From Siphonodentalium dalli (lineage: Eukaryota; Mollusca; Scaphopoda; Gadilida; Siphonodentaliidae), in NCBI GenBank assembly GCA_032622095.1, contig CP136064.1, forward strand, positions 197,499,948-197,563,947: a DNA stretch of 64,000 nt, read 5' to 3'. Shown here piece by piece: positions 1 through 64,000 of this stretch (within the stretch, counting starts at the first letter, position 1; each line of letters begins with the position of its first letter). The notes beneath the pieces are model-generated. The model had not been told where the DNA came from. It saw only the letters and a program-made list of their open reading frames with translations, and ran no database searches. The position numbers were made by a program, and so were the translations under genes.

Positions 1-90
1 CTCGGTGGCTCAGTCGGTAAGGGGTACAACTCCAATCCATCTCGCCCTCCAGCACTTGTTATCAGGGTTCATATCCACATGTTTCCATCG
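1..90 (+). repeat. tRNA-derived SINE head (partial)
   Basis: TGGCTCAGTCGG (from about 6) matches a polymerase III A box and GGTTCATATCC (from about 67) resembles a B box at tRNA-like spacing. The cloverleaf is degenerate and the element is cut by the window edge. Nothing recognisable follows between 91 and 586. Confidence 0.45.
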
Positions 91-586
91 TCGACTTTGT
101 AACTAAAACTCGTTATCTAGTGGAGTTGGCAGTTACTCGTCAATGACCGGTGGTTTATCGCACATGGTCGACGAGTTTATCAGACAATGAAATCACTGTT
201 AGATTAGCCGTATATACGTGTGCGGATTTCCTCCAACACTAAAACTGACAATGTCGTGATATGGCCTTAGTTACTGAAAGAAAATGTATGTAAACAATAT
301 ATTAAACGATCTTACCATCACGTTAACTTTTTTCTATCACAATAAATGTCATATCATTGTGAAGCCAGATGAATCACGGACATGCCAGACGATTAATCAT
401 ATTTAGAGGTTAATGTGAATGCCCGGGCTTCATGCGTAAATTCAGTCGGTAGTTTCGATGAAAGTCTGTCATAGAAGAGTAACGGGACGGGACTCGGTCC
501 AAAACAAGATATCCCAAGCCATTGTGGACCGAGAAGACTTGGTCTTGGGGTTTTCCAGCAGCAATGGAGAACTCGACCCCAAACAT

Positions 587-1033
587 GCCTGAGTTTAGTG
601 TGCCTGTCATTTGCAGAATGAGGTCCCCAGACAACGAATTTAGTGGCGCTATCCCACATAGAGGGCTAGCATCACCGCATTCACCGTCTGTAAACCCCAT
701 TCTGCTTAGGCCTAATAATATGGGAAGTATCTATAGTCTAACATTAGCATTGTTTTCATTGTTTTAGTTAATTTTTACCTTCTGTGAAGTTTCTATATCC
801 CCTAATTTGCAGACGATAAAATGCATACCCGATGTGACTAATGGGTGAGCATCACCAGATTCAACTGGGGAACTTCAATCTGATCCTAGGTCTCCCATAG
901 CAGTTGAGGCCTAAGCAGAATGAGGTCCAGAGGGTGTGAATTTGGTGATGCTAGCCCGCCGTGCGGATTAGGGTCACTAAATTCACCCTCTGGGGACCTC
1001 ATTCTGCAAACTACAGGCACACTATAATCAGGC
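587..1033. repeat. MITE-like inverted-repeat element, copy 1
   Basis: Ends are inverted copies of GCCTGAGTTTAGTGTGCC, extending inward over about 130 bases with GAATGAGGTCCCC and a GCTAGCCCGC palindrome. A second copy is at 16507-16958. No coding potential. The stretch 1034-1404 holds nothing recognised. Confidence 0.75.
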
Positions 1034-1404
1034 TTTCTCCCAAAATGTCCTATGTGCTTTGAGAATAACTTCAGCAATGGCAGCGGACTTATCTACTCAA
1101 CAAGTGAGATAAACACTGCATGTAGTTTTGGGATTCATGTTCACTCAGAACTTCGGCATAAAGTACCTATTGCCTAACATTGCTGGCAATTGTGTACTGC
1201 TAAATCCAGTTCAAAGATCAGAACTCTGGACAACACCATCAGACTCGAAAACTCAAGATACACGTACTTCACTACTATATGGTGGAATTTCGAATGTTTC
1301 TCTTAATTGACACGTTTTGGTCCGAGGAATGTTGTTTGCCTGGACGGTTTATGGACACAATGCATATATATTTTGCTTGAAACAATAAACAATGTGTTTA
1401 CTCC

Positions 1405-1411
1405 TATATAG
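1405..1411 (+). promoter_or_regulatory. Possible TATA box of gene 1
   Basis: TATATAG lies about 80 bases upstream of the gene 1 start codon. A start site about 30 bases downstream would give a 5' leader near 50 nt, like that of gene 2. There is no convincing initiator, and AT-rich DNA yields such motifs by chance. Confidence 0.3.
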
Positions 1412-1485
1412 TAATATACGCACTCCCAGCTAGGTCCATCGAAACATCCATGACATAGTTTACCATTTGGCTGTCTAGTATAATC

Positions 1486-1561
1486 ATGGAAACGCCTATC
1501 TCGTGTGCTCCTCTCTGTCTCATCGTTATTTTTCTTGCTGTAATTCCAGAATTCTGTGAAG
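1486..1561 (+). CDS. Gene 1 exon 1: signal peptide
   Basis: The start codon opens a short frame with a hydrophobic core (CLIVIFLAVI) ending in EFCEG. The last base, G, is phase 1 and is followed directly by a strong GTGAGT donor at 1562. That phase fits exon 2. The exon was chosen because it is the only upstream ATG-signal-peptide-donor combination seen before 7018. It is assigned to gene 1 by phase and position, so linkage is inferred. Confidence 0.78.
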
Positions 1562-3141
1562 GTGAGTTCAATAGAGAGTAATCACTTAATTGAACTGGTG
1601 ACGTAAAATAATTCATGGGAGACACGAAAATAGTCCCTGCCTAGAATGAATTATTTCACGTCACCAGTTCAATCAAGTGATTATTCTGTTTATTAGATTC
1701 CAATATAAACATCTGATTTACCAGAAATCCGAATAATATCGCCATTATACCCATAAATTTCTATATCGAATATCAATACATAACTCACTAGTCAAAGTGA
1801 GATAATTCACTCGTGAATTATCGTTCATAATCACTCGAGAATTCACGGTATATCCACACATAGGAACGTAATAAATGAGTTCATTTTTCGCCGATACATT
1901 GTATATCCTTGTTTATGGTTTTTTTTAACTTAGCAAATTGAATTACTATGGAACGGGTATTACAAACGGCTAAATATTCGATATCCTTGGGGTATATGCA
2001 CTGCAGTTAATGTCACATTGCAAAAGAGGTGTCGCACGTTTCCCATACGGCAAGAAAATAGCAACCAGACCAATGGTGTATCAAATATTATTACAAAATA
2101 CCAGCTGCACAGATATTGTTGTTAGTATTTTCGGTGGCTGATTTTTCAATCCAAAGCATTGATATAAAAATCGCTGGACCGTGACCAGTCCCGATCATAT
2201 ATATGGAGGAAGTTTGGTAACGTAGTCCTACCGATGGCCAACATCCGTACCGAATTTCACCAGGTCCGATAACCTATAGCCGCTGAGATGTCTGCTCAGA
2301 CAAATGAGGAGGATTAACTCTAGAACTTCTCTGAAAGTCCCCCTAACACCCTTTCCAAATTTGTATTGAGATCCGATAACGAAGGTTGCATAAGCTATCT
2401 GTCATATCTGTTCAACAGACGAACGGACGTCCACACGGAGGACAGGATGAAAGTAATGCAGTAAACACACAATTAACTTCGCCCGTATGACCATAAACGC
2501 AATTGTCTTTAGTTCTTCTGGCCAGACGGTATACGGAAGATAATGATATAATCTGAGTTATGCGTTATTCGGGTTACCATGAGGCATAAGTGAGGCAAAG
2601 CTCTGTGATGGTTTGAAACTTGTAAGTTTGTCCGCATCAGTTTCCGATGTTCAAAGCATGTCGATAAATACGTTATTAATACTTTATATGCATACATACT
2701 CATTCAATTCATATAAATGAGAAAAGTGTCCCTGATTCTACTTCATCACGAATCAATAAAGAGCGTTCATTATTACACTAGTCCCGGAAAGGTATGAATA
2801 AAGAGCGTTTATCTTATTTCGTTGCATATACATCGACCAATTTTATATCTCATTACACACTACGTAGATATGGTTTGGAGATTCAAATGAGCCATTTCCA
2901 AATCACTGAACATTGTCGATTGTCGAAGTATAATTGGGGCCACGAATCTCTACTCTTGACTAACGCCCGTATAGATCATATTCAACCAGTTCAAAACGTG
3001 AGAACCTTCTGAAATGGAACTTTATAACATTGAACAAACAAGACAGGGAATATATTTCTTTGTTATATTTGTTCGTCGATAATCTACTTAAAAATTGGGG
3101 TGGTCCCAGCTGGAAATTGCATGCTTTTAAGTGAGCCAATA

Positions 3142-3180
<39 letters not shown>

Positions 3181-6100
3181 CCATTGAATTCAATACCCTG
3201 GAGAAATTCCATGATTGTTAGTGTCGCAATGCAAAATCGCACACAAAGTCCCTTAAATAATGTAATCTCGAGCTGGGATCTTCGCTGATGAATAAACCAT
3301 TAAAGGCACGGGCGCCGTTCGTTGCAGAACTATTCACATTTGTTCAAATCGCCATCAACAGAAGGAATATTAAAATATATATAGTTTTGTTCATATGCCA
3401 AACATAATCAGCACATAAATAGTATATTGTCGTCTGGTGTACGTAAACAAGAACATTCTCGTGTTACAGAAGTTTTGCTTCTGTTTTCATAACAGAGCGC
3501 AATTCTATTGGTTAATCACACAAAAATGATATAAACGCTCTTTATGATTTCCATATCAGGAAAACAGTAACAAAAAACGCTCTTTATGTTTACCATATCC
3601 GGATCTAAACAAAAGCCAGGTTCTGTAACGTTTTTTGCTTTTGTTTACATAAAGGGAAAACAGTTGACAATAACATACTGTATATGCCATATTTCTGATT
3701 GATATAAGAACAAGGTCTGTCTATATTTTACTATTCTTTCTGCTTATGGCGGTTTTTGATGGAGCTGAATATTTTAACAGCATACCCACCGCCGCCAGTA
3801 TCTTTAAACACGGTGTGACTAATTACCGCCCGGTACGGCCCGGGCGCCCCCACGGGCCCGTGGACACTATATCTCGACTATCTCGACATTATAAGGTAGC
3901 GACATACCACATGAGGGTAACCTAGGATTTTACTCGCTCGCTCGTCTCCGGTCGGTGTTATTAACCCCGAAAATGCCGATATAAGCTAAGAGAGACGGAT
4001 TTCCCGGGTGTCTTCGTGTGTTTTCGGACAGTATATATTGGTGATGCGTGGTAGTGCAATACACCTGAGTGTGACTTCCATATATTGACTCGTTGGCGCG
4101 TCCACGGCCGATGTTATTAACCCCTCAAAATCCGGGAAAATACAATATAAACAAAAAGAGCCAGAGACCGCCCAGGCGCCCCCATGGGCCCGTGGACACT
4201 ATATATCGACGTTATAACGTAGCGACATGCCACCAGAGGGCAACATACATGATTTTACTCGCTCGTTCGTCTCCGGTCGGTGTTATTAACCCCGCAAATG
4301 CCGATATTGGCTAAGATATCCCGGGTAATTGTATCGATGGACTATTGGCTTTGGTTAAATAACAAACACAGCAGACGGCATAGTGAACGAACACCTCATT
4401 TTCTGCAACAAATCTTTCTTGCGGATTCTCTGCTTCTTCTACAATAGCATGCTTGATATGGCATATATTCCACATAAACTCAAACTTGGTCTCATCATTC
4501 CACTCTACAAAGGAGAACCCAAACTCAAAGAACAGCCAGATAGCTACCGTGCAATAACATTGTTACCAGTGATTTATAAAGTTTATGAGAGCGTCCTCCT
4601 AAACAGAATCATCAAATCGCCGAGTTGTTCTGGGTTCCCACATTCGCTGCAGAATGGGTTCCAGAAAGGGATCAGTTGTGAGATGACTTCCTTCATCCTA
4701 GAATCTGTTGCATACACGAAAGACAATGGTTCCCGCGCTTACGTATGCTTCCTAGACTCTCAAAAAGCATTTGACAAGGTGTGGCACTCTGCCCTTTTAT
4801 TAAAATTGCATAACCTTGGGATCGACGACAAAATGCTTCAGACAATCCACAGCATGCATACTAATTGCAACAGTCGTGTTATATGTAATGGATTCATTTC
4901 GGAACAGCTGGAGATATGTCAAGGAACACGACAAGGAGCAGTGTGTTCGCCGTTTTTTTCATCTAGTGTACATAAATGACCTTATCAAAGACCTCTCAAT
5001 CACAACAGATGGTTTGAAAGTGTATGGAATTTTTTGTGCTGATGATATTGCGCTACTATCTTTAACAAAGAGTGGGATGGACTCGATGCTGTATAAGTGC
5101 TTTGAGTACAGCGTAAATGGAGATTCACGTTCTCTTCCACAAAAACCAAACAGTAGTTTTTAACGAATAAACGCATAAACACAACACAGTTCTAGCAGGT
5201 CGTGGTCTCTTGGTGGAACGCCTATCCATACACGAGGGAACGGAGTGCACCCACCTTGGTATTCTTTAGACCATATTCAAAACGGCGACTAAACGAGCAG
5301 AACTCATGTCACACAAAATGCGTCGGACATATTTTTCCCTATCCGGGAAGCAGAAACTGCAGTCTTGTACACCGACAACGATGATTAAGCTCTTCAAATT
5401 AATTGTGCTGCCCAGAGCTTTATATGGTGCGGAACTTTTTCCACTTGACAATCAGTCCGCCATACAAACTGTGGAGAAGTCGTTCCGATCTTGCATAAAG
5501 AACTGTCAATCTCCTCCAACTCGAACCAGATAGAATGTGTCTCTAAGTCTTCTCGGTATCATGCATGTGACAAGAGAACTACATGTGAAAAAAAACTTCT
5601 ATTTGTTGAGAAGCTCGTTCATCTTCCACAGGGGCATCAGATTCCTCTGCATCTATTCTTGCTGAAATTGAACCAATACGTGTTCTTCAATCGCCAGTAT
5701 TCTGTGTTCGTTGCAGATATCATGCCTTTGCTCCGCCAGTATGACCTTCTCAATGTTCTACTATAGAATACATGAACACTGGATTCTTTCCTGTTAAAAT
5801 GGAATGGAAAAACATCGTGAAATCTCAGTCGCAGCTCACTACAAACAGGAGTGGTTAAAGGTACGGTTGGCCTTGGCGGTGGGTATCCTGTGAAAATATT
5901 TCCACCCGTCAAAAACCGCCACAAATAGAAAGAACATCAAAATGTAGACAGACTTTGTCCGTATACAAATAAGAAATATCGCATAAACAGTATGTTATTG
6001 TCAAATCTTTGACCATTGTTATGTAAACAAAAGCATAAAAAGTTACTTTTCTGGTGTTTGTTTATATTATGATGGTAAACATAAAGAGCGTTTTTTGTTG

Positions 6101-9100
6101 GTGAATTCCTGATATGGAACTAATAAAGAGCGTTTATGCCATTTGTGTGTGATTAGCCAGTAGCATTGTGCTGTCTTCTGTCACACAATCAGGCTCTTGC
6201 TCAGGTAAAATATAGTATATGTCTTTATGATAGCATGCTGTTTACGTGATGGTCATGGTATATATGAACGAAACTGAATGCGTTTTAATGTTTTTCTGTT
6301 TACGGTGATTAGAACAAATATGAATATTTTCGACAACTAAGGCCTCACGTGCCTTTAAACTCTGTTTCATCTGACACTGATCTCTCTTTCTTTCTTACAT
6401 GTCACGCCGATCCTCTGTCTTCTTGGCGAATATGGTCTCTGCTTTCGAGTAACCGACACCGATCGAGAGAGCTGCGTCATTTGGTGCTTCTGTTAAATAA
6501 AACGGCATATCCGAATAGATTGTATTGTGCCCAATGTGGTTCATTCTACGACAATGAAATTACCCACGCGTTATTCTCCTGCAAAGCTGGCATTCTAATA
6601 CATCTATATATATATATATATATATATAGTGATCTACGCAATATCTTCATGGAGAGAATCATTGACATATTAGGGATCAGGGTTTTCGATCGCCTACAAT
6701 CCCTCTCACATGTGAACTTAACGGCGTTACTTCTAGGAAGTACCGCGCTCTGCGAATGGCTAGATATTTGGTCTAACTCAGGGGAGCTGATCGTTGTCGC
6801 CGCTGTGTTTCTTCTACACGCGTGCAACCTTATGCGGGGCACTCGTGCCTAAAGAAATGCGTTCATTCGCATGCGATTCACTTGTCATTGTTGTGTATTT
6901 GTGTGTATATATTGTATGTTCTATACATGTATAGTGTATATAATCTGACTCTCCATAGAGGAGGTATGAAAGATATATATATATATATGCATGGTCATAC
7001 TATTGATTTGTTCACAGGAGAAAAGAAGAAAGAGGCAGATTGCAAGAATGTTAAGGATGGACTGTATATACAGGACTGCACAACGTTCTATCGATGTAGG
7101 AATGAAACGGTGGAGCCGGTACCATGTCCCGCGAAGTTAGTGGTAAACAAGAAACAGATGTGGTGTGACTAGTGAGTATATGCTACATTGGGTTATACAA
7201 TCAGATCATGCTATGCCGTTGTCGCTGTAGTTTCCCATGTTGTCATTGGAGAACCCTGTATACAGGCATAAAGAACTTTTAAGGGTGCTGCATAATTTCC
7301 AGTATGTAGTTTGTTAGTATCAGCAGCAGGTAGAATAAGAATAACGAATTATTAAACCTTTCATGATTGGAGCTTTCTGAACTTTTGCGAAAACCCTGTG
7401 CTAATGCATTCTCGTATATTTGCGAGTCGCCCAAAGGGCGCCTCGCATATATAAGTGAATGCATTGGCCTAACAATATTTACCTTGATCTTGTAAGCCAG
7501 TGCATGCTCTTATATATGTGAGGCGTGGAATGGCGACTCGCATATATAAGAGAATGCACTGGCACAGATCCGGATAATTATTCCTTTTTGAATTATCAGT
7601 TTGCATCAGAGAATTGTTAGTTGTAGGCACGCGAACATATAACATTAGGTTAGGCTGTTATAGTTAAATTGGTATATTGTTTTGTAGATCATTGATGAAT
7701 TTGATAATTACTTTAAAGATACGGGCGGCGTTGGCGCTGGGTACGCTTTTAAAATATTCACATCCGTCAAAAACCACCATAAACAGAAAGAATAGTAAAA
7801 TATAGACATACTTTGTTCATATACCAATCAGAAATATGGCATAAACGGTATGTTATTGTCAATTTTCCCCCTTTGTTATGTAAACAAAAGAAAAAAACGT
7901 TACGTTTCCTGGCTTTTGTTTAGATCCGGATATGCTAAACATAAAGAGCGGTATTTGTTACTGTTTTCCTGATATGGAAATAATAAAGAGCGTTTAAATA
8001 ATTTTTGTGTGATTAACCAATAGAATTGCGCTGTGCTATGTAAACAGAAGCACAACTTCTCTGTAACACGAGCAGGCTCTTGTTTACGTACATCATCGTG
8101 CGCCTTGACGACAATATACTATTTACGCACTGATTGTGTTTGGCATATCAACAAAACTACATGTATATATATTTTAATATTCCTTCTGTTGATGGCGATT
8201 TGAACAAATGTGAATATTTATCTGTCTGTTTGTTTTCAATGGCCGGAAAAACTGCCGGACGGATTTCGACGAAATTTGATACCTAGGGATACTTTTGTCC
8301 GGGGAATGTTTTGGACGGGTCAAATCGTGGCCCCGACCTGACCTTGACCTTCAAATGGTCAATTGAAGGTAAAATCGCGCCTTTCGACGGATTTCGATGT
8401 TAGATCCACTGAGGTTTTCGAAAGCAGAGGGAAACAGCCCGAACGAAGTCGGGTTACCCTGCTAGTTGCATATATTCTTCAGTATAAAAGGAGATAGTCC
8501 CATAAATGACCGGATTTAGTGTACAATCCCCATTTAACTTGATGTTTGTTGAATACCTAGCGAATTGTGGTCGTGCCTAATTTGCTATATGTTTAGTAGA
8601 ACAAACTTCGCCCTTATCAGCTTGGGCTACTAGAAGGAGTAAGCCTAAACATAAATGCCTATCTGTATATCAACGAACATACATATTTTAAAGGTAATCA
8701 ATCCGATCAGACGCTCTTAAATTAATATTTCTTTGGGTTCGGGGGTAAAAAATATTTGATCCATCTTCATCCGCAAGATTATCCGTTTGACAACTTATTA
8801 TATATACTGCAGATCTCGAGAAATAACAAACTTCAAAAATCGATATTTGATCACTCTGAGCTTCGATGGGTGGGTTCCTCGACTCGAATCAAATATTTTT
8901 TACCCCTGAACCCAAAGAAATATAAATTTAGGAGCGTCTGATCGCATTGAGTACCTTTAATTTGAAAACATGGTATCAATTGCTGCGTTGGTTGTTGCAG
9001 TGTGAATTGAAGAATCGTTATAATTGAGACCGTCTCGCAAGAAACCTAAATCTTCTCAAATGTTCGCCTTTTATGGGCAAACCGAAATGATTTAATATAG

Positions 9101-12100
9101 AACGCGTACATGTAGAAAGCATAAACGTATATCGATAGAAATAAGGGGTGTCCGTCCGTCTAAAGTTTGAATGTGGGATCTTTCGATGAATTTCGATGGA
9201 ATTGTGCCCTATTCGACTTAGAATTTGCTGATTATATTAATATGATGACAACTTGGTTTATAGTTGTCCGATTGCTGTATCAAATTGGGAATGTGTAGTG
9301 CATGTATTCACACGAAGGTGCATGTCAAGTTGTAATTGACTTTTATTGCTTTTAAAGGCCCACTTAATTTTCGAACCCCCAGATCACATGTATAAAATAT
9401 ATGCCATATTATATACCATTATAAAGAGGAAGCTCCAAAACATTATACTATCAACTTATCCGGTGTAATTAACTGTGAACATGTTGTTTTTTTTAGATAC
9501 CGACGTGTTTTGTCATCTAGATTGTAGTAAAGGTGTATTATTCTCAATGGGGGAGGAATAACTCTATATTTGAAATATAGTTATTCCCCTTCCATTGAAA
9601 ATACATTTTTAGTTTTAATTCTGTTGCATTCGGGAGCCAAAACGGGGGGATTCTTCCTAGGATTTCAGCTCTTTTCTATTTCTCTATGAGCATCTTCTGA
9701 GACACAGACGTTTCAAAATGTGATGAATTATATAGTATTTTAATCATATATTATGGCAAAGATTGTTATTATAACCATATATGAAGAGGCCAAGGCTTCT
9801 CGTGTTTCAAAGCGGCCTGTTGTATTTTAAAATATGCTGTCAATGGTTGCGCACCAATCTTAAATACTGAGCCCAAAACTAATTTTCTTGATTTAGCCCT
9901 TTTTTCTTGCTGAACATTTTGTTTTATCAACTATCATCATTAATCTTGACAAAAATTATATTTCTATTTACAATTCAAAGACACCTTGATTCGGGGGACG
10001 TGTGGTCTGGGACCTTTTATCGGTTTGGAACCTAGTACTAGAAACACGTATTTATCGTATTTTGGCCACACTTTGTTGGTTGGAAAGAGAATGTTACTCT
10101 TTATCCATTGTTATCATATATCTACCAGTATAAGGCAGGAAGTCTTTAAATTTCAGCCAACATAAATACTTATTGGTATATATATGTAGGCAGTACTAAG
10201 CATGCCATTTGCTATGTTTACACTATCTGATGCACACTCCCCTTAAAAATGTTATATGGTATATACATGTAAGGGCATGCATGTTTTCAGTTCTAATTGC
10301 TCAGTGACATATGGGTACTCTACCTTTATATGTATTCACTATACTGCAATTAATTGCACAATTGCATAACTTTTCCAAGCTATGGACTACCTTTTTTGGT
10401 TCTCTTACTTAAATTTACATACCTGATGAGAACTTTATTTATTTATAAAAATGAACAAAAACCCTAAAATACATAAAATCCCTCCTTCTTAAATAGCTTC
10501 ATTCTATCTCTTTACTAACATCTTTCTTATTATGAAATACATACATGTATACCATACAACTGTTTCCATTTGTCTTTTTGTGATATTTCAAATTTATATT
10601 ATGCCATGTCGATAGATATGTCTATGAACTGTCGGGGTCTGTGCGATCGCCAGAAGAGACGAGATGTGTTTGACTACTTAAAAAGTAAGAAATTTTACAT
10701 AATCTGCTTACAAGATGTGCACTTCGGAAAAAATCTGGAAAATAATATAAAATTTGAATGGGGGTACGAGTGTTACATTAGCAGTTATTCTACATCATCG
10801 AGGGGTGTCGCTATTCTACTCCGAAATTCTTTTGAATATAAGATCCATGACATCAAGCGTGACGAAGCAGGGAATTCTCTTTCGTTAGATATTGAAATTG
10901 AAAATAAGCGTTTTACGTTATTAAATATATATGGGCCAAACACTGATCAACCTAAATTTTACGAAAAGCTTAGTGAATATATGGCCACGGTCAAGTAGTC
11001 AAACTTTGTTGTATGTGGAGATTTTAATATAGTGCTCAACCAGAATCATGATTCCGTGAATTACGTGAGACATAATAATCCTCTTGCTCGTAAAGATCTC
11101 TTGAAGGCTATGGATCGTAACGGTCTAGTTAATGTTTGGCGAGCATTAAATCCAGAAACAAAGCGTTATACACGAAGAAAGAAAACATCAATAAAACAAG
11201 ATCGTTTAGATTACTTTCTTGTATCCGAATGCATGCTTTCACTCACCAGAAAGGCAGATATACGATATACACCCCGGTTATACGACAGCTCATTCTATTA
11301 TCTCATTAAATTTGAATTTGACAGAATTCACCCGTGGCCGTGGATATTGGAAATTCAATAATTCTCTTCCGAAAAATACAGACTATGTCAATGAAATTAA
11401 CAAATTAACTGAGACCAAAGAATCTCAATATTTTGACGAAAATGGACAACATCTAGAAATTAATGACCAACTTTTTTTCGAAACGCTGCTTATGGAAATA
11501 GGAGGTAAAACTTTAGAATTATCATAAAAAATCAAAAGAAAACGAGTGAAAGAAGAAACTGAATTTATAGCTAAAATTGATAACTAAGAAAAGGAAAATA
11601 CTAATGAGATATTGGAACAGATGAAAAAATATGAAACTAGCTTAGAAGAAATAAGGAAATACAAACTTGAGGGGATGATGGCAAGATCTAGAGCAAAATG
11701 GATCGGCGAAGGAGAGAAACCGAGTAAATATTTTTTAAACATTGAAAAACCAAATCTTTAACTATGCTACAAACACCAGATGGTGCAGCGTTAGAAAAAC
11801 AAGAAGATATTTTAAATGAGGCATGTAAATATTACGGTAAATTATATGAATCAAGAGAAGAGAAACTCTCTTCTAGACATTTGACTGAATTTCTCAAATT
11901 AAATAATATAAACGACATAGAATTAAATAAGCTCCAAAAATAACACATGTTAAATTAGATAGTCCAATATAGTCCAATATCAGATGTTGAAGCTTTTGAA
12001 TTTTTGAAAAAAACAACAAAAGTCCAGGTTCCTTTGGCTTCTCAGTGTAATTCTATAAAATGTTTTGGGCAAGCTAGATCATTTCTTAGTACGCTCTTTG

Positions 12101-15100
12101 AATTATGGTTTGGCCAGAGGGGAACTGTCTGTAACACAAAACATGGCGTAGTAATACTATTACATAAAGACAATAAACAACGACAGTTTTTAACAATTTG
12201 GACTCGGAGGCCGATATCGCTCTTAAACGTAAGCTACAAAATTTTATCAGGAGTTCTCGTTGCCCGTTTAAAATATGTTTAACCAGACTTGATAGATGAT
12301 GATCAAACAGGCTTCATATCTGGACGTTACATTGGAGAAAACATTCGCTTAGTAGCAGATTTTATCCATATTACACACACACACCCTCACACACACCCTC
12401 ACACACACACACACACACACCCACACCCACCCCCGCACACACACACACACACACACACACAAACATTCATGGCCTATTGTTTTTGCTTGATTTTAGAAAG
12501 CTATTGATTCTTCGTCATGGACTTTTTTATGTCTCAGGTTATGAAAACTTTTAATTTCAGCAACACTTTCATATGTTACATAGAAACTCTATGTAGAGGA
12601 ATCAACTCAAATCTTAACATTAATGGAAATGTGTCTCCATCTTTCATGATACAACGTGGTTGTGGACAAGGTGACCCAATATCACAATATATTTTTTTAA
12701 TATGTACAGAAGTATTAAGTATAGCAATAAGAAAATGTAAGAAAATATAAAGGATTGAGATCGGTAAGTTATGAATTCAAAGTTAGTCAATACGCCGTTG
12801 ACACAAATTTATTCCTCAATTGCGATGCACAGTCCCTGGACAGTACATTTGAGCTACTAGAATATCTGGACTAAAATCAATTATAACAAGACCTTTGCAG
12901 TTTGGATTGGGAGCAAACGTGAAGCCATGTGTGACAAGTGGAAAATAAAGTGGAATCCAGAACACTTTCGCATTCTGGGGATTAAATTTAACTTATCCGA
13001 TGATGACTTATTAACTGTAAATTATGATAAAGTGATGAAAGATATAGATAGAATTATCAATTCCTAGTCATGCAGAAATTTGACCCCACTAGGACGAACA
13101 ATTGTTTTGAAATCTCTTATTTTATCTAAGTTATCATTTCTTTCTCAAACCTTACCAAACACTAGTGTTGACTACATTAAAGAATTAACAAAGAAAATCT
13201 ACAAATTTATTTGGCAGCAAAAGCCAGATAAAATTTCACGAAGACAGCTAAAACAGACTTACTCATTCGGAGGTTGCAAAATGGTTGATATAGAATAATT
13301 CATGAATTCAATGAAGGCAATTTGGATGAAAAAAACTTATTTTCGAAAGTGGCAAATGGCAGAATCTATTTGAATGTTCTTTTGATAATCTTTCAGAAAA
13401 CTGGTTTCTAGCGAGCCCCACATCATTAACCAGACAAAGCAAAATCATATCTTGTGAATTTTGGGCCCATGTCATTGAAGCATTGGCAATATTCTACAAA
13501 GCTATAATCCCTGAAACACTTCACCATATAAACAATAATAAACTGACGGATAATCCTAACATTACCTTCAAAGGGAAAATGTTAATGTTCATGTACTAGA
13601 AAAGAAAGGTATTTTATTTGTTGATGATTTACTTGACCATGATGGCCACATAATGTCTCGGGAAGCACTGGAAGTATATAAAAATTGATTTTTTGACATA
13701 TCACATAGTTTATTCATGTGTAAAACATTTCATAGATAAATTCTGTTTAGTGTCCCATGCAAGAAAGCTTCATCGCCCGATAATGCATTTTCAGTTAAGT
13801 GTTCTTCAACAAACTTCATCTAAAAACATATATATTAAAATGTGTGGACAAGATAAAATAGTTAAACCTTTCATGAAGAAATGGGAATTTGAATTAAATG
13901 ATATGCTTACAGACGAATGGGCTAAGATTTTGATTTCTCCATTTCACTGTTGCGTGGAAACCAAATACAAATGGTTCCGATACCGAATTAACACAATAAT
14001 TCTAGGTACTAATGAACTTTTGAAAAAGATGATTATTAAAAGCTCGGATGCATGCTTTTTCTGTGGTAAAGTCAAGGAAACATTAAAACATCTTTTTACG
14101 ACTGTCCTATAATTAATTCACTTTGGCATGAAATTCAAATGTGGGTTTTGAGAAAAACTGGATATACAATAGATTTGTCACCAAAAAATTTAATTCTTGG
14201 AAACTCTGAAGACTTTGACCTAGCACAATTTTTGCTAATTTTTACTAAGTTTTATATGTACAAATCAAAAATGAGGGACAAAATTCCTAATTTAATTGAG
14301 TTTAAAATAGATTTAAAATTCTATTATAATGCTGAAAAAATAGCCTTTTCAATCAATGTCTTTATGAAAAATTTAGGGATCGTTGGGCTGGCTGGAAGCG
14401 CTTGGTCAAATAATAGGAGAATCAAGAGATACTAAATTAAAATATATGATGCATTGCTCCAACTGTCAGCTTGGCTGAGCCTTTATGAATGATATTTTGG
14501 CTTAAAATATAAATATAGAAAGCCTAAGTTCCAGTTCTGCCTCATGCTGTATATTGTCCTTAACTTACCTTTACATAACTTAACACAACATACTGAATGG
14601 ACTTTAATACGGAAATGTAAAAAAAAAAAACAACCCCCTGAATAAATCAGAATTCTAATCAACAATATTACAAATCTGATTAAAACTCAAAGCCAGTCCT
14701 AGAGCCTTGATATAGAAAAAAAACTGATAGTAGCTCACTCATGTTCCATTAATCTAAGACCACGACAAACAGAAATATGAAAACAAAAATATTATTATCT
14801 ATTAAAATGTATTTTTTCACACTCTATATCTTTTTTCTTTTACTAACATTTCTCCTCTGATTTCAACTATTGAACTCTCTATAACTGACTCCAGTAATTC
14901 TCCTTTTCTATTTAGCATACAGTATGTTTATTATATCACCTATATATATTTTTGTTGACCAAATAAAAATATTATATAAAAAAAAAATCAATGGTTGCGC
15001 TGGTTGATGCACTGGGATGTAAACTGTCATTTTAGTTGGAAACCTCTTGCGACAATTCGCATTTGGTTGGAATATTTCGAATATCTCTGGTATTTTTGTG

Positions 15101-18100
15101 TTTTCAGTAAGGATCTGGTGGAAGCGCCATGTGGCACAGCACCTACATGCCTTGGAGTTTGGGACGGCACATATCCTGACATGAATAGAGGCTGCAAATT
15201 TTACTACACATGCAGGAACGAGGATTTCTATGGTTACACTCGGTGTCCGGGGTGTAAGTTCAAAGTCACCATTACATGCTGTTAAAAATGGCTTGCTCTT
15301 TCCGTAAGAAATTGAGCTCGCAATAACGCCGGGTTGCTTAAAATGTTTCAGATTGAAGATTATTAGCTGTCACAATAAGCCCAAAAATAACGAGAATCAC
15401 TAAATAATATTTTATCAACAATTTGTTCCGTGAAAGCGAGAACCTCCAATCACATTGTTCAATCTGTTTATTCCAATTAACGGTATAATGCACACCATTT
15501 TTTGTCTCTAAACATTGAGAAATATGGAGAGGAGAGAGGCGAAACTTGATATGCGTGATGCAGAAATGATATCATTACATGTATGTGAGGATCTTATGGT
15601 CGTTCGTACATCCTAGACGACCATCTGATAGTCGACAAATCATCTGTCGATATATCCTTATTGGATCTTGAACGGACGAAGGTGACTTCCGTTTCTTATT
15701 CCTTATTCTTGATTCGATTTTTTTATATTTAGGCCAAACAAGTGGTGTTGTAGGGCCAAAACATTCTTTCCACACATCCCTTCATCCCACCTCGACCGTC
15801 CAGATGTGTTCAAATAGGGCACCCATGCCATTTCTTGGCTCCTTTACCGATTTAGATCACATAAAGGGTGATGTAGGGTGGCCCCAATGTACTATAATCA
15901 CTTACCTCTTTCACCCCACCCCGATCCAAAATGACCGCTGTCCAGAGGGGTTCAAATAGGGCGCCCCTGCCATTTCTAGGACCTTTGACCGATTTAGGTG
16001 AAAAATGGGTGTTGTAGGGTAAAACAAATCGGTCATGGGGTCGAGAAATGGCATGGGCACCTTATTTTAACCCCCTGGACGGCGGCCATTTTGGATCGAG
16101 GTGGGATGAAAGGGTGTGCGGAAAGAGTTCATTTTGCCCCCCCCCACAACACCCTTTGTTTGTCCTAAATACAACAAATTTCGAATAAGGATTAAGGAGT
16201 GAAAGTCAGCTTCATCCGCAACGAACTGTTGGTTGGAGACATAATATTATGCTACATTACTTTAATATAGCACGGGCTTTTCCAGGTTTTAGGATAATAT
16301 CTGACGGTAAGGATGTGTTACAGCTATAATTATCTCGCGAGCTTTTCATTTAGTCCAAGCCACCCCCAATTGAACATCCACGAATGCTCTCATACAATCA
16401 GCATTCAGCTTCGGCAAACATGCCATTTATTCACAATCAGATATATAAAATAGAATTACAACCCTGTCTACAAGAAAACAGCCGCACTCGCACTAGTGCC
16501 AGTAATGCCTGAGTTTAGTGTGCCTGTCATTTGCATTTGAGGTCCCCCGAGGGTGAATTTAATGACGCTATCCCGCATCGCGGGCTAGCGTCACTAAAGT
16601 CACCATCTGGGGACCTCATTCTGCTTAGGCCTCATCTTCTCTGGAAAGTTTCTCTATTATCAAATTTCTGTAGAAACTTATTCACATAGATTCTATTTCT
16701 TTTTTATTTTAGTTTTTCTATATCCCCAAATTGGCAGACGACACATTGCATAATCAAGGTTCCCAATGGGTGTACATCACAATATTCACCATTTGGCAAC
16801 TTCAATCTGAGTCAATGTCTCCCACAGCAGACGATGCCATGCAGAATGAGGTACACAGAGGGTGAATTTGGTGACGCTAGCCCGCTATGCGGGATAAGTC
16901 ACTAAATTCACCATCTGGGGACCTCATTATGCAAATGACAGGCACACTAAACTCAGGCTTGGTGTCAGTTGTGAGTCGCTTATAAACAACGAGCGCGTAG
17001 AGTCGCGTATAGTCTGGCGTTAGAAGTTACGATTCCTATATTCCTTACACTCGCTAGATGCGGACTCTCTCTAAAGAGTTCCAAATGTGGCATTTTAACC
17101 ATCTCTATACTAAATGGATTCTCCAGTTCAGTTAAAAAGTGTAAATCGGAATGGTCTATTATTGATTTGGAGGGATGTTAAGGTGATACAAGCAGGCGCC
17201 AGATAAATAAAAGTGCAGAAGGAGCCTATATTGATTGAGTTGAGGGAAATGTATAGATAATATGGTCGTTTGTTGAACTTATTATCTGAACATTTCCTGT
17301 GAGATATATAACTAACTACCGATCAATGGTACTTTTGTATAAAATGGGTTAAACATCTTAAAGGCACGTGAGGCCTTAATTGTCGAAAATATTCATATTT
17401 GTTCCAAACACCGTAAACAGAAAAACATTAAAATGCATACAGTTTCGTTCATATATACCATGACCATCGCGTAAACAGCATGTTATCATAAATACCTACT
17501 ATATTTTACCTAAGAAAGAGCCTGATTGGGTGACAGAGGACAGCACAATGCTACTGGCTAATCACACACAAATGGCATAAAAGCTCTTTATTAGTTCCAT
17601 ATCAGGAATTCAGCAACAAAGAACGCTCTTTATGTTTACCATCATAATATAAACAAACACCAGAAAAGTAACTTTTTATGCTTTTGTTTACATAACAATG
17701 GTTAAACATATGAGATTAACATACTGTTTATGCGATATTTCTTATTTATATACGGACACAGTCTGTCTACATTTTGATGTTCTTTCTGTTTGTGGCGGTT
17801 TTTGACGGGTGGAAATATTTTCACAGGATACCCACCGCCAAGGCCAACCGTACCTTTAAGAACTAAACTAGGATTCATAATAAATGGCCTGAACCCCGAA
17901 TACATCTGTAACAGAAGCAGTTTATCGCATGCAGTTGGTTCCTATATTACACCAGCTCAATTCCATGTAGTCTGCTACATATATAGTCTTAGCAATGAAC
18001 TGGAACTAACTATGCTAAGGCCACGTATAAACACTGGCAAAACTGCCTTGTATGGTTTGCGGGGATTTCCTCATAGAAAATGATACCAAAATATGAACGG

Positions 18101-21100
18101 CAAGACGCATATAGAATGCATATTTACCAAAGCCAACGACAGGAGAACTAAAAATGATGTGGTTCCACATGTAACGGTGCTACTGGCATTTACATTCAAC
18201 TACCTGTTTGATTGCTTATTGTGAGACAAATGAATGTTATTTAGAGGCTTTCCGTTAAACTTTAAAGGTGGAACTACCGAGGTTTTACTTATCACGTATA
18301 GTATAGGTGCGGTACAGACTAGTAATAAGCATGTTTCGTCAGTTTTCTGGCACATTATAGCTTTCTGTATCGAATTTCTGGCATAAAAAAAGGGCCAGGC
18401 AAATTGGCGAGTGTGTGAATCCCGCCTAACCGCATACTGCATTACATTGAATCCCGCCTAACCGCATACTGCATTATATTGAATCCCGCCTAACAGCATA
18501 CTGCATTACATTGAATCCCGCCTAACCGAATACTGCATTACATTGAATCCCGCCTAACCGGATACTGCATTACATTGAATCCCGCCTAACCGCATACTGC
18601 ATTACATTGAATCCCGCCTAACCGAATACTGCATTACATTGAATCCTGCCTAACCGGATACTGCATTACATTGAATCCCGCCTAACCGGATACTGCATTA
18701 CATTGAATCCCACCTAACCGAATACTGCATTACATTGAATCCCGCCTAACCGGATACTGCATTACATTGAATCCCGCCTAACCGCATACTGCATTACATT
18801 GAATCACGCCTAACCGCATACCGCATTACATTGACTCCCACCTATTTTATTCGATGCACTCTATGGCGCGAACACTATCAAGGATTAAGACCGTCTCACA
18901 AGGACCGTTTCTCGTTTGCTTGCTAATTGTTTGTGTCTTACGATGACTTGACTGGATCATCTTTGGTGTATGTCGCTGCATCGTCAAAAATCACACGTGG
19001 CGTGCACATGTAAAACTAAATCCTGATCAAACTGAACCGAGAGGCATTTGTAGCTGATCGAAAATCCTCTCCATATTACCAACTGGATGCTGTTGAGAAA
19101 GGAAATTGGTTCATCGAAATGGGTAGAACATGGGTAGAGAGTTTCGGTCTTGTCGGAAGCCTGGCAAATTCCTATCCATGCAACTAATCCAGGGCAATTC
19201 ACACAATAAGAGAACAGGTCAAGGCGCCCTTCAGTGCTGCGAACGATTTTTGGATAACCGAACTCTACCTATAATTAAATAAATAAAGGACATGATAGGC
19301 CTGGGCATCTCGGACTAAAGTCAGCCAGTGGACAACCATCCGGCTATTAATTGAAATATGTTTGATCTACACGAATCGCAACTGCATGATGTGTATCACA
19401 TATGCGAATATTCACATATAAATCGTATGTCACCAATGCATATATAAAGTCCGTATGCACCAATAATGAGGGTGTCCCCACTGAATCATAAATACCAGTT
19501 AACAGAGGGGTGAATACTGAATACCGCTTAACAGAGGGTGAATACTGAATACCGGTTTAACAGATTGGTGAATACTGAATACCAGTTAACAGAGGGGTGA
19601 ATACTGAATACCAGTTAACAGAGGGTGAATACTGAATACCGGTTAACAAAATCTTGATCTGTGAATTCCTGTCACGAGCAAAATGATAAAACAAGGAGTT
19701 AAAATGGTTCAATCTAGCACCAGGTATAATAATTTGTCCCCATCAAAGTCGCATATACGTACCAACCGTTTATTTGAATCTCAAATATCATTTAAGACGG
19801 GGTATGAATCCTGAATACCGACTAACAGTGGTGTATGAATCCTGAATACCGACTAACAGTGGTGTATGAATCCTGAATACCGACTAACAGTGGTGTATGA
19901 ATCCCACATACCGCCTGAATATGGTCTGAATCCCGTGTGCCAAAGGGCAGGAGGGATGACATCCTCAATAATCTCCTATATATTTTGGAACTTATGTCTG
20001 TCTGTATGTATGTGTGTATGTGTTATAGACTCGAAAACTGATCAACCGATCCGACTCGAATTTGGTTTGTAGGCCTACTTTGATCCCGGGAACAATATGG
20101 GTGGTTCAAATTTCGCGTGCGACCGTGTCCTTGACATTGACCGCGCTCATATACTCTCATATATATAGGCATGTTTCGGGACCTCGACCGATCCGGCTCA
20201 AATGTGGTATGTAGGGATACTTTGATCCCGGGAACAATATGGACAGGTCCAATTTCATGTGCGACCGTGTCCTTGACCTTGACATTGACCTCGCCCATAT
20301 ACGCTCATATAGGCATGTTTCTGGACAGATCGAACAATGGTTTGTCCAGACGCTGTATATTCTGCCCAGACGGAGGCGATCACACATAAATCCCTAAATA
20401 GCCCAGACGAAGTCGGGCACATCAGCTAGTATAATATATTTATCATGTATTATAAATCCTAATAACGAGACAAAGACAAACAAATTATAGGCCTCAAACT
20501 AACTTAACATATGTCTATTTGACCTAGTTAAGTTATGTGATTGAACATTTCGTTACGTGGAAACCAAAGATAGCTCATGCAACTCGATCATCCTATATTT
20601 GTGCTAAATATCAAGAAAACTTTACACGCGGATGAATGGGACAAGTGAAGAAACCACTATTTGTCGGTAGATCAATTCACAGGGTTTAAATTGGCTTCGA
20701 AATTGAATTACGCTATCTGCAATTGCTTTGGACTGACCCTTTGTGTGTATTTAAATTGCTGTGGTGTCTATATATATGGCTGGACTGAAGCCAATGTGGG
20801 TATAAACAGTAATCCTATCGACATCTTATAAGATCTTATGGCCTTCAGTTTGAGATATTTTAGTAACTGGCACCCAAATGTGGCTATGGTGCAAAGGGAA
20901 TATTTGAACTATTATATCGGTTATAAGCATAATGCTCGGACATATCTGATTAACATGGTTATAGATGCTCCATCCAATCCTAAATTACACAACCATCACA
21001 AAGATGAACAATAGTACCCATGAATATCCATGTGCGCTTATACGTGCTGATATAGGGCAACGGAGTCACACGTTGTCGCTATTGTACATACAATTCTATT

Positions 21101-24100
21101 CAATATGAAGGCTGCAGAATTATAAGCATTATCTAACATTAAGAGCCAGATACCATGGTTCTTAAGAGTCCCTACAAATGACTTGGTTTAAACATTGTTT
21201 TACCTCTCAGCTACTCAGATTGGATCAAATGTGAGATAATAAAGTAACGCAATTTGTCAAAGATATCTATTATATATTTTAGAACTTCTGTCTGTCTGCC
21301 TGTCTGTCTGTGTGTTATATATAGACTCGAAAACTGCTCGACCGATCCGGCTAAAATTTAGTATGTAGGCCTACTTTGTTCCCGGGAACAATATGGTCGG
21401 GTCCAATTTCGCGTGCGACCGCTTCCTTGACCTCGCTCATATACGCTCATATAGGCATGTTTCTGGACAGATCGAACAATAGTTCCCAGACGGAGGCGTT
21501 CACAAAGAAATCCATAAGTAGCCCGGACGAAGTCGGGCACATCAGCTAGTATTTATATATATATAAGATTTATGCAGGCACGGACCCAGTATGAGTGTTA
21601 ATTGCTTCAAATGTGCTTGCTTCAGCGAGCGTGCAAAATTCTCATTTCTAAATCAGATCAAGCTTGAAAATCGCTCCCGATTTTTGCCCATGTCGGGGTT
21701 CGAACTCGCGCGAACATCGTCTAGCCCAGACTGCGATGATATTATCCACAACCTAACCACTTCGGCAACGGTGACAACATTAAAAAGGAAGCACTTTCAT
21801 CGAGAGTTGGGAACATGAGTCTGAACATAGTTTCGAATATTGAAACAGAACGGATTATATTATATTGGAACAGCAATGTACTTCCTCCGAAATTGTGTAA
21901 ACGAATATGCATTACTTGCAGCATAGCTCTCGTCAGCAGAGTATTACAAGTCCCAAACTTTATTTTACAATACACATATATTGAGGCAACACAAACCCCT
22001 GTCATTCAAAAACTGGATCGACAAACAAATACTATATAATAGTGATATCCTGAGGAAAGCTGACACTTTCATGACAGCCGATGAAATACATAAATGTATT
22101 GATATACTGCAGTTTACTTGACTATCCATTGTGCCATTAGTTTTGTAACTTACAGATGATGAATGGAGCTTCCATATATATTCATTAGTGGGAGGAGCCT
22201 ACGATTGCAAGCAAACGAGGCATCCACAGAAACAGATTAATTAGTTTTACAACGCTCCCTATATTCCCGAGATAATACCTTCAGAATGTCTTCAATTGTG
22301 AATTATATGACGCCTGTCACGCAAAATTAAAAACTGTGTCATAATCATTGACGATGTCCAATATCACCCCGTGTCCATGGTATCGCCAAACCCGAGGGTT
22401 TCACCAAATCAGACCATGCTGTTTTGATAAATTAACATATCTTCCCTCAGATGAAGCTATATATCTCCCAGTTAAATGGTGTTATCGACTTTTCAACTTT
22501 TCAAAACATAATTTCGCAAAGCGGAATGTTCCCTCAATGGGATAGCGACCATAGCTTGCTCTCACCCGATAAATGTAATATAAATGGTCACATCCAGCAG
22601 TTGGAAGAATCCGTTGTAAACTCGGTGAAAACTCGAACCTAACATGGGGGTGCAAATAGAAGTTACTGGAAGGGGTGCATTTAGAAACTATAGTGAACAC
22701 CCCTAACATGTACCCTCTAGTCACGTCCCTGCTAACTCATGATTTACACTGATTTAATGTTTCCATTCGTTGTACAGTTCCGGGCCTATAATGCCGAATA
22801 ACACAGAATACCTTATACTATTAACATGCACTTAGAACTTAAAACACAAACAAACATACACGTTTTCACCCTTGCACATGCACCCACATCCTAAAGATGA
22901 CCCCATGTGCCGGCCTGTCCGAGTGATAATTGGGATATTTTCAAGCAGAAACGGTCAAAATGTAAAGCAAATCATTCGCATATTTGACATCCCAGCTCTG
23001 GTTTGGCGACATCTCATCGCAGGATCGATCTGCGGCTTTTATACCCGAAATTTTATGATTAATTAAACATATAGTTTTATATTGATACACACATTATCAG
23101 TCATCTATGACTGATAATTTTGTTCAAACGAACTACCTAACGTCAAAAAGTGTCTAATATTTATGATAAAATCGGAAATGAGTCGGAATTTCTATTAAAT
23201 TTATCGGGGTGAGAGCAAGCTATGGCCGCTATCCCATTGAGGGAACATTCCGCTTTGCGAAATTATGTTTTGAATAGTGGATATATCACCATTTAACTGG
23301 GAGATATATAACTTCATTTGAGGGAAGATATGTTCATTTATCAGAACCGCATGGTCTGGTTTGGTGATACCCTCGGGTTTGGCGATACCACGTACACGGT
23401 GGTGAACATTATCCCACCAATCGAAATGCGAGTATACATTATTATTTGACAACAAAAAAGTTGTTTGAAATTAGGCAATTTGACACTGAATTAAATACGG
23501 GTATAACAATTGGGATGGACAAAGAATTATCAATGCACAAGCGCCCGACTCAGTGGCTTATTTGTAGAAAATGTCTGCTAATAATTATTTGATTGACAGA
23601 TGTGGAAAGGTCTTTTGAAATCAAAGCTTCGGGCAACAATTTGAACACCGTGGGTAAAATAGACTTACGGCACCGCACACCCGAGTAATCGAGCTCAGCA
23701 GTCTTGCTATGAGCTCATATTCTGAGAGGTGTTTCCTCTAAGCAATCGGACTCGCACATCAAACATGGTTGATATTGTGTCGACATGCGAGCCTGATTGC
23801 TCAGGTGTATTACGTGAGCAAGATTGCTCAGCTAAGAGTGATAAATTTGAGTTCATAAGTTGTGGGAATAGACCCAATAATCCACATGCTAGACCAGTGG
23901 TCAGCTTGTTCTAACGCCCTGCACTGCTTGATATATATATATATAGTCATATATTTGTCCCCCGAAAATTATATTTTTGGGGGACTATAGAAACGGGCTC
24001 TGCCCGTCCGTTCGTCCGTCCGTCCGTCACACTTTTGAGTACCTTCATGGTGTAATCATCTCCTCCTACAGATTTCATCCCAGAGATTTGAAAGTTCAGA

Positions 24101-24755
24101 ATATTGTTGCCCGTATACTGAAGATGTGCAACATGTGTATAGATGACGGAAATAATATTTTTTGACGGAGTTATTAACCCTTTTCGACTTTTTTAACAAA
24201 GCGGCATCGACTTGCCACGTTTTCGGGGGACACTGTGGTCGGCTGTCCTTTTATTATTTCTATATTCAGATAATTTTTCGATTCACTTTCTTACTATATA
24301 ATGTTGTAGCGATGCGCGTGGAATATGTCATCAGGAACGACGCTGTTAGATATATAATTGAGCGTAATATATGCCTCTTTAGTGCATGCTGGATGCGGAA
24401 TTCATAGCTTTCATTTTAAATTTGGTTTCTTTAAGGACCTCAGTAGTCCGGGTGAGTGGGTGGGACTGAGCCCCTATCGTAGATTTTCGTATCGCAGATT
24501 TTTCATATGCCATGTAAGTAGTTTCCAAATCCATGTTGGCTACTAAAATGTATATATACGTTCAGACTTTTAAACTGGACCAAAGATAAAGTATTTACCA
24601 AGACAAACAATTGTAACACAAAACTGAATAAATTATGTTTTTTTTCTGTTGCAGTTCTGGTATTCAATCCCGAGATCGACAATTGCGACTGGCCGAAGCG
24701 AGTCAGGCCCCCATGCGGAAAAATGAACGCTACATCCATAACGGATCTGGTCTGA
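1486..24755 (+). CDS. Gene 1: secreted two-domain chitin-binding (CBM14) protein, 4 exons
   Basis: Join 1486-1561, 7018-7171, 15108-15253, 24655-24755: 477 nt, 158 aa plus stop. Every junction has GT/AG and the phases (1, 2, 1) match at each join. Residues 1 to about 25 are a hydrophobic signal peptide. Domain 1 has cysteines at 34, 46, 52, 62, 75 and 85; domain 2 at 91, 106, 112, 123, 136 and 146. This is the six-cysteine spacing of CBM14/peritrophin-A, with the aromatic motifs TFYRC and KFYYTC before the third cysteine and LVFNPEIDNCDWP near the end. The family binds chitin outside the cell, stabilised by three disulfides per domain. Sequons N54-E-T and N150-A-T could be glycosylated. The introns are 5.5, 7.9 and 9.4 kb and are packed with transposons. 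Gene 2 downstream is a duplicate with the same exon plan. The gene model was assembled by eye and transcripts are not seen; the domain call is very secure. Confidence 0.88.
1573..1686. repeat. Foldback repeat in gene 1 intron 1
   Basis: Arms of about 40 bases around TCACTTAATTGAACTGGTGA are repeated inverted with about 35 bases between. It starts 11 bases inside the intron, so it could form a hairpin next to the donor site. From 1687 to 3140 no gene or known repeat was seen. Confidence 0.7.
3145..3177 (+). repeat. Poly(A) tract
   Basis: An uninterrupted run of about 33 A. Could be a retroposon tail; no element body was recognised upstream. Confidence 0.7.
3300..3807 (-). mobile_element. TTAA-flanked MITE family A, copy 1
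   Basis: Ends TTAAAGGCACGG and GTATCTTTAA, with the internal motif AACGCTCTTTAT twice around CCATATCAGGAAAACAG. About 508 bases with no coding capacity. Other copies: 5855, 7713, 17358, 45801, 46810/47628, 55293. TTAA flanks suggest piggyBac-type mobilisation. Confidence 0.82.
3815..4330. repeat. GC-rich modular repeat, left block
   Basis: Contains GGCGCCCCCAYGGGCCCGTG and TCGTCTCCGGTCGGTGTTAT twice each, about 300 bases apart. Related in inverse orientation to 62273-63144. Much more GC-rich than its surroundings. Confidence 0.75.
5855..6358 (+). mobile_element. TTAA-flanked MITE family A, copy 2, inside the LINE
   Basis: TTAAAGGTACGG at the left end and CGTGCCTTTAA at the right. It interrupts the LINE coding remnant, so it is younger than that LINE. 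Nearly identical to the inverted copy at 17358-17859. Confidence 0.88.
6603..6629. repeat. (TA)n microsatellite
   Basis: Pure TA run inside the LINE remnant; a similar short run lies at 6972-6988. Confidence 0.85.
7018..7171 (+). CDS. Gene 1 exon 2: first CBM14 domain
   Basis: Acceptor TTCACAG at 7011-7017 and donor GTGAGT at 7172. It encodes a complete six-cysteine domain (the last cysteine lies in exon 3). The pattern DC..VKDGLY, then DCTTFYRC, then CP and WC is typical of peritrophin-A. It enters in phase 1 and leaves in phase 2. The acceptor lies within about 50 bases of the apparent 3' end of a LINE fragment. Confidence 0.9.
7352..7570. mobile_element. Double-hairpin MITE, partial copy
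   Basis: Begins TTAAACCTTTCATG, then two inverted-repeat hairpins built on AATGCATTCTC and GCGAGTCGCC. The right end is degenerate after CACTGGCACAG. Other copies: 27241, 34481, 49841, 53659, 58415. Confidence 0.75.
7713..8220 (+). mobile_element. TTAA MITE family A, copy 3, right end lost
   Basis: Starts TTAAAGATACGGGCGGCG and keeps the internal CATAAAGAGCG and AATAAAGAGCGTTT motifs. It stops at GAATATTT, where a Helitron-like element begins. Confidence 0.82.
8221..8466 (+). mobile_element. Short Helitron-like element
   Basis: Bounded A|TC...CTAGT|T, with the hairpin CCCGAACGAAGTCGGG 8 bases before the CTAGT end. These are Helitron termini. Non-coding; the 3' end matches two longer elements at 19972 and 21266. 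Confidence 0.72.
8468..8537 (-). mobile_element. Fragment of TTAA MITE family B
   Basis: Matches the right end of the element at 44091-44440 (CCGGATTTAGTGTACA, then TTAA). Only the end survives. Confidence 0.65.
8688..8960. mobile_element. TTAA MITE family C, copy 1
   Basis: Inverted ends of about 75 bases beginning TTAAAGGTAATCAATC with an internal GGGTAAAAAATATTTGAT. Related copies at 33120-33596 and 56048-56498. The stretch 8961-9351 holds nothing recognised. Confidence 0.8.
9352..9790. mobile_element. TTAA MITE family D, copy 1 (right end degenerate)
   Basis: Starts TTAAAGGCCCACTTAATTTT and contains the AGGAAGCTCCAAAACATT and GAATAACTCTATATTT blocks shared with copies at 28728, 44679, 45427 and 49242. 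Confidence 0.75.
10570..14435 (+). pseudogene. Decayed LINE ORF2: endonuclease and reverse transcriptase
   Basis: 10612-11361 has apurinic-endonuclease features: MSMNCRGLCD, CLQDVHF, LLNIYGPN, CGDFNIVLNQ after a stop at 10996, and RLDYFLVSE. From about 11700 come EGEKPSKYFLNIEK, RPISLLNVSYKI, QTGFISGRYI, CGQGDPISQYIF and a decayed YADD box (YAVD, near 12792). Late frames carry the LGRTIVLKSLILSK and CFFCGKVKETLKHL blocks. At least six stops or frameshifts. The order and motifs fit the L1/Tx1 group. It cannot make an active protein as it stands. Confidence 0.85.
12373..12463 (+). repeat. (CA)n microsatellite inside the LINE reverse transcriptase
   Basis: CA-rich run with CCC interruptions between the ADFIHIT and DFRKAID segments of the reverse transcriptase. 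It adds His-Thr codons in frame for part of its length. Confidence 0.88.
15108..15253 (+). CDS. Gene 1 exon 3: start of second CBM14 domain
   Basis: Acceptor TTTTCAG at 15101-15107 and donor GTAAGT at 15254. It encodes the last cysteine of domain 1 and the first four cysteines of domain 2 (GCKFYYTC, TRCPG). It enters in phase 2 and leaves in phase 1. An alternative donor two bases upstream (GTGTAA) would break the match to exon 4. The 3' end of a LINE insertion lies 107 bases upstream. Confidence 0.9.
15669..16215. repeat. Inverted-repeat element
   Basis: Left arm (TTCATCCCACCTCGACC, GGGCACCCATGCCATTTCT) and inverted right arm (GAAATGGCATGGGCACC, GAGGTGGGATGAAAGGG). Internal partial tandem copies. 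No coding. The stretch 15254-15668 holds nothing recognised. Confidence 0.7.
16507..16958. repeat. MITE-like inverted-repeat element, copy 2
   Basis: Second copy of the element at 587-1033; GCCTGAGTTTAGTGTGCC ends in inverse orientation and the same internal palindromes. Confidence 0.78.
17095..17352. mobile_element. TTAA MITE family E, copy 1
   Basis: Starts TTAACCATCTCTATACTAA, contains TTGTTGAACTTATTATCTGA, ends GGGTTAA. Related copies at 32464-32692 and 36869-37144. Confidence 0.72.
17358..17859 (-). mobile_element. TTAA MITE family A, copy 4 (inverted)
   Basis: TTAAAGGCACGTGAGGCC to GGCCAACCGTACCTTTAA; close to the reverse complement of 5855-6358. Starts only five bases after the previous element. 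No gene seen in 17860-18412. Confidence 0.88.
18413..18838 (+). repeat. 32-bp minisatellite, about 13 units
   Basis: Unit begins TGAATCCCGCCTAACCG and ends ACTGCATTACAT, period exactly 32. Single-base variants (GCATAC, GAATAC, GGATAC) are shuffled between units. Nothing recognised in 18839-19470. Confidence 0.95.
19471..19645 (+). repeat. Minisatellite of GAATACCGGTTAACAGAGGG type
   Basis: About six imperfect units of roughly 28-30 bases ending in TTAACAGAGGGTGAATACT. Related by sequence to the arrays at 18413 and 19802. Confidence 0.88.
19802..19920 (+). repeat. 31-bp minisatellite, about 4 units
   Basis: Unit GTATGAATCCTGAATACCG followed by ACTAACAGTGGT, period 31. Same motif class as the preceding array. 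Confidence 0.9.
19972..20430 (+). mobile_element. Non-autonomous Helitron, copy 1
   Basis: 5' TCTCCTATATATTTTGGAAC, 3' hairpin around GACGAAGTCGGGC, then CTAGT, inserted between A and A. It carries an internal duplication of the CGACCGATCCGGCTCAAA-type block. The same family as 21266-21550. No Rep/helicase frame. Nothing recognised in 20431-21265. Confidence 0.78.
21266..21550 (+). mobile_element. Non-autonomous Helitron, copy 2
   Basis: 5' TCTATTATATATTTTAGAAC and 3' CCCGGACGAAGTCGGGC hairpin before CTAGT, flanked by A on both sides. Shorter than copy 1 because it has only one internal block. Confidence 0.78.
21692..21775 (-). repeat. tRNA-like SINE head
   Basis: On the minus strand GCCGAAGTGGTTAGGTTGTGG resembles a tRNA(Leu/Ser)-type A-box region and CGAGTTCGAACCCCGAC a B box, about 45 bases apart. 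Downstream sequence does not end as a mature tRNA, so it is better read as a SINE. Confidence 0.5.
22363..23407. mobile_element. DNA element with about 210-bp terminal inverted repeats
   Basis: Left arm 22363-22575 (CCCGAGGGTTTCACCAAATC, GGAATGTTCCCTCAATGGG) recurs inverted at 23199-23407. The 620-base centre has no convincing coding frame. Non-autonomous, class unknown. No gene in 23408-23944. Confidence 0.8.
23945..24045. repeat. Repeat with GTCCCCCGAAAA palindrome and (CGTC)n tract
   Basis: GTCCCCCGAAAATTATATTT faces its inverse TTTTTGGGGGAC, then CGTCCGTCCGTCCGTC. Looks like an element terminus; the far end was not found. Confidence 0.45.
24655..24755 (+). CDS. Gene 1 exon 4: end of second CBM14 domain and stop
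   Basis: Acceptor CTGTTGCAG ends at 24654. Joined in phase 1 it restores CPGFLVFNPE and the DNCDWP motif, then two Pro and the last cysteine, followed by 11 residues and TGA. The stop is 8 codons past a possible glycosylation sequon. There is no low-complexity tail, unlike gene 2. Confidence 0.88.
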
Positions 24756-25039
24756 AGCCGGTGCATTTCACTTGGAATCCTATGCTTTGCACATATGATC
24801 ATGCAACCGAAGAGTGAAATATCTGCACGAGTTTGTGAAATTTGGAAAGTTAAGCTACGATGGAGATTATTTTTTTGTTTTCTCGGACTGGCTAATATCG
24901 TTTTGAAGATAAAGTTGTGTTGTATCCGTGATCATGACATGATAAATACGAGTTATTCTGTTATATATCTTTGTCTCCACGATATCCTTCCTTTGTAGTT
25001 TCACCCAGTCATATCTGTAAACTATACAATACCTGTACA

Positions 25040-25045
25040 ATTAAA
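25040..25045 (+). terminator. Possible gene 1 polyadenylation signal
   Basis: ATTAAA lies 285 bases after the gene 1 stop; an AATAAA lies at 25229-25234. Either could serve. Base composition makes chance matches likely. Confidence 0.3.
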
Positions 25046-26576
25046 CATATCTCTTTTCCTATTGTTCTGTGCGACAAATGACACCATTATAACAAACAAT
25101 CACCTGTCCACGAGATGCATGATATGCCATGAATACGTCGTTCAGTGGTTTTATTTTTTTTAAATAATTAAAAAATATATAAAATGTGACCGCGTCGTGG
25201 CCAGTGATACGGTCGTTATCGTTGTGAAAATAAAAATCGCGCGATTTAAACCGCAACGGATCACAGAAAACGGCCGTAATAATCGCGTGCTCGCGCCCGG
25301 TGTTAATTGGTCATAATTTGCTCGAAAATTAAGCAATATATGGCGCCCGGCAATGTCAGCATTCGTATTTGTTTTTCAATATTTTTCAAATATATCAACA
25401 CTATATTTAAACTAATGACCCATCGATACTAATGCTATATCAGATTAACTGCATCTTAGTAGAGGTGTTAACTGTTCTTAAACCATATAAAGCACCACTA
25501 ATATAATTATATTGTAAGAGTTTCATGAAATGATTGGTATTGATTGACCAATATTTTTTCAACTTTATTGAGGAATTAAAAAGTGACTTGCCAAAACTTT
25601 TGCCAAACGAAAATATTTTTTGTCAAATGTGAATTATTTTTGCCATTGGCAAGTGGCAGCGCGACCCCTGCTAATGGGCTATCCCATCAAATCATTTCGG
25701 ATACTGCAGAAGCGATTATCACGATTATAGCTTGTGTTTAATGAGATTTTGGCGTTCAAATGTCACAACCTCGAAATATGGTGACAGAAGTCACTTGAAC
25801 ACTTATATCATCTCATTACTTCATAGTGAAGTAGAACAAAATTATATAGAGCTCATTCGCTTTTTTTGCTGGAGTTATTTATATGGGTGGGGAAAAAACT
25901 ACGACTACACACTTCTGTGTGATATATATCTTGCCGCAATTTTACCGCAAGGTTCCCGGCCCTGAGAGTTGGATCCCCGGAACCGGGTCGATATGTGACA
26001 AAAGACAAATAATGTCAGGCATTAAACCGCCTTGGCACTTTTAGTTGGTACAGCATTTGTACTGTTCCGAAAACTAATCGGAATGGAACAAAACATATAA
26101 CGAATACAAAACCAGAAGCGTCGAAAACGGATCATATAAACGCAAGCGATCCACTTTGCTGGTAGAAATGTACCACATGTTAAAAGCTCCAATTTGATAA
26201 TATATACTAAGATAAGAGATTTCTCCAAAAAAAAATGGGCGAGAGAACTCAAGTTTTCAAATATCGGAAGTCTTAGCAATTAGTGCGTATTATGATACGC
26301 TTCAAAAACCAAGGGTGCCCCATCCGATTTGATACCTTAAAACTATACTTTTTTTATACAGGGACATTATATATGAGATCGAACATATACGAGTCCATCC
26401 ATTAATTGAATTAGTGCAAGCATTGGTTTATTTTGTCAGCCGTTTGTCCAATTGACACACTCCTTTCAAAAACAAAACTTACTAGTTTTCAAGACAAGAA
26501 AAAAAAAAAATTCCTTCCATAATGAATCCACTTGAAATAATATGCCAGTGAGTTTACTATATATATAGAGAATATC

Positions 26577-26702
26577 CAACGAGTTATGTTGGGATATAAG
26601 ATTTTATGAAACGAATATGATTCACAACTAGTTGTAGTCGAGTTGTGAATTAAATTTATCAAACGACTTTCATAAAATCTAATATCCCAACATAACGAGT
26701 TG
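26577..26702. repeat. Foldback element
   Basis: Arms CAACGAGTTATGTTGGGATA and inverse, about 50 bases each, with a further inner palindrome TTCACAACTAGTTG. Nothing else recognised in 24756-26576 between the two genes. Confidence 0.8.
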
Positions 26703-27240
26703 AAGATCTTGTATATCAGATGAAAAAACTAGAGCTTTATGCCTTTTTAACAAATCAAAATCCTTAAAAGAAGCTGCAAAAATGCATACATTTAAAGCGT
26801 TGGATAGACGCTTCTTAAGTTCAAAACCGTATACGACGGAAATATACCCCCCCCCATTGACTCTTTGTTTGTGTGTCTATTTTCGATAGTGCAACGCTGC
26901 TTTTCAAAATAATATTAATCCGCCTGAATCAATGTAAAGACGCGCGGTTATTATTGTAGGCGCGATGCCAAGTGATCCCGGAAGCACGCGCATATTCATA
27001 ACTGGTGAGAGATAAGGAAATATATAATGGCTTTTTAATGATATAGTATGGGTTTCGTGTGATATATAACAACGTCAGCTTTCAGTTTATGTTGAAATAT
27101 ACCGAGGATCGTTTATATGCGTACATCTAAGACTAAACCTAAAGCACTACAGATTTAAAAAATAGTAGACAATCGTCATTTTCTAGAAAATAGAAATCAG
27201 CTGGCTAGATTAATCCCGCTAAATAATTTCGTAATTGTCA

Positions 27241-27630
27241 TTAACCCTTAACCCAACAGAAGGGCCCTGTGCCAATGCATTATCTTATATATGCGAGTCG
27301 ACCATAGGTCGCCTCGCATATATAAGAGAATGCATTGGCTTAACACATTAAAAATTATAAAATTGTTAAAGAATGTATGAACAAATGGTAAAAAGTGTTA
27401 AAAAAAGTTTTTTTTTAGGCCAATGCATTCTCTTATATATGCGAGGCGACCTATGGTCGACTCGCATATATAAGAGAATGCATTGGCACAGGGCATAACT
27501 GTAACTATCACAATGTGGTCAAGGAGCCGGTTCCAATGATATCCATATTTGTATGGTTCTATTGAGACAGACCGAAGATATTTTAGGCTGTTTAAGCTTT
27601 ATTTGGCCGTTTTGTTGGGTAAAGGGTTAA
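27241..27630. mobile_element. Double-hairpin MITE, full copy 1
   Basis: Outer ends TTAACCCTTAACCCAACAGA and inverted TTTGTTGGGTAAAGGGTTAA. Two 69-bp near-perfect palindromes at 27271-27339 and 27419-27487, each running GCCAATGCATTCTCTTATAT to its inverse. A 77% AT spacer lies between. The following 27631-28237 is unique DNA upstream of the gene 2 promoter, with no repeat recognised. Confidence 0.88.
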
Positions 27631-28237
27631 GGTAAAGCGAAGATTTCTCATGTCATGCAAAATTCTAAACGAGCTGTCACTTTGACAATGATAATGTTTT
27701 GCGTTGCTAGTTTTCAAGGCAAGCTTCTAACTTTGCTAAATAATCGTTAACGTTAGGATTGTTAGTCCATAACTTTGGCTCATTTAATTGAGTCCCCAAC
27801 AATTGCCAAAGGACAAGTTCGTTTACAACTGCTTGACACATAAACGTGGCTAGAGATCATGTAGGGACATTAAGAGCTCGTTCCTGGTCTGTTTCCTCCC
27901 TCTGTTACGGAGGCTACAATGGCACATTAATCCAATGGTAAACGAACGGAGCTTTGGTGAGGATTAAAACGATTAGGGACGGCGGAGTTATACCACCTTA
28001 CATCTGCCCATCGCGTCTGCTCGAAATGTCGCGTCGAGTGCACCCTAATTTAGGGAACTTTGTTCTAATGCTATTCGAAGCTCATTAAAATTCCACCTAG
28101 GAGGACTATTTGCTCTGTCCCTGAGACTATTTGCTTGCGCACCCCTATGGGTAGCCATGACTTTTAATCGTCGTATGTGATTAAAGTCGGTAACTGACGT
28201 CGATATCCGGTGTTTGGCACCGGCAAAAAGCTTATAT

Positions 28238-28290
28238 CACGTGGCAAAATCCGGAATATATAAAACATCGTTCTCGATGGGTCTTCAGTC
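28238..28290 (+). promoter_or_regulatory. Gene 2 core promoter (E-box, TATA box, initiator)
   Basis: TATATAAAA at 28257-28265 is followed by TCAGTC at 28285-28290, an initiator match whose A (28287) sits 30 bases from the first T of the TATA box. That is the canonical spacing. A palindromic E-box, CACGTG, is at 28238-28243. The predicted leader is 54 nt with CCACCAAC before ATG. Use is inferred from position just ahead of the signal-peptide exon. Confidence 0.7.
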
Positions 28291-28340
28291 TGGAAAGCAA
28301 GCACTCTAAACCGTAACTGTGATCAGAACATACCACCAAC

Positions 28341-28374
28341 ATGATTGTTCCAGCCACAGCCGTCCTGTTCTTAG
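28341..28374 (+). CDS. Gene 2 exon 1: signal peptide start
   Basis: Eleven codons (MIVPATAVLFL) plus one base, then a GTGAGT donor at 28375. The rest of the signal peptide (GSVFA) comes from exon 2. The exon is too short to stand out as an open frame. It is supported by the TATA/Inr promoter, the hydrophobic content and the phase. Confidence 0.85.
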
Positions 28375-31300
28375 GTGAGTCTACTAGCATTTATACAGTA
28401 ATGCCCTAAGTAATCGACTCCTTAACCACAGCAGAATTATGGGCAACTTTTCAGGATTTAGTTGGAAATATGGCTCAGTGAGTGCTTTCGATGAATGGCA
28501 ACAAGCCATATTTCCGACAAAATCCTGAAAAGTTACCCAAAATTCTGCTGTGGTTAAGGGGTCGATTACTTAGGGCATTACTGTAACTATTTCTCTGTAT
28601 AAGTACAGCCCCCTTCTCTATACATGTGTCTTAATAGTCTCAACACGGCCTCCTGTTTATTGGCGAGTCTATAATGTCGTTACAACTCGTTCTCTGTATA
28701 TGTAAACCCCCTTTACTAGGCATTTGTCATAAAGGCCCATTTAATTTTCGAATCACCGATTTTTTTTTTATAGTGCCTTGATATACGGTTTTAGCAACAA
28801 TCTATGACATAATATATGATTAAAATACTATAATTAATCACCATTTGGAACGTCTGTGTCTCAGAAGGTGCTCATAGAGTAATAGAAATTAGCTGAAATC
28901 ATAGAAATATTTCCCCCGTCTCGCTCCAGAATGCAACAAAATTAAAACTAAGAAATAGAGTTATTCCCCTTCCATTGAAAATAATAGACTTTGCAGAATC
29001 TTAAGCACAAAAAATCACGTCGGTACATCAACAAAAACAACATGTTCAATTTATTACACCGCGAAAAGCTGATAATACAATGTTTTTGAGCTTTCTCTTT
29101 CGAATGGTTTATAATATGGCATATATTTTAGATAATGTGATCTGGGGGTTGGAAAATTAAGTGGGTCTTTAACCATTTCTTTACTGAATGAATTATGCTG
29201 AACTTATTATCTGAACATTTACTAAGGGAACTACTCGTCAATAACTATTTAGTATAAAACGCGTCAATAGGCTCGGCACGGCCCTGTCCTGTTCATTAAC
29301 GAGTCCACAAGCTTTACAAATCTCCCCCTATTCAAGTACACCCCTTCTCTATACATGTGCCTTAATAGTCCCTGCTCGGTCGGTTACTCATTTATACGAC
29401 TGCCAGGTTCATAGACAAGTCTGCTAGCATTGCAACTCTTACTACAAACGAGATTTGATATATTTTATGAAAAGGAAACGAATCAGGCCGGCCTGGGCTG
29501 GCCTGTATCATAGTATACATGAATGTATATGGAAACTTCGCAATGCGATGAAAAAAAATGGCAAATGAAACAATGTTAGCGTTTAATCAGAAACGAATAA
29601 TTCCTGGTAAATTAACATGGAAGAAGGTAGGGTGGGTGGGATACACATGAGCGTCGAATGGCTACAACATAATCAAGCTTGACCAAGTCTATTCGGGTAG
29701 ATGATTGTGCACGAGGAGCACGTGATGATTAGATTCGTGACCATTTATGTCGAGACAAACCCTTAAGAGGGAGGTAAAGTGGCAACATTTGAATGGGGAA
29801 TTCAGTGATAATTTTTTAGAAAAGATTGATCAAACCTTACAAAGCGCAGATGACCATATTATACCTTTTTGGAAAGTTTGAAGACTTATCTAGTGACAAC
29901 GCGAAGCGGAATTTTGATTTTCATCCCAGGTTGGATATTATTGAACATTATTGAAAAGTAGGTCACCATTGTTTATCATTATTTATCATTGTTTATAATA
30001 TTTCCATCAAATGTCACAAAACAAAACATAAAATGAGAAATCTGCTTTGCGTTGTCACTATAGATATATGCTCAAACATTCCAACAAGACGTGAAGTATT
30101 ATTCTACGGTTTGTAAATATTAAGTAATCTTGTCTTGAAAATTAACACTGAATTCCCCATTTAAATGTTGCCACTTTACCTCCCTCTTAACTTGCCAAAT
30201 CTCACATCAGGTTGAACCTCAATAAATACATGTATCGTGATCGTCTCACCATCACACACTCGTGCAACCGTTCCTTTGCATTTCAGCGGGAGAGCTATAT
30301 ATTTTTCTATATAATTATGTCCATTCTGTTCGTTTCACCTGATACAGACCAATGTTACTCTGTAGTAATACAAAACTATTAGTTAAAATTCCTCAGTGAT
30401 AAAGGGTATGTGGCATGCCACGCCAGTCGTTGAGGCATGCCAATATCCCATAATATGTCAAATATAGCGAATTATCGAAATATGAAATACCACGAAAAAG
30501 CGAAATAGGAAAATACAGCGAAATTGCGGAATAAAAAATGCATCGAAATGACGAAATAGCGCGAATTATGAAATAAGAAATTATTTTTATTAACTAAATA
30601 ACGGAGATATTTGAAGAAGTGTTTTTGACGAAATAACGGGGCATATTTGGAGAAGTTTTTTAAAGAGCGTACCCCAAACCTCACCCAAGCCCACCCACCC
30701 AAGAGAAGAATTTTACTTATATTTACAACAGTTGATCTATTGTGGTGTTGTTATTTCTAATACAAATCGCCGTTATTTCGTAAATATACATTCTTTATAG
30801 AGTTATTACCCTGTGGCAATGTTACGATTTTAGCTTGTCAATGAACATGTGGCATGCCTCAACGGCTGGCGTGGCATGCTACATACCCTATATCACTGAG
30901 GAATTTTAACTAATAGTTTTGTATTACTACAGAGTAATATTGGTCTGTATCAGGTGGTTCGTTTGCGGCAAATCGAATTAGAAATTTTGGGAGACTGAAT
31001 TTCTATATATTGCTGGTCAATTCCATGTCTTGTTGATCATTTGATTACCACCGACAATACATATAACGATGTATTAGTCGATACGTTTTTTTTAATCATT
31101 TAAAGACATATTATGGACTTGTTCGGTGCGATAAACTGATAAGTTAGTACTCAGGCGCTGTGCCAACCTGGGGAATGTATCAGTATACTAACATCGCCGA
31201 AAATTTCAAAGAAATCGACAATTCCACTCCATAGAAAACATTGTCTGAACTACACTCAGTTTTAAATATTTACATCTCGATTCGGGACACAACAATCCGC

Positions 31301-33723
31301 GATAAATTAACGCAAACGATTTCGCCATCCAGAGTCATCTCATTTAATTAATATATAAGAATGACGGTGTGTGGTGTCAATTTGGATTAATATTCGTAAA
31401 AATAACTACTTTGAGCCATAATATTCTCCATATCTATTTTATCACCATACCGGAGTGTTTCACATCACTTTAAAAGTGTTTGGAGATTCGTGAAAAGTAA
31501 TGCATTGAGATCCGTGCCATAGCTAATTTCACCACCAACGTGACATAGAAACACAACTGTATTATTCCCACGGCCGGTATCTCGAGTTCTCATACTCCGT
31601 CAACTCAAATGGAGCCACTTACTATAAATCTATTGAAGTGATCACATCCCATCGTAAAGTTAGCTTTGACACTAGAAGGAGCACATTAACCAAGTTGCTA
31701 ATATTTTTAACACCATCAGAGAGGGCGTCACCCTTATCCCGTGGATCTTGAATACCAGTTAATAGAGGGGGTGAATCCCGCGTACCGGTTATTATGTGCT
31801 TGTTCGTGAAACTGATAAGTTAGTAGTTAGGCGCTATGCCAACTGGAGGAATGTAACATTCTACTAACATCGCCTAAAATTTGAAGCAACTCAACCGTAC
31901 CACTCTTTAGAAAACATCGTCTGAACTGCGTTCAATTGTAAATATTTACTACTCGATTCGGGACGCATCTATTGGTGATAAACCAACGAAAACGATTTCG
32001 CCATCGAGCGTCACTACATTTAATCAATATATAAGAATGACGGTCTGTGTTGTCAATTTGGAAATAATATTTGTAAAAATTACTACCTTGAGCAAGATTA
32101 TTCTCCACTTCTATTTGATCATTCTGCCGGAGTGTTTCACATTACTTTAACAACTTGATGCTATAAAAGGTGCATATATACCAGCCTTGAATCCCGAGTA
32201 TAAGTTACAGAGGGTTATGAATCCTGCGTACAACGCCCGAATCGCGTGTACCAGAAAGGGTGGTTGACACCCTCATTAGGCACTCCAGCGATTGCGAAAC
32301 GGAGTGCATGATGTTGCCCGAACACGTGGGGTCATTTGGTACGTCTATCTCTACAGATTTTTTAAGCTACTTTTTTGGATCGGCAGTCATATATATGCAG
32401 TGTTACATGGTTTGTGATATAATCCCTATGTGATGTCTTCCAAAAAATAAAACACACACCACTTTAACCCTTTCTATACTAAATGGATTCCCCAAGTCCG
32501 TTTAAAAAGTGTGCATATATAGGAACAATCTTAATATTGATTAAGAGGGATGTTAAGGCGATAAAATCAGACGATAGATAAATAAAAATGAAGAAGGAGT
32601 CCAGTTTATTGAGGGAAATGTTAGGTATTAAGTTATTATAAGTTTATAATGTTTATAAAATAAGTTATTATAATTTATTATCTGAACATTTCCACATTCT
32701 AATGGGATGTTTTAAATTGTACTTATATAAATCATTATGGCATATAACCGATGAAATTATATAAAACCCCAACCAACTAAAACAGACTATGAAACTCGAT
32801 AATTGTATCGGATGTATTGGTGGCATTGGAGCACCCTCGTGTATAGCAAAACATGACTGAGCATGACTATACAACCTCTGAAACCATGCATGCCTATCAT
32901 ATTATATTATATTGCTTTATTGACAGTGTCATATTACCCCCGCGTGAGTTCGACATTAACGTTCAATTAATGTCATAGAGATGCCACTGTTTCTATGAAT
33001 GTTTTATGAATTGTTGTTATCTTTTCGCACAACAGTGAGTTGAACGGTCTCAACCTATGTTTGTCCACCATATGTGACAAAAGCCAGCAATTACTAGGCT
33101 CAATTTGAGATACCTCTCTTTAAAGGTACTCAATCCGATAAAACTCCTCTCAATTACTATTTCAATGGCTTCGGGGGTCAAAAATATTTGATTCGAGTCG
33201 ATGAAGTCACCCATCAAAGCTCAGATTTGTTAGATATCGATTTTAGAAATCTATTATTTTTCATTATCGGGAATACTATTTGGCCCAGAACTCAGTCAAA
33301 ATTGCGTTAAAATTACCACTTGATTTTAGAGTTATCCATCCTTGTCTGTTTGAATATATTTGGAGTACGCATCCAGAGCAGATTACGGCAGTTATTAGTA
33401 CTCATCTCGAGTTAATAACAAATTTCAAAAATCAATATATAATAACTCTGAGCTTTGTTTGATGGGTTCCTCGACTCGAATCAAATATGTTTTACCCCCA
33501 ACGCCAGAGAAATAGTAATATAGGACCCTCTGATCGGATTGTTGTTGTTGGAATCTGTTGAGATGGGGACCCTCTGTTCGGATTGAGTACCTTTAACATA
33601 TTCTGTTCATCACAAGTATATCTGCATCGGCATAGTGGTGTAGTTGTGTATTTTGGTCTCAAAGATTTTACTAATTACGGCTCGTTGAGTTTAAATGTGT
33701 GGTCTCTCTTCCCAGACACTTGC

Positions 33724-33754
<31 letters not shown>

Positions 33755-35888
33755 CAACAACATATTTCTATGACACTCGTTTTGACGAACCTATATGTTC
33801 TCATATTAAACGCAAAAAGAAGCGTGAATGTTCATTGACAACGCACGAAGGTCGCTGTCGTACAACATAGTAGTCTGAGAAAAGTAACATTTGTTGTTCA
33901 CCAATTTTAGTGTATCGAAAAGTATTTGATCCCAAAAAGCTATTGCAAAAGGAACAATGAAGTATGACTCCATATTTATTATATAGATGTCTGACTGTCT
34001 GTTCTTGTTTCAGGATCTGTATTTGCACAGACGCAGAACCCACCTCCGCTCGACTGCACACAGTTGCCAAATGGAGTGCACCGATGGGGATGTAAGGCAT
34101 ATGAGGCGTGTTCGAATGGACAGATAGAATACGTAGAGTGCTTGGGAAATGAAGCATATGACCAGAATTCACAGAGATGTACAGTGTGAGTATAAGTACC
34201 TTACTAATCGTATGTATCGACGAACACTTCCCCGGAAGTCTCTCTTTGTCTATGTTGGTTTGCCATGCACACTGCGAATTGTTTTGCAATCGGTAAAGAG
34301 AATTTAAAATAATATTCTCGGAAAAAGTTATTTTTTCGCCGTTTCATGGCTCTTTGAACCATAATAAATGATGAACTCTTGGGATGATCAGACTATACTG
34401 TTTTCAATAATTTGCACATGTCCTGAATTTTCATGAAATATTGACAGAATAGAAACGGATAAAGTGTTCATTGATACCTATATGTGACCCGCCATATCAA
34501 ATCCAGTCGTATGTCGGGATTTTTTTTACCCTGTGCCAATGTGTCGCCTCGCATATATAAGAGAATGCATTGGCCTAACAATTTTTTATCATTTTTTTAA
34601 AATAAATGTTTCTGACAATTTTTAGGACATAAAATAAAAAAACATCCATTACCCTGCAGGGAGACCCACACATATATAGAAGCATATATAAGAGTGTCGT
34701 CTGCTCAAGTTTGTCTGGGGCTCTGTATGGGTGAAATTATAAAATTGTTAAAGAATACAAGCAAAATTATTAAAATTAAAAAATTGTAAGAAACATTTAT
34801 TTAAAAAAAATGATAAAAAATTGTTAGGCCAATGCATTCTCTTATATATGCGAGGCGACCTATGGTCGACTCGCATATATAAGAGAATGCATTGGCACAG
34901 GGTAAAACAAATCCCGACTTACGACTGGATTTGATATGGCGGGTCACATAATTTTACACTGCCTTAATAAACTGCCAACATCTTTACTATGTGCGTATTA
35001 TAGGGTGCCAGGATCCGGAACAAGTTGTTTAGATCACAGGTGACCGATGGTGGCAGGAATCGCAAAACTGGGATTAGGGTACCCCGAAAATGTCAATACC
35101 TCACACAAAACAATTCATAGCGCCCATATAATAACGAGCAATTCTAACAAATACCAAGCAATTCTCTTACCATAAAAATCAGAAATATTGTCATCTATCC
35201 AACTACGGCCCTGATAACTATTGAAATATGTCGGACAAATCATTTTAAGATAGTTATTTACATTCCTTTAGATATCAACATACTCTTAAACACACATAAA
35301 CGGCCCAAATTGCGTTAATTTCAATGTAGTCGGAGTTTATCGATATCACTTGTTTATTGATTGATATATAGTTAGACCCTTTGCGTCTGTCAATATATTT
35401 GGGCTGAATTCATCTGATTCGGTATGATTCCTCGAAATAAACAACAAAACAATTGTTACTTCGAAATGTATTTAGGGCTAACATTTACACAATTCCTCCA
35501 TGTCTTTTTATTCGACACACACTGCAGTCTCGTTTCAACAGTTATTATTACCTTTGGGTGAAATAAATTGGTCGGTCAACTTTAGCTTTAGTACATAAAT
35601 GATAATGAAGCAGAGAAACGAAAACTCCATTCAATTTGCCATACCTGTTCTCCTCAAACTCTGTTCTTGTTTACTAAGCTATACTCTATGCCAACACAAC
35701 GGTTAATATATTTACCAACCACCCCTCCTGCATTTAACGCACTCTCTCATTTGATATATTGGTACATGCAGAACCCATATATATGACGCATATAGGCAGA
35801 ACTAGCATTGAAAAGCCAATTGCTCACTGTCGTTCGTCATTTAGGCCATATATACAACACAACACTGACTAAATTCTGTGGCACAGTC

Positions 35889-35937
<49 letters not shown>

Positions 35938-38900
35938 AAATTTCCCATTGTCGTAACCACTCAGTTTGATTAAAAGGTCATGTAATAATAAACAGTGTTA
36001 TATATAACAAAATGTTCAGCAGATGGAAATTTCATGCCTGACACAACATTAGTTGGGACACCCGGACCTATTATAGAATGAAATTGATCTGATCGATAGT
36101 TCGGGTTTACAACCACTATGGTATCAAATTTGCTGTTTTCAATCCAAAAGTAGCATATTTCCCCAGTTTCATTCAAATTGTTGATCTGAGATGCAATCAG
36201 TTTGGAAGTTTTCTACAGTTGGAAAGTTTAAGGTACAAGTTGCAAATTCCAACACAGGGGCCCAAATTTCATTTCGGGACTCGTGAAGTTGGTTCTGGTT
36301 CAAGGAGGGGGTATTATACAGATGAGGTTGTCAAGTGGGACACGGAGTTCCACTAGCCACGCCCCTGAATGTGTGTCTCTTTTTTCAGACGAGAGCAGGC
36401 TGCCCCTCCTTGTAACATCGTAAGAGACTGTTCCGACGAGTTGGGACGCTTCGGAGTGAGGAGGTACTCAGAGAAGGAGTTCGGACAATACCCATGCCAG
36501 TACTACTACACATGTATCTACGGACGATTCATGTCATTCCACGAATGTTCACCAGGTAACCATGACTATACCACTCGTATTATTTAGCGTAGCTGCTTTG
36601 CGTGTAGCCTTTAGTTTGCAGCAAGCGACCCCATAACATTGAAATCAAAATAGATACATGCACTCCTATTTGTGAATTCTGTGACGTAGAAAGACGCACA
36701 ACTCTTGCTTTTCAAAATTAACACCTCTGAATATTTAGTTCAACCCATTTCCTGGACAAGGATCTACGTGTAAATCAAAAGCAATGTTTTGTAAGAATTT
36801 GCCAGGGAATTGAAAACATATTTAATATTCTCCGCAAGAGAAATTGATACTGAAAAACAGTGTATCGATTTAACCCTTTCTGTACTGAATAGATTCTCCC
36901 ACCCATGCAGTTATAACAGTATACATTGGAACAGTTTATTATTCATTTGGAGGGGTGTGTATGTAATAAAAGCAGACGACAGACGTACGAAAAGATAATA
37001 TAACTAAGAAGGATTCATTTGCATGCTGGGAGGGAAATGTTCAGATAATGAGTTCAACAAACGACCTACGTTTGTTGAACTTATTATCTGAACATTTCAT
37101 ATGTGAACTTCTCGTCATTGAGTATTTATTACAGAAAGGGTTACTATCTGCATGTGGGGCCCCATTTGACACACACGTTGCATCTTGATAATTAAATTTC
37201 AAAGCAAATCGAGTTGTGGATCTTTTTTATGTAAGTGCGATATTATGCATGTGCGCGAGCTGATTTTCTTAATAACGCCAATCACATGAATGCAGTACAC
37301 TGGCAGCCAATCACATGAATGCAGTACACTGGCAGCCAATCACATGAATGCAGTACACTGGCAGCCTTTCATTGAATTTGCGGAGGAACTTGATGTTTGA
37401 ACGTTGGTACCACGGGTGACATATTTACGACACTGGAGCAGCTCGACATTCGGTGTAGACGGATATTTACCCGAATTAACGCATTATATTACATAAATGA
37501 TGTCATGCGCATCTCTACTCTGATCTGCCCGAGATCACACACCACCAGTTCAAAAGGTGTCAGACCGATTTTCCGAAGACCTATTACTACGAAGGCCCAC
37601 AACTCCGAAGACCCGATTCTCCGACGGCCCACAACTCCGAAGACCCGATTCTCCGACGGCCCATAACTCCGAAGATCCGATTATCCGAAAGCCCATAACT
37701 CCGAAGGGCCGATTTTCCGAAGACCTATAACTCCGAAGGGCCGATTCTCCGAAGATCTATAACTCCGAAGGCCCGATTCTCCGACGGCCCATAACTCCGA
37801 AGGTCCAATTCTCCGAAGGTCCGATTCTCCGAAGATTTTGTTTTATCGGGGTATTATCGTTTACTAAATAGTGTACAGTCCAGTGGCGAAGCCAAGGGGT
37901 CCCAAAATTCCTACTGCCCATATTAAACCTCTACTTGCTATTTCAGACAATATGGGCACCTACCAAAACATGTCCAATGTCATGTAAACGCCAGGAAATC
38001 GTTCATGGGGCATCAAAATATTCAAAATATTTCCTACCCCCCCCCCCCACCTAAATGGGAATCCTGGCCCGCCACTGACTATACACCATATACTATAACA
38101 TTACGTTCGCCCATGAGATGCCAGAGTAAAATGTACAGGGGTGAACGGGGAAGAACTTGTCCTTTTTCATATATAAAATGAATCTGATTGCATCAAAACA
38201 CCCCAATGCAGTAAGATGTGCACAGTTTAATCATGTTAATTGTATTAAGACGTACATTGTGGCAAAATAATTGTATTTCTTTCATAAATTTAAGCATTCT
38301 GTGGAAAATTAAGGCTTGTCGCACACTACTGATGGTGTAGATATCACCTTATTATAATACATAGTTAACGTTTCCAATATACGAGGGGCCTTTCCCCCCT
38401 TTTCGTACGCCGGATTCCACCCATTTTGGATTCCACCCACCAGTGGCGGAGCAAGATTTCCCATTTAGGGGTGCACATTAATTAGCATATGTGGAGGATA
38501 TGTGGGGGATATATCATGCATATGATATGCCGAAAGCATATCACGAAGGCCTGATTTGGGATGCCTAGGAGGGATTTCCGGACGTTTACATGACACTTGA
38601 CATGTTTTGGGGGGGGGGGGGCGGTCTTCCCTAGGGCCCCATTGACCCCGCCACTGGACTATACACTATTTAATAAGCGACAAAACATGATCTTCGGAGA
38701 ATCGGACCTTCGGAGAATCGGCCCTTCGGAGTTATAGACCTTCGGAGTTATGGGTGTTCGGAGTTATAGGCCTTCGGAGTTATGGGCTTTCGGAGTTATG
38801 GGTCTTCGGAGTTATGGGATTTCGGAGAATCGGGACTTCGGAGTTATGGGCTTTCGGGGCGTCGGAGAATCTCACCTTCGGAGAATCGGACCTTCGGAGT

Positions 38901-41900
38901 TATGGGTCTTCGGAAAAACGCTACGTAACCGTTCAAAACCTGGGAAATTTTCGATGTTCTGACAGAAAAGTTTATAATATTAAAAAAAGAACAGCGCAGC
39001 AAATATATTTCTCAGTTAACGGTTCCTTAATAATGTTTTTCATAGCAGGTGAAGGTCCCAGGTAGAGATTACATGATTTAGGTGACATCGCTTACATTAA
39101 TGCCGTGAAATTTTTCTTATACAGTAAACTAGAAACAAGTATTAACAAAGATATACATTCCCTGCGTTGTTGGTTCAATGTTAGAAAGTTCTCCGTATAA
39201 GAACAAGTCAGAACATGCAGAAATTCCCGTGTTTTGAACGGATGCAATATGATCTCCACGAGGGTAGCCAGAGTAGAGGTTCATTGAGCACTGCTTTACA
39301 TAATTGAAAGTGTCGTTGACTTTCCTTATTTCCATACACGGCTCAGACATTATAGGTCTGGGTAACTTCTTGCACCTACTAATTCGCAGATAGGTCATAT
39401 GCTTTAGCACCTACCTGTCAATGTGTGTCGTGAGAGTGCACTTGATGCGTTTTTGTTTATTTTTGTTTACGTAGAATATTTGCGGAAGCAAGTCGGGAGA
39501 CACTGTCAACGCAACTCGCCGTTTTGTCACAAGATCGCGAATTTACGCATCGAAATTCTTACTCAAGCAGATATGCCTATAACGTGCTCATGTCGTGTCA
39601 ATGACGCGAAATCACAGAAAGTGGGAAATGGTACATATATGCTCCACATATAGACTTAGTGATATAGGATGAAAAGCTTCAACGGGACAAAGGGTAAACA
39701 GGCTTCACATACCGTAGTAAAGGGTACATAACATTTAGAAAACTTGGGGAAGGAGCATATGGTTCGATTACGTGTTCCAAGTGACATCTGCTCTGAAACC
39801 AATTTCGATTGTATTATATATGCATTGCTATCGCCATAACAGTCAAGAGCACTGACATGATTTAATCGCAAATAGCCTATATAAGTATTTAAATTATCAT
39901 TACTATGTGAATCGTCTAAATTGTTGAAAGCCCCAGAATAACAAGCAGCCAACACATCGGGAAGCCTGATACGTACTCCTCGTTCCCACAATTTCGGTGA
40001 GAGTGACCCTTCAGTCGTATGATTGTCAGGGAATGGTGGACCTTGGTGGCTGGATGTACATTCCCACCTTGATCATGAGAATAAGCACCTCGTTTGGCTA
40101 ACATACATATATTTCTGCATGATGTGGGAATACAATACCGGTACCGGTTTTATTTGTGCGCTGCGTGGGGGAATCGGGGGATCATTTTGGATTGTTTGTT
40201 AGATATAATCTTGCTGACATAGCTACCTACCACAAAATGAGAGTAAACGGTTGAATATTCAAATTTTGGGACTTTTTGAAGTAAATATAATTGAGAACGT
40301 CAAATTACTGGTTGGCGACACTTTTGAAAGCACGTGTACACATCTACAAATTTATCCGGAAGTTGAGTACCCGTCACAACATTTGTGAAGCATGTGTACC
40401 CTCTGACTTTTTTGACATTACTATACCTATTTCGCACCAATGACTGATATAATAATTTGTCACCTTTCCCAACGTTTAATTTTGCTGTTTTTGTTGGAAA
40501 CTGCACAATGCTAACCATCGCTCGCTAAGGCAACAGTAACTGCTGTACCGCGCGGTACATGCGCGCGCATGCTGACCTTTGCCCCCCAACCCGAGGCTGC
40601 GTCACCAGCGGAAGAACACCTTTCCGGTCCAAGGGAGAAAGAGAATCATTTGCACGCATGCGCAGCGGTAAGTGCATTTAGAGCCTTATTAGCCACTGGT
40701 GTCGGTTCAGTTACGTTCCCCACTCCCAATGTATACCACCTCCTGACAAACAGAAATTTCAAAATTGTGAAAGTGGAATTGACATCACATTTTTGGCCTA
40801 GACTTCAACCTTTGAAATGAAACATGAAAACAAATGTCATGTTCCAAATACAAATCCGAAGATCTTATTTTTAATTTCAAATTAATTAATTTCAAATCAG
40901 TTGAAATGTCGGGATAAGTTTTGGTGTGTGGGTGACGTCCTTGAAATGAACATGAATATAATGTAGTATAGCAAGCTTCCTCCATTTTAGTTGTAATACT
41001 CGCGCTGCGCTGCGCGGCGATTTGACAATTACTTGCATGTGTATCTTGTCTGAGAAAATAAACCAATGCATGCAGTAAATTTATTTTGATAATAAAAACA
41101 GTGCTTGGACCCAATCCACTAGTTTGAATATATAGCTTTGTTTCAGTTTATAAAATATTTAGATTTTTAGAAAATATTACCATACATAATAAACGTTGAA
41201 ACAAGCCGTGTTTAGGCTAACGTATAATAACGAATGGATGATGTGCACTAATATGTGAAAAATGATGCCTAATCGCTCTCAACCGGCAACATCACTATTT
41301 TCAGATAGAAATTTAACGTATGCCATTTCGTGTACGCACATCTGCGTTACCGTGCAAAATATTTGACCGTAGCTTATCTAATATATTGCGTTATCTATAT
41401 GCATGTATTTGTTATCTGTAACTGACCACCTTGTCCACAATATATAATTATCCGCAAATACCACAGGGGTACAAGGCTAACCGTTTGTGTGCGACATAGC
41501 ATCAAACAACTGCAATAATTATGTCTTGATTGCCGCTATATTATGCTATATTTTTAACATTCATGCACGTCTTTACATCGAATTATATACGATACTATTA
41601 TACTTATAATCATATGTCATGTATGTAAATAATTAATGTATATATGTACTCTCCTATGAGAGGTCAATAATAATTGTCTTATAATCCTTTGTGAACTCAC
41701 ATGAAAATCCCGGGTCGCTCACAACAAGCGTTCTGAAAAAAACACAGACTTGGCTAGACGTCTTCGCTAGGGGGTTTCGGTGTCAAACTTATAGATTTTC
41801 TAACCATAGACAAGACTGTTGTTAACTTTGTTAAATGTCATTTGCACCACCATATTTCTTGGTTTGAAAGTGTCCTAGTAATTAACTCAAGCTTTCTAAG

Positions 41901-44900
41901 TTCTCACTTAAGGATAATTTCGTTTAAACTTCCTATTTACAGTTGAATTATATGTTCTGCTATATCTACATAGTTATGGCTTCCAAAAATGGTCTCACCC
42001 CCCCCCCCCCTTGATAAGGCACTGCGCTGTATAAACCCATACTGCGCTGGGTGTGTCGGGCCTACTTATTATTTTGCGAGGGGCTTCCCCAATAATTGTC
42101 CAGAATAATGTAGACTTTGGACCGGACACGCTCCACGATAATACAAGCATAATGCATAACACATATGGTGGGGGTATCGATCAAATGTATAGTTACATTG
42201 AAGTGACATAATTATGCTCTCAGTGTCAAAATTGCATACAATTTCACATTTTGATTATAGCTTGATGTATGCTTCGTCTCATGCTTCGGGGGCTTTCCCA
42301 ATTATTGTCCACGAAAATGTAAATGAATTACAGTTGACCAGCCAAATGTAAGCGACACCACAAAAGATATGTTGGGATTGTTGAACTAATAAGTACATTG
42401 ATGCATATATGGTGCTGTTTCATTGGAAGGTTTGCCGGTGATGAATACGCCATTGTGTTGCCTACCAACGCAATGAATTACTGTCACGTTCCGGGTGAAA
42501 TAGCCTTTATGGTCCCATCAAAAGTGACAATCGGCGAAAAAAAGTCACCATTGCAACTGTATTAAACTTAAACACACCTTGTTAATTTTACTTATGGATG
42601 TGTTAGCGTGAAATTTAAACGACGTCATCTGTGCGGGGATTCAGTGACCTCTCAGTGGTTATACACATGGTACAAACACATTATTGGTGTGGGTATCTCC
42701 CTAATTATCAGATGCGGGAGAGGTATAGTGACTAAGTGTGGATGGAAGATTATATGGAAATATCCATGCAGATCAAATGTTAAAGCAAACGTGTTTCAGG
42801 ATGAGGATTGATGATTCATACTGTATATGCAACTGTGTATCTGGGATGCTTTTTTGGGGAATGTTTATAAAGCACGCCTGTGATTTGATTTTTTAAATTA
42901 GTTTTGATAATTGAGGACAGGTCCTCAGTTGTAATACATGTCCAGACCGAAAGCATAATTGACCCCACACATACGCAAGTTGAATGTTGGTGAAAGATTT
43001 AAATCAGTACATCAATGTGATCACATCTATGTACATAATGCCATAATTGCTCGGCGAGTTGGTTCCCCAGCATGAAATTCGATTCAGTGTGTGCCATGCC
43101 ATATGTACCACATACGTCGTCATGTGGCCCGTCCCTGCACCATTGCCCATATTAACTAATGACTTCACACGTTCAAGTCTATCGTTTGGTATGTGAACTA
43201 ACATAATCTTAGAAACGAAATAAAGGGAATGCTTGCTTTTTTCGTTCTGTGTGTTGACTTGACACACACCTTCATGTGAATAATCCACCGACGACAAAAG
43301 GGCCACAATTGTATCAGAAATGAAGGGATCCGACCCGCATTCAAATATGACCTGCATTTCTACGTGATTAATTAACATACCAAATTTGAAACAATTGGAT
43401 AACTTTAACCTGAGCTATCATCCCGACACTAACATAATTATTTGCAAATTTTGACTCAAACGGGAGAATAATTCCGCCAGAAATAGTCGGACCAGATCCA
43501 AATTCGAACTTAACCGGAACTTTCTCATGTAAATTATACATGTTTTCCAAATGTCATTAGAGTCTGTCAAGCATGTAATTTATTCAAGTTATCATTTGGA
43601 CGAACAAACACATTTCTACACTCTCCAGAAAATTATGACCAACACTTTTTTCGACGAGTCGATCGCAACCATTTCCGCATTTTTAAATGTATCTAACGTA
43701 TCTAACTACTGGTGCCAGACTGATATCTCAGACTTTTATAAAAAGAGTGAATGTGATATGTCAATTCTATCGTATTTGTCGATAACAATAAGCCACTTGT
43801 GGTACTGATTTAAGTTAGATCAAATGTTGTCGTTATCATAATTCTCTAGCCCTGAATAATTTATAATCTATAATTGAATTTGGATAATAATTATAGTATT
43901 GGGTCCCCGTTATATCCACAGGTCACCTGGTGCGACAACCCAACCAAGAGTATATACATTAGGTACATACCCATGGTGGGGTTGTCGCACCAGGATACAT
44001 GTGGCTATATCCACAATAATCACCATAAAGTACTAGGTACTCTGGTTCTCAATATACGAAAAGTGAGTGTTACAACGTTCATTACACACATTAAAGGGGC
44101 ACTGTACACCAAATCAGGCCAGTTATAGGACCGTTTTATACTCAACAGAATATATGCAACAAATGAATGAATTTGAGCCATGGATTAGTGTAAACTATAG
44201 ACTCATCCGCTCTATGAACGACGAAAACAACATGGTAATTATAATGAAAAAGAATTTATGACTCCAGTCGTAAATTCATTTTCATTATAATTACCATGTT
44301 GTTTTACATCGTTCATAAACTAAATGAGTGTATTTTGCACTCACCCATGGCTCAAATTCATTCATTTGTTGGATATACTGTTGAGTATAATAGGAGATGG
44401 CCCCATAAATGGCCGGATTTAGTGTACAGTACCCCTTTAATAGAGGGCGTGGTAAAAAAATATGTATAAGTGGAGCTGATAAGAATATGGAACCATCGGT
44501 ACATGCAAAGAAAATAGAAGCCAATTTAAGAGGCACAAACTGAACAACTGAAATGTGTTATTTGTTTCTTATCTGCCATTTTTCTGAAAGATATAACTCA
44601 ACAGCTGACATTTTGTTCTTTAATTATAATTTTCAACTTTTTGAAGCAAGGCTTGCTTTAGAGCTTCTGACTCATAATTTAAAGGCCCACTAAATGTTCG
44701 AATCACCAGATCAGATTATATACAACATATTCCATAGTATATATCATTTGAAAGAGGAAGCTCCAGAACATTGTAATATCAAATTGTCCGGTCGAATAAA
44801 CTGTGAACATGTTGTTTTGTGTGTTCTGGGCTTACTTTATATCTGGTCTGTACTGCCAGTTGATTATTCTCAATCTCCTAGCTGTGATTTATGAGCTTTC

Positions 44901-46637
44901 TGGGGTAAATAACAGGGGACGTCTTGGGGTGAATCTGAGAATCTCTATCAGTTGGTTGACACCCACGGGCCGTATTCTGTTGAAATTAAGTGGACCTTTA
45001 AACAATCTTTAAATAAGAGTAAATTACCCCTCCCTCGAATTCAAATGGGTGGTAATGCGAGCATGCTAAGAGCAGAGAGGTTTTAAAAAAATCAAATACT
45101 GTTGAATACCATAACTGTACCCTGCCAATACTTGTACCTACTTTGATGGTGGTTGTGGTGGTGGTCGGGGGGGGGGGGGGGTCGTCCGGTGCATAATCAT
45201 TAAAAATAACAGTAACTATTTGATTGCGTTATTCATATACATGTACATCGAATTTCCTACATTCTATCTCAGTCAGCTTGCTACAGTTACCATTCAATAG
45301 TTCATATATGTAGGAGATGGCTTATGATAAGCACTATGCTTACTGTCAAATCATGTTATAAACATCCATATATTCCACCTTCATACTCCGAACAATGCGA
45401 AGTATTTGGTTATCAATAAATTATGTTTAAAGGCCCATTTAATTTTCGAGCCACCGATTATTTTTTCTTATAGTGCCTTGATATAGGTTTTAATAACAAT
45501 CTATTACATAATAATTGATTAAAATACTATAATTCGTCACCATTTGGAACGTCTGTATCAGACGTAATAGAAATATGTGAAATCATAGAAACATTCCCCG
45601 TCTCGCTCCCAGAATGCAACACAATTCAAACTAACACATAGAGTTATTCCCCTTCATTGAAAATAATATAATTTGCAAAATCTTAAGCACACAAACACGT
45701 CGGTACCTCAACAGCAACAACATGTTCACAGTTTATTACACCGGATAAGTTGATAATACAATATTTTGGAGATTTCTCTTTCAAATGGTATATAATATCA
45801 TTAAAGGTACGATTGGCCTTGGCGGTGGGTATCCTGTGAAAATATTTCCACCCGTCAAAAACCGCCACAAGCAGAAAGAACATCAAAATGTAGACAGACT
45901 TTGTCCGTATACAAATAAGAAATATCGCATAAACAGTATGTTATTGTCATATTTTTGACCATTGTTATGTAAACAAAAGCATTAAAAGTTACTTTTCTGG
46001 TGTTTGTTTATATTATGATGGTAAACATAAAGAGCGTTCTTTGTGGGTGAATTCCTGATATGGAACGAATAAAGAGCGTTTATGCCATTTGTGTGTGATT
46101 AGCCAGCAGCATTGTGCTGTCTTCTGCAACACAATCAGGCTCTTGCTTAGGTAAAATATAGTAATGTTTTTCTGTTTACGGTGATTGGAACAAATATGAA
46201 TATTTTCGACAGCTAAGGCCTCACGTGCCTTTAATATGGCATATATTTTATATAATATAATCTGGGGGTTCGAAAATTAAAGGGGCCTTTAAAATAATGG
46301 GGCGGTGCCGTTTGAACAAATAAAACACAGACAAGGCTACTCTGATAAATAAGAGAGTTCCATCTATGTTACAGGAACCGTTTACGACGAGGACACCCAA
46401 CAATGTATGTGGAGACACCGAGTACCACAGCCATGCGGTGATTTACTTCCGGGCCAGGACCCCGACGCACCTAGACAGCCATGGCAACAGGCTAACCAAG
46501 GACAAGGATTCTTCCCTAACTTCAACAACCAGAACCAGAACCAGAACCAGAACCAGCCCCAGAACCAGTTCGGACAGCAGCCACCACAGGCTCCACAACA
46601 ACCCGGATTCGGACCAGGATTCCAGGGATTCAACTAA
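28341..46637 (+). CDS. Gene 2: secreted two-domain chitin-binding (CBM14) protein, Q/N-rich isoform
   Basis: Join 28341-28374, 34014-34185, 36389-36555, 46375-46637: 636 nt, 211 aa plus stop; phases 1, 2, 1 as in gene 1. The signal peptide has a likely cut after VFA at residue 16. Domain 1 cysteines are at 26, 38, 44, 54, 67 and 77; domain 2 cysteines at 83, 105, 111, 122, 135 and 145, with CQYYYTC and QQCMWR motifs. These are CBM14/peritrophin-A domains that bind chitin extracellularly. Residues 146-211 form a low-complexity tail with an NQ run and a Gly-Phe end, as in matrix-forming proteins. A second possible last exon (50876-51156) would give a 217-aa form with a basic tail. Promoter elements lie just upstream. 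The tissue role (shell, cuticle, gut lining) cannot be told from sequence. Confidence 0.88.
28394..28585. repeat. Foldback repeat in gene 2 intron 1
   Basis: TACAGTAATGCCCTAAGTAA and its inverse, arms about 85 bases long. It starts 20 bases after the exon 1 donor, as the foldback in gene 1 intron 1 also lies beside exon 1. Confidence 0.85.
28728..29172. mobile_element. TTAA MITE family D, copy 2
   Basis: AAAGGCCCATTTAATTTTCG left, GGAAAATTAAGTGGGTCTTTAA right; inner GGAACGTCTGTGTCTCAGAA block. Confidence 0.82.
29763..30190. mobile_element. TTAA MITE with 45-bp terminal inverted repeats
   Basis: TTAAGAGGGAGGTAAAGTGG and inverse at the far end, both bounded by TTAA. 428 bases, non-coding. Confidence 0.85.
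30336..30956. mobile_element. Element with about 100-bp terminal inverted repeats
   Basis: CACCTGATACAGACCAATGT ... GTGGCATGCC with inverse copies at the right end. The left interior (30470-30600) repeats CGAAATA-like words quasi-periodically. Confidence 0.82.
31099..31480 (+). repeat. Dispersed repeat, copy 1
   Basis: TTAAAGACATATTATGG start, then AACTGATAAGTTAGTA. A direct copy lies at 31790-32155 and a more diverged start at 48136. No coding. Confidence 0.7.
31790..32155 (+). repeat. Dispersed repeat, copy 2
   Basis: Direct repeat of 31099-31480 in the same order (ATATAAGAATGACGGT, GGAGTGTTTCACAT). Flanked on both sides by GAATACC-type minisatellite remnants at about 31748-31785 and 32185-32260. 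Confidence 0.7.
32464..32692. mobile_element. TTAA MITE family E, copy 2
   Basis: TTAACCCTTTCTATACTAAA start; ends in a degenerate TTATTATCTGAACATTTCC. Confidence 0.65.
33120..33596. mobile_element. TTAA MITE family C, copy 2
   Basis: TTAAAGGTACTCAATCCGAT and its inverse at the right, with ATTTGATTCGAGTCGA inside. 477 bases. Confidence 0.8.
33721..33757 (+). repeat. (AAC)n microsatellite
   Basis: About ten CAA/AAC repeats. Lies in gene 2 intron 1, 250 bases before exon 2. Confidence 0.9.
34014..34185 (+). CDS. Gene 2 exon 2: first CBM14 domain
   Basis: Acceptor TTGTTTCAG ends at 34013 and donor GTGAGT starts at 34186. After the end of the signal peptide comes a short QTQNPPP linker, then cysteines in CBM14 spacing (DC, GCKAYEAC, EC, RC). 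It leaves in phase 2. It matches gene 1 exon 2 in position and phase. Confidence 0.92.
34481..34950. mobile_element. Double-hairpin element with unrelated outer ends
   Basis: Ends TATGTGACCCGCCATATCAA and inverse. Inside, the same 69-bp palindrome as at 27271 is present at 34828-34896, and a truncated one lies near 34536-34575. Nothing recognised in 34951-35888. Confidence 0.87.
35889..35935. repeat. (TA)n microsatellite
   Basis: Pure TA run of about 23 repeats in gene 2 intron 2. Confidence 0.92.
36389..36555 (+). CDS. Gene 2 exon 3: start of second CBM14 domain
   Basis: Acceptor TTTTTTCAG ends at 36388; donor GTAACC starts at 36556, somewhat weak. It encodes APPC closing domain 1, then DC, PCQYYYTC and the HECSPG at which the domain is split. 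It leaves in phase 1, exactly as gene 1 exon 3 does. Confidence 0.92.
36869..37144. mobile_element. TTAA MITE family E, copy 3
   Basis: TTAACCCTTTCTGTACTGAA start; hairpin AATGTTCAGATAATGAGTTC with inverse at 37060-37100. The right TTAA has decayed to TTAC. Confidence 0.72.
37277..37364 (+). repeat. 29-bp tandem repeat, 3 units
   Basis: GCCAATCACATGAATGCAG followed by TACACTGGCA, three identical units. Confidence 0.92.
37563..38916. mobile_element. Element with inverted minisatellite arms
   Basis: Left arm 37563-37837 repeats CCGATTCTCCGAAGG and CCCATAACTCCGAAG; right arm 38690-38916 is the inverse array (CTTCGGAGTTATGGG, TTCGGAGAATCGG). Inside the arms are inverted single-copy flanks (TAGTGTACAGTC against GACTATACACTA). 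The core holds hAT-like ends. Confidence 0.82.
37881..38656. mobile_element. hAT-like terminal repeats in the core
   Basis: CAGTGGCGAAGCCAAGG at 37881 and CCCGCCACTG at 38656 resemble hAT MITE ends; internal facing ends also lie near 38086 and 38442, suggesting two small elements or one disrupted by another. C and G homopolymers (38039 and 38606) lie near the inner ends. No transposase frame. Confidence 0.55.
43925..44020. repeat. Foldback repeat
   Basis: TATATCCACAGGTCACCTGG and GGTTGTCGCACCAGGATACA arms. Between 39066 and 43924 only short open frames without recognised similarity were seen. These include minus-strand frames at 39129-39410, 39656-39991, 40300-40518 and 43004-43550, which I do not call as genes. 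Confidence 0.6.
44091..44440. mobile_element. TTAA MITE family B, copy 1 (foldback)
   Basis: TTAAAGGGGCACTGTACACC and inverted GTACAGTACCCCTTTAA; the centre is a long palindrome around TTTATGACTCCAGTCGTAAA, so the whole element can fold on itself. Confidence 0.87.
44679..45001. mobile_element. TTAA MITE family D, copy 3
   Basis: TTAAAGGCCCACTAAATGTT left and AAATTAAGTGGACCTTTAA right, AGGAAGCTCCAGAACATTG inside. Confidence 0.82.
45427..46292. mobile_element. TTAA MITE family D, copy 4, split by family A
   Basis: Outer ends TTAAAGGCCCATTTAATTTT and AATTAAAGGGGCCTTTAA. Its middle is interrupted at 45801-46234. The right end lies 82 bases before exon 4a of gene 2. Confidence 0.87.
45801..46234 (+). 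mobile_element. TTAA MITE family A, copy 5 (nested)
   Basis: TTAAAGGTACGATTGG to CACGTGCCTTTAA; lies inside family D between TATAATATCA and TATGGCATAT, and is therefore younger than it. Confidence 0.88.
46375..46637 (+). CDS. Gene 2 exon 4a: domain end and Q/N-rich tail
   Basis: Acceptor GTTACAG ends at 46374. It opens with GTVYDED and QQCMWR, closes the second chitin-binding domain with PQPCGD, then runs into a Gln/Asn/Pro-rich tail with NQ dipeptide repeats and a GFGPGFQGFN end before TAA. The pyrimidine tract is poor. Two nested MITEs end only 82 bases upstream of the exon. Confidence 0.9.
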
Positions 46638-46647
46638 ATTAGTGCTT

Positions 46648-46653
46648 AATAAA
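46648..46653 (+). terminator. Polyadenylation signal after exon 4a
   Basis: AATAAA lies 11 bases past the exon 4a stop codon. A second AATAAA follows about 45 bases later. Both fit a short 3' UTR. Confidence 0.6.
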
Positions 46654-46809
46654 CTATGAGAATGTGTTTCGTATTCCAACGTTTATTTCTATTCTAATAA
46701 ATGTTTGTATTTGTCCACAAACTGACTTCGTGTCTTGAATATCTTTTGGAGAGGGAGACATGGGAGGCGTTTTCTCCGATATACGTAATGAATGATGTCA
46801 CAGTCAGTC

Positions 46810-48031
46810 TTAAAGATACAGGCGGCGTTGGCGGTGGGTATTCTGTTAAAATATTCAGCTCCGTCAAAAACCGCCACTATATAAACAGAAAGAATAGTTA
46901 AGAAATAAATACACGGTGTTCTTATAACGACCCCGCTCGGCGCGCTTGCGCGCCCGAGCTCGGGTCGTGTATAGGTAACAGATGGGCGCGCGTACTTGTG
47001 ACGTCACACATAAATTACAGTATACCGTGAAGGAGAAATTTTTATTCACACAACATTTTCGTGGGAAAATCACATGACTTCCGGCAGTGGTTTCACAAAA
47101 TCGCGGAATCAGCAATGAAACGAATTTACTACTCCACAACTTCCGATATGTGGCAATGGACAACTGAAGTATTTATTTATAAACAGTAAGTTGTTATGAA
47201 TATGTCATGCAAAGGTTAATATTAGATCAGTTTCATTTGTTAGCTAAATGAATGCAGTTACGGCGTCGTGACGTCAAAACGTCGTTCGTCTCTGCGAGCC
47301 AGAATCCAGACATGACTGGACGCATTGTGTCGTCTTCGCTTAATCGCAGCGACGTACATTGTAGTCTATATCATTCACTATATACATTACAATATAGAGG
47401 CTTTTATTATCAAAGGTCGATAGGCTATATTAAGGCATCATGTACTCATCGAAGTCCACTGGCATCCAAACAGATCTGCACTAACAATCAAGCATTCGCG
47501 TCGCTGACATGCGTATAGGCCTAATATATGCATATTATATAGTTCCATGACTATTTGCACGATCCTTTGCATTGTCCGTCTTCTTACTATTATGTCGGGG
47601 TCGTTCTTTATATGCCTTGCATATTATCATATTATCAATCAGAAATATGGCATAAACAGTATGTTATTGTCAAATGTGTTTCCTTTGTTATGTAAACAAA
47701 AGCAAAAAACGTTAGATCCGGATATGGTAAACATAAAGAGCGTTATTTGTTACTGTTTTCCTGATATGGAAATAGTAAAGAGCGTTTATATCATTTGTGT
47801 GTGATTAACCAATAGAATTGCGCTGTGTTATGTACACAGAAGCAAAACTTCTGTAACACGAGAAGGTTCTTGTTTACGTACACCATCGTACGTCTTGACG
47901 ACAATATACTATTTACGCGCTGGTTATGTTTGGCATATGAACAAAACTATATATATTTTAATATTCCTTCCGTTGATGGCGATTTGAACAAATATGAATA
48001 TTTCTGCAACGAACGCCGCCCGTGCCTTTAA
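46810..48031 (+). mobile_element. TTAA MITE family A, copy 6, interrupted
   Basis: Left part 46810-46900 (TTAAAGATACAGGCGGCG) and right part about 47628-48031 (ends GCCCGTGCCTTTAA) flank about 720 bases of unrelated sequence that includes a GC-rich palindromic patch near 46930-46970. No coding frame supports a gene in the insert. Confidence 0.72.
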
Positions 48032-48135
48032 TGGGCGGGGCATTGTATTTGCTCTGACACAGTCGTCTGCTCAAATTCAATGAGTTTCGGTCCATTATGA
48101 TTTGATAACAAAAACATTGTTTGAAAATAGCCGAT

Positions 48136-48260
48136 TTAAAGACGTATTGTGGACTTATTTCATTGAATAGAACCAATCTGTGAGTATCCAAACATTATCC
48201 CCGTTGGAAGAATGTAACAACGAACTTAGAATATCGAAAATTCAAACCATTTGAGAGAAC
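48136..48260 (+). repeat. Dispersed repeat, diverged partial copy 3
   Basis: TTAAAGACGTATTGTGGACT matches the start of 31099. The rest is weak. Nothing recognised in 48261-49241. Confidence 0.5.
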
Positions 48261-49241
48261 ACAACGAATGAACTACGCACAAGTGTAAATATTTACTAAT
48301 TTATTCGGGACGCATTATTGGACCTAAACATTACGGCAATGATTGGGCCAATGCTATTCACTGCGTGTAATTATTTTATAACATTGAGGCTGATTTCTGA
48401 GTATTTGGATATCTAATTTATTAACATAACTTATTTTGGCATAATTATTTGTTGGAATCTCTGGATCTATCAGGCAAAAAATCTAGAATTTCACCTATCA
48501 TCATCTTACTTGTATGAAGAATCTGAGCAATTATTAAGAAACGACAAACAACAATGGATTTTAATACATTTGAGAGGTTGGTTAATATTATTTTCTTGTT
48601 TGTCCATTTCGGTACCAAGAACTGCTGGAATAATTAGTAATTTCACACAACGCTTAATTCACAAATAGCTTATTGTCTATGCTATAATAGAGGAGGCTTA
48701 ATTTGTATCATAATGTTAAGATAGATTTTAATAATGTAATATAGCATCATATACCCATATATTATAATGAAGAATAAATCAGTCACAACTATTCCAGCCC
48801 AATAACAACACATGTTGATACGCAGTGTGGTTCACTCAAGCAGGGAGCAATCAACTGGAATTAGGCCACATTGTTAAGAGATATGGTGGTCAGCTTTGAC
48901 TTGGTTATGAACACATGACCCAGAACTCATCTCATCAAGTTTTCATTGATCAACAGTCACGACATGAACATTCTCAAATATAGGAAATTATTAATGGGTA
49001 ATAGCCTTTCCAAATGAAATAATCATTAAATTTCACGAATCAAGAATAATTAAGTCTCCCCTCATGATCTATAGATATGATACCATGTATGAACTGCACT
49101 TTTTAAAGAAATCTATTCTACAGAAATTCTTGGTACCTGAAAACAAATTTTTGAGAAAATCAAGTTGGAAATACTAGGAAATGGTGGCAAAACGTACGCC
49201 TTATCCTTAATCAGATATGTAGGAAGGTTTACATCAAACAT

Positions 49242-49558
49242 TTAAAGGTCGATTTTATTTCGAGTCACCGTTTATTTTTCATAGTGCCTTGATATACGGT
49301 TTAATACAAATCTACGACGTAAAATATGACCAAGATACTATAAATCATCACAATTTGGAACGGCTGTGTCTCAGAAGGTGCCCATAGAGTAAAAAAAAAA
49401 AGAAGCTGAAATCAGAGAAACATTCTCCCGTCTCGCTTCCAGAATGCAACAACATTCAAACTAACATATAGAATTATTCCCCTTCCATTGAAAAAAAATA
49501 TACTTTGCAGTACATTCAGATGAAACTTAAGCACAAAAAAAACCCACGCCGGTACCTC

Positions 49559-49589
<31 letters not shown>

Positions 49590-49723
49590 CCATGTTCACA
49601 GTTTATTACATCGGATAAGTTGATAATACAATGTTTTGGGGCTTCCTCTTTCAAATGGTATATAATATGGCATATATTTTATATAATGTGAACTGGTGGT
49701 TCGGAAATTAAGTGGTGGGCATT
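49242..49723. mobile_element. TTAA MITE family D, copy 5
   Basis: TTAAAGGTCGATTTTATTTC start, TTCGGAAATTAAGTGG end; contains an AAC microsatellite at 49558-49588. Confidence 0.78.
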
Positions 49724-49840
49724 TCAGTAATCAGAAGCTGTACAACTAATGACCAGATCATTCGTGATAGGTTTCGCAAACAAGCGATTACAATTAACGG
49801 TTTCATCGCGGGAGCTGCTCTTGTGCATAATTAAAGATTA

Positions 49841-50039
49841 TGTGCCAGTGCATTCTCTTATATGCGAGTCTGCCATCGGGAGCCTCGCACACATACGAGA
49901 ATGTATTAGCTTACAAGGTAAATATTATTAGGCCATGCAATCTATTTTATTATATATGCGAGACTCGCATATATAAGATAATACATTGGGCACAGGGCTT
50001 TCGCAAAATTTAAGGAAGCTCCAGACATGGAAAGGTTAA
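49841..50039. mobile_element. Double-hairpin MITE, degenerate copy
   Basis: GTGCCAGTGCATTCTCTTAT hairpins, then CAGACATGGAAAGGTTAA; left terminus unclear. Confidence 0.68.
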
Positions 50040-50207
50040 TAGTTGCAACTATGTTGGGCTCCATGAGCCGACCCCCCCCCCGACTTCATAATCTTGCCCA
50101 GTCACTGGTATAACATCTGCCATCGATCAAGTTTGTCTATCGGATTGCCACCAGCGTTAAATTTCTCTTAACTGTATGTCCGTGCAATACATATGCTACA
50201 GAGTTAT

Positions 50208-50369
50208 ATAAGGATTAAATGTCATGTGGACTGTTTTTATGGAGATGTAACCGTGAGGTAAGTGGTCATAACTTGTGTAAAACCCGATGGGTTTTACATA
50301 CAAGTTATGACCACTTACCTCACGGTTACATCTCCATAAAAACAGTCCACATGACAGTTAATCCTTATA
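50208..50369. repeat. Near-perfect 75-bp-arm palindrome
   Basis: ATAAGGATTAAATGTCATGTGG runs to a centre at AAACCCGATGGGTTT and back with almost no mismatches. Nothing recognised in 50370-50875 except a CACGTG and CCAAT patch near 50645-50670. Confidence 0.9.
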
Positions 50370-50875
50370 TTTATATACATTTAGCGAAAAAGCCACTTTT
50401 GTGAATGTATTTAAATCGAAAAGTGTATCGTGACAAAACCAGCCCAAAATATCCCATAGCACCCTTGGCAAATGTTAACAGGAACAATTGAAACCCGATG
50501 ATTTATTAAGTCAATCCTGCGCGAATCCAAATGCGCCCAAAACATTACGCGTTCGTCTTTCCAAATCCAAATGACGTATCGATGTTGTTATGAGCTTGCA
50601 GTTATAAGCCGTTGCGCATTCACCGAGAAATAATTGCAACTAGCCACGTGGGCGCCGACCAATCAGAATGCTGGATTTAGTGATGACAACACTTATTATG
50701 TAAATATACATGTGTACCAGTTATTTCAAATGAGAAAAAGATGGAAACAATTATCGATAAAGCAATGTATTTGGATGTTTCGTGCATGATTATTACGCCA
50801 AGGAAAGCGAAGTGAATTATAATTGTTAGTTGCAATTGTGATTATGCAAAACCTCTCTATTGGCCCTTTTTTCAG

Positions 50876-51156
50876 GAACCGTTTACGACGAAGAGAGACA
50901 AGAATGTAGTTGGCGATTCAGAGTACAGCAGCCGTGTGGAGACCTGGCGCCTGGCCAACGCCCCGCTAATTTCGGCGGTAGATTTTTCTTCAACAGCCTG
51001 GGAAGAAACGCGCCAATCGAAGCGAGAACCATTAAGAACCATGCCGTCGCCATTAAAAACCCGGTCGTCGTCCCACGACGAGCCATGCCACCGGTACCCG
51101 TCAGTGTAGACCGGTATCCATACCCGTACCGAAACTTCTGGAGATGGGTACAGTAA
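50876..51156 (+). CDS. Gene 2 exon 4b: alternative last exon with basic tail
   Basis: Acceptor CCCTTTTTTCAG ends at 50875, a stronger pyrimidine tract than that of exon 4a. It opens in phase 1 with GTVYDEE, then QEC, SWRFR and QQPCGDLAPGQ, closely matching exon 4a. The tail differs: Arg/Lys-rich with Gly-Arg and Pro-Val, ending in a Tyr/Arg-rich segment and TAG/TAA-type stop at 51154-51156. Spliced to exons 1-3 it makes a 217-aa isoform. No separate signal-peptide or first-domain exons were found between 46637 and 50876. It is therefore best read as an alternative terminal exon, less likely as the remnant of a third gene. Confidence 0.8.
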
Positions 51157-51236
51157 ATAGGCGTCACTGAAATGACAGCATAATCTCAACGTGTGAACCA
51201 TAGGCACCAGTCATATATCTGTTTGTTTCTTCATTC

Positions 51237-51242
51237 ATTAAA
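51237..51242 (+). terminator. Possible polyadenylation signal after exon 4b
   Basis: ATTAAA lies about 80 bases after the exon 4b stop. It is the nearest signal-like hexamer. Confidence 0.4.
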
Positions 51243-51351
51243 CCAAGTGTTTCACTTTAAGACAGTCTTTTCTCAACTATATATAGGAACCCACATTCCC
51301 CAAAACAGATTTGTGGCATATATATATAAGCTTCAAAGGAGGCCAATGCCA

Positions 51352-51988
51352 TTAAAGGGGTACTGTACACAGAGATAGACGATTTTTGTATTTACTCCCA
51401 CTGAAATAACTTTCAAGTTAGATTGTGTTCGCGTTATATACGAGTTTCGTATAAACCTAATTTAGCGAAGAAAATATTGATCTTGGAAACAATTTACGAT
51501 TTCAAACTACGCGCCATGTTTTTGACCTTCACCGGAGAAGACGCAGGTCGCATGAAGAACCGGAAGTTCGTTGTTCACAGCTTCAATCTCTTTCGTCGAA
51601 CAATCTCACTCCCTATAAAAAATACTTGACGCTTTGAATCTTGTTTCTTTCTCCTTTTTTCCGAATCGGTTATAGCGGGCCTTTCTTTTGCAGGTAACAT
51701 GTTTTGTTTGCAACTCAATAATGTTCGCGAACGGCCGTCGATAAAAGTCACCCAACATATGAGATTTCAAGAACGGTAACTCGTAATGGCATAATTCTCC
51801 ATTTTATGACTCCAGCCATAAATTGATTTATATTAAATAATTCAATTTTACTTTTATGTTAGCCTGTTAACCGGAAGGTTTTCAGTAGACATCATCGACT
51901 CAAATTAGTTATTTTAAAATATAATATTGATATTAGATAGCTATTGTCACCAGGAATTTATTGAAATTGGGGTACAGTACCCCTTTAA
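51352..51988. mobile_element. TTAA MITE family B, copy 2
   Basis: TTAAAGGGGTACTGTACACA left and GGGGTACAGTACCCCTTTAA right. 637 bases, longer than copy 1 and lacking its central palindrome. Confidence 0.82.
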
Positions 51989-52269
51989 GGTTTTCAGTTA
52001 ACATGTCATTGTAGCAATTGTTGGTATTTTGGAATGAAAGTGTCAATGACACTGTAGCTCAACGTGGGGAGGAGTTAGTCATTTTATGCTGGGCAGTCAA
52101 TATAATGATAGAGAAGGAAAGTGAAAAAAGTTTCAGTAAAGGGATTGTATTGTGTAAATGAAATTATTTTCATTTCAAACATTTCTCCAACCAATGCGGG
52201 GTGCAGGGTATGCCTATGGCTTCAAATGTGAAATCTAAGATGGCTGCAGACGGTCTTTTTTTTTCTTCC

Positions 52270-53000
52270 GAATTTCAGAAAAATTGTTACCCCCCATCTG
52301 GAGGTCACCACGAAGAACCATGTGACGTTTGGATGATAAATGAGGGATGCGGCATATAGGGTGTGCCGAAGGATTTAGTCATGCATGCATGAACAGAGTA
52401 ACATTCAAGATGGCTGCTGGCGAGGCGACCATGTTTTTCAACGAATTGAGGAAGAATTGGCTGGCTCCCATCTAGAGGTCACCCAAAGATCCTTATGAAG
52501 TTTGGTGACGATTGGATGAGGATTCTGGTCTGTCGGTTGTGCAGAAGGATTTAGTCATGCAAAGAGCAAAATCCAAGATGGCTGCTGGCAGCCATGTTTT
52601 TAACGAATATCAATGGTCCCCATCTAGAGGTCACCCCGAATATCCATATGAAGTTTGGTGACGATCAGATGAGGGATGTGGTCTGTGGTGTGTGCCAAAG
52701 GATTTAGTCATATTAAAGATGGCTGCCGGCGGCCGTGTTTTTCATCTTAAAATGTTCAAATTTGATAGCTCCCATCTAGAGGTGATCTTAAATATGCTTG
52801 GAAATTTTCAAAACATTTCTCCAATAAACGCGGGCTGCAGGGTGTGCCAATGAATTTAAATTTGAAATCAAAGATGGCTGCTGGCGGCCATCCTTTTTAA
52901 TGAATTTCCAGAGGTCACCCGAAGTATGAAGTTTGGCGATGAAAGATTATCCCTGTAGGGTGTGTCAAACGACGCACGGATGGACGCCCCGATGGACGGA
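52270..53000 (+). repeat. Degenerate tandem repeat, unit about 150 bases
   Basis: CCCATCTAGAGGTCACC recurs near 52297, 52468, 52619, 52768 and 52908, with AAGATGGCTGC and GGATTTAGTCATGC in each unit. Ends in a GATGGACGGATGGACGGACG run. Nothing recognised in 53040-53658. Confidence 0.85.
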
Positions 53001-53658
53001 TGGACGGACGACAACCCATAGCAATAGCTCAAACTAGGTTGAGCTAAAACAAAAAATGTCATGTATCTTAAAATATGGCTGATTATGTCACAAGATCCTT
53101 GACCGAAATGATTCGTACTCCAAAAGCCCAACCATTAATCATAATTGATATATACCTTCACGAGCGCAACTATGCCGTAGTGGGCGTCTTGTATAATATG
53201 AACTCTTTTTCTTTGTCAATAGTGGCACGTGGAATATGATCGTGTCTTAATATGCCAGCTCATTGTCACGTGACTTCCCGGTATATTGAGCCTTAATGCA
53301 ATGGACCATAGTGCCATAACATTACAGAACACTGTCCCATTAGTTTAAGTAACATAATACCGTTGTATCATATCTATATTGAACATAGTACCATAATCGT
53401 TAATAACATTTTACAATAAACTTATGCAACGTTGTGCCATAGCCTAGTGGGACTTTGTACCGTAGTACCATGAAACATTATTGTGTCGATATAGAACATT
53501 GCAACCTATATTTACGAAAAATGTGCCACATCTATGCGGATCTGAACTTTACGGCACTATGTGCGAAACAATTTTCCGGAACTTTATTCCGTTTGAAAAC
53601 GGAAATTTTATAACATTTTATACATAGCATGACCCAAAACCAGTGAAATGTGGCGTTA

Positions 53659-53934
53659 TTAACCCTTGACTTGTCCCCATGACTGGAGCTTCCTGAAATG
53701 TTGAGAAAACCCTGTGCCAATGCATTCTCTTATATGTGCGAGTTTCCCCATAGAGTGCCTCGAATATATAAGAGAATAAATGTGCCTAACAATTTTGACC
53801 TTGACCTTGTTAGCCAGTGCATTCTCTTATACATGCTGCGAGACGCCCTATGGGAGACTCGCATATATAAGATAATGTACTGGCACAATATATTTAATTC
53901 TGCAACAGCGCAGCTCCCACCATGCAAGGGTTAA
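53659..53934. mobile_element. Double-hairpin MITE, variant outer ends
   Basis: TTAACCCTTGACTTGTCC to CATGCAAGGGTTAA; two diverged hairpins built on CCAATGCATTCTCTTAT. Confidence 0.8.
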
Positions 53935-54097
53935 AACAGGTCCTTATACCCTTTGCACTAAAATTATAATAAAGGAAGGAATTATATAAACAGTATTACA
54001 TTATAATCAGTTGAAGGTTCATTTGGCACTGATCTCATGTGGGCAGTATTATGTGAAATGTATTTAATATAGAACAATATCGTGCACCATCTCATTC

Positions 54098-54220
54098 GGT
54101 GTGTGTGTGTGTGTGGGTGGGTGTGTGTGTGTGAGGGTGTGTGTGGGTGAGGGAGGGTGTGTGTGTGTGGGGGGGGGGGGGGGTGTGAGGGTGTGTGTGT
54201 GTGGGGGGGGGGGTGTCCCC
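54098..54220 (+). repeat. (GT)n/G-rich low-complexity tract
   Basis: GT repeats broken by G runs of up to about 13. Long open frames across it on both strands are composition artefacts. Nothing recognised in 54221-55229. Confidence 0.92.
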
Positions 54221-55292
54221 AATGCATATGACAGATTTATTTGTTCTCAAGCCATCAGAGAATTGCACATAAAAGTAAAAAAAACAATACATTTTACATT
54301 ATCGGTCAACAATGTGAGAAGGAACAACATACATGTACACATTTAAGATATATAATTATATGGGAAAACATGATTCTGAATTCTTTACAAACACATTGTA
54401 TGAATCTACACAATTTCCTTGTAATTACCATTTTTGTATTCGAAAGTAAAATTCCGAGTTTATAATTGCATGCTGGGGCTTCGGTGATATGATCGATGTG
54501 TCAGCATGTTTCTATCTTCGTCAAAATATGGGCAATGGAATCGCAATTCACAACAGGGATAAACATAAAACATAAAATGAAGCCCATGGTAGAACATTGA
54601 ATTAACAAGATGCTGTATGGTGGCATTGTAAGATATATCACACATAGCATATGTTTATTTTGTCCATAGTATGCACCAGGCTGGAAAATGCATTTGTTTT
54701 AACAATAATTGGGAATTTCACATTATATGCATGATTAACACAACTAACTGATTAACTACAAACTATATATGATATAGATTCCAACACGTAACTAGTAATC
54801 AGCAGAAAACCGACTCGCCACTTCGAATTGGCTACAAACCTTCGAATCGGACATCGTAAGCGGAAACATGCAGATTGTAATCGATGGCGTGTTATAGGGG
54901 TTAACTGAGAAGTGAAAGCGATGTCATCCGAGCCATGCTTTCCGTGGAGGTATGTCGATACAGATGCACATTAGGCGAGAATTTCATTCAGATAGCTCAA
55001 CAAAAAACAAATTGATTTATAGAGAAAGATGTTGTGAACATAGGTTCTTGTGATACGGCCCTGGTCTTTAAAAAGACAATGACTCTATTCAACCACCATA
55101 TGTTTGCCAATCGATTAAGTAGTTAAATAGCTGTCCAATAGAGTGGCTAATGGTATGCAGAGCATTGTCTATAGTTCACGGTGGCACCAGAATGAGCTTT
55201 TATATATACACCTAAGCTGGCAACGCGGTGGGGGGGGGGGGGGGGCGCATGGGAGGATGTCATCCTCTCCCTCACTGAATCCTGAATACCAG

Positions 55293-55854
55293 TTAAAGAT
55301 ACCGGCGGCGTTGGCGGTGGGTATGCTGTTAAAATATTCAGCTCCGTCAAAAATAAAAACCGCCATAATCAGAAAGAACAGTAAAATATAGACAGACCTT
55401 GTTCTTATACCAATCAGAAATATGAAATAAACGGTATGTTATTGTCAAATGTTTGTCCTTTGTTATGTAAACAAAAGCAAAAAAAAGTTACAGAACCTGG
55501 CTTTTGTTTAGATCCGGATATGGTAAACATAAAGAGCGTTATTTGTTTCTGTTTTCCTGATATGGGAATAATAAAGAGCGTTTATATCATTTTGTGTGAT
55601 TAACCAATAGAATTTCGCTGTGTTATGAAAACAGAAGTCAAACTTCTGTAACTTATGTAAACAGAAGTCAAACTTCCGTAACACGAGAAGGTTCTTGTTA
55701 CGTACACATCGTACGTCTTGACGACAATATACTATTTACGCGCTGATTATGTTTGGCATATGAACAAAACTATATATTTTTTAATATTCCTTCCGTTGAT
55801 GGCGATTTGAACAAATATGAATATTTCTGCAACGAACGCCGCCCTTGACTTTAA
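55293..55854 (+). mobile_element. TTAA MITE family A, copy 7
   Basis: TTAAAGATACCGGCGGCG to GACTTTAA. Flanks are CCTGAATACCAG on the left and CAGAGGGTGG on the right, which join through TTAA to make the minisatellite unit seen at 19500. Contains a short internal duplication of AACAGAAGTCAAACTTC. Confidence 0.9.
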
Positions 55855-56047
55855 CAGAGGGTGGTGAATACCAATTAACATAGGGCGTGAATACTGAATA
55901 CCAGAATAAGAAAATATGTGTGCAGGACATATATTTCACTGAAACTTCAGTATCTTCATCACTTTTCTGAATAGTAATCTGCCAAATGTAGCATATTAAG
56001 AGATAAGACATGATAGCTATATATTACTCTATGTTCCGGCAAGGGGT

Positions 56048-56498
56048 GACCGGATGCGCTTAAACACCTCTAAATTCGGTGGGGGGGGGGGGGTAAAAAT
56101 ATTTGATTCGAGTCGAGGAACCCACTAATCAAGGCTCAGAGTGGTCAGATATCGATTTTTGAAATCTGTTATTTCTCGAGATATGTACTTTTTTCCGCCT
56201 GGCAAATATTCGTCTAACCGACCAAATTGCGGATGAAGATGGATAACTCTAAACTCAAATGGTAGTACTGCCAAATTTCGTGATGGATAATCAAGTGATA
56301 ATACGGCCATATTTCGTTGAACAACATGTTGATAAATAACACGTTTTGGGAAATTTTATACTATAGTTGACAGTGGTTAGCATTATTTTTTACAATTAAT
56401 CGATTCTCATAACTAAAGCGTATTTTGAAGAAATGTTGTTGTCGTTGTTGTTGTAACTTAATGATATCGGGACCGTCGATCGGATTGAGAACCATTAA
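56048..56498. mobile_element. Family C MITE, degenerate copy 3
   Basis: GTAAAAATATTTGATTCGAG and GATCGGATTGAGAACC ends; a G run (56081) replaces part of the left arm. From 56499 to 58414 no gene was seen, apart from isolated AATAAAGAGCGTT motifs at 56818-56876. Confidence 0.65.
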
Positions 56499-58414
56499 CA
56501 GAACGAGACATAAAAAGTGATTTAAAAAGAGTTAAAAAGGGCCCAGTCTAGTCCTCAAATATCAAAATGCGTCGCCACCAAAGCCTTTTATTTGAACACA
56601 GAATAGCATTTAAGAGGGGTGTAAATCCTGAATACCGGTCAATAGCCTGATACAAACGTTCCTGTTTTGTATATATTGTTGTGTGACTTCCCATATGCCA
56701 TGATCTGATTTGACCAGTTGAATACCCGTAGAGGCATGAAGCCTGAAACTATGCTAGCATTTGCCATACCCCGGTCCGGTTCAGTAGAAGCCATACAGTT
56801 TAGAAATGTTTCCTCCAATAAAGAGCGTTACTCGTTAATCTATTCCTGATATGACACAAATAAAGAGCGTTTAATTGATCACGATTTGAAACTGATGATC
56901 ATTATGACTTTCGCGAGTATTTTCAGATTCTATAAAGCCTTATATCGGTATTTCAAATTTAACATAGCAAATGCTCGTCTTCATCTCGTTCTATATGATT
57001 TAATGAGGTCGCTAAAGACATGGAATACTAGGACCTGTTTTTCTAAATCATATGACTTCTCGGCCTATTTTGACCCCCGGAATCGGAATGCGACCCAAGC
57101 AAGCATTATTATGTATAATGTGGTATCCAAAGCGCACTGCGACTTCATTTAAATCATTCTTTTTTTTTATATTGAAAATTCCCGTTTTAAATAAGTTTGT
57201 TTAAGTGCGAGGTCGAGACGACCCTTTCATACGGTGCGGGATTCGTCCCGTTCAAAGAGACACCACGGGTAAGTTGATGAAAAATTGATCGCATTGCATA
57301 TATACGGTGTATTGTCAGTTTGATGAGGTCTCTCGACTGTTGTTCCGGCATCGTGATCAAGTCGATTGTCGATCCGCCATCGTGATCAAAAGATTTACGC
57401 CATCGTATCCCATTAATAAAAGATCATGAACAAAAAACGACGCCATGATCGTCTAGCCAATATATCGATTAGAGACTGAAAGGCGAGGAAATTATATGTG
57501 TTTACATATTCCAAACAGACACACAATCTTCAAATTAAGCCCAGTAGGCCTACTATTAATGTTAGTAATCGTATATATAATCACTCGCTATATATTGTAA
57601 AATTATAAAAGGCTACTCGGAATGTGCTGGCAACTAAACCAGGCAATTTCTCGCTTTTGTCACATTTTGGGTCGATATGAATATACCTGCATATACTTGA
57701 GAAAGATACCCCATGGCCATATGTGCCATATAGCAGGACATAATTAGTTGGCACACATGAACCCTATACCCTTAATAGGAGGAGTTTTAGTACGATTTCT
57801 TTATTATTTCTCGGTTTCTGTCGGAAAAAAATTATACTAATTTACTCTGACAAAGAACACCCATGCGTTCATTACACAAAATCGTTAGATAGTGAAAGAG
57901 CGTTTACGAGCCTTCTATATTCGATGCATTATTTGTCAATGCTTGATTGGTTTTCGCTGTGCATATGCCATAAGAATTTTTCTGATTACAATTACTTTTC
58001 AGTTCAGATAAGCGGAAAATTGGCGTAGGAAATTCTGACTAACTTCGTTTATAAATATTTTATTGTGGACTGTACACTGACATGGCATCGGGTCCACAAA
58101 CAGAAAATAAACAGAACGTGACAATCGCAAAGTGCAACACCGACACTCGGGGGATACATATGATACATGCATGTCTGTGCAATCTACATAAGGGTAGTGT
58201 TTTTATCAGTAAACGGTGGACTGATAGAAAGATCTGAAATCAGACCCATGTGAGATGCTTTCAGTCAATCGTGATCTCATATTGAATCTAGCATTTAAAA
58301 TAGTGACGGACTAATAAGTACTATCTTACAAATGTCTGTATGTTATTTCTCAGTGTACGATAACAAAACAGAAAAAATTCAATGGTTATGTTATCATACA
58401 ATTCATGCAACCCT

Positions 58415-58871
58415 TTAACCCTTTACCCAACAGAACGGCCATGTGGCAATGCATTCTCTTATATATGCGAGTCGACCATTGGTCGCCTCGCATATATAAG
58501 AGAATGCATTGGCTTAATACATATTATAAATGATAAAATTGTCAAAGAATGTAGAAAAATATTATAAAAATTGTTAAAAAATGTAAGAAAACATTATAAA
58601 ATTGTGTTTAAGAATGTAAGAAAAAATGGTAAAAAGTGCTAAAAAAAAGGCCAATGCATTCTCTTATATATGCGAGGCGACCTATGGTCGACTCGCATAT
58701 ATAAGAGAATGCATTGGCACAGGGCATAACTATAACCATCACAATGTGGTCAATGAACCGGTTCCAATGATATCCATATTTGTATATTGTTATTGAGACA
58801 GACCGAAGATATTTTAGGCTGTGGAAGCTTTATTTCGGCGTTTTTGGTCGTTTTGTTGGGTAAAGGGTTAA
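58415..58871. mobile_element. Double-hairpin MITE, full copy 2
   Basis: TTAACCCTTTACCCAACAGA to TTTGTTGGGTAAAGGGTTAA; 69-bp palindromes at 58445-58513 and 58650-58718. Almost the same as 27241-27630, with a longer spacer of repeated TTGTTAAAGAATGTA-like words. Nothing recognised in 58872-59795. Confidence 0.9.
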
Positions 58872-59795
58872 ATAGTGCTTCTCTCTATTCTCTAAAAAGA
58901 GGCAAATAAAACTAGTGTCAAATTGTGAGGAGCATCTTCAATAAAACGTGTCCAACCCGACCATGATGGCTTTCGGGGAAGGGTGAGAAAACGAACAAGA
59001 TTAAATACGAATATATTAATTATATTCTAAGTCAAACGAACAGTATATACATGTAGCACAGTTAAATATCACAAATTACACAAGAACAGACAAAAGATAG
59101 CACATATACAACCGAGCACTGACATGATTTTTTAAATATTCAATACAATAAACTACAAATGAACACAGATAATGGAACACATACAACTACATTAGCCCAA
59201 TGTCGGTCATGTTTCAGATTTGAAAATTAATATGTTATGTGTTCATGTTTTCGCGATAAAGCCGATCTTTAGCCAATCTGAACCATTAGGTATAATTATT
59301 TTCTCGAAAGGAATTCCTTAGTCAGACATATTTAGCCTATACTTTGCATGCGCTATAAAGTCAATTAACAGATATCGCAGATCACAAACAGTAAATTAAT
59401 GACTAATATATGAACATGTTCAAATGAACTTCATTCAGATTGATGATATTCTGTTTAAATAGAAAGGTTTTCAATTACAGATAAATGTTAAGACGCAATA
59501 GTGGCGGCATGCGTAAAACATGCATGTTAGCTTGAAGAGCCACTGGTCAGGAAGATCGTTATTTCATAACTTATAACTTTTAAAGAATATGGCACACATA
59601 TCACCAACATATTATTTTTGATTCGAATAAGATCACTAAAATGAACCAAACATTGGTACTATATGCAAGCAGTAAATAGTGCGGATTTTGGCAGGTCGGG
59701 GAGCCAACATACTCCGTTAAAGAGCTATACGTTTTATATATCTCCGGTATATAGGAAAGTACACACGAAATGAGTGTACTATTTCGACCTGATGT

Positions 59796-60094
59796 CTACC
59801 ATCTCTCTTCGGTGATGTCGTCTGTCATGTCGGCGTGCAGGGGCGCATGGTCGACGGTGAGCAGAGGTTTGGGCGCGACGAAGAAGACTGGGCGGCTGGA
59901 CGACAAGAGACTGGCTGTCAGCATGCTCTTCGTGACGTCATCGATCAGCTTGTTCTGCAGGAACAGGGTGACGTCATTGTCGAAGAAGGACTTGATGCAA
60001 TCCACAAGGTCATCTTTAGTTTGTGGTTGTTGTCTGGTAACACAGGTTTTCAACTGCTTCCAAAGCTTTCGCGTCGGGTTGAGATGTCCACTTT
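59796..60094 (-). CDS. Transposase-like gene exon 2
   Basis: Begins with the SGHLNPTRKLW block, then KQLKTCV and QPQTKDDLVDCIKSFF, the C-terminal helices of Tc1-family proteins. It continues for about 60 residues with weaker similarity to the stop. The intron before it is 1106 bases. Confidence 0.72.
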
Positions 60095-61822
60095 CTGCAA
60101 TGAAATAATAAAACGATGTGTAGCATAATGTCAAATTGTAGATAGCCATACATGTAGTTGGGTGACCACATGGGCATTGACTTGCGAAAGATTCAAGTGT
60201 TTTTCGTCCTATCGAAGCAGTTGTTCCAGCTATTAGATTTGACACATTGACCAAAATGTGTGCAATAAAATCAAATTTATACCAAGAAGCAATAAAATCC
60301 CGAAGTCCTAAAATCGGGAGCCAATATTTCGCAAAGCTTACTATTTGTCACATAACAATTACCACTGCATAATAAGCACACACTTCCGAAACAGATCTTA
60401 AAAGAAACATTAAGAAAATTGTGCTTATATTATGGTTTAGATGTAGTGGGTGAATTAAATTTTGAGATGATATGCACCGCCATAATGTATATTAAGGATT
60501 TACAATTATATTACTGTTAAATATTTTCGATGACAGTTTGGAATACAATAGTTAGTTTCTCTCAAGTTTTATCTGCCACTGACAATATTATGTAAGTAAC
60601 GCAAGTTTTGATTAATATTTATACATTACTATATGTTACTGGGGTTCAGAACAAATGGAAACACCTTGCTATCAATGTGCTGCTACTGGAACAGTTAATA
60701 TGACAAAGCTACACTAAACTTTCAAATCTCAAATTAAGCATAGCAATATGTTTCAACAATTCCGGGTATCAAAATGGGTCGATAAATACATGAACATGTT
60801 TATGCATGCGTTTGAACGACATAATAGAACGAAAAAGATGGACTATTTTGTTATTTTTGTCACATTTTGTATATACGTTAACCGATAATTTTGTTACCAT
60901 GTACAACTCTTCATACATTGGAGGAAATAAAGGTAAGAAGGGAATTGTCGCAATAAAGATTACAGCGATCCTTACAATTAAGAGCACCATCTGACATTTT
61001 TCTACTCATATGGTAACAATAAAGAGCGTTCGCTCCTTTATTGGCGATTAGTTGAATAACTTAATAAATTGTTCTTACTTCATGTGCACTACTGTGTATT
61101 GATCGCCTCATTTTGGATACCCGACACGTGACAATAGCAAGCTGTGTTATGCTTTATTTGAGGTCTTGAATATTTAGTATTTAATATTTTAATCTCTTAC
61201 CTGCGGGCCACTGCCAACAGTTGATACCATTGTCGAGCATAAAGTGTGATGCGGCTTTAGACCGAGAAACCGCGTCGTTGTTGTGGACGAAGCGATGCGT
61301 CGAATCGGGAGATCTCGAGCGGACAGTTGGAAGAACGTGGCGCTGGAGCATGCTCTCGACGTAGAAACTCTGATGTAAGCTACCCTCGAAGATGATGTAC
61401 TGCATGTCGCCCTGGCGAGAGATTGTACCCCATACGTGAACTACCACTGGTGCGGGGGTATCAGACTCAGGAATTTGTTGGTCGCCGTTTGAAGAGGTTG
61501 GTATACGGATGGAACACCTGCCTGTGAAAATACAATCGGCGAGTCTATCGTTGTTGGAGACTACTTCAGAACACATGGCGATGAGAGCGGCTTTGTTGGT
61601 TTCATCGACACATTGGGCTGGTGATGATTCGAGACCGTAGGCTGCCAGCTCTGGATTGAAGTAACCACTGTGGTATTGTTTGATGTATCGACGAACCTGT
61701 GCCATGGTCACGACGTCGGCATCGGCGTTGATATGGTTACATATGGCACGTGTTGACCATCCGGATTGGAACTTAGCGACGATTTCGAGTTTCTGAACAA
61801 GCGAAAGTTGCCTGGGAGCCAT
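59796..61822 (-). CDS. Two-exon Tc1/mariner-type transposase homologue lacking the catalytic triad
   Basis: Join 61822-61201 and 60094-59796 on the minus strand: 921 nt, 306 aa plus stop. The donor is CAG/GTAAGAG and the acceptor TTTCATTGCAG. Joining in phase 1 gives WPAESGHLNP, the known Tc1-family block before the last catalytic residue. Residues 1-55 look like the helix-turn-helix DNA-binding region. VHVWGTISRQG (128-138), IIFEG and FYVE are typical of the DDE domain. The acidic triad is gone: family IFTDES is IFTGRC (G101), QDND is HNND (N181), and NPIENLW is NPTRKLW (R216). Spacing is still that of DD34E. The start at MAPRQLS matches family starts; a longer frame begins at 61942. Cutting activity is not expected, but the intact frame and intron suggest either a host gene that binds DNA or a fairly recent relic. 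No terminal inverted repeats were identified around it. Confidence 0.75.
61201..61822 (-). CDS. Transposase-like gene exon 1
   Basis: 207 codons plus one base: the DNA-binding region and most of the DDE fold through WPA. Ends at a consensus donor. Codon 1 is the MAPRQLSLVQ methionine; an in-frame ATG 120 bases upstream would add 40 hydrophobic/basic residues that do not resemble the family. Confidence 0.75.
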
Positions 61823-62272
61823 CACAAACGAGCAAGCAAGCACAAACAAAGCTTTGTTATTATCACAGTACCAAAAACTCAGACGAGAATAGATTATGAA
61901 AATTATTTGGAAAATTTGACCTTTATAGATAGACCTATACAATGGGATAACTGGTAGTCAGGTATGATGAACCAATGGATGCTGACGTCTAATCCGAGGA
62001 AGACACTGAGGATTATAATTAGTCCTGATTAATTTATCACCCTGGTTGAGATTCCATAATCCCCCTATATATTGGATACTATTCAGGATTATGTACTTAA
62101 TCCGCACATGTTATGATAACATTTATGATTCAACACTAATCCCTGTTTTGACATTAGAATCGACTCTAATTTATCGCACGTCCATCAGTAACATCTCAAA
62201 TGTATCTGTTCCATAATTTATTATGATGCCGTAAAACAAAAGGTTGTAAGATCGATCCCTTGCCAACACACA

Positions 62273-63144
62273 GGTGTTATTGCGCTACCACGCATCACCA
62301 AAATATACTGTCCGAAAACATACGAAGACACCCGGGCTCCCCGGGCTCTCTTAGCCAATATCGGCATTTGCGGAGTTAATAACACCGGCCGGAGACGAGC
62401 GATCGAGTAAAATTTTCTAGATAACCTTTCGTGGGGTATGTCGCTACGTTATAACGTCGAGAAATACTGTCCACGGGCCTATGGGGGCGCCCGGGCGGTC
62501 CCGGGCTCTTTTTGTTTATATGGTATTTTACCGGATTTTGAGAGGTTAATAACATCGGCCGTGGACGCGTCAACAAGTCAATATTTGGAAGTCAGACTCA
62601 GGTGGTATTGCTCTACCACGCATCGCCAAAATATACTGTCCGAAAACACACGAAGACACCGGGCTCCCCGGGCTACCCAATATCGGCATTTGCTGGGTTA
62701 ATAACACCGGCCGGAGACGAGCGAGCTTGTTAAATTTCTAGGTTGACCTCGTGGGGTATGCCGCTATGATATAACGTCGATATATAGTGTCCACGGGTCC
62801 ATGGGGGCGCCCGGGCGGTCCCGGGCTCTTTTTGTTTATATGGTATTTTACCGGATGTTGAGGGGTTAATAACAACGAGTCAATATTTGGAAGTCACAAT
62901 CAGGTGGTATTGCACCACAATGTATCACCAAAATATGCTGTCCGAAAACACACGAAGACACCCGGGATTAACCGGGCTCTCTTAGCCAATATCGGCATTT
63001 TCGGGGTTAATAACACCGGCCGGAGACGAGCGAGCGAGTAAAATCTTCTAGGTTGCCCTCAGGTGGCATGTCGCTACCTTATAACGTCGATATATAGTGT
63101 CCACGGGCTCGCGGGGACGCCCGGGCGGTCCCGGGCGGTAATTA
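62273..63144. repeat. GC-rich modular repeat, right block, about 3 units
   Basis: Units of 300-330 bases start near 62273, 62601 and 62903, each with AAAATATACTGTCCGAAAAC, CACCGGCCGGAGACGAGCG and GGGGGCGCCCGGGCGGTCCC. The block ends GGCGGTAATTAGTCACACC, the inverse of the start of 3815-4330. From 63145 to 64000 nothing was recognised. Confidence 0.88.
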
Positions 63145-64000
63145 GTCACACCCGTCTGAACTGTTAAAATTATTGATGCATTTGTATTACTTCTTTATGC
63201 TTTCTCGTGGAATAGACAGTCCGTGTATTATTATAGTAAGAATTGATTCACTGTTCTATGGATATATCTGCCCTTGTCTTTTAAATTACATGTGTGTACC
63301 AGAGATATCGGTATATATATCCGTCGAGACATGAATATATTGGACGATATTTGGAAATGTTTAACTAATGTTCCCGTGGGGCTTTCTTCATCAGTTAATA
63401 TAACATTACCTGATAACAAAACGAATTATACAGTGACTGCTGGCACAAAAAATTAGCACACAGTCAGACTGTAGTCTTATAAATCATGATTACATTAACA
63501 ATTGTATAAATTTGTATAAATTATCGTATTAATAACAGTCGGTCTCACAATGTGGTCACCGCTATAAAATGTTTGTCACTTAATGTATGCCTCACGACAA
63601 AGCTACACAACCCATTATTAGTTTATCATACAGCATAGATCATATAGAAATTGAGTATTTTTGTTATTTGGGTGTCAGAATATAAATATTTTTTTCAATG
63701 CTTTGACAATTTCAAACGCTTACTGACAAGTATTCATTTAACTTTGGTATGTTATTGAACTAATATCACTATAATAGTAATGTCTACATAAAAACGACTC
63801 CGACACGCAGAACTCTGTATACCATGCACCGGAGAACCACCTTGATACTGTATTTCACTCAAATAATACAATCACATGTGTAACAGGAACTATGGAAACA
63901 TCACTGATTTTTTCCAGCCAGAATGTCTAAATAAATTAATGGGAATCCATATGGTATTTCTGTGCTTGTCGTCATAATTACGATCACAATTCCAACGTCG

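Follow-up and report, generated by a model that had tools for sequence, protein, structure and literature searches.

The gene on the minus strand at 59796-61822 of the 64,000-nucleotide stretch of DNA analysed here (the window) encodes a 306-codon protein in two exons and belongs to a Tc1-derived family, called here the dead family, in which all three catalytic acids of the transposase have been replaced. The explanation that we consider probable as a whole is that the family consists of exapted, non-cutting host genes, which would most likely be DNA-binding regulators. Its parts differ in strength: exaptation under selection appears very likely from the sequences, and for the DNA-binding regulator as the working mode we see roughly even chances. 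A Tc1 (DD34E) transposase in one ancestor would have lost the three catalytic acids and the second helix-turn-helix, and would have retained the intron of the transposon together with the first helix-turn-helix and the RNase H-like domain. It would have multiplied through tandem and segmental duplication, not transposition, and the dead protein would then have been maintained by purifying selection. The loss of the acids and of the second helix-turn-helix, the spread by duplication and the purifying selection can be read in the aligned copies or follow directly from them. In the protein itself, the N-terminal helix-turn-helix may touch DNA, the dead RNase H fold could serve as a scaffold that keeps the protein dimeric or DNA-bound, and the variable C-terminal tail, or a Pro/Ser/Thr-rich insert of about 100 residues in most array genes, could meet partners.

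Gene structure and loss of the catalytic residues

Exon 1 (61201..61822, minus strand) encodes codons 1-207 and the first base of codon 208, and its end is the same in the dead relatives and in the Tc1 copies on contigs C7 and C8 that are described below. Exon 2 (59796..60094, minus strand) carries the remainder of codon 208 to codon 306 and the stop codon. Between them lies a phase-1 intron of 1106 nt (60095..61200, minus strand; GTAAGA...TTGCAG), which falls within the catalytic domain (WPA^ES) at a site common to 25 dead-family models and the two Tc1 copies. The two-exon frame with splice signals anticipated by the original prediction was thus borne out on the minus strand, and its proposal that splicing rebuilds the block around WPA^ES is independently backed by the same-site, phase-1 intron of the C7 and C8 transposons and by the 25 dead two-exon models, for which the search pattern itself demanded GT and AG at the splice site. 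The same GT/AG pattern found four additional dead-family exon-1 ends whose exon 2 was not located. Given its own base composition, exon 1 would be open by chance with a probability of 2e-4, and GC content is 0.52 in the coding sequence and 0.33 in the intron. Three further statistics were set aside: the GC3 of 0.60 is a weak sign of selection, with values of 0.50-0.58 in six transposon-type relatives; the CpG ratio is uninformative (1.11 in the gene vs 0.95 in the window); and a bacterial promoter scan returned four sites where 2.3 were expected, by a method that is not applicable to an animal-like genome.

Codon 101 (61520..61522, minus strand) is GGC, encoding glycine where the first catalytic aspartate is expected; codon 181 (61280..61282, minus strand) is AAC, asparagine in place of the second aspartate; and codon 216 (60069..60071, minus strand) is CGA, arginine at the position of the catalytic glutamate. 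Translation and alignments confirm these three replacements as they had been predicted, and alignment likewise confirms that the DD34E spacing is retained in the window protein. The sole solved relative found by sequence is Sleeping Beauty (PDB 5cr4), which matches the window protein with an E value of 7.7e-10 and a family profile, made from five dead proteins and the intact C7 protein, with an E value of 4.2e-22. In this alignment HNND pairs with HDND and NPTR with NPIE, and against transposon-type relatives from the same genome FTGRC stands opposite FTDEC, HNND opposite QDND and NPTR opposite NPVE. The first motif had been given as FTDES, which needs correction: the nearest relatives have FTDEC, FSDEC or FTDET, and one has FTDKC. 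The DDE catalytic domain is recognisable in the window protein by sequence, with the catalytic D, D and E gone, and Pfam DDE_3 scores 25.7 bits, under its 28.6 cut-off.

The replacements extend through the family. Motif patterns with the catalytic position left free, applied to the fetched dead stretches, found the acids retained in 0 of 28 copies at the first position, 0 of 30 at the second and 0 of 27 at the third. Glycine occupies the first position in all 28; the second holds threonine (20), asparagine (9) or glycine (1), and the third lysine (24) or arginine (3). Gly101 is conserved in all 19 readable rows through three codons (GGC, GGT and GGG), and the residue after it is arginine (AGA or AGG) in 18 of the 19 and isoleucine at C4:157. 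Each of the three acids is present in all eight fetched transposon-type relatives, at least three of which are otherwise damaged (a stop at C7:82.0, a short frame at C1:65.4 and the frame change in the C8 copy). Judged by these residues, no dead-family member that was read would be able to cut. In a tree built on 286 of 509 columns, with one row of fewer than 200 residues omitted, the 24 dead rows form one clade against nine transposon-type rows with support of 100/100, a separation to be read with the program's warning in mind: the outgroup branch and the dead-clade branch are both long and join each other. The neutral loss of three acids with the frame still open has a probability no higher than 2e-4, or 1e-5 once indels at an assumed rate are included, for one copy in a genome that has many Tc1 copies.

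The DNA-binding region has changed as well. Residues 1-55 (61658..61822, minus strand) hold the first, PAI-like helix-turn-helix, where the Pfam matches, including weak ones to HTH_23 and HTH_28, are every one below the cut-offs. The second helix-turn-helix (RED, HTH_Tnp_Tc3_2) is absent from the dead copies, in which the alignments show a gap, and its profile matched one of six aligned members, the window protein being among the non-matches. The paired PAI and RED domain of Tc1 is therefore incomplete in the window protein, its RED half missing. The first helix-turn-helix and its counterpart in the C7 element share 21% identity; the search for solved relatives of this segment gave none that was convincing (best E value 0.75), and CENP-B_N matched one of seven N-termini (E value 0.13). 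No relatives were found among viral contigs, and a Tc1 motif pattern used as a query returned 0 matches.

Genomic copies, the parent-type transposon and element ends

A protein search of the 2.23-Gb, 9-contig genome with the window protein listed 134 matches. Related dead-type loci, counted from these matches, number at least about 32 and lie on two contigs (C4 and C5), chiefly in tandem arrays: 15 loci at C4:60.17-60.66 Mb and 12 at C5:145.41-145.52 Mb, alongside the window gene, copies at C4:202 Mb, C5:10.86 Mb and C4:157 Mb, and a fragment at C5:0.445 Mb. Complete two-exon models could be built for 15 of the roughly 32 loci; the others have stops, frameshifts or lost starts, are truncated by the limits of the fetched stretch or, at C4:157, need an additional intron. 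Eight loci among the more distant matches were examined in detail, and five more (L004-L008) by translation. The tandem units of about 2.9 kb are 93-96% identical, repeated flanks included. Duplicated units take in flanking DNA and vary in extent, and the arrays have a birth and death pattern in which near-identical copies stand beside broken ones.

Two kinds of insert were observed among the copies. Genes of the arrays at C4:60.20-60.66 Mb and C5:145.41-145.52 Mb carry the Pro/Ser/Thr-rich insert of about 100 residues, which follows the first catalytic motif and precedes the remainder of the RNase H domain, and it is absent at C4:60.17-60.19 Mb; these inserts of most array genes appear to resemble interaction segments. 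The C4:157 paralogue (L053, near C4:157367610-157368310) has an insert of about 690 nt in exon 1 with the direct repeat AAGGTATC at its bounds. The same repeat provides AG|GT splice sites, and removing the insert brings the frame back, which looks like the conversion of a mobile insert into an intron.

The closest copy of the window gene lies in a long inverted duplicate of window 52327-63273 (no strand assigned), found 4.8 Mb away at C4:202.339-202.358 Mb (C4:202.34-202.36 Mb in round figures), the true ends of which are beyond the DNA compared. Identity is 98-99% over most of 52327-62266, 95.3% at 58556-59359 and 94.5% at 62266-63273, and large insertions distinguish the duplicate from the window. 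Either a genuine duplication or a haplotype placed wrongly in the assembly could explain it.

The parent type is represented by two elements of 8.58 and 8.60 kb, at C7:136812113-136820696 (L050/L067/L068) and C8:144641744-144650340 (L045/L065/L066). They have CAGT inverted repeats of 25 nt at their ends with TA on both sides, and are Tc1 transposons; their 99.5% identity over 8612 aligned bases, on two contigs, marks them as recently mobile. The C7 transposase is open in two exons with the DDE triad intact, and its intron has the codon and phase of the dead-family intron; the N-terminal part of the C8 copy is in a different frame. In L001 and similar Tc1 relatives the site is read through without an intron. 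With its counterpart present in the C7/C8 Tc1, the dead-family intron was inherited from this type of transposon, and it was ruled out as a sign of domestication.

Are there element ends around the dead genes? C7-type ends, with up to 6 mismatches allowed, are absent from the window and 10 kb beyond it, from 19 kb around C4:202, from 20 kb of the C5:145 array and from 6 kb at C5:10.86 and another 6 kb at C4:157, in a scan whose positive controls, the C7 and C8 elements, were recovered at both ends; at the remaining array loci the flanks of about 1.5 kb would not reach distant ends. CAGT-type terminal inverted repeats with a TA target duplication were likewise not found at the window gene in the window and 10 kb beyond. 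The replaced acids and the missing Tc1-type ends rule out an active transposon. The original prediction had proposed a search for terminal inverted repeats within 2 kb, and one inverted pair (58536-58563 and 63685-63712) does flank the gene on both sides at that distance, with 24 of 28 positions matching, better than all 40 simulated flanks, the best of which reached 21. The 58536 arm falls within the AT-rich inner part of a dispersed element that recurs, in weaker form, at four further places in the 195 kb searched. Both arms are AT-rich and have no CAGT start, unlike a Tc1 end. We read the pair as a probable repeat remnant rather than element ends, and it was set aside in the latter role. 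Four other dead stretches contained no inverted repeats paired around the whole gene; at C4:157 an inverted pair of 79 nt (81%) encloses the first exon piece.

Other content of the window was also recorded. The dispersed element that contains the 58536 arm spans 58414-58872; its ends are inverted repeats of 28 nt (TTTAACCC...), and its internal palindromes are common to many places in the window and to other loci. We take it to be perhaps a piggyBac-like MITE. A tandem repeat of about 310 nt in three imperfect copies (62243-63136) lies immediately upstream of the gene. Further away are an exon with a chitin-binding CBM_14 domain at 6777-7169 (Pfam E value 1.6e-6) and LINE remnants at 4359-4976 and 10519-14109, with reverse transcriptase, endonuclease and zf-RVT matches.

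Selection and competing explanations

Under the MG+F3X4 codon model, applied to 285 codons of 14 of the 20 aligned dead genes, some partial, omega for the dead family is 0.234 (lnL -4955.8 vs -5119.1 at omega 1; 2 delta lnL 326.6). By region it is 0.28 for residues 1-64 (12 rows), 0.235 for 65-207, 0.152 for 208-272 and 0.364 for 273-306. The window gene and its C5:10.86 paralogue, which are 80% identical in exon 1, diverged after the acids were lost, since they share the replacement residues; for this pair dS is 0.272, dN 0.105 and omega 0.38 (bootstrap 0.25-0.57), and the four coding gaps, of 3, 24, 12 and 3 nt, are each a multiple of three. Pairwise ratios between the window gene and array genes are indicative only, dS being saturated. 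The dN/dS comparison that had been proposed earlier gives values well below 1, and the suggestion that selection for a non-cutting role, more than random decay, kept the frame open is borne out by an omega of 0.23 in the family and 0.38 in the pair, and by the preservation of Gly101 through three codons.

Outside the coding sequence, the same two genes are 91% identical upstream (230 aligned bases), 70% in the intron (445 alignable bases) and 49% in the 3' flank, where the value amounts to no real similarity. The upstream stretch (61823..62060, approximate limits, minus strand), with TATAAAGG at 61920-61927, is likely to be promoter and 5' leader. In this pair a TATA-like box is found at -105 and -102, and 8 of the 13 complete array genes have one at -83 to -91; taken together, 10 of 15 complete dead genes carry such a box between -83 and -105, compared with 4.3% of random window positions in the interval -75 to -110; the compared genes are related, hence not independent.

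The youngest comparison is different. The C4:202 Mb copy is 99% identical to the window gene and has a 1-nt deletion that shifts its frame; the two differ by six nonsynonymous and two synonymous changes, with an omega of 0.86 (0.15-2.57). Purifying selection after the loss of mobility is thus present family-wide and between the window gene and C5:10.86, and is not visible in the youngest pair. On that branch constraint cannot be seen, and the window gene itself could consequently be relaxing. The family would then be functional and the window gene a recent duplicate or allele on its way out, as its frameshifted nearest copy, situated 4.8 Mb off within the long inverted duplicate, might suggest. 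We regard this as rather unlikely: only eight changes separate the two, the interval still spans strong constraint, the window copy and its splice sites are intact, its upstream stretch is conserved, and omega against C5:10.86 is low.

Why would a transposase that cannot cut be retained at so many loci? One answer is that the dead proteins act mainly as repressors of living Tc1 transposons, occupying their ends or poisoning transposase complexes, with the arrays caught up in an arms race. The recent mobility of the related 8.6-kb Tc1 on C7 and C8 and the mixture of near-identical and broken array copies would fit, and a precedent exists in the tandem P-element-derived genes of Drosophila guanche, which reportedly function as repressors. 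Yet the dead family has lost the second helix-turn-helix, in the window protein the first shares only 21% identity with its C7 counterpart, and no copy of the C7 terminal repeat turned up close to the dead genes searched, for most array loci within flanks of about 1.5 kb; we regard the repressor role as rather unlikely too. By analogy with zinc-finger repressor arrays, a clustered, fast-duplicating dead Tc1 family with lysine or arginine replacing glutamate could be viewed as guarding its genome, at the protein level, from living Tc1 elements, an idea that we hold to be somewhat more doubtful. Another answer is that the dead gene rides aboard a non-autonomous element moved by the transposase of another element. 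Copies on two contigs, some far apart, and the above-chance 28-nt inverted pair around the window gene speak for this, and because of that pair we lowered our estimate for exaptation very slightly. Against it, the duplicated units carry flanking DNA and differ in extent, the left arm of the pair belongs to a dispersed AT-rich repeat, neither arm is Tc1-like, and no pair around the whole gene occurs in the four other dead stretches, making the reading highly improbable. Least probable of all is that these are ordinary decaying Tc1 copies, open by chance. Their Tc1 ancestry, number and several broken members would be expected of such copies, but omega well under 1 after the loss of the acids, a single clade with the same replacements, coding gaps that are all in frame, the conserved upstream stretch and the failure to find Tc1-type ends would not. 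The original prediction had named many copies with inverted-repeat ends, or dN/dS near 1, as marks of ordinary decay; the copies are indeed many (about 32 loci), Tc1-type ends were not found and dN/dS is not near 1.

Exaptation of a non-cutting protein is accordingly the reading that we prefer. One genome combines a recently mobile Tc1, with the same intron, and a derived clade, about 32 loci strong, which has lost all three acids and half of the DNA-binding domain and is still selected. The sequence of loss, duplication and refunctioning becomes directly testable, and the family offers a clean case for the role of an RNase H fold that is incapable of cutting.

Comparison with known systems

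To our knowledge, most genes converted from Tc1/mariner-group transposases are vertebrate ones of pogo or mariner descent. The dead family resembles Tc1 (DD34E), as represented by the C7/C8 elements and Sleeping Beauty (PDB 5cr4), in its active-site motifs and DD34E spacing, and the phase-1 intron at WPA^ES is common to it and the C7/C8 Tc1. Unlike Tc1, it is without the D, D and E, the second helix-turn-helix and the CAGT repeats with TA flanks, and its C-terminal tail differs. We class it among the domesticated transposase genes, as a variant, rather than among the Tc1 transposons. Descent from pogo with a CENP-B-type helix-turn-helix was not found: in a tree that contained no pogo protein, the nearest kin are DD34E Tc1.

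In the pogo-derived TIGD genes the catalytic motifs are eroded, with the first D present in every motif listed in PMC7325037. Like these TIGD1-7/CENP-B type genes, the dead family would be a Tc1/mariner-group transposase turned host gene, its motif eroded and its frame open. It differs in its origin from Tc1 rather than pogo and in the replacement of all three acids, where the TIGD motifs listed there keep the first D; it also forms tandem arrays within one genome and has lost half of its helix-turn-helix region. Tandem clustering is shared with the P-element-derived genes of D. guanche, cited in PMC8616336, which come from the P element rather than Tc1. A survey of metazoan transposon-derived transcription factors (PMC10027918) names Tc1 only once, within its reference list. 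No Tc1-derived dead family of this kind was recognised in the open-licence full-text papers searched, which is weak evidence of absence. In Xenopus, according to the abstract of PMC6004289, many apparently domesticated Kolobok-derived genes occur alongside recently active relatives. Both genomes would hold many domesticated genes with active kin alongside; the Xenopus genes belong to another superfamily and, as the abstract describes them, arose through multiple independent domestications, whereas the dead family is a single clade that shares one set of replacements.
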